Positions 1 through 20,648 of a stretch of 20,648 nt of DNA are shown here, one piece after another. The stretch's first letter is position 1; each line of letters begins with the position of its first letter. Position numbers and translations under genes: made by a program. The notes under the pieces were generated by a model, which had not been told where the DNA came from, searched no databases, and saw nothing but the letters and a program-made list of their open reading frames with translations. This DNA is from a virus: the IMG/VR virus record IMGVR_UViG_3300028666_000120, positions 1 through 20,648 of that record. One strand, written 5' to 3'.

Positions 1-301
1 CCTTCCAAATCACCACGTCATCGACCTGAAGAGTCAGAACGGGGTCTGCGTGAAGCGTAAACCATGTCCAAGCGCGCTCGCCCTCGGGTCGAAGCGCAAG
101 CTGGCGGCCGGTGAACGGTTGGATGATCCCCTGGAAGTTGATCGGATTGCCTGTTTCGACGACTTGGAAACCAGAAACGGTTTTACTGACCGGAGTGAAG
201 GTCATCGGCTGGAAATAGTCCTGCATTGCCCCGCTGACATCAGGAACTGTCCCGGCTTTCGAAAAAATCGGATGATCGGCGGCGTTCGCGATCACCGTCA
301 C
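1..301 (-). CDS. Phage structural protein (head-tail or tail region), partial
   Basis: A minus-strand frame opens at a GTG at 301, which overlaps the stop of the upstream gene (GTGA), and runs off the left edge after about 100 codons, so the C-terminus is missing. The product contains QDYFQPMTF, VVETGNPINFQGIIQPF and ERAWTWFTLHADP. I recall these as typical of a small structural protein that follows the DUF4054 and tail-completion genes in phages with this head module, but I cannot name a Pfam family. Position at the end of the connector genes suggests head completion or the neck/tail junction (inference). No better upstream start is visible. Confidence 0.7.
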   Translation of the reverse strand, partial: MTVIANAADHPIFSKAGTVPDVSGAMQDYFQPMTFTPVSKTVSGFQVVETGNPINFQGIIQPFTGRQLALRPEGERAWTWFTLHADPVLTLQVDDVVIWK

Positions 302-783
302 GGCTTCACCTCCGAGGTAATCGAATTTCTGAGCTGCTGGGTTTCAACCAGGATCTCCTGATTCATCTTCCGAGCCAGGGTCGCGGGCTTAAGCGCGAAC
401 CATTTCCCGTATCCTCCGGTCGCAAACGCCTCGAGCACCACGGCTTCGGCGTCAATCGCGATCTCCTTCATCCACGGGATTACCGAACCCTGCTTGAGGA
501 CCTCGTTCGTGGTGTCCTCGGTGATGAGCCCCGAGCTTTCGATTTTCTTGTCGAGCCGCTCTGCGATCGGAACGAAGAGAAATGATCTCTTCGGAACGGT
601 CGAAGTACCGAATTCGTGAGCGGCGCCGATCGTGGCGTTGTCTAAGGCACCATTCCCGTGATCTTTTCCGTTCCGGAGTGCGTGATCGCCCAGGATACCA
701 ACACGAGCGACTGGAGGGCGAGCGTTGAGCGCCTTCAGAAGCTGGTCGAGTCCTGTGATTTCGACGGTCACGGCATCGCTCAA
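298..783 (-). CDS. HK97 gp10-like / phage virion morphogenesis (tail completion) protein
   Basis: The 161-residue product has the pattern of head-tail or tail-completion proteins: an N-terminal domain (VEITGLDQLLKAL), a central AAHEFGTSTVPKRSFL segment (the HEFGT plus proline/arginine loop typical of the HK97 gp10 and Mu gpG-like group), and a C-terminal ETQQLRNSITSEV motif. Such proteins sit at the neck and help join head and tail. The start is taken as TTG at 783: its TTGA overlaps the stop of the DUF4054 gene and GGGAG lies about 8 nt upstream. GTG at 771 is the alternative. The family is recognised from motifs only. Confidence 0.75.
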   Translation of the reverse strand: MSDAVTVEITGLDQLLKALNARPPVARVGILGDHALRNGKDHGNGALDNATIGAAHEFGTSTVPKRSFLFVPIAERLDKKIESSGLITEDTTNEVLKQGSVIPWMKEIAIDAEAVVLEAFATGGYGKWFALKPATLARKMNQEILVETQQLRNSITSEVKP

Positions 784-1214
784 GGTTTCGTTCTCCCGTA
801 TACGCTGAACATCTGGCCGCAGAGTCTCGGCAGAATCAGCTGAAGGTAAAGGCCGCCGTACTGGGTTTTGGTCAGCATCATGAGCTCCGGGTTATCGATG
901 ATCCGTTGGGGGATCTGAAAACCCTCCGATACCGCGCCAACCGATTTATTATTCTGCGCCCAATTCCATTGCCCATTCAGCCCCTGGGACGAGTTCCTGA
1001 GACTCAAGACGAGGAAATGCGCCGCATAGAGCAGATACCCCATCGTGAAATCGATCTGGCTGTCCCAAAGGTCCTGGTTCATCGAGAGATCGACCAGGTT
1101 GTAAGCGTTCAAGATATCCTGATCTAAAACACTGACAGACGGGTCGGTCCCATAAGGGAAATCCCGAAAAAACTGTGCCTTAAAATTTGCGATCGTCGGC
1201 GCAGTGTAAGCCAT
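780..1214 (-). CDS. DUF4054-like head-tail connector protein
   Basis: The 144-residue protein begins with APTIANFKAQFFRDFPYG and continues with a helical segment (DQDILNAYNLVDLSMNQDLW) and a membrane-like but structural stretch (DFTMGYLLYAAHFLVLSL). This is the layout of the DUF4054 family, which lies directly after the major capsid gene in phages with DUF1073, DUF2213 and DUF2184 genes and is thought to be an adaptor between portal and tail. It starts at ATG 1214, just downstream of the terminator that follows the capsid gene, so its expression probably depends on read-through or a nearby start. Its stop overlaps the next gene by 4 nt. Confidence 0.8.
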   Translation of the reverse strand: MAYTAPTIANFKAQFFRDFPYGTDPSVSVLDQDILNAYNLVDLSMNQDLWDSQIDFTMGYLLYAAHFLVLSLRNSSQGLNGQWNWAQNNKSVGAVSEGFQIPQRIIDNPELMMLTKTQYGGLYLQLILPRLCGQMFSVYGRTKP

Positions 1215-1227
1215 TTCGGAGCCCTTT

Positions 1228-1264
1228 TTAAAAAGAACCCGGGGAGTTCATAACGCTCCCCGGG
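1228..1264 (-). terminator. Rho-independent terminator after the major capsid gene
   Basis: Read on the minus strand, a perfect 9-bp stem (CCCGGGGAG / CTCCCCGGG, plus-strand arms 1238-1246 and 1256-1264) with a 9-nt loop begins about 10 nt after the capsid stop codon. It is followed at once by TTCTTTTT. This is a textbook intrinsic terminator in the direction of transcription. Confidence 0.88.
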
Positions 1265-1273
1265 ATGAGATCA

Positions 1274-2353
1274 TCAATACCCGGCGTAATACATTTCAAG
1301 CGGGCGATAGGCTAAGACGCCCGTGAACTGACCGTAGCCTGCGTTCTGGAACTGGAAGTTATCCAAGCTGTTGGCCAGGCTGTTGGTATAGTCGAGCGGG
1401 ACATCCATCCGAACCGAAGTCTCGTCGTACTTGAGGAACGTATAGAGACCGGTCGCCGCACCCGTGGGAAGCGCTCCGCCCGCGTTCGATGCGCTGGCAT
1501 AAGCTAAGGGCAAGATCTTGAAACCCTTGTTCCGGGTGATGACCTGGAAGCCCTCTTCCAAGAGCTGCAGGATCGACTTGATCGGAAAATCCGGGGAGCT
1601 CTGCGCGGCCAGACCGTTGTAATCATCTTCCGGAATGATGAAATGGGTCGGAAACGCGGTGTATGCGCAATTCACGCGGTAAGCCTTGATCGCATTCTGC
1701 TGGAAGGTAGAAAGCTCGGTGCTGCTCATCGAACTGAGCTTCTTCGTGATGAGAGACGCGTCAAAATAAACGCCCGGCTGATTGAGAAGACCCAAGCAGG
1801 ATCCGCCCACGCCGTTCTGACCGCGGGCGCCCAAGAACGCGACACGCTGGATGCCGAGGTCCCAGTTTTCCTTCCGGGCGCTCTCTTTCGCGGACACCAG
1901 ATCCCAGTTGCCGGACTTTGCGGCGAGCTCGAGGTCGAAGATGTTCCAGCCAATCCCCTTGGCCCAGTTGTTGACCTTGATGTTGAGCGCATCCACTGCG
2001 GCATCAGAAGTCGAGAGCCTCGCGCCATTCGATCCGGTGTTGACGATGCCGCTCTCAAACTCATCGGACGCACCGAACGAGCGGTAGGTCGTCAGGTTCG
2101 AGGACCAGGTTCCTTCGCCGACTTTAACGGGAAGGTAATCCGCCGGAGCGACCTCGAAGAACTTCTGCTCGGAGATCTTTTTCACGATCGTGGTGAGCGT
2201 CGTGATGTTGACCTCGTAACCGAGAGAGTTTCCGAAACGGGCATTCACCTCACGCTGCCAATAATCGGCAACGGCTTTCTCTTTATGGTTCAGAACGATC
2301 GGTTTTCCTACCGAGTTCAGGATGACGGGTTGTTTCAGTCTTTTGAGTCCCAT
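1274..2353 (-). CDS. Major capsid protein (DUF2184-type, HK97-fold group)
   Basis: The 359-residue product matches the DUF2184 capsid group in length and pattern. It has a leading segment (residues 1-70), then FFEVAPADYLPVKVGEGTW, a central acidic/aromatic region (KGIGWNIFDLELAAKSGNWD) and FLGARGQNGVGGSCLGLLN. The C-terminal half ends FTGVLAYRPLEMYYAGY, as expected for a shell protein. The context is decisive: cement gene upstream, DUF2213 protease/scaffold before that, DUF4054 connector downstream. The ATG at 2353 has GGAAAGGAAA about 10 nt upstream. A strong terminator follows the stop codon. No delta-domain cleavage site can be read with confidence. Confidence 0.88.
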   Translation of the reverse strand: MGLKRLKQPVILNSVGKPIVLNHKEKAVADYWQREVNARFGNSLGYEVNITTLTTIVKKISEQKFFEVAPADYLPVKVGEGTWSSNLTTYRSFGASDEFESGIVNTGSNGARLSTSDAAVDALNIKVNNWAKGIGWNIFDLELAAKSGNWDLVSAKESARKENWDLGIQRVAFLGARGQNGVGGSCLGLLNQPGVYFDASLITKKLSSMSSTELSTFQQNAIKAYRVNCAYTAFPTHFIIPEDDYNGLAAQSSPDFPIKSILQLLEEGFQVITRNKGFKILPLAYASASNAGGALPTGAATGLYTFLKYDETSVRMDVPLDYTNSLANSLDNFQFQNAGYGQFTGVLAYRPLEMYYAGY

Positions 2354-2383
2354 GATTTAAATTTCCTTTCCTAGTCCTTAGGA

Positions 2384-3145
2384 TTAAGCCGTTGCGTAAG
2401 CGATGTTCGGGAAGAGCATCACGCGGATCAGTCCCGCCGATGCGGCGCCGTCAAAAGCCTGGCCCACAAACGTCGCGGTATTTCCCGTCGCCTGCACGCC
2501 GCCAACATAGGTCGGATCCACGCAGACCTCGGCACCTTGGGTGATCGCGCCCGTGGCCCAGCACCAAATGCAGGAGCCCCATTGTGCTACTTCGAGGTTC
2601 TGGCCGGCGACGTACTGAATGTCTTTGATGTTGAACGTGCAGAATCCCCAGACCGGATCGTTTTTCGCGGAAATCGGAGCAACTTTCGGGATTCCGCCCG
2701 TGGTGTTCGTGACGAGCTTCACGGCTTGCCCGGGCAAGATCGCGGTGGTCACGCTCGCGTCAACTTGCGCAGCAACGATGTTCGTGGGTCCGACCCGCAT
2801 ATCCACCAAGCCCACCAGCTGGGTCTGTGCAAATTGGTTGGGGTTCTGGGACGGTTCGGTCAAAACCGTGAGCTGGGCCGAGTCATCGGTTGCGTTACCC
2901 GCGCCGGTGTCAGTCGCCACAACCACATAGTAATAGCTCGTGTTCGGCAGAAGCCCGGAATCAGAAAGCGTGAGCGCCGTCTGACCGGTCAAGATGTTGC
3001 CCGCGCCCGGGGAAAACCCGGTCGTGGTCGAACGATACCATTGGTAGATATACGGACCCGTTCCGCCCGAAGCAGCGGCGCTCGAGAGCTGGGCCGTGGA
3101 TTGTGCGATCAGGACTTTAGAGAGTGCGCCTGCAGTAACCGACAT
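2384..3145 (-). CDS. Capsid cement/decoration protein with N-terminal Ig/FN3-like domain
   Basis: The product has 253 residues in two parts. Residues about 20-95 resemble a fibronectin type III or Ig-like module, with tryptophan in PYIYQWYRSTTTGFSPG and tyrosines in LPNTSYYYVVVATD. Residues about 105-253 are a small beta-rich domain (DASVTTAILPGQAVKLV, NDPVWGFCTFNIKDIQYVAGQ, GLIRVMLFP) of the type found in structural cement and DUF2190-like proteins encoded beside capsid genes. It probably binds the outer shell, displaying the Ig-like domain on the virion surface (inference). The ATG at 3145 is preceded by GGAGGAATAAAAA, an excellent ribosome site. The 27-bp palindromic site lies just upstream. 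Confidence 0.72.
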   Translation of the reverse strand: MSVTAGALSKVLIAQSTAQLSSAAASGGTGPYIYQWYRSTTTGFSPGAGNILTGQTALTLSDSGLLPNTSYYYVVVATDTGAGNATDDSAQLTVLTEPSQNPNQFAQTQLVGLVDMRVGPTNIVAAQVDASVTTAILPGQAVKLVTNTTGGIPKVAPISAKNDPVWGFCTFNIKDIQYVAGQNLEVAQWGSCIWCWATGAITQGAEVCVDPTYVGGVQATGNTATFVGQAFDGAASAGLIRVMLFPNIAYATA

Positions 3146-3170
3146 TTTTTATTCCTCCGTTAAATTTTCA

Positions 3171-3197
3171 ATCTACAAACGACGATTTGTCGCTTGC
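3171..3197. promoter_or_regulatory. Candidate operator, copy 1 (27-bp imperfect palindrome)
   Basis: The plus strand reads ATCTACAAACGACG followed by ATTTGTCGCTTGC. It matches the reverse complement of 12604-12630 at 24 of 27 positions. The core CGACGA-T-TTGTCG is a 6+1+6 inverted repeat with one mismatch. It lies about 26 nt upstream of the cement gene start, in the only non-coding gap of this part of the head operon. Confidence 0.45.
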
Positions 3198-3205
3198 GGT
3201 TAATT

Positions 3206-3787
3206 TCAAGATCCGTAGCGGGCCTTGCCGCGAGCTACTTGGTCTGCGGAGACCTCCACCACGGCCACTTCTTCGTCACGATCGCGAAGGTGGGCGTTGG
3301 CGATCCGCTTATTTTTCTCGCGAATTGCAGCCATTTCGGCGTCCGTTTTCTTGGCGTTCTTTTTCTTTTCTTTGGGCTCTTCGGACTCCTCGTCCTCGTT
3401 CATGTGCTTGTCGCCGCCGCGGTCGCCCACGTCCTTTTCGCCCTCTTCGACGGTGCCCTTTTCGTCCTCGTCGTTTTCCATGGGCTCATCCTCGATATCG
3501 ACACCGGGTTCGCCTTCGCCGCCGTTCTCTTTCGGCTTCTTCATCTCTTCCATCTCGTTGCACATCTCCATGTGCTTTTTGACGAGATCGTTGACGGACA
3601 TTTCGTCCTCGCCGACTTTGACGAAGTGATCGCCGTTGGCGTAGCCGTTCATGTTCAACACGGCGTCGTACTGGGTGACGACTTCGCTCAGGAGCATCTC
3701 TTTCTTGCTCTTCGGGAGTTCGACCATGAGCCCGTCGATCTTGAATTCGTTTTCAACCTTCTGACGCTTAAAAATGTTCAAACCCAT
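3206..3787 (-). CDS. Probable internally initiated scaffold protein (nested, same frame)
   Basis: Within the protease/scaffold gene, the ATG at 3787 (MGLNIFKRQKVENEF) is preceded by GAAGGAG at a spacing of 9 nt, a better ribosome site than that of the full-length start. It falls exactly at the border between the protease-like half and the acidic coiled-coil half. The product would be about 193 residues, rich in Glu, Lys, Asp and Met. This repeats the lambda C/Nu3 and similar arrangements, where a scaffold is made from an internal start of the protease gene. The start is inferred from sequence only. Confidence 0.5.
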   Translation of the reverse strand: MGLNIFKRQKVENEFKIDGLMVELPKSKKEMLLSEVVTQYDAVLNMNGYANGDHFVKVGEDEMSVNDLVKKHMEMCNEMEEMKKPKENGGEGEPGVDIEDEPMENDEDEKGTVEEGEKDVGDRGGDKHMNEDEESEEPKEKKKNAKKTDAEMAAIREKNKRIANAHLRDRDEEVAVVEVSADQVARGKARYGS

Positions 3788-4339
3788 TTTCGATTTCTCC
3801 TTCGTTTTCTCTTTCGAGTTGGCGAGCCGTTTGAGCTCGACGACTTTCTCGTCGTTGTAACTTTTGAATTGATCCGGGGTCAGGACGACCGACTCCTCAT
3901 AGCGAGGGTTCGAGACGATGGCCAAATGCTCATACTCAGCCGACAACACCTCTTTCGCATAAGAGACGCCGTTCCATTGTCCACCTTGTCCGAAGCTTTT
4001 CGGGATATATGCGTTCGAGAGCCGGTAGCCGCTTTGAATCGCGCGATCACCTTGTTCGCTCACGATGAGGAACTTGACCCAGTGTTTTCCGTCGGCCTGG
4101 TTGAAGAACGATTCGATCACATACCCATCGGCTTCGCGGTCAACCAGCTCCCCGGGCTGTGTTTCCACTTCATCGACATGCTCGACGTAAATCGGCCTGC
4201 CAGCGAAGGTCGGGTCCATGGACCGGATCGTGTCCTCGTTCAAAAAGATGCGATACGGCTGCACTCCGGGTTCCGCGTATTCCGCGACGCCCGGATAAAA
4301 GTGCATGCCGTAATAGATCTTGCCCTTGGAGTTTTTCAT
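3206..4339 (-). CDS. DUF2213-like prohead protease fused to acidic scaffold
   Basis: The product has about 377 residues. The N-terminal half (to about 165) resembles DUF2213: GMHFYPGVAEY, FAGRPIYVEHVDEV, SGYRLSNAYIP and EYEHLAIVSNPRYEES. The His in YVEHVDEV, the Ser in YRLSNAY and the following AIVSNPRY match the order seen in serine prohead proteases, so I infer maturation protease activity. The C-terminal half (from about 185) is highly charged, with long Glu/Asp/Lys runs and probable coiled coil, as in scaffolds. The ORF could open at TTG 4342, but ATG 4339 is preferred; it overlaps the upstream stop by one base (TGATG). An internal start at 3787 may make the scaffold alone. Confidence 0.78.
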   Translation of the reverse strand: MKNSKGKIYYGMHFYPGVAEYAEPGVQPYRIFLNEDTIRSMDPTFAGRPIYVEHVDEVETQPGELVDREADGYVIESFFNQADGKHWVKFLIVSEQGDRAIQSGYRLSNAYIPKSFGQGGQWNGVSYAKEVLSAEYEHLAIVSNPRYEESVVLTPDQFKSYNDEKVVELKRLANSKEKTKEKSKMGLNIFKRQKVENEFKIDGLMVELPKSKKEMLLSEVVTQYDAVLNMNGYANGDHFVKVGEDEMSVNDLVKKHMEMCNEMEEMKKPKENGGEGEPGVDIEDEPMENDEDEKGTVEEGEKDVGDRGGDKHMNEDEESEEPKEKKKNAKKTDAEMAAIREKNKRIANAHLRDRDEEVAVVEVSADQVARGKARYGS

Positions 4340-4650
4340 CAAGGCAGGAAGCTCACAGTGAAGTTTCCCTGGGTGGAGTCCGCTCCAATCGCCTCGACGG
4401 CAAGGCGCGTCCCGACAAGAATGATATTCAGTCCGATCGGGACGATCAGGGTTTCTCCCGTTCCCACGGCGACATAGTCGATCTCATCTCCGTCCGCGCC
4501 ATAGGCGAGCCGGATATCGGTGTCTGTGGAGTTGGCGATGACCATTTTGGAAATAGGGATAGGTAGGGCGCTCACGAGCTCTACGTAAGCACTAGTGGTG
4601 ATCGGGGTTGATCCCGCAATTGTGACGACGTTGGTGTGGTTGGCGGCCAT
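4339..4650 (-). CDS. Small beta-rich head protein (unassigned)
   Basis: This 103-residue product starts MAANHTNVVTIAGSTP and contains VIANSTDTDIRLAYG, EIDYVAVGTGETLIVPIG and GNFTVSFLP. It is a small beta-sandwich-looking sequence without Cys or membrane segments. Similar small proteins occur between gpF-like and protease genes in phage head operons, where they may be minor or decoration proteins. The ATG at 4650 is preferred over 4671 because GAGGA lies 5 nt upstream. Its stop is followed by the protease ATG in a TGATG overlap, so the two are translationally coupled. The function is unknown. Confidence 0.65.
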   Translation of the reverse strand: MAANHTNVVTIAGSTPITTSAYVELVSALPIPISKMVIANSTDTDIRLAYGADGDEIDYVAVGTGETLIVPIGLNIILVGTRLAVEAIGADSTQGNFTVSFLP

Positions 4651-4740
4651 CGCGTTCCTCGGGTGAACCAATACTGAGCGTTCTTTTTTAGGATGGAAGA
4701 GAAACGGAAATCAGACAATCCTGATAATTTGCCGGATATC

Positions 4741-4769
4741 CGCAGAAACTGCGTTATTTCCGAAGAAAT
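4741..4769 (-). promoter_or_regulatory. Double hairpin after the gpF-like gene
   Basis: On the minus strand the stop codon of the gpF-like gene runs directly into ATTTC-TTCG-GAAAT, a 5-bp stem closed by the very stable C(UUCG)G tetraloop. Two nucleotides later comes CGCAG-TTT-CTGCG, a perfect 5-bp stem. No T-run follows, so this is more likely an mRNA-stabilising or processing element than a terminator. The remaining gap to 4651 shows no convincing ORF or promoter. Confidence 0.4.
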
Positions 4770-5749
4770 TACCGCTTTTTCATGACGACGGGCACGGCAT
4801 AGCAGCGGCAATTATAGTCTTGGCCGGGATTTTTGTACTGACCGTCCTCGGCAAGGAGGGGCGGATCGTCCCATCGAAAGAGCTCGCCGCGCTTGGACCT
4901 GTCGCCCAGCGCCTTGTGCGTGGGTCGCACGGGATGGTTCGAGGATCCCGCAACGCAAACCCACTTGTAATAATCCACGCCCGCGTCCTCGTAGCGGATC
5001 TGTTTCAGCTTCGTCGTCATCAGCATCGTTTCTTGACGCGCCAGGAACTTCGCTTTGCGTTGGGTCACGCCGAAACTATCCTGAATCGTTTTCACGACCG
5101 ACTCGTATCGATTCCCCTTCATGGCGTGTTCGGAGATTTTCTCACGAAGCTCTAAGATCTCCTTCTTCGTGAAATCCTGAACGAAGAGCTGCATGTTCTT
5201 TGACCACTCGGCCGAGATTCGTTTTTTGGATTCCTCGCTCAGCTTCGGGGCAAGCGTAATTCCTTGGATGGAGCTTCGAAACTCTGAATCCACTTTCCCG
5301 ATAACGCTATCGAAATTCTTACGCACCATCAGCCCGCTTGCGATCTCGCTCGGATCCATCTCCGAAAGCTGACGACTCGCCTGCGATACACGCCTTTTGA
5401 ATCGGCTTTCGCCTAGTGCGACCGCGGACTTGATATCGGTTGGGATCGATCGATCGGAGATCCGCCACGCTTGGCGCTTTCGATCCCAGGTTGCGCCTAT
5501 CTGCTTGAGGCCTCGGGATATGGATGCGTTAAAAGACCCAGAAAAGGCGCCATCCCCGTATACGATTCGTCCCAGCCGGATCGCGTCCAGGAGTTCATCC
5601 TTGTCGTTTCGGACAGTCTGTTTCGGCATCCGAAGCGACTGAAGAATCGGGAGATAAATTTCACGCCGCAGAAGATCGATGATCTCGCGCTCGATCGCCT
5701 CATAATCCACCGTGGTTTCTTTAATGGGTTTGAGCTCGATAAATTTCAT
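4769..5749 (-). CDS. Phage head morphogenesis protein (Mu gpF / SPP1 gp7-like)
   Basis: The product has about 326 residues. The C-terminal third carries the Mu gpF-like signature: ARQETMLMTTKLKQIRYEDAG, then YYKWVCVAGSSNHPVRPTHKAL, DPPLLAEDGQYKNPGQDYNCRC and AVPVV. The conserved Cys, His and Arg residues of the family are visible. The helical N-terminal region is the portal-binding half in characterised homologues such as SPP1 gp7. These minor proteins ride with the portal and are needed for correct head assembly or ejection. The ATG at 5749 (GGGGAAG 4 nt upstream) is chosen over 5788, where GAAGGAG touches the start codon. It overlaps the upstream small gene by 29 nt. Confidence 0.85.
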   Translation of the reverse strand: MKFIELKPIKETTVDYEAIEREIIDLLRREIYLPILQSLRMPKQTVRNDKDELLDAIRLGRIVYGDGAFSGSFNASISRGLKQIGATWDRKRQAWRISDRSIPTDIKSAVALGESRFKRRVSQASRQLSEMDPSEIASGLMVRKNFDSVIGKVDSEFRSSIQGITLAPKLSEESKKRISAEWSKNMQLFVQDFTKKEILELREKISEHAMKGNRYESVVKTIQDSFGVTQRKAKFLARQETMLMTTKLKQIRYEDAGVDYYKWVCVAGSSNHPVRPTHKALGDRSKRGELFRWDDPPLLAEDGQYKNPGQDYNCRCYAVPVVMKKR

Positions 5750-5918
5750 GCATCTTCCCCAGGCAGTTTTGACAGACTCGAAGGCCATCTCCTTCGGACT
5801 CCACCTCGATCTTCGTCCCAGGCTTTCCGTTGATCCATGCGACCTCGCAATCCGAGTCCGGGCAAGCTCGGTAGCCTTGATACCAGTCTGCGGAGCATCC
5901 CCCTTGTTCGCTCATCAT
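5721..5918 (-). CDS. Small Cys-containing hypothetical protein
   Basis: This 65-residue protein (MMSEQGGCSADWYQGYRACP at the start) has five cysteines, including CPDSDC and CQNC, so a small zinc site is possible. The N-terminal ATGATG overlaps the stop codon of the upstream gene, which indicates coupled translation. Its 3' end overlaps the gpF-like gene by 29 nt. I do not recognise a family. Position between a beta-sandwich protein and the gpF-like gene does not by itself give a function. Confidence 0.6.
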   Translation of the reverse strand: MMSEQGGCSADWYQGYRACPDSDCEVAWINGKPGTKIEVESEGDGLRVCQNCLGKMHEIYRAQTH

Positions 5919-6265
5919 TGGAACGGTGTCGCAGGATAAACGGTGAGCAGATTCATCCCCCGGTAATACTGAGGTGCGCCTCCGATCGTAATCTCGGTTA
6001 AGATTTCCTTGTGTGGACCTAACCCACAGTTTCCCGTGTCGGTCGTCGAGAGCGAAAGCGTGAACTCGCCGAGCGCCGCGTCCGTGATCGCGTGCTGCCC
6101 ATCGGGGAACGTTACCGGACCCACGCCGTTGGGCCCTTGGATTTGAGTGCTGAACGTCGCGCCCGTGATATCGACCGGCGTTCCCTCGTCGTCGATCGCA
6201 ATGAGCGCCAGCGTGGTTTGATCGCCCTGGCTGAACGTGAATGGGTTAAGCGCTTTTAGAAGCAT
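5915..6265 (-). CDS. Small beta-sandwich phage structural protein (unassigned)
   Basis: The 116-residue product starts MLLKALNPFTFSQGDQTTLA and continues with IAIDDEGTPVDITGATFSTQI, GEFTLSLSTTDTG and PQYYRGMNLLTVYPATPFQ. I read this as an Ig-like or BppU-N-like beta-sandwich of the kind that modifies virion proteins: the motif of a default value, an allowed input (DITGATFSTQIQ) and a limit is typical of small phage structural domains. The start at 6265 is chosen because GAAAGGAAGAAAG precedes the ATG. A longer upstream frame to 6412 reads through the previous gene and looks unreal. The family is not certain. Confidence 0.65.
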   Translation of the reverse strand: MLLKALNPFTFSQGDQTTLALIAIDDEGTPVDITGATFSTQIQGPNGVGPVTFPDGQHAITDAALGEFTLSLSTTDTGNCGLGPHKEILTEITIGGAPQYYRGMNLLTVYPATPFQ

Positions 6266-6440
6266 CTTTCTTCCTTTCGCACTTAGCTTTGCTCGCAAGA
6301 TCCTCAACCAACAGGGACAATTCTTCGGTATTTCCGGCGACCCAGCTTTTAGAAGGCATCCCGTTTTGGTTAAACATATCGTCTGACACGATGTATCCGT
6401 TCTCCACTTCAAACACTCTCAAAAGAAGCATCTTACTCAT
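6246..6440 (-). CDS. Small hypothetical protein
   Basis: The 64-residue product is MSKMLLLRVFEVENGYIVSD then a Lys/Glu-rich tail (LLVEDLASKAKCERKKDASK). The start codon overlaps the SEC-C gene stop by 8 nt and the end overlaps the next gene by 20 nt, so it sits inside a coupled chain. The N-terminal beta-like half and charged C-terminus give no recognised family. MLLLRVF at 6431 is an alternative start. Coding is supported by the overlaps and by sensible codon choice. Confidence 0.55.
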   Translation of the reverse strand: MSKMLLLRVFEVENGYIVSDDMFNQNGMPSKSWVAGNTEELSLLVEDLASKAKCERKKDASKSA

Positions 6441-6798
6441 CCTTCAATCCAAGCCTTTCCTCGTTTTCCTTCGTGATAAACACCAAATCCGACTTCTCCA
6501 TCTGCTCGCGGTACTGTTTAGCGAGACCTTCGGGAATGGCGCGAGGGAGTTTGTCCCGACAGCACCGTTTGAACTTGCGTCCGCTCCGGCAGGGACACGG
6601 GAGATTGGGCGATAGCTTCAGGAGCGGGTTCCAAACGCATCCGGGCATCGGCGCCAGGCAGTAATGCTTTCCGCTGGGCCTCTCGCTCCTCAGGGGAGTC
6701 GTTGATGCTGGGCCTTGGGATTCCGCGCTGCCGGTTGAGGAAGTCTCGGTTTCGTTCGGCCTGTTCGGCGTCAAGCTTGGCTCGCTCTTTGTCGTCAT
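6433..6798 (-). CDS. SEC-C motif protein, overlapping the HTH gene
   Basis: The 121-residue product has a Ser/Thr/Pro-rich N-terminal half (to about residue 45). It is followed by PGCVWNPLLKLSPN and the SEC-C zinc-binding motif CPCRSGRKFKRCC, then a helical tail. SEC-C motifs bind zinc and are found at the end of SecA and in many small proteins, including phage ones. The start at 6798 is chosen from GGAGAGG with 7 nt spacing; 6804 and 6648 are alternatives. The first 280 nt overlap the HTH gene in another frame. The region with the clear SEC-C motif must be coding in this frame, so the HTH gene's last 25 or so codons are suspect, or the two are joined by a frameshift. Confidence 0.65.
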   Translation of the reverse strand: MTTKSEPSLTPNRPNETETSSTGSAESQGPASTTPLRSERPSGKHYCLAPMPGCVWNPLLKLSPNLPCPCRSGRKFKRCCRDKLPRAIPEGLAKQYREQMEKSDLVFITKENEERLGLKDE

Positions 6799-6970
6799 AC
6801 TCATACCTCTCCAGTTTATTGTCGAGCGTCCGGATTGCAATCCCGAGCGCGTTTGCCGTCGCCGTTTTATTGAACCGAAAAAATCGGTAGGCCTTCAAAA
6901 TCACCTGGCGCTCGATCGCATCTAATGTGACCCCTGGTGACCATTGGATCGGGCTGTTTAAATCATTCAT
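6518..6970 (-). CDS. Fis-type HTH protein coupled to the portal gene
   Basis: The 150-residue product has a Fis-family helix-turn-helix at about residues 15-58 (TLDAIERQVILKAYRFFRFN, then KTATANALGIAIRTLDNKL), the fold also used by NtrC-type activators. A charged helical stretch follows (ERAKLDAEQAERNRDF). The start ATG at 6970 overlaps the portal stop (ATGA) and has GGAGG 5 nt upstream. It lacks an ATPase or receiver domain, so it is a stand-alone DNA-binding protein, possibly a late-gene regulator (inference). The C-terminal 25 residues (ERTQVQTVLSGQ onward) are read out of frame across the SEC-C motif and are probably not conserved. Confidence 0.68.
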   Translation of the reverse strand: MNDLNSPIQWSPGVTLDAIERQVILKAYRFFRFNKTATANALGIAIRTLDNKLERYEYDDKERAKLDAEQAERNRDFLNRQRGIPRPSINDSPEEREAQRKALLPGADARMRLEPAPEAIAQSPVSLPERTQVQTVLSGQTPSRHSRRSR

Positions 6971-8553
6971 TTCTTCCTCCAAACTCTCAATGCGTTTTCC
7001 TTCTTCCCGGTGCGCGAGCTGAGCTCGACCGTGGGCTCCGGCGTTCTTGAGTCCTCCCGGTCCGCGCCCGGATCTGCTGTATCGGTGTCGTCCTTCGGGT
7101 TGTGCGTGCCCTCTTCGACGATGTCCGCGGCTTCCGGGTCGTTCATGTCCAGCGCGTCTTGGCTTGTGTCGAGCTTCACGTCAAAGAGATTCCCCTTGTT
7201 GCAGGCGTCCCGGTATTCTTGGTTACTGATCCGGCCCGAGTCGGCCGCGGCTTGCAGGCGCGTGAACTTCTGCGTTTTGACAGTCTCCTCATCGACGGCC
7301 GAGAGAACGCGGAGGGGTTTGAATTCGAGCTCGAGATCATCAGGGATATACCCAAAAAGCTTTTGGCAACGGATTTCAACCAACCGAAGGGCGTCGAACT
7401 TGAGCTTATTTCTCACCTGGGACTCGATCATGGAGTTGTAGTTCTCCATATCGTTCTGGTCCGCGTTCCCGAGCGAGCTTGAGCTATCGCTGGATCCGAA
7501 GAGCTTTGAAACGGGGAAGCCCAATTCCGCAGCAAGCTGCCGGCGGTTCTGGAGCTGGACCTCCGAGAGCCCGGCAAACGAAAGCTGCTTTTGCTCCCAA
7601 TCGTCCTCGCTATCCATGACAACGGCATGCTGGAAATTCTTCTGCATGTTCATCTTCATGGCCGTTTCGCGAACCTTGTTCTGCGCACCCGGCTGGAGTA
7701 GTGTGTTCACGAGATTTTTGATTTTGTAGTAATCGACCTTGAACTCGTCCAAGACCTCGAACGTCAAGTCCGAGGCCTTGAGGTATTGATTGAGCGCCCG
7801 AACAATGCCCTCGACGACCGAGAATCCCCAGCCGCGGAGCCGCGGGCGAACGAAGCTCGGAGCGTCTAGGCCCTTAAGCCGCATGACGCGCGACTTGTGA
7901 ATTTTCTCCGCATAGTAATCGTAGAACTCAAACTCCTCCGTTTGGATCTCCGGATCATACCCTTCGGTATTCTGCTTGTCCCAAAACAGCTCCCACATAT
8001 CGACCGCGCGGAATTGGAGATCCGTATCCGGTCCGATCGAATCGAGATCAAGCGGTTCCGCCGGGTCCTGATCGCCGACCAGGATGATGATGCCACCCCC
8101 ACCGAAGAGACGCGTCCACTTGGCGCCCTTGCCTAACGTGCCGAGGTCATCGTCGCGCTCCATACTGTTTTGGAGATCTTTGATCTGGTTTTCGTCGAGC
8201 TGTTTGGACTTGATCGTGATTCCGCCGCGGAGCCCGTCATCCACGGGGAGATCCACTACACGTTGGATCAGCCCGATCTCGCAATAAAGCTGCGAGAGGA
8301 CCTGTCGGAAGTTTGAAATGAAGTACCAGCGCAGGTTATCAAAGATCGTCGTCGTATCTGAAAGCTGTTCATACGATCCTTGTCCTTGCGGGGTGCCGGG
8401 AAGTCCGAATGGGCTGAATCCTGCGTAGTTCGGTCCGCATCCGAATCCGTTTTCAACGGAGGCAAGCGAGTTCTTTGAAACGTCCGCCTCGACTTGCGGG
8501 ACAATCGCCGAGCTCTTCGCCGTGGATTTCGATTTACGTTTTACCTTTGCCAT
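6967..8553 (-). CDS. Portal protein (DUF1073 / PF06381 family)
   Basis: This 528-residue protein has the layout of the DUF1073 portal group: QVLSQLYCEIGLIQRVVDLPVDD near residue 90, GGGGIIILVGDQDPAEPL near 150, RLRGWGFSVVEGIVRALNQY near 240, and the FPVSKLFGSSDSSSSLGNAD clip segment near 350. An acidic low-complexity C-terminal tail runs from about 480. The portal ring is the DNA entry channel, and TerL lies immediately upstream, so the order TerL-portal-gpF is as expected. Pfam now names this family after an anti-CBASS protein, but I see no 2H phosphodiesterase HxT/S pair here, so no anti-defence activity is claimed. The start is ATG 8553. Confidence 0.88.
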   Translation of the reverse strand: MAKVKRKSKSTAKSSAIVPQVEADVSKNSLASVENGFGCGPNYAGFSPFGLPGTPQGQGSYEQLSDTTTIFDNLRWYFISNFRQVLSQLYCEIGLIQRVVDLPVDDGLRGGITIKSKQLDENQIKDLQNSMERDDDLGTLGKGAKWTRLFGGGGIIILVGDQDPAEPLDLDSIGPDTDLQFRAVDMWELFWDKQNTEGYDPEIQTEEFEFYDYYAEKIHKSRVMRLKGLDAPSFVRPRLRGWGFSVVEGIVRALNQYLKASDLTFEVLDEFKVDYYKIKNLVNTLLQPGAQNKVRETAMKMNMQKNFQHAVVMDSEDDWEQKQLSFAGLSEVQLQNRRQLAAELGFPVSKLFGSSDSSSSLGNADQNDMENYNSMIESQVRNKLKFDALRLVEIRCQKLFGYIPDDLELEFKPLRVLSAVDEETVKTQKFTRLQAAADSGRISNQEYRDACNKGNLFDVKLDTSQDALDMNDPEAADIVEEGTHNPKDDTDTADPGADREDSRTPEPTVELSSRTGKKENALRVWRKK

Positions 8554-8559
8554 ATCCCC

Positions 8560-9921
8560 TCACAACACATCGGCAAGCGAACGCCCGCCTGCCAGTTCAT
8601 TGAACGCACCCGAGAACACGTCCACGATATCGTCGTGCCCAATGCCCTCTTCCCCGAAATTCTCAATCTCCGTGAAAAACTCTTCGTTCCACGGCGCGCG
8701 CTTCACCATGACGTTCCCTACCTCGGATTGCGCCGATACCGGCTTTGCGCGCGTCAATTTGTCGCTGGTAGGTTTCCTAATTCTTACATCATAGCCGGCC
8801 AGCATCCGCACGAAGTTTTCCGCATCCGCCACACCCGCACTCCCGGGGTCCTGCTCCCCGACCACGGGGACAGACACCGAATCATGGCTTGCGGTATTTA
8901 AGATCAGCCGCTCAACCTGGGCCGGACTGTCTCGCATGGATTTGAGATCCACCACACAGACCCGGTTGTTCGGGTATTTGTACATGAGAAGCCCACGCGT
9001 CCAATCCGGGTCGGGATTCTTTTCATGGGGCTTCGTCGCCGCCCGATCCCAGTAGCGCACGGATTGGATCCATCCCGCTGGGACCGCATCCACGATCTCA
9101 AACCACTCGCGGCGGAACATGGTGCCGGCCGATGCGCGGATATTCCAATTCCCATCCAAAAGACGTCCGCGATCAACTCGATTCAAGGCGAGAAGATTGC
9201 CCAGATAGGCTGGGTCTTTTTTCATCAGAATCTTGTTGTCCTGAAGTTTAGAAGGAATAAAGGTGATGCTTTTGGGCTGGATTTCCTCGCCATGGCCATA
9301 GGCGTGATAAATTTCTTCAGGCGAGTCGGCCCAGACCATCTCATCATTGCGACGGATGAAGTACCGAAGCACTCCAGAGCGTTCTCGAATGGGAAAGCCG
9401 TCCTCACCGATCCACCAGTCAATCCATCGGCGAACAAATGAATCAGGGTCCGGGTTAGTAGTCGCTCGAATCCTCGGCTTCACCCCCGATGTTGAACGAT
9501 TGCGGCTCAGCATGTAGGTGACCTGGGCTTCGGTGAAATGCGTGAGCTCATCAAAGCCGATCCACGGGATCTGAGCCCCTTGATAATTGAGGACATCCTT
9601 GTCGTGCTCGAGATGAGAAAACCCGAGGGCCATCCCACCAGGAAACTTCCACTCAAGCAACGCTTCTCTAGGCCGAGCTCCCAGGAGCGGGTAAATGGTC
9701 ATGCTCTCGTCCCAGAGTCCACCCTCGTTTCGGACTTGAACACTGGTCCTTCGGAAGATCGTCCCGCCAAATCGGGGATTGTGATAATGCCGGAGCGGAT
9801 CAAGAAGAAGCCCATAGGACTTTCCACCCCCCGCAGCTCCTCCGAAGATCGCGATATCTGCCTGCGTGGACAAAAACTGCGTCTGCGGGCCCGGTTGGGG
9901 TTCGATTTTAATCGCTTCCAT
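8560..9921 (-). CDS. Terminase large subunit
   Basis: This 453-residue protein is a complete large terminase. The N-terminal ATPase has a Walker A loop GGAAGGGKS at residues 27-35 and a Walker B with catalytic acid, WIGFDE, at 120-125. The C-terminal RNase H-like nuclease has its metal-binding acidic residues in RYWDRAA (about 295), VGEQDPGSAG (about 360) and GHDDIVDVFSGAF (about 430). It pumps DNA into the prohead and cuts concatemers, working with TerS and the portal. It overlaps the methyltransferase end by 14 nt and is followed 6 nt later by the portal gene. Length and motif order are normal. Confidence 0.93.
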   Translation of the reverse strand: MEAIKIEPQPGPQTQFLSTQADIAIFGGAAGGGKSYGLLLDPLRHYHNPRFGGTIFRRTSVQVRNEGGLWDESMTIYPLLGARPREALLEWKFPGGMALGFSHLEHDKDVLNYQGAQIPWIGFDELTHFTEAQVTYMLSRNRSTSGVKPRIRATTNPDPDSFVRRWIDWWIGEDGFPIRERSGVLRYFIRRNDEMVWADSPEEIYHAYGHGEEIQPKSITFIPSKLQDNKILMKKDPAYLGNLLALNRVDRGRLLDGNWNIRASAGTMFRREWFEIVDAVPAGWIQSVRYWDRAATKPHEKNPDPDWTRGLLMYKYPNNRVCVVDLKSMRDSPAQVERLILNTASHDSVSVPVVGEQDPGSAGVADAENFVRMLAGYDVRIRKPTSDKLTRAKPVSAQSEVGNVMVKRAPWNEEFFTEIENFGEEGIGHDDIVDVFSGAFNELAGGRSLADVL

Positions 9922-12025
9922 GCACCTGTTTTTTCATCTTCGGAATCGCGTGATAAATCCGCTTCTCCGCAATCTGCACATACTCCGCCTCGCGCTCAAT
10001 CCCCACGAAGCGCATGCCCTCTTCGAGAGCGGCAACGCCTGTGGTTCCACTGCCAGTGAAGGGATCGAGGACCTGGCCGCCGGGAGGGGTGATCATCCGG
10101 ATCAGGTAGCGCATGAGTTTGATGGGCTTAATTGTTGGATGTGTATTGCTGCTCGGAGATGCGCCTACGCTTCTTATCTCGAACTGCCCGGCGAGAAGAG
10201 CATGGTTTGCATTCGAAACATAATCCGTCTGGACGTTCGTAGTATTCGCGAACGTGTCTGAACACCTTGCAAGTTCCGCAAGGCTTCCACCACTCACCGT
10301 CAACAAGTTTGCATCCTGAATGCTCGCGCTTGTGTTCAAGCGCGCTAACCAGCTCAAGGTTTTCGATCTGATTGTCGAGCTTAATTTCGTTTTTGTGGTG
10401 GATCTGGTGCTTCGATGGGATTGGGCCGAAGTGTCGCTCCCAAACAACGTCATGTTCCATTCGGTAACGGAGCTGCTCATTGTCCCAGATACGCCTATAA
10501 CCCTTGGAGGTGAGCTGGCCGTATCCACCAGGAGCTGAGCTTTTAGGTCCGCACTTTCCCATGGCCCAAGGCTTACTTGAATTGCCTCGGTACCGTCAAG
10601 CCCCTCGCATCCCGCGTTGCGTTCGCGCTTGCTGGGCTTTGCGCAGTAGAAAAAGCGGGAAGCACCGCCGAAATCATTCCTGACAACTTGAGGACCTCCT
10701 CCCGGAGCGAGCGCAACGTTTGTTGTTTTGGTTGATTTCTGTTTTGGATTTCCGCCTCGCGCATGCGAAAGACCACTCTGCCGATCCATCTCGGCAATCG
10801 CGCATTCGATGTCGCATTGACCGTCGGTGCAGTAAGGCGTGTGGGATAGGACGAGATTCGCGGGGAATCGGCCTTGATTCGGATTAATGGGAAGACCTTT
10901 ATAATGCTCTTTTGTCCATTTATCTTGTGCATAAGTGCTCCTTGATTTAGAGCTTCCGATAAATCTATTTGGATCTCCTTCTTTTGAAGTTCCAACCCGG
11001 CACCCATCCACATTGATCGCGCCCGTTCCCCACCGCTGCACATTCGCGGCAACGGTTTTCTCGGAGCAGGGCTTTCGAACTAAGATCCAGTGCTCGGATG
11101 CGGGCTTGAGACCGCCGTTATACCATCCGTTCGCTTGGGGTTTTCCACAGACTTGACATGCCCTCAGGAACTGACTAGATCCTTCGGATGCCGAAAGAAA
11201 TGCGTCCGTGTGATCATTGCGGGAAGCCCGTTTATCGCTATCCGAGCGAGTGGTTCTTGTCTGTCTCCTGCTCAGCTCCTTGTCGTTTTGCTTTGATGGC
11301 GAGACGCAATCGGGGGGAGAACAATCCAGATTGGAAGGGCGGCCGATATCTTGAGCCCGAGAAGGGATACGTTCTGATTCGCAATCCAGCGCACCACCGC
11401 GCTCGACAAAATGGCTACGTTCTTGAGCACATTGTGGTGATGGAGAAGGTCCTTGGGCGCAGACTGAATCCGGGCGAAGTGGTTCACCATAAGAATCACC
11501 AGACGGCAGACAATCGTCCCGAGAACCTAGAACTCCATGCTTCGAATGGAGAGCATCTTCGAGAAGAAGGGCACCATCGAAAGAAACAGGATCCGTGTCG
11601 ATGCGGCCGTGAGGCAATAGCTCGTGGCTATTGTGATCGATGCTATGCGTACTGGCGCCGCACTGGCAAAACTCGCCCGACTTCGCCCGATTTAAGGCGC
11701 TCGACTTAGGGAAGCCTGACCCAAAGAGGTGAGTCACAATATCCCGAACCTCAAACCCCGCATCCTCAAGCGCGGTCGCCGTCCAGTGACTCGTTCGGGG
11801 AAGCGCCCAGACCAGGCCATGCGCACCGGGCTTCAGGACACGAAGGCATTCGCTCATCACCTCGCGCATCCAAGCGATCCACTGATCGCGTCCGCCCTTG
11901 TCGCCGTCCCAGTCCTTGCCCATGAACGAGATGCCCGCAGGCGGATCGGTTGCGAGCGCGTCGATCGAATCGGGCGCAAGCTTCCTCAGTTCGGTCAGGC
12001 AATCGCCGTGGAGGATTTCAGTCAC
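9908..12025 (-). CDS. Beta-class DNA methyltransferase interrupted in frame by two HNH genes
   Basis: About 705 residues, against roughly 400 for relatives. The core reads in beta-class order: motif IV as ATDPPAGISFMGKDWD (27-42), SECLRVLKPGAHGLVWALPR, GSGFPKS (102-108), GGLKPASEHWILVRKP and GTGAINVDGCRVG (TRD region), HPTIKPIKLMRYLIRM (motif X), and DPFTGSGTTG with FVGIERE (motif I, SAM binding). It would methylate adenine-N6 or cytosine-N4. Residues about 109-279 lie over the antisense HNH gene and 489-633 over the same-strand HNH gene; both stretches are Ser/Arg-rich and unlike the family. Removing them leaves about 389 residues. DPPA replaces the usual DPPY. GTG 12025 overlaps the terS stop region and has GGGAGCGAGGCG upstream; ATG 12043 is an alternative. 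Confidence 0.85.
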   Translation of the reverse strand: MTEILHGDCLTELRKLAPDSIDALATDPPAGISFMGKDWDGDKGGRDQWIAWMREVMSECLRVLKPGAHGLVWALPRTSHWTATALEDAGFEVRDIVTHLFGSGFPKSSALNRAKSGEFCQCGASTHSIDHNSHELLPHGRIDTDPVSFDGALLLEDALHSKHGVLGSRDDCLPSGDSYGEPLRPDSVCAQGPSPSPQCAQERSHFVERGGALDCESERIPSRAQDIGRPSNLDCSPPDCVSPSKQNDKELSRRQTRTTRSDSDKRASRNDHTDAFLSASEGSSQFLRACQVCGKPQANGWYNGGLKPASEHWILVRKPCSEKTVAANVQRWGTGAINVDGCRVGTSKEGDPNRFIGSSKSRSTYAQDKWTKEHYKGLPINPNQGRFPANLVLSHTPYCTDGQCDIECAIAEMDRQSGLSHARGGNPKQKSTKTTNVALAPGGGPQVVRNDFGGASRFFYCAKPSKRERNAGCEGLDGTEAIQVSLGPWESADLKAQLLVDTASSPPRVIGVSGTMSSSVTEWNMTLFGSDTSAQSHRSTRSTTKTKLSSTIRSKTLSWLARLNTSASIQDANLLTVSGGSLAELARCSDTFANTTNVQTDYVSNANHALLAGQFEIRSVGASPSSNTHPTIKPIKLMRYLIRMITPPGGQVLDPFTGSGTTGVAALEEGMRFVGIEREAEYVQIAEKRIYHAIPKMKKQVHGSD
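10128..10562 (-). CDS. HNH homing endonuclease-like protein nested in the methyltransferase
   Basis: This 144-residue protein is read in a different frame of the same strand as the methyltransferase. An N-terminal basic segment is followed by MEHDVVWERHFGPIPSKHQI, HHKNEIKLDNQIENLEL and EHKREH, the HNH_3-type pattern (His55-His56, Asn58, Asn68). A C-terminal zinc site (CGTCKV...CFECKPCSS) and a basic tail end it. Its stop (TAA, 10128-10130) lies inside the conserved HPTIKP codons of the methyltransferase, as if the gene borrowed its end from the target. No clear ribosome site precedes ATG 10562. It is probably a free-standing mobile endonuclease. No ribozyme-sized spare sequence is left, so it is not a group I intron ORF. 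Confidence 0.78.
   Translation of the reverse strand: MGKCGPKSSAPGGYGQLTSKGYRRIWDNEQLRYRMEHDVVWERHFGPIPSKHQIHHKNEIKLDNQIENLELVSALEHKREHSGCKLVDGEWWKPCGTCKVFRHVREYYERPDGLCFECKPCSSRRAVRDKKRRRISEQQYTSNN
11153..11181 (+). promoter_or_regulatory. Candidate sigma70-type promoter for the plus-strand HNH gene
   Basis: A perfect TTGACA (11153-11158) is followed by 17 nt and TAGATC (11176-11181), a weak -10. Transcription would begin about 7 nt further on, at or near the ATG at 11188, giving a leaderless message. The absence of a ribosome site before this ATG fits that. The weak -10 limits confidence. Confidence 0.35.
11188..11709 (+). CDS. HNH homing endonuclease-like protein antisense to the methyltransferase
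   Basis: This is the only convincing plus-strand gene. The 173-residue product has a zinc finger (CDHCGKP at 8-14, CSAPC at 28-32), a NUMOD-like GENNPDWKGGRY segment (43-54), the HNH core (NGYVLEHIVVMEKVLGRRL at 75-93, then HHKNH at 100-104 and NRPENLEL at 109-116) and a second Cys cluster (CRCGREAIARGYCDRC). Such enzymes nick or cut a target and are copied into it. It lies wholly within the methyltransferase gene on the opposite strand, and its TAG stop uses bases of the conserved GFPKS codons. The methyltransferase frame stays open across it. No Shine-Dalgarno sequence is seen; see the promoter entry. Confidence 0.85.
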   Translation: MPKEMRPCDHCGKPVYRYPSEWFLSVSCSAPCRFALMARRNRGENNPDWKGGRYLEPEKGYVLIRNPAHHRARQNGYVLEHIVVMEKVLGRRLNPGEVVHHKNHQTADNRPENLELHASNGEHLREEGHHRKKQDPCRCGREAIARGYCDRCYAYWRRTGKTRPTSPDLRRST

Positions 12026-12572
12026 GTTTCGCCTCGCTCCCATTCGCAGGGACCGTCACCACCACTTGAATGGCGCCGCCATCTTTTCCGGTTAGCTCCA
12101 CCTTGTCCGTAAAAAGTTTCAGATGCCTTCCCAGAAGCTCAAGCGCGCGCGGCTTGTCCCAGAACTTCACTTTCTTGGTGAGGCCGATCGCATGTTTTTG
12201 ATCGCCCTGTCCGTCAAAGATCTCGCTCACCTCAAGGCCAGCGATGGCACGCCGAACATCCTCGGGGATATCCTTCAGCGGCTTCAGCTGTCCCATCTCA
12301 TCGAAGGCTTCCGAAACATCAACGGTCGCGATCCGAAGGAGTTCATGGAGAACGCGGTCGGCGGTAATCGCGGTCCGCTTAGATCGTTGATCCAGAAGCT
12401 CCTGAAGCCTCTCCGTAATGTTCGGTCTTGTTAGGATCTCGGAAGCCTGACTCCTGGCGCTTTTCTCGCTGTAGCCCGCGCGGATCGCAGCTTGGCTCGC
12501 ATTGAGGTCGATGATGTATTCCTGGCAGAACCGCTCCTGTTGCGGAGTCAGCTTGCCCTCTCGTTTAGCCAT
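12018..12572 (-). CDS. Terminase small subunit (Terminase_2 type)
   Basis: The 184-residue product starts MAKREGKLTPQQERFCQEYI and has the N-terminal HTH of Terminase_2 small subunits (NASQAAIRAGYSEKSARSQA, ILTRPNITERLQELL). A middle oligomerisation region follows (VLHELLRIATVDVSEAFDE), and the C-terminus ends VKLEKV-like beta (KVELTGKDGGAIQVVVTVP). TerS rings bind the packaging start site and load TerL. A longer frame to TTG 12614 is open but covers the palindromic site, so ATG 12572 is preferred although its ribosome site is weak. It overlaps the methyltransferase by 8 nt. Location two genes before terL, separated by a methyltransferase, is common in phages. Confidence 0.85.
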   Translation of the reverse strand: MAKREGKLTPQQERFCQEYIIDLNASQAAIRAGYSEKSARSQASEILTRPNITERLQELLDQRSKRTAITADRVLHELLRIATVDVSEAFDEMGQLKPLKDIPEDVRRAIAGLEVSEIFDGQGDQKHAIGLTKKVKFWDKPRALELLGRHLKLFTDKVELTGKDGGAIQVVVTVPANGSEAKRD

Positions 12573-12603
12573 GAATCCATGGTAATTCCTGCCGGAACTT
12601 TTT

Positions 12604-12630
12604 GCCAGCGACAAATTGTCGTTTGCAGAT
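12604..12630. promoter_or_regulatory. Candidate operator, copy 2 (27-bp palindrome upstream of terS)
   Basis: The core CGACAAATTGTCG (12609-12621) is a perfect 6+1+6 inverted repeat centred at 12615. With flanks it matches 3171-3197 at 24 of 27 positions in reverse complement. It lies about 35 nt upstream of the terS ATG. A second GTTTGCAG (12648-12655) repeats 12621-12628 at a 27-bp spacing. Confidence 0.5.
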
Positions 12631-12656
12631 GCGAGCGCCGATTTGGCGTTTGCAGG

Positions 12657-12866
12657 CTAGATTTCTTGCTCGCCTAGTCTCAAAATATCAGCCGAAATTG
12701 ATCGCGGAGTATAATCGCACGAGCGTTGAGGCTTTGTTCTCGCGGACTCGGCGGCAAGATCTCGTGCTTTCACGAATCCGGCTTTAAATGCATCGGTATG
12801 ATAGCACCCGCCAGCGCAGGGGCATTTATCGCTGTATTCCCGAGCCAGCTTCTCGATGAGATTCAT
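12657..12866 (-). CDS. Small hypothetical protein
   Basis: This 69-residue protein starts MNLIEKLAREYSDKCPCAGG and includes CPCAGGCYHTDAFKAGF, a Cys/His cluster that might bind a metal. A basic helical middle follows. The ribosome site AAGGAAG lies 6 nt before the ATG. The start overlaps the upstream membrane-protein gene by 41 nt. I do not recognise a family. The gene ends 84 nt before the terS start, and the gap holds the palindrome and the GTTTGCAG repeats. Confidence 0.6.
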   Translation of the reverse strand: MNLIEKLAREYSDKCPCAGGCYHTDAFKAGFVKARDLAAESARTKPQRSCDYTPRSISADILRLGEQEI

Positions 12867-12978
12867 TTTGTTCTTCCTTTACGATCTTGTAACCACAAAT
12901 CCGAAGCGCGGACCAAACAAGCGCGATCGTAGCGATTATGATCTTCAGTTCATAGAGGTATTCGCCAAATAAGGTCAC
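12826..12978 (-). CDS. Small one-helix membrane protein
   Basis: This is a 50-residue ORF with GTG start at 12978 that overlaps the ParB stop (GTGA). Residues about 11-31 (LKIIIATIALVWSALRICGY) form one hydrophobic helix. They are preceded by MTLFGEYLYE and followed by a charged tail (KIVKEEQNESHREAG). One transmembrane segment with a cytoplasmic charged end is plausible. The G-rich run before the start could serve as ribosome site. It may be a small phage membrane protein (holin-like or exclusion), but nothing specific is seen. The large out-of-frame overlap with the next gene lowers confidence. Confidence 0.5.
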   Translation of the reverse strand: MTLFGEYLYELKIIIATIALVWSALRICGYKIVKEEQNESHREAGSGIQR

Positions 12979-13946
12979 CCCCGCCCCCGAATCATCCGCT
13001 TCTCGCTCCCGCGCTTCACAATCGCCTTCACGTACCCGAGCGCCGATCGCTGGTAGCTCGTGAATTTCTCGATCCGCTTGGCCAGCTCGCCGAGTGCTTT
13101 GAGGCTCTCATGCTTCATGTCGCCCTCAAAGGCGAGCCGATTTTCAAGCGCAGACTGGATCTCTTCGCTCAGATTTTCTACGGACCGGATCAGCGGTTTA
13201 AGCCTTGGATCTTCTTCGTGTGTATCCGCCTGATCAAGAACGACCGCCTTCGCTCCCCGGCGTTTCGCAGCGTCAACAACCGACCGAAGCTCTTTTACAT
13301 CTTTCTTCCGAGCCAAAGGGAGAAGAAGGTCTTGGTCATGGGCCGGTAGTGTCACAAGCAAGTCCACCTTGGACGGCGAAAGATCGCCCTTTTCACGCGC
13401 TGCTTTGACCTTGTCCGAAGCTTTGGACGCCCGAGAGACCGCACGCTCGACGGTTCGTTTCGTGATCCCAAGTTTCCTTGCCGCATCATGGGTGAACGCC
13501 TGAGCGGGCTTTGCTTTGCCTCGTGCTTTCGCGTGCTTCGCATGCGCGCCGGCTGATCCCTGTTTGGTCTCCGGGTGCAGCTCCTCGTAGATCTGCTTCC
13601 GGCGGTAAATCGCCTCATCGAGTTCCGCGCCGGTCAGCTGTTGGCGCATGATGTTCTCGTCGATCTTGATCAGCTCGCTTTGGAGCTCGTTCAGGTCGGT
13701 CACGTAGACCAAGGCTTTGACTTCCTTGTCCGGGGTGATCTCGTCTTGGATGTGAGTGAGCGCGGCGAAGCGGCGGCGTCCGGCAATGACCCGGTACTCG
13801 CTTCCCTGCTTTTGAACCGTGATGGGGTTGATCTGGCCGGCAATCAGGATGCTCTGGGCGAGCGACTCGATGTCCATTTTGAGGCGATGCTTTTGATCCT
13901 CCACGATGAGCTTCCAGATCGGGACGGACTCAATTTTTCCGGTCAT
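12975..13946 (-). CDS. ParB-like protein (ParB N-terminal domain plus HTH)
   Basis: The product has 323 residues. The N-terminal ParB domain is clear: an interface start (VPIWKLIVEDQKHRLK), SILIAGQINPITVQ, then the GRRRFAAL nucleotide-contacting motif near residue 57 and ENIMRQQLTGAELDEAIYRR near 97. An HTH follows (AARKLGITKRTVERAVSRA, about 160-178) and then a long charged C-terminal region. ParB-like phage proteins act in plasmid-prophage partition, as regulators or as nuclease-type Srx-fold proteins. No parA is seen here, so regulation or packaging-linked DNA binding is as likely as partition. The ATG at 13946 has GGAGG 9-10 nt upstream. The palindromes at 12609 and 3178 are candidate targets (speculative). 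Confidence 0.82.
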   Translation of the reverse strand: MTGKIESVPIWKLIVEDQKHRLKMDIESLAQSILIAGQINPITVQKQGSEYRVIAGRRRFAALTHIQDEITPDKEVKALVYVTDLNELQSELIKIDENIMRQQLTGAELDEAIYRRKQIYEELHPETKQGSAGAHAKHAKARGKAKPAQAFTHDAARKLGITKRTVERAVSRASKASDKVKAAREKGDLSPSKVDLLVTLPAHDQDLLLPLARKKDVKELRSVVDAAKRRGAKAVVLDQADTHEEDPRLKPLIRSVENLSEEIQSALENRLAFEGDMKHESLKALGELAKRIEKFTSYQRSALGYVKAIVKRGSEKRMIRGRG

Positions 13947-14023
13947 CTTCGGGTTTCCTCCAGATTCGCTGGGTCGGTTCTATAACCCGGTTTGACGCGT
14001 GGCAATGGCAAAATTTGCGGGGT

Positions 14024-14257
14024 TTAGCTGGTGAGTCTAAGAAGAGGGGCGAGCGCTTTCGGCTCGATTTCCGCGTACTCGGCGATCATTTGGGATCGCG
14101 ATTCGATGGTCCCTTGGAACTGGAAGCGGACGATGTGGCCATGGGCATTCGGGCGGCTGATCTCGAGGAGAACGAATACGTTTCCCTGCGCGTCCTCGCT
14201 GTCCTGAACCTGGGAGATGCCGGAGCCCCCGTCGCGAAACCTCAAGATGGCCTTCAT
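14024..14257 (-). CDS. Hypothetical protein
   Basis: This 77-residue protein starts MKAILRFRDGGSGISQVQDS, with a beta-rich middle (NVFVLLEISRPNAHGHIVRFQ) and a helical end (MIAEYAEIEPKALAPLLRL). I do not recognise a family. The open frame extends upstream to ATG 14317 or 14311 through the G-rich tract. The downstream start is preferred because the extra residues (GRGSTRHGESAG) look non-conserved, but its ribosome site is weak. It lies 77 nt upstream of the parB start. Confidence 0.5.
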   Translation of the reverse strand: MKAILRFRDGGSGISQVQDSEDAQGNVFVLLEISRPNAHGHIVRFQFQGTIESRSQMIAEYAEIEPKALAPLLRLTS

Positions 14258-14300
14258 GCTTTCAGTTGTAACCCCGGCGGATTCACCGTGTCTAGTAGAT

Positions 14301-14335
14301 CCCCGCCCCATCCCCAAACCCCTGCGCCCGCGCCC
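14301..14335 (-). other. G-quadruplex-capable G-rich tract
   Basis: On the minus (transcribed) strand six runs of three or more G occur in 35 nt, separated by loops of 1 to 4 nt: GGGCGCGGGCGCAGGGG, then TTTGGGGATGGGGCGGGG. It lies between the moron stop and the start of the 77-residue gene. Confidence 0.55.
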
Positions 14336-14356
14336 AATGGGGAGGAAAAGCGGCGA

Positions 14357-15298
14357 CTAAACAGGCATTTCAATTTGTCGGGGCGACTCTATGTATTCGA
14401 AAACTTTAGTGATGACGTGCTTTTCCCGTTTGTCCTTATGGGTCCAAAGGGTCTCCACGCGAAGCTGAACGTCCAGGAAATCTCCCGCATAGAAGGGTTG
14501 CTCTCTAGAACTAACCTTTTTTAGAAACTCTTCGTCCTCAATGGCCGCATAAAACCGGTTCTCCTTCTCTTTGAATCGCCATTTTAACGTGGGATCAAAA
14601 CTAACCGTGCTTATAAGGAGTCTGGTGCGCCTTTCTTCTATTTCAATTTCTTCAGATCCGGATTGCCTAAAAAGATAGGAATTTACATCGTCCTTATTTA
14701 CCGATCTGAGCGTTTGATTGTTTTTCTTTACATCAAATCGATCAATTCCGGCCTTAGTAATTGGCTCTATAATTTCAGATACAGATCTCCTGATTTCGGT
14801 GTCTTGATAAAGATTATAGATGGTCTGGGAAATGACGATCGCTTTGTCACCTGACTCGACTTGAACACTTCCGTCCTTTTGGGTGGTCACTTTTGTGACT
14901 TTTCCGCCTTTAAGCCATTCCAAAAAATCAAAGAGACTCGTCTTGCTGTCCTTGACGAAACCGATGATTTGTAAGACGCGATCGATATCCGTTATTCCCA
15001 CACCCACAAACAACGTAAGGAGAGGGGAAAACCAACCTTGTACAATTTCTAGATCAACCGGAAAAGATCCCGCTCTAAATCCGCTGACTGTAATCTTAAG
15101 TTCGGCCTTGCCTTGGTTGATATTCTTATTTGCTGCGTGGAGAAGCTGACTCATTGCAGCCAGGGCTGGAACGATGACGTTGAGATCGATCGATCCATTT
15201 CGAAGCGAAGGCCCATCATAACTTAGGACAATCTGAGATCGACTCATTTCCTGGCTTTCTTGCTTGATTTCCGGCTTCTTTCGACGTGGTTTGGCCAT
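14357..15298 (-). CDS. AT-rich moron-like gene; uncharacterised two-domain protein
   Basis: This 313-residue protein has a short basic leader (residues 1-18), then SQIVLSYDGPSLRNGSIDLN, VPALAAMSQLLHAANKNIN and GFRAGSFPVDLEIVQGW. A second hydrophobic stretch (LLTLFVGVGITDIDRVLQIIGF) precedes a beta-rich C-terminal domain (VSFDPTLKWRFKEKENRFYA, IEDEEFLKKV, PFYAGDFLDVQLRV). I recall a widespread uncharacterised bacterial family with this order (possibly the DUF7946/DUF7947 pair), but cannot verify it. Three sampled lines (14641-14820) are 34% GC against about 63% in two sampled capsid lines. It has its own promoter and no ribosome site, so it looks like an independently expressed, recently acquired moron. 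Confidence 0.78.
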   Translation of the reverse strand: MAKPRRKKPEIKQESQEMSRSQIVLSYDGPSLRNGSIDLNVIVPALAAMSQLLHAANKNINQGKAELKITVSGFRAGSFPVDLEIVQGWFSPLLTLFVGVGITDIDRVLQIIGFVKDSKTSLFDFLEWLKGGKVTKVTTQKDGSVQVESGDKAIVISQTIYNLYQDTEIRRSVSEIIEPITKAGIDRFDVKKNNQTLRSVNKDDVNSYLFRQSGSEEIEIEERRTRLLISTVSFDPTLKWRFKEKENRFYAAIEDEEFLKKVSSREQPFYAGDFLDVQLRVETLWTHKDKREKHVITKVFEYIESPRQIEMPV

Positions 15299-15304
15299 CG
15301 ATAT

Positions 15305-15320
15305 ATGAATCGGAATTCAT
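15305..15320. promoter_or_regulatory. Inverted repeat in the moron leader (candidate operator)
   Basis: ATGAAT-CGGA-ATTCAT is a perfect 6-bp inverted repeat with a 4-nt spacer, lying between the -10 box and the ATG of the 313-residue gene. It could be a repressor site or a small hairpin. Confidence 0.35.
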
Positions 15321-15323
15321 CCA

Positions 15324-15352
15324 TTATTACTTTATGCATTTTATATTCTCAA
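15324..15352 (-). promoter_or_regulatory. Sigma70-type promoter of the moron gene
   Basis: On the minus strand TTGAGA (plus 15347-15352) and TAATAA (15324-15329) are separated by exactly 17 nt of AT-rich sequence. The predicted transcript starts near 15316, giving a leader of about 18 nt before ATG 15298. The -35 box overlaps the stop codon of the 52-residue gene. Confidence 0.6.
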
Positions 15353-15507
15353 TCCATTTGATTCTTAGTTACCCAATGCGCAGTCTCGATCGCCGCCTCA
15401 ACTCCGGCCCAGATGTCCGATTCCCGGACCCCCGAATTCAGCGCATCCCGGATCAGGGCGTATAAAGTCAGTTCAAAGGCTCCCACGGTGAGTTTGAGTT
15501 CTTCCAT
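15349..15507 (-). CDS. Small acidic hypothetical protein
   Basis: This 52-residue ORF was found by reading the minus strand. It begins MEELKLTVGAFELTLYALIR and ends ETAHWVTKNQMD. It is a helix-rich sequence with balanced codon use and no Cys. Its stop codon overlaps the -35 box of the moron promoter. No strong ribosome site precedes the ATG. An overlapping 55-codon frame (15608-15441) also exists, but this one has the more protein-like composition. The function is unknown. Confidence 0.55.
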   Translation of the reverse strand: MEELKLTVGAFELTLYALIRDALNSGVRESDIWAGVEAAIETAHWVTKNQMD

Positions 15508-15803
15508 GCCGGGTCATGGATGCAGGGCGCGTTCCAAATTCAAGAGCAGGACCGGGCCATGAGGGGTTCTGTAGCCGTAGCGCAAAGACCCTTCCGCCGC
15601 TGTCTACGGGTAGCGACTCTGTACCCGAATCCTGCTCCATTCCAAGCGGTCATACCTGTTTTCAGGTTTGACTGGGCCGAAACCCAGCCTACACATCCCG
15701 GCTTACCCGGGGACCTGCCGCTGGTTCTTTGCCAGGTTTCATCCCGGCAAATCCTGTTATGTTACACAAATTTGTGTCACTTGTTTGTGTTACACAAAAC
15801 ATT
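15508..15803. other. Region without a confident gene
   Basis: No ORF here is convincing. Short minus-strand frames of 17, 30 and 55 codons occur (for example ATG at 15608 giving MEQDSGTESLPVDSGGRVFA) but lack ribosome sites. The right-hand end carries the two palindromes. The plus strand gives TTGTTT-17-TTATGT (from 15781), a weak promoter with no gene behind it. Confidence 0.5.
15761..15798. promoter_or_regulatory. Pair of operator-like palindromes
   Basis: ACACAAATTTGTGT (15764-15777) is a perfect 14-bp palindrome, extended to 15761-15780 with one mismatched pair. TTTGTGT-T-ACACAAA (15784-15798) is a perfect 7+1+7 palindrome built from the same half-site. Their centres are about 20-21 bp apart, two helical turns. 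This looks like tandem repressor sites between the small-gene operon and the next genes. Confidence 0.6.
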
Positions 15804-15920
15804 TTATGTAGTAGCCTTTCCCTTCAAAATCGCATCCTCACACTCCTCGCAGCGCCAAGCCTTCTCAGGGGTCCGCGCCGTGACGGGCTTCATGGGCTTT
15901 CCGCAGGTCGGGCAGTTCAT
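15804..15920 (-). CDS. Zinc-ribbon microprotein (38 aa)
   Basis: This 38-residue ORF starts MNCPTCGKPMKPVTARTPEK and ends in KGKATT. Two CxxC pairs (CPTC at 3-6, CEEC at 24-27) with 17 residues between them form a small zinc ribbon. The ATG overlaps the upstream stop (ATGA) and GGTGAAGG lies close upstream, so it is the last member of the coupled gene train. Two-CxxC microproteins are common in phages; partners and role are unknown. The operator pair starts right after its stop codon. Confidence 0.68.
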   Translation of the reverse strand: MNCPTCGKPMKPVTARTPEKAWRCEECEDAILKGKATT

Positions 15921-16342
15921 CCTTCACCTCGTGCAATCCTTTGAGCCTCGGCCAGGGCATTTCCATACCAGCACTTTTCATCATGTGGTTTTCCTGAACG
16001 AACCGCTACCGAGCAAACCGAGCAGATGATGCCGTGATAAAATCCTGCCTCTTCCAGCTTCTGAACCATTTCAGCGAGCCTCAGCACGGTTTCCGCGAGC
16101 CAGGTTCCTTGGTTGGCGGCAAGCGAAAAGAACTCGGCGTCTTCTGGCTTTACCTTCCAGGCCAGCGCATCGCCATCATGGACGACGGACCTTTTGTCAG
16201 CGTGGTAGGTCTGGACTCTTACGTCGCCTTCATCCTGATTTGGATAAACGACCTCCATCAGGCCCGGAGTCGCCTTCCCCCGTGCCTTTCGGAACCCTTC
16301 CGCCTGGGCTCTGGCCTGTTCTAGGAATTGGGTGAGGGTCAT
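15917..16342 (-). CDS. Hypothetical protein with C-terminal Cys/His cluster
   Basis: The 141-residue product starts MTLTQFLEQARAQAEGFRKA and ends with a C-terminal metal-like cluster (CSVCSVAVRSGKPHDEKCW) followed by AEAQRIARGEG. The middle contains AWKVKPEDAEFFSLAANQGT and the helical WLAETVLRLAEMVQKLEEAG. The ATG at 16342 overlaps the HTH gene stop (ATGA) and has GGAGGAGAA directly upstream. This phage-type arrangement (a variable helical body plus a small zinc site) is not assigned to a known family. It is coupled to the HTH protein and may act with it. Confidence 0.65.
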   Translation of the reverse strand: MTLTQFLEQARAQAEGFRKARGKATPGLMEVVYPNQDEGDVRVQTYHADKRSVVHDGDALAWKVKPEDAEFFSLAANQGTWLAETVLRLAEMVQKLEEAGFYHGIICSVCSVAVRSGKPHDEKCWYGNALAEAQRIARGEG

Positions 16343-16614
16343 TTCTCCTCCAACGTAATGGTCAAAACCCACTTTTTCTTCGGCTCTTTTTCTGATGGCG
16401 CCAAAATCTCTTTAACTGTATCTGGCGAAAGACCTAGGTCCTTGGTTATTTCAGCCAAAGCCCTGGGCGGTATTCTTCCCTCGCTGAGCCATCCATTCAC
16501 CGCTTGCCTAGTCACTCCGTATTTCTCGGCAATCTCTGACCACGTCACTTTGCTTCCGATGGCCGCACGGAGTCGTTCGGAATCAATCTTTAATCGAACA
16601 CTGGGTCTACTCAT
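16339..16614 (-). CDS. Small HTH (Cro/CI-like) regulator
   Basis: The 91-residue protein has a clear helix-turn-helix at about 22-46 (TWSEIAEKYGVTRQAVNGWL), followed by EGRIPPRALAEITKDLGLSPDTV, the usual XRE-like layout. A charged tail (APSEKEPKKKWVLTITLEEK) may mediate dimerisation. It is a probable transcription regulator of the phage. The two palindromes at 15761-15798, about 540 nt downstream of its stop, are plausible targets (inference). Start ATG 16614 overlaps the upstream stop by 4 nt, so it is expressed inside the coupled train rather than from its own promoter. Confidence 0.8.
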   Translation of the reverse strand: MSRPSVRLKIDSERLRAAIGSKVTWSEIAEKYGVTRQAVNGWLSEGRIPPRALAEITKDLGLSPDTVKEILAPSEKEPKKKWVLTITLEEK

Positions 16615-16934
16615 CCCTTGGACTCCTTTCCCGAATCAGCAGCGAGTTTCCGGATGCTTTGCTGCATCTTTTGAAGCTTGCGAAGTTCTGGATAAATTTC
16701 TTCCAAAGTAGAATCGCCTGAGTTGACCATGTCCAACGTTCCTTGAATCCAACTATCCAAGTGCAATGCGCACGCCTCGATTCCCCGCCGCCACCCCGCC
16801 GCATCCCCTTCGTCGCGGGCCTGGCGAAGTGCCTCGGCGATACAGTAAACTCTGTCAGCTATTCCTTGGCGGTCAGCGCCACACTCGAACAGCTGGGACA
16901 CGACTTCATGTGCCCGCTTCTCAAATTCATCCAT
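16611..16934 (-). CDS. Helical hypothetical protein
   Basis: The 107-residue product starts MDEFEKRAHEVVSQLFECGA and is mainly alpha-helical, with two Cys in the middle (VYCIAEALRQARDEGDAAG) and a Lys-rich end. It has no recognised domain. The start overlaps the zinc-ribbon gene stop by 8 nt and its stop overlaps the HTH gene. Similar small helical proteins appear in phage accessory regions with names such as DUF, but I cannot match one. Confidence 0.6.
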   Translation of the reverse strand: MDEFEKRAHEVVSQLFECGADRQGIADRVYCIAEALRQARDEGDAAGWRRGIEACALHLDSWIQGTLDMVNSGDSTLEEIYPELRKLQKMQQSIRKLAADSGKESKG

Positions 16935-17115
16935 CGCTCGTCACCTGCGAGTCCTTCCAGCAATCCGGGTGATATTCTACGTGTTCTTTATCTCGACAAT
17001 TTGGGCACGCGTCGTTTGTACAATGCGGGCACCGCTCTACCCAGTCGTAGATATCAAAGCCAGTAGTCTCTTCTTCGTTTCCGCAATGATCACATTGAAT
17101 CGTTATTGTCGGCAT
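16927..17115 (-). CDS. Zinc-ribbon small protein (62 aa)
   Basis: The product starts MPTITIQCDHCGNEEETTGF and continues with the cluster CPHCTNDACPNC and a final HPDC. It contains about seven Cys and two His, enough for two zinc sites. An acidic patch separates the first CxxC pair from the second. The ATG at 17115 has GGAGAAGAGAGA upstream and is preferred over a longer frame to 17175. It overlaps the 37-residue gene by 13 nt. The role is unknown; zinc-ribbon proteins of this size may bind nucleic acid or host proteins. Confidence 0.68.
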   Translation of the reverse strand: MPTITIQCDHCGNEEETTGFDIYDWVERCPHCTNDACPNCRDKEHVEYHPDCWKDSQVTSDG

Positions 17116-17216
17116 TCTCTCTTCTCCATCACCCCGCCGGTCCGGCACCAAACGCACCGGAACACGAGGAGCCATTCATCCCAGGTCATGGGTCGCTTGC
17201 AGGTTTCGCAGGTCAT
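17103..17216 (-). CDS. Zinc-ribbon microprotein (37 aa)
   Basis: This 37-codon ORF starts MTCETCKRPMTWDEWLLVFR and continues CVWCRTGGVMEKRECRQ. CETC and CVWC give two pairs for a zinc ribbon. The start overlaps the stop of the upstream gene (ATGA) and the stop overlaps the start of the next zinc-ribbon gene. Both junctions support coding. ATG at 17189 is a possible later start, but it would lose the first CxxC pair. Confidence 0.58.
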   Translation of the reverse strand: MTCETCKRPMTWDEWLLVFRCVWCRTGGVMEKRECRQ

Positions 17217-17524
17217 GGGGCTTTTCTTTCAGCGCGTTTTACATCCAGCGCGAACCGCTCTTCCATCGTCATTCCGCCCAGCGCCTCGTCCATCTGAGCC
17301 TTCGCAATTCGATAGAATGGATGACGAGCGACATCTGGCCGGTCCCGCTCCAGGTTTTCAAAATTGATCCTCGCACATCCGAGGAGTTCTTCCTTTTGTT
17401 GCATCTCACTCACCCGCTGGCCCCAGGTCGAGATTTTCTCCTGGGCATCCCGCTTCACCTTCGCCAGCTCTTCTCGGGCTTCCCGGAGAAGATTTTCCAA
17501 GTCATTCGGATCTGGATGGGTCAT
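17213..17524 (-). CDS. Helical hypothetical protein
   Basis: The 103-residue protein starts MTHPDPNDLENLLREAREEL and is mostly coiled-coil-like helix to about residue 50, then ENLERDRPDVARHPFYRIAKA and MDEALGGMTMEERFALDVKRAE. No domain is recognised. It has a single Cys. ATG 17524 overlaps the zinc-ribbon gene stop (ATGA), so it is preferred over the longer frame to 17590. Its end is coupled to the 37-residue gene. The function is unknown. Confidence 0.62.
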   Translation of the reverse strand: MTHPDPNDLENLLREAREELAKVKRDAQEKISTWGQRVSEMQQKEELLGCARINFENLERDRPDVARHPFYRIAKAQMDEALGGMTMEERFALDVKRAERKAP

Positions 17525-17733
17525 GGCCCCTCCCAAAGACTTCGATCCATCGCGGACATTCCGCATTTCGAGCAAGTCACTGATCCCCACTCCGCCCTTC
17601 TGCCGTTCTTTTCGCTCAATGGCGCGGTCCAGAAATTGCCGTTTTCATCTTCGCCGCCGCAGATCTGTGGACCATCGCTATCGCACTGATGATCCTTCGG
17701 AGGGCCGCAGGTGATTATAGTCGTGTCGTCCAT
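17521..17733 (-). CDS. Cys-rich small protein (70 aa)
   Basis: The 70-residue product starts MDDTTIITCGPPKDHQCDSD and contains CGGEDENG in the middle and CSKCGMSAMD near the C-terminus, together five Cys and one His. A CxxC pair near the end suggests one zinc site. Start ATG 17733 directly follows the stop of the membrane-protein gene and has GGAGGGGG about 7 nt upstream. The middle block resembles short phage proteins with a CSKCGMSAMDR tail, which I recall from phage accessory regions, but the function is unknown. Confidence 0.65.
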   Translation of the reverse strand: MDDTTIITCGPPKDHQCDSDGPQICGGEDENGNFWTAPLSEKNGRRAEWGSVTCSKCGMSAMDRSLWEGP

Positions 17734-17859
17734 TTAAAACCCCCTCCAACGCGGCACGGCCTTTATCGCAATGACTCCTAAGATCGCGAAGAACAGAATC
17801 ATCCCCGCAAACGGCGCTCCCAAGATCCAGAAAACCCAGGTCGGGATGGTGATGGTCAT
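17734..17859 (-). CDS. Small membrane protein (41 aa)
   Basis: This 41-codon ORF starts MTITIPTWVFWILGAPFAGM and continues ILFFAILGVIAIKAVPRW. Nearly the whole sequence is hydrophobic, so it has one long or two short transmembrane helices ending in a basic RWRGF tail. The ATG overlaps the upstream stop (ATGA) and its TAA abuts the next ATG, whose ribosome site is inside this ORF. Such proteins could be holin-like, but no lysis genes are near, so no function is assigned. Confidence 0.6.
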   Translation of the reverse strand: MTITIPTWVFWILGAPFAGMILFFAILGVIAIKAVPRWRGF

Positions 17860-18206
17860 GGCTTCACTTCCCGGACATGAACAGTCTCACCAGTGCATCC
17901 ACTATTTGGACAACACCAATCCCTCCCCGGGGGAAATTTAGTCACTCGCGCGGGACTGCATGTGTGAACATGAATCCACCACTCCCGCCGCTTCTTCGGG
18001 ACCAGTCTGCGACATTGCTTGTGGTGCGCCAGGAAACGCACACGATCTTCATCGTCCTCAAACTGGATGAGTCCGTCGATATGAGAGTGAACAACGCCGG
18101 TCCTGCGATCCGAAGCGCATCCAAAACCGTCCACATCCCAACGCATGACAGGACCAAAAACAGCAATCCGATCTCCGGCCTCCAAAGGCCTCTTCTTCTC
18201 GGTCAT
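17856..18206 (-). CDS. Hypothetical protein, SH3-like N-terminus and C-terminal Cys cluster
   Basis: The 116-residue product starts MTEKKRPLEAGDRIAVFGPV, then a beta-rich part (RTGVVHSHIDGLIQFEDDED) that looks like an SH3- or Tudor-type barrel. KKRREWWIHV follows and a C-terminal CCPNSGC. It begins with the same MTEKKRP heptad as the next upstream gene. Start ATG 18206 overlaps the upstream stop by 4 nt. No family is recognised with certainty. It may bind DNA or a host protein through the barrel (inference). Confidence 0.6.
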   Translation of the reverse strand: MTEKKRPLEAGDRIAVFGPVMRWDVDGFGCASDRRTGVVHSHIDGLIQFEDDEDRVRFLAHHKQCRRLVPKKRREWWIHVHTCSPARVTKFPPGRDWCCPNSGCTGETVHVREVKP

Positions 18207-18388
18207 GGCTCACGCTCCTGAATGCGAAGGAGGACTGCGACCATTCCGTTTGTGATCGCCGCGACTCCTAAAACGATTTCCCAGTTCAGCTGATTCCGGT
18301 TTGCGAAATGAACGCATCCAAAATATCCGACCGTCATACCTAGAACCGCCAACGAACTCCAAACTCCTGGTCTCTTCTTCTCGGTCAT
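18203..18388 (-). CDS. Small two-helix membrane protein (61 aa)
   Basis: After the MTEKKRPGVWSS leader, two hydrophobic segments follow (LAVLGMTVGYFGCVHF and WEIVLGVAAITNGMVAVLL), separated by ANRNQLN, so a hairpin in the inner membrane is likely. A charged RIQEREP tail ends it. Phage holin-like and superinfection-exclusion proteins can look like this, but no endolysin is near. The ATG at 18388 overlaps the upstream stop (ATGA). The first 17 nt are identical to the start of the next gene. Confidence 0.62.
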   Translation of the reverse strand: MTEKKRPGVWSSLAVLGMTVGYFGCVHFANRNQLNWEIVLGVAAITNGMVAVLLRIQEREP

Positions 18389-18612
18389 CGGGATTGCTCC
18401 GGCTTTCCGCCCTTGGTGACTTTGACAGAAAGCTCAGCTCTCCAGTCACCAACGGGAATCGCCGCGATGACATCTCTGTGACCCAGATAAATAAACTGAT
18501 TCACGAAAGCGGTCATCAGTTCATTAAGGTCAGACAAATTTACATCCAACATAGGAAGCCTTGCGATCCTTTCCGCTTCCAGGTTCACAACGTTTTGTTC
18601 GGCATCTTCCAT
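18385..18612 (-). CDS. Hypothetical protein (75 aa)
   Basis: The product starts MEDAEQNVVNLEAERIARLP and includes NELMTAFVNQFIYLGHRDV and AIPVGDWRAELSVKVTKGGK. It combines an acidic N-terminus with an amphipathic helix and two beta-like strands. No family is recognised. AAGGAGAGAGGGAGA precedes ATG 18612, a strong ribosome site, and its stop overlaps the membrane-protein gene. A 34-nt gap with no overlap separates it from the upstream gene. Confidence 0.6.
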   Translation of the reverse strand: MEDAEQNVVNLEAERIARLPMLDVNLSDLNELMTAFVNQFIYLGHRDVIAAIPVGDWRAELSVKVTKGGKPEQSR

Positions 18613-18646
18613 TCTCCCTCTCTCCTTTCCGCGCCTCGGGGGCGGG

Positions 18647-18871
18647 TTACTTCTTAATCGGTGTAAAGTTCATCGCCTGGCAGGATCGCTTGCATTTCCA
18701 AGCCGCCCAAACAAGCGCCCTAAGCTTGTTTTTGTGCCCATGAAACCAAAGGTTGCTCGGCGGAAACCTGAAGCGCCAATGAGTGATACGCTTACCTACG
18801 GGCACGTAGGGCTCAACCTCGACGGTCACGCCGCGCCCTGAATAGATTCTTGAATCCCAGTAACTAGCCAT
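18647..18871 (-). CDS. Hypothetical basic protein (74 aa)
   Basis: The product starts MASYWDSRIYSGRGVTVEVE and is beta-like to residue 50, with a Trp/Arg-rich part (THWRFRFPPSNLWFHGHKNK) and a basic C-terminus. It has two Cys. The GGGAGGAGAGTGAGAG before ATG 18871 is an excellent ribosome site, 3 nt after the upstream gene's stop. No known family is recognised. Confidence 0.6.
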   Translation of the reverse strand: MASYWDSRIYSGRGVTVEVEPYVPVGKRITHWRFRFPPSNLWFHGHKNKLRALVWAAWKCKRSCQAMNFTPIKK

Positions 18872-18874
18872 CTC

Positions 18875-19357
18875 TCACTCTCCTCCCGTTTCGGGAATTA
18901 GGGTCTTGTACAAAAAGAACCCGTTCTTGTTTTTCTTCCAGATATAGAGCTTGCCCGGCCCGTAGGCTTTCCACATGCGGACCGTCGTCGCCCATCGCTC
19001 CATTTCCTTGCCTTTGAATTCGACGTAAAAGATCTCGCCCGTCTTCAGATCCCGGCACTCCCAATCCGCGATGTAGAGATAGTTCCCCCGACTGAGCCGC
19101 ATCTGCTTTTCAGTGCGCAGGATCTCGATCTCTTTCGCCCAGACCCGTGGCTGAAGCATCTCGTCGCAGAACTCGGACTCTTCTCCGGAGCGGTGATGAT
19201 GATTCATCCGGCAAAGCGTACGCTTGAAGATCCCGCCGAAACGATCCGCTTCCCCTTTGCGAGATTCTTTCTTGAGTTTCCGCTCCATACGTTTTTGCTT
19301 CTTCTGCTCCTCCATGAGCTGCTGACGAGCTGGGGGGATCTTGGGGAAGAGGGTCAC
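18875..19357 (-). CDS. PD-(D/E)XK-type nuclease (DUF1064-like)
   Basis: The 160-residue product has a Lys/Arg-rich leader (residues 1-35) and then a small nuclease fold. The pattern is SGEESEFCDEML (Glu), YLYIADWECRDLKTGEIFYV (Asp) and EFKGKEMERWATTVRMWKAY, with the acidic-x-Lys signature EFKGK typical of PD-(D/E)XK enzymes and the DUF1064 phage family. It could be a Holliday-junction resolvase-like or recombination nuclease. Start GTG 19357 is chosen from GGGAG at 8 nt and a GTGA overlap with a 15-codon ORF. Exact specificity is unknown. Confidence 0.68.
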   Translation of the reverse strand: MTLFPKIPPARQQLMEEQKKQKRMERKLKKESRKGEADRFGGIFKRTLCRMNHHHRSGEESEFCDEMLQPRVWAKEIEILRTEKQMRLSRGNYLYIADWECRDLKTGEIFYVEFKGKEMERWATTVRMWKAYGPGKLYIWKKNKNGFFLYKTLIPETGGE

Positions 19358-19401
19358 GGCATAATCTCCCTCTTTCCCGGTGTGGCTGGGCTAGGCATCA
19401 T
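19354..19401 (-). CDS. Possible 15-codon coupling ORF
   Basis: MMPSPATPGKREIMP is read from ATG 19401, which overlaps the upstream stop (ATGA); its own TGA overlaps the GTG of the nuclease gene (GTGA). It might act as a coupling leader rather than make a stable product. It is short enough to be chance. Confidence 0.3.
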   Translation of the reverse strand: MMPSPATPGKREIMP

Positions 19402-19640
19402 GGCGAATTCTCCGCAAACATCGGGAGCTGATTACTGTTCTGAAAGACTTCGATCATATCGACCGCTTTCTTCAGTCCCCGGAGAAATCCGCGAAGCTCT
19501 TGAAGCTCATCGTTCTGCTCCGGCGTCGGGGTTTGGTGTTGCTTCAATTCCAGTTTCAGCACCGCCCGATGAGTCCTTCGGTATTGGTAGGTCACCCGTT
19601 CTTTCAGCTGAGTGATGCTGTCGATTCGATGTCGGCTCAT
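19398..19640 (-). CDS. Helical hypothetical protein (80 aa)
   Basis: The product starts MSRHRIDSITQLKERVTYQY and is nearly all helix and charged (LKLELKQHQTPTPEQNDEL, GLKKAVDMIEVFQ). No domain is recognised; the helix-turn (PTPEQNDELQELRG) may dimerise. ATG 19640 has GAGGGG 8 nt upstream. Its first 134 nt overlap the 3' end of the previous gene in another frame, so either that gene is shorter or the overlap is real. Its stop is ATGA-coupled downstream. Confidence 0.58.
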   Translation of the reverse strand: MSRHRIDSITQLKERVTYQYRRTHRAVLKLELKQHQTPTPEQNDELQELRGFLRGLKKAVDMIEVFQNSNQLPMFAENSP

Positions 19641-19830
19641 TTCTTTTTCCCCTCGATTTCACTTCTTTCCAGATCTCTCGGTATTTCTCTCTGCCCTGCA
19701 CCGAGAGTGTCTGCATCAGCGCCACAACCTCTTGATCCCGCCCTTGCTCCAGCGCCGCCCTCACAAACTCTTCCATCGTCATCCATCCGCTTTTCTTCGG
19801 AGTTCGCTCTTTTTTTTCGTCCGAACTCAT
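19507..19830 (-). CDS. Hypothetical protein (107 aa), large 3' overlap
   Basis: The product starts MSSDEKKERTPKKSGWMTME and is well formed to about residue 65 (FVRAALEQGRDQEVVALMQT, YREIWKEVKSRGKR), with a charged helical composition. The rest (ERTGDLPIPKDSSGGAETG and on) is low-complexity and overlaps the next gene by 134 nt. It starts at an ATGA overlap with the HNH gene. No family is recognised. Confidence 0.55.
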   Translation of the reverse strand: MSSDEKKERTPKKSGWMTMEEFVRAALEQGRDQEVVALMQTLSVQGREKYREIWKEVKSRGKRNEPTSNRQHHSAERTGDLPIPKDSSGGAETGIEATPNPDAGAER

Positions 19831-20219
19831 GGGGAATCAGTCGGTCTCCAATCGGTCTGATCCCATGCCCCTTTGCCAAGATTGCAGTCCTCGCAAAGAA
19901 CCTGGAGATTTCCGAGTTCGAGGGCCATCTCAGGAAATTTGGAGCGCGGTTTGATGTGATCCACATGAAGTTTTTCTCCTGCTCCGCATGCCTGACATTT
20001 TCCACCCTGTTTCTTCAACGCCTGATAACGAAGTCTTCTCCAGTCTTCGGTTTGATAAAAATCGGATCTTCTATAAAGCCCCGCGCAGCTGCCCCTGCAA
20101 AATCCCTCGATGAAATGCTTTTTTTTTGTTTCCGCAGGACAGTTTTTCCACATTCCGCAGTGTTTACATTTAAATCTGAAATACTTTTTATTCTTTGTTG
20201 AAATCCAATTCGGATTCAT
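19827..20219 (-). CDS. HNH endonuclease
   Basis: The 130-residue product starts MNPNWISTKNKKYFRFKCKH. A zinc-like Cys set (CKHCGMWKNC, CRGSC) precedes the HNH core: YQTEDWRRLRYQALKKQGGK, CQACGAGEKLHVDHIKPRSK, NLQVLCEDCNLGKGAWD. His in VDHI, Asn in LGNLQ and the Cys pairs are those of the HNH family. A longer frame to GTG 20336 adds a basic 39-residue leader, but only ATG 20219 has a ribosome site (AAGGAAAAGAAG). The sequence around 20101-20220 is AT-rich (25 of 60 and 15 of 60 GC in two lines), suggesting transfer. It may be a free-standing homing nuclease or a packaging HNH. Confidence 0.78.
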   Translation of the reverse strand: MNPNWISTKNKKYFRFKCKHCGMWKNCPAETKKKHFIEGFCRGSCAGLYRRSDFYQTEDWRRLRYQALKKQGGKCQACGAGEKLHVDHIKPRSKFPEMALELGNLQVLCEDCNLGKGAWDQTDWRPTDSP

Positions 20220-20583
20220 CTTCTTTTCCTTGGGTTCAGATCTTTGCGAAGACACACGTTTCCTACTGGGGTCCGAAACGGTGCCTTCGCGTCGATTCCC
20301 TTCTTTTCCTTTGGGACGAGTCTTCGCTTTAGACACAGGGTTTCAGGTGAAAGACCAAAACCCATCAGAAGCAGACTTGGCGGGATCTTCACTCCCGACT
20401 CGCTGGCGCTCCGCTTCTCAGCGTCTCCGCTGGTTTCCTACGCCTGGGGCTATTGCGCTCACGTCCGTCGCCCCTACTGTCACGATTCAAGCCCCGTTGG
20501 TTTCTCTCCTGGCTTGAGCCGGATCTTTATGCTCGTCGATTCACCCCACTACCCCGGCCGCCCCAAAATCCTCGGCCCGTTGC
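20220..20583. other. Region without a confident gene; several hairpins
   Basis: If the HNH gene starts at 20219, nothing codes convincingly here. GC-rich inverted repeats occur: TCAAGCC/GGCTTGA (20487-20517, 7-bp stem), GGGGC/GCCCC (20446-20474) and a CAGCG-GAGA-CGCTG type stem on the minus strand near 20420. A GTG-start extension of the HNH gene would cover 20220-20336. I see no clear promoter. Confidence 0.45.
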
Positions 20584-20648
20584 TTATTTCTTCAGTAGAA
20601 ATCTTTCGAACTCACCGTAGAGCCTCCCCGAACACTCCGGCTCCAGAG
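20584..20648 (-). CDS. C-terminal tip of an unknown gene, partial
   Basis: The last 20 codons of a minus-strand frame enter from the right edge: LEPECSGRLYGEFERFLLKK and stop at 20584-20586. The composition is protein-like (GRLYGEFERFLLKK), unlike the other two frames, but 20 residues are too few to assign a family. Confidence 0.4.
   Translation of the reverse strand, partial: LEPECSGRLYGEFERFLLKK

What the first reader, a model, noticed from the sequence alone, without database searches (positions are those of the whole stretch)
14357..15352. Autonomous AT-rich moron with promoter, leader palindrome and no ribosome site
Seen: 34% GC over 14641-14820 against about 63% in two sampled capsid lines; TTGAGA-17-TAATAA ends about 25 nt before the ATG; a 6-bp inverted repeat lies in the leader; no Shine-Dalgarno is seen. 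Known: morons are extra phage genes with own promoters, often giving host or defence functions. The protein resembles an uncharacterised bacterial family with an N-terminal PxLRNGSID domain and a C-terminal beta-barrel. A lysogen-expressed trait such as superinfection or defence is possible.
Basis: partly seen in the sequence, partly recalled or inferred. Interest (0 to 1): 0.6.

Follow-up and report, generated by a model that had tools for sequence, protein, structure and literature searches.

The report
Phage-carried accessory defence-candidate gene
This phage carries one foreign-looking gene from a widespread family of temperate-phage accessory genes, distantly related to a mycobacterial prophage protein reported to block other phages, so it is most likely a phage-versus-phage defence gene rather than a structural part.

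Summary
It has the only strong sigma-70-like promoter match in the record. The leader palindrome is not above chance. Promoter activity and lysogenic expression are untested, and the record has no integrase.

The protein belongs to a named family: PADLOC candidate PDC-S42 (E 2e-73), NCBIfam LAPAL_fam (8e-61) and phrog_3243. What I can add:
(1) The family is homologous over most of its length to gp29 of mycobacteriophage MichelleMyBell, half of the reported prophage defence pair MMB_gp29_gp30.
(2) In 12 of 32 non-redundant repressor-bearing loci the gene lies directly downstream of a CI-type repressor, the rexAB position of lambda (1.4 expected).
(3) The gene is GC-poorer than neighbouring genes in 93 of 100 loci.
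(4) The predicted fold is a ferredoxin-like domain with a hydrophobic insertion, then a C-terminal OB-fold.

NCBIfam's "structural protein" label is not supported. Best reading: a single-gene phage-exclusion or abortive-infection protein. Whether it senses nucleic acid through the OB domain and damages the membrane through the insertion is a hypothesis.

The parts
14357..15298 (-). CDS, 313 aa, PDC-S42 / LAPAL_fam / phrog_3243 family protein
   Evidence: PDLC05015 2e-73, NF053583 8e-61 (206 bits, cut-off 60), phrog_3243 8.9e-60
14663..15247 (-). N-terminal ferredoxin-like alpha+beta domain (residues 18-212), with the family motif region DGPSLRNGSID...VPALAAM
   Evidence: AlphaFold2 models, pLDDT 87-89; PDB matches are ferredoxin-like folds, best Z about 6; conserved residues
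14909..15046 (-). Hydrophobic, partly low-confidence insertion (residues 85-130) in the N-terminal domain; possible membrane-interacting segment
   Evidence: Most hydrophobic 19-residue stretch in nearly all of 45 family members, above 1.6 in 18 of 45; P0001 itself 1.54; lowest pLDDT block
14375..14653 (-). C-terminal OB-fold domain (residues 216-308)
   Evidence: VIA-align Z 8.6 to yeast mtSSB Rim1, 7.7 to the ExoVII OB domain, about 7 to RPA and HIN-200
15323..15352 (-). sigma-70-like promoter TTGAGA-18-AATAAT
   Evidence: only site of 10/12 or better in the record; shuffle P 0.03; activity unproved
15305..15320 (-). 6-bp leader palindrome ATGAAT-TCCG-ATTCAT
   Evidence: present, but P 0.11 by shuffling; probably chance

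Best explanation
14357-15298 is a horizontally acquired accessory phage gene of the PDC-S42 / LAPAL_fam family. The family most likely gives a phage-infected or lysogenic cell resistance to other phages, as a single-gene exclusion or abortive-infection protein distantly related to MichelleMyBell gp29. Shown here by computation: family membership, foreign composition, homology to gp29, recurrent placement behind CI repressors, and the predicted two-domain architecture. Inferred: the antiphage function in this phage. Hypothesis only: the C-terminal OB-fold senses a nucleic-acid or SSB-like product of an incoming phage, and the N-terminal domain responds through its hydrophobic insertion, stopping growth or damaging the membrane. 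That would do in one chain what RexA plus RexB, or gp29 plus gp30, do in two.
For: Family: (45 of 45 collected members match PDC-S42). Homology to MMB gp29: PDC-S42 model E 1.6e-16, own profile E 1.8e-15 at Z 1e6 with the best of 2000 shuffles at 9.7 bits against 62.5, hhalign 98% and E 4e-14 over 253 columns. gp29 with gp30 is a reported prophage defence: MichelleMyBell prophage lowers Tweety plating 4-5 logs (PMC8549241), behaves as abortive infection (PMC6426606), with gp29 toxic and gp30 a putative membrane protein (PMC11856565). Position: directly downstream of CI in 12 of 32 repressor-bearing loci, 1.4 expected, none of 100,000 simulations as high, the 12 repressors at most 38% identical; beside the integrase in Listeria LmoS_188 and Bifidobacterium PMBT6, between endolysin and integrase in Lactobacillus A2. 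Temperate carriers: 10 of 14 viral records with the gene have a tyrosine integrase. Accessory: GC below neighbouring genes in 93 of 100 loci; absent from 22 relatives of the window. Structure.
Against: PDC-S42 itself is only a candidate, and no paper testing it was found. gp29 is reported as part of a pair, and the window lacks a gp30-like small membrane ORF, as does the family at large (2% against 4% for control genes). The window record and nearly all its kin show no integrase, so a lysogenic setting is not shown. Defence genes are not notably enriched next to the family, and many bacterial-genome loci have housekeeping neighbours. The window protein departs from several near-invariant family residues. 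Hydrophobicity of the insertion is borderline in P0001 (1.54).
Confidence: 0.62

Rival explanations
1. It is a minor structural or morphogenesis protein, as NCBIfam NF053583 names it.
For: NCBIfam label; in some Mu-like prophages the gene lies beside the virion morphogenesis (gpG-like) and Mu F genes; in the window it is co-directional with the head genes.
Against: Not found in relatives that share the window's head module at roughly 40-74% identity; sits in the lysogeny module in Listeria, Bifidobacterium, E. coli and other phages; GC differs from neighbours; OB-fold architecture.
Confidence: 0.08
2. It regulates or modulates recombination, replication or the lysis-lysogeny decision through an OB-fold that binds single-stranded DNA, without defending against other phages.
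For: OB-fold like SSB and RPA; placement next to CI and near gam/bet/exo in lambdoid prophages.
Against: Homology to toxic gp29 of a defence pair; occurs in very different phages and on plasmids, so not tied to one replication or immunity system.
Confidence: 0.2
3. It is a toxin or stabilisation gene that helps the element persist, not aimed at phages.
For: gp29 is described as toxic; some homologues are on plasmids.
Against: No partner antitoxin is conserved next to the family gene.
Confidence: 0.1

Closest known systems
PADLOC PDC-S42 (PDLC05015) / NCBIfam NF053583 LAPAL_fam / phrog_3243
   Same: Full-length profile match, same size and order of conserved blocks (GSF, P179/G184, KWR, D255/F258, D273).
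   Different: Deep branch, at most 32% identical to any aligned member; name-giving motif reads IVPAL instead of LAPAL; several near-invariant residues changed.
MichelleMyBell gp29 of the MMB_gp29_gp30 prophage defence
   Same: Homologous over about 250 residues, 310 against 313 aa, both domains.
   Different: About 18% identity; gp30, a 67-aa protein with a strong hydrophobic segment overlapping the gp29 end, has no counterpart in the window; gp29's own hydrophobic stretch is weaker (1.09 against 1.54).
Lambda RexAB exclusion system
   Same: Family members repeatedly occupy the rexAB position directly downstream of CI; DNA-binding-type domain plus a possible membrane element.
   Different: No homology to RexA found; RexA is reported as RdgC-like and dimeric (PMC11077077); one protein, not two; in the window no CI or integrase is seen.
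SSB / RPA / Rim1 OB-fold proteins
   Same: Fold of the C-terminal domain (Z 8.6).
   Different: No sequence match; ssDNA binding not shown.

Membership tests
PDC-S42 / LAPAL_fam / phrog_3243 | Profile match above the curated score over nearly the full protein | tested here: met
   206 bits against cut-off 60; PDLC05015 2e-73 over residues 18-312
PDC-S42 / LAPAL_fam / phrog_3243 | Demonstrated antiphage activity of the family | not testable with these tools
   Candidate only; no paper names PDC-S42
MMB_gp29_gp30 defence system | gp29-like protein | tested here: met
   remote homology through the family
MMB_gp29_gp30 defence system | adjacent small membrane protein gp30 | tested here: not met
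   no small hydrophobic ORF within 500 nt of the gene in the window; the method finds gp30 in MichelleMyBell and its counterpart in prophiT48-1
RexAB exclusion | gene pair downstream of the CI repressor | tested here: not met
   no membrane partner gene next to it and no repressor recognised among the window genes searched
RexAB exclusion | RexA (RdgC-like) fold | tested here: inconclusive
   not among listed PDB matches, which does not exclude it
moron (accessory phage gene) | composition unlike the rest of the phage | tested here: met
moron (accessory phage gene) | absent from related phages at the same place | tested here: inconclusive
   absent from 22 related records, but these are fragments or distant, and the matching site was not seen
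moron (accessory phage gene) | own promoter and terminator | tested here: inconclusive
   promoter-like site present, no terminator-like site at the 3' end
moron (accessory phage gene) | expression from a prophage | not testable with these tools
   needs RNA; no integrase in the record
phage structural protein | part of the conserved structural module of related phages | tested here: not met
   not found in kin that share the head module, with the caveat that these are fragments
phage structural protein | present in virions | not testable with these tools
   needs mass spectrometry of particles

The most novel reading that the evidence does not exclude
PDC-S42 / LAPAL proteins are a single-chain counterpart of the two-protein RexAB and gp29-gp30 exclusion systems. 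The OB-fold senses infection and a built-in hydrophobic hairpin replaces the separate membrane partner. Phages of several bacterial phyla have repeatedly placed the gene behind CI so that it is expressed in lysogens.
Probability: 0.2. Interest if true: 0.65.

Novelty: new member of a known kind. Interest (0 to 1): 0.42.

Why it matters
The family is annotated in public genomes as 'hypothetical' or 'putative phage structural protein'. Its link to gp29 and its recurrent position behind CI suggest it is instead a widespread exclusion gene with an OB-fold. A cheap test (expression of a few members against a phage panel) would settle the role of genes carried by temperate phages of Proteobacteria, Firmicutes, Actinobacteria and other groups.

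Tried and rejected
Leader palindrome as an operator: not above chance. A direct search for close relatives of the window protein found none in viral or genome contigs; a tree could not place it (support 0.14 or less). PDB search by sequence: nothing (one chance-level row). Whole-model and N-terminal Foldseek searches gave no PDB match at E 1e-3; RexA or RdgC did not appear, which proves nothing. Small membrane partner next to the family gene: not enriched. RexB in the carrier phages: no hit, but the controls were silent too, so uninformative. Weak Pfam matches (DUF7946 in 3 of 45 members, EACC1 in one) were not pursued. The original report on MichelleMyBell gp29 (Nat Microbiol 2017, doi 10.1038/nmicrobiol.2016.251) is not held, so its findings are cited through later papers.

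Full report
What is there. The finding covers a 313-aa ORF on the minus strand at 14357-15298 in a 20,648-base IMG/VR virus record. The record carries head genes, portal and large terminase to the left, then a DNA methyltransferase and a ParB-like protein, and small genes and an HNH endonuclease to the right, all on the minus strand by my gene caller. The upstream TTGAGA...AATAAT is the only match of 10 of 12 or better to the sigma-70 consensus on either strand of the record. In so AT-rich a leader a match this good arises in 3% of shuffles, and the 6-bp palindrome in 11%. So the composition is firm, the promoter is plausible, and the palindrome carries no weight.

What family. The protein matches PADLOC PDC-S42 at 2e-73, NCBIfam LAPAL_fam at 8e-61 (206 bits, cut-off 60) and phrog_3243 at 9e-60, with no Pfam or PDB match. 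Homologues were gathered from phages, plasmids, viral contigs and bacterial genomes, giving 105 clusters at 85% identity. All 45 aligned members match PDC-S42. Carriers include Listeria, Lactobacillus and Bifidobacterium phages, E. coli prophages in 34 of 5426 genomes, and contigs assigned to Burkholderia and other Proteobacteria, Bacteroidota, Acidobacteria and Gastranaerophilales.

Link to a reported defence gene. A search with the Bifidobacterium PMBT6 member reached the cluster N mycobacteriophages, including gp29 of MichelleMyBell. gp29 is 310 aa and homologous over most of its length: the PDC-S42 model scores it 1.6e-16, my family profile 62.5 bits against 9.7 for the best of 2000 shuffles, and hhalign gives 98% over 253 columns. 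Papers that could be read say that the MichelleMyBell prophage lowers plating of Tweety by four to five orders of magnitude (PMC8549241), that its system behaves as abortive infection (PMC6426606), and that the system MMB_gp29_gp30 is a toxic gp29 with a putative membrane protein gp30 (PMC11856565). I found no paper that joins PDC-S42 or LAPAL to gp29, but only open-licence papers were searched.

Where the family lives. Among 32 non-redundant loci with a CI-type repressor, the family gene is the next gene downstream on the same strand in 12. Random genes of the same loci would give 1.4, and none of 100,000 simulations reached 12. The 12 repressors are at most 38% identical to one another, so the arrangement arose or was maintained many times. 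This is the place of rexAB in lambda (from general knowledge of lambda); two E. coli examples are L191 and L192. In other phages the gene lies beside the integrase or between endolysin and integrase. Ten of 14 viral records with the gene have a tyrosine integrase. The gene is poorer in GC than neighbouring genes in 93 of 100 loci. In three Mu-like loci it lies next to virion morphogenesis genes, which may be the origin of the structural label.

This phage. None of 22 relatives found through the terminase carries the gene, including some that share much of the head module. These records are fragments, and the corresponding intergenic site could not be compared. The window record and 9 of its 11 searched relatives have neither a tyrosine nor a serine integrase. 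So the accessory nature is well supported, but lysogenic expression in this phage is not.

Structure and possible mechanism. The AlphaFold2 model (mean pLDDT 87) shows a ferredoxin-like N-terminal domain (best Z about 6, a common fold) and a C-terminal OB-fold (Z 8.6 to Rim1, then ExoVII, RPA, HIN-200). The N-terminal domain carries an insertion at residues 85-130 that is the most hydrophobic part of nearly all members, above 1.6 on the Kyte-Doolittle scale in 18 of 45, and 1.54 in the window protein. In MichelleMyBell gp29 this stretch is weaker (1.09) and a separate 67-aa protein with a strong hydrophobic segment, gp30, overlaps its end. The wider family has no such neighbour: 2% against 4% for control genes, with the method finding gp30 as a positive control. 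This suggests, without proving, that the family keeps sensing and membrane action in one chain.

Verdict. An ordinary accessory gene of a known candidate family, with a useful new link to a reported defence protein and to the rexAB position. Family membership is near certain. An antiphage role is likely but untested. The mechanism is a hypothesis.

Noticed in passing
window 15757-15798: Adjoining palindromes TGTTACACAAATTTGTGTCA and TTTGTGTTACACAAA (the latter a perfect 15-bp palindrome), the only exact such site in the window; looks like an operator or a ParB-type site, about 450 bp upstream of the gene.
   Followed up: partly
window 8560-13946: A DNA methyltransferase (N6_N4) and a ParB-like protein lie next to the large terminase, on the same strand.
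   Followed up: no
window 19827-20336: HNH endonuclease at the right end.
   Followed up: no
E. coli STEC388 NZ_CP041425.1 3561511-3563225: The family gene appears interrupted by an IS1 element, so it is probably dispensable there.
   Followed up: no
L010 4826-5476: Hymenobacter plasmid copy is truncated and runs into an integrase-core (transposase) reading frame beside a methyltransferase and specificity-subunit locus.
   Followed up: no
L224 4791-5345: Pipsqueaks gp31 (184 aa) is an N-terminally truncated relative of MichelleMyBell gp29 that keeps the OB domain.
   Followed up: partly
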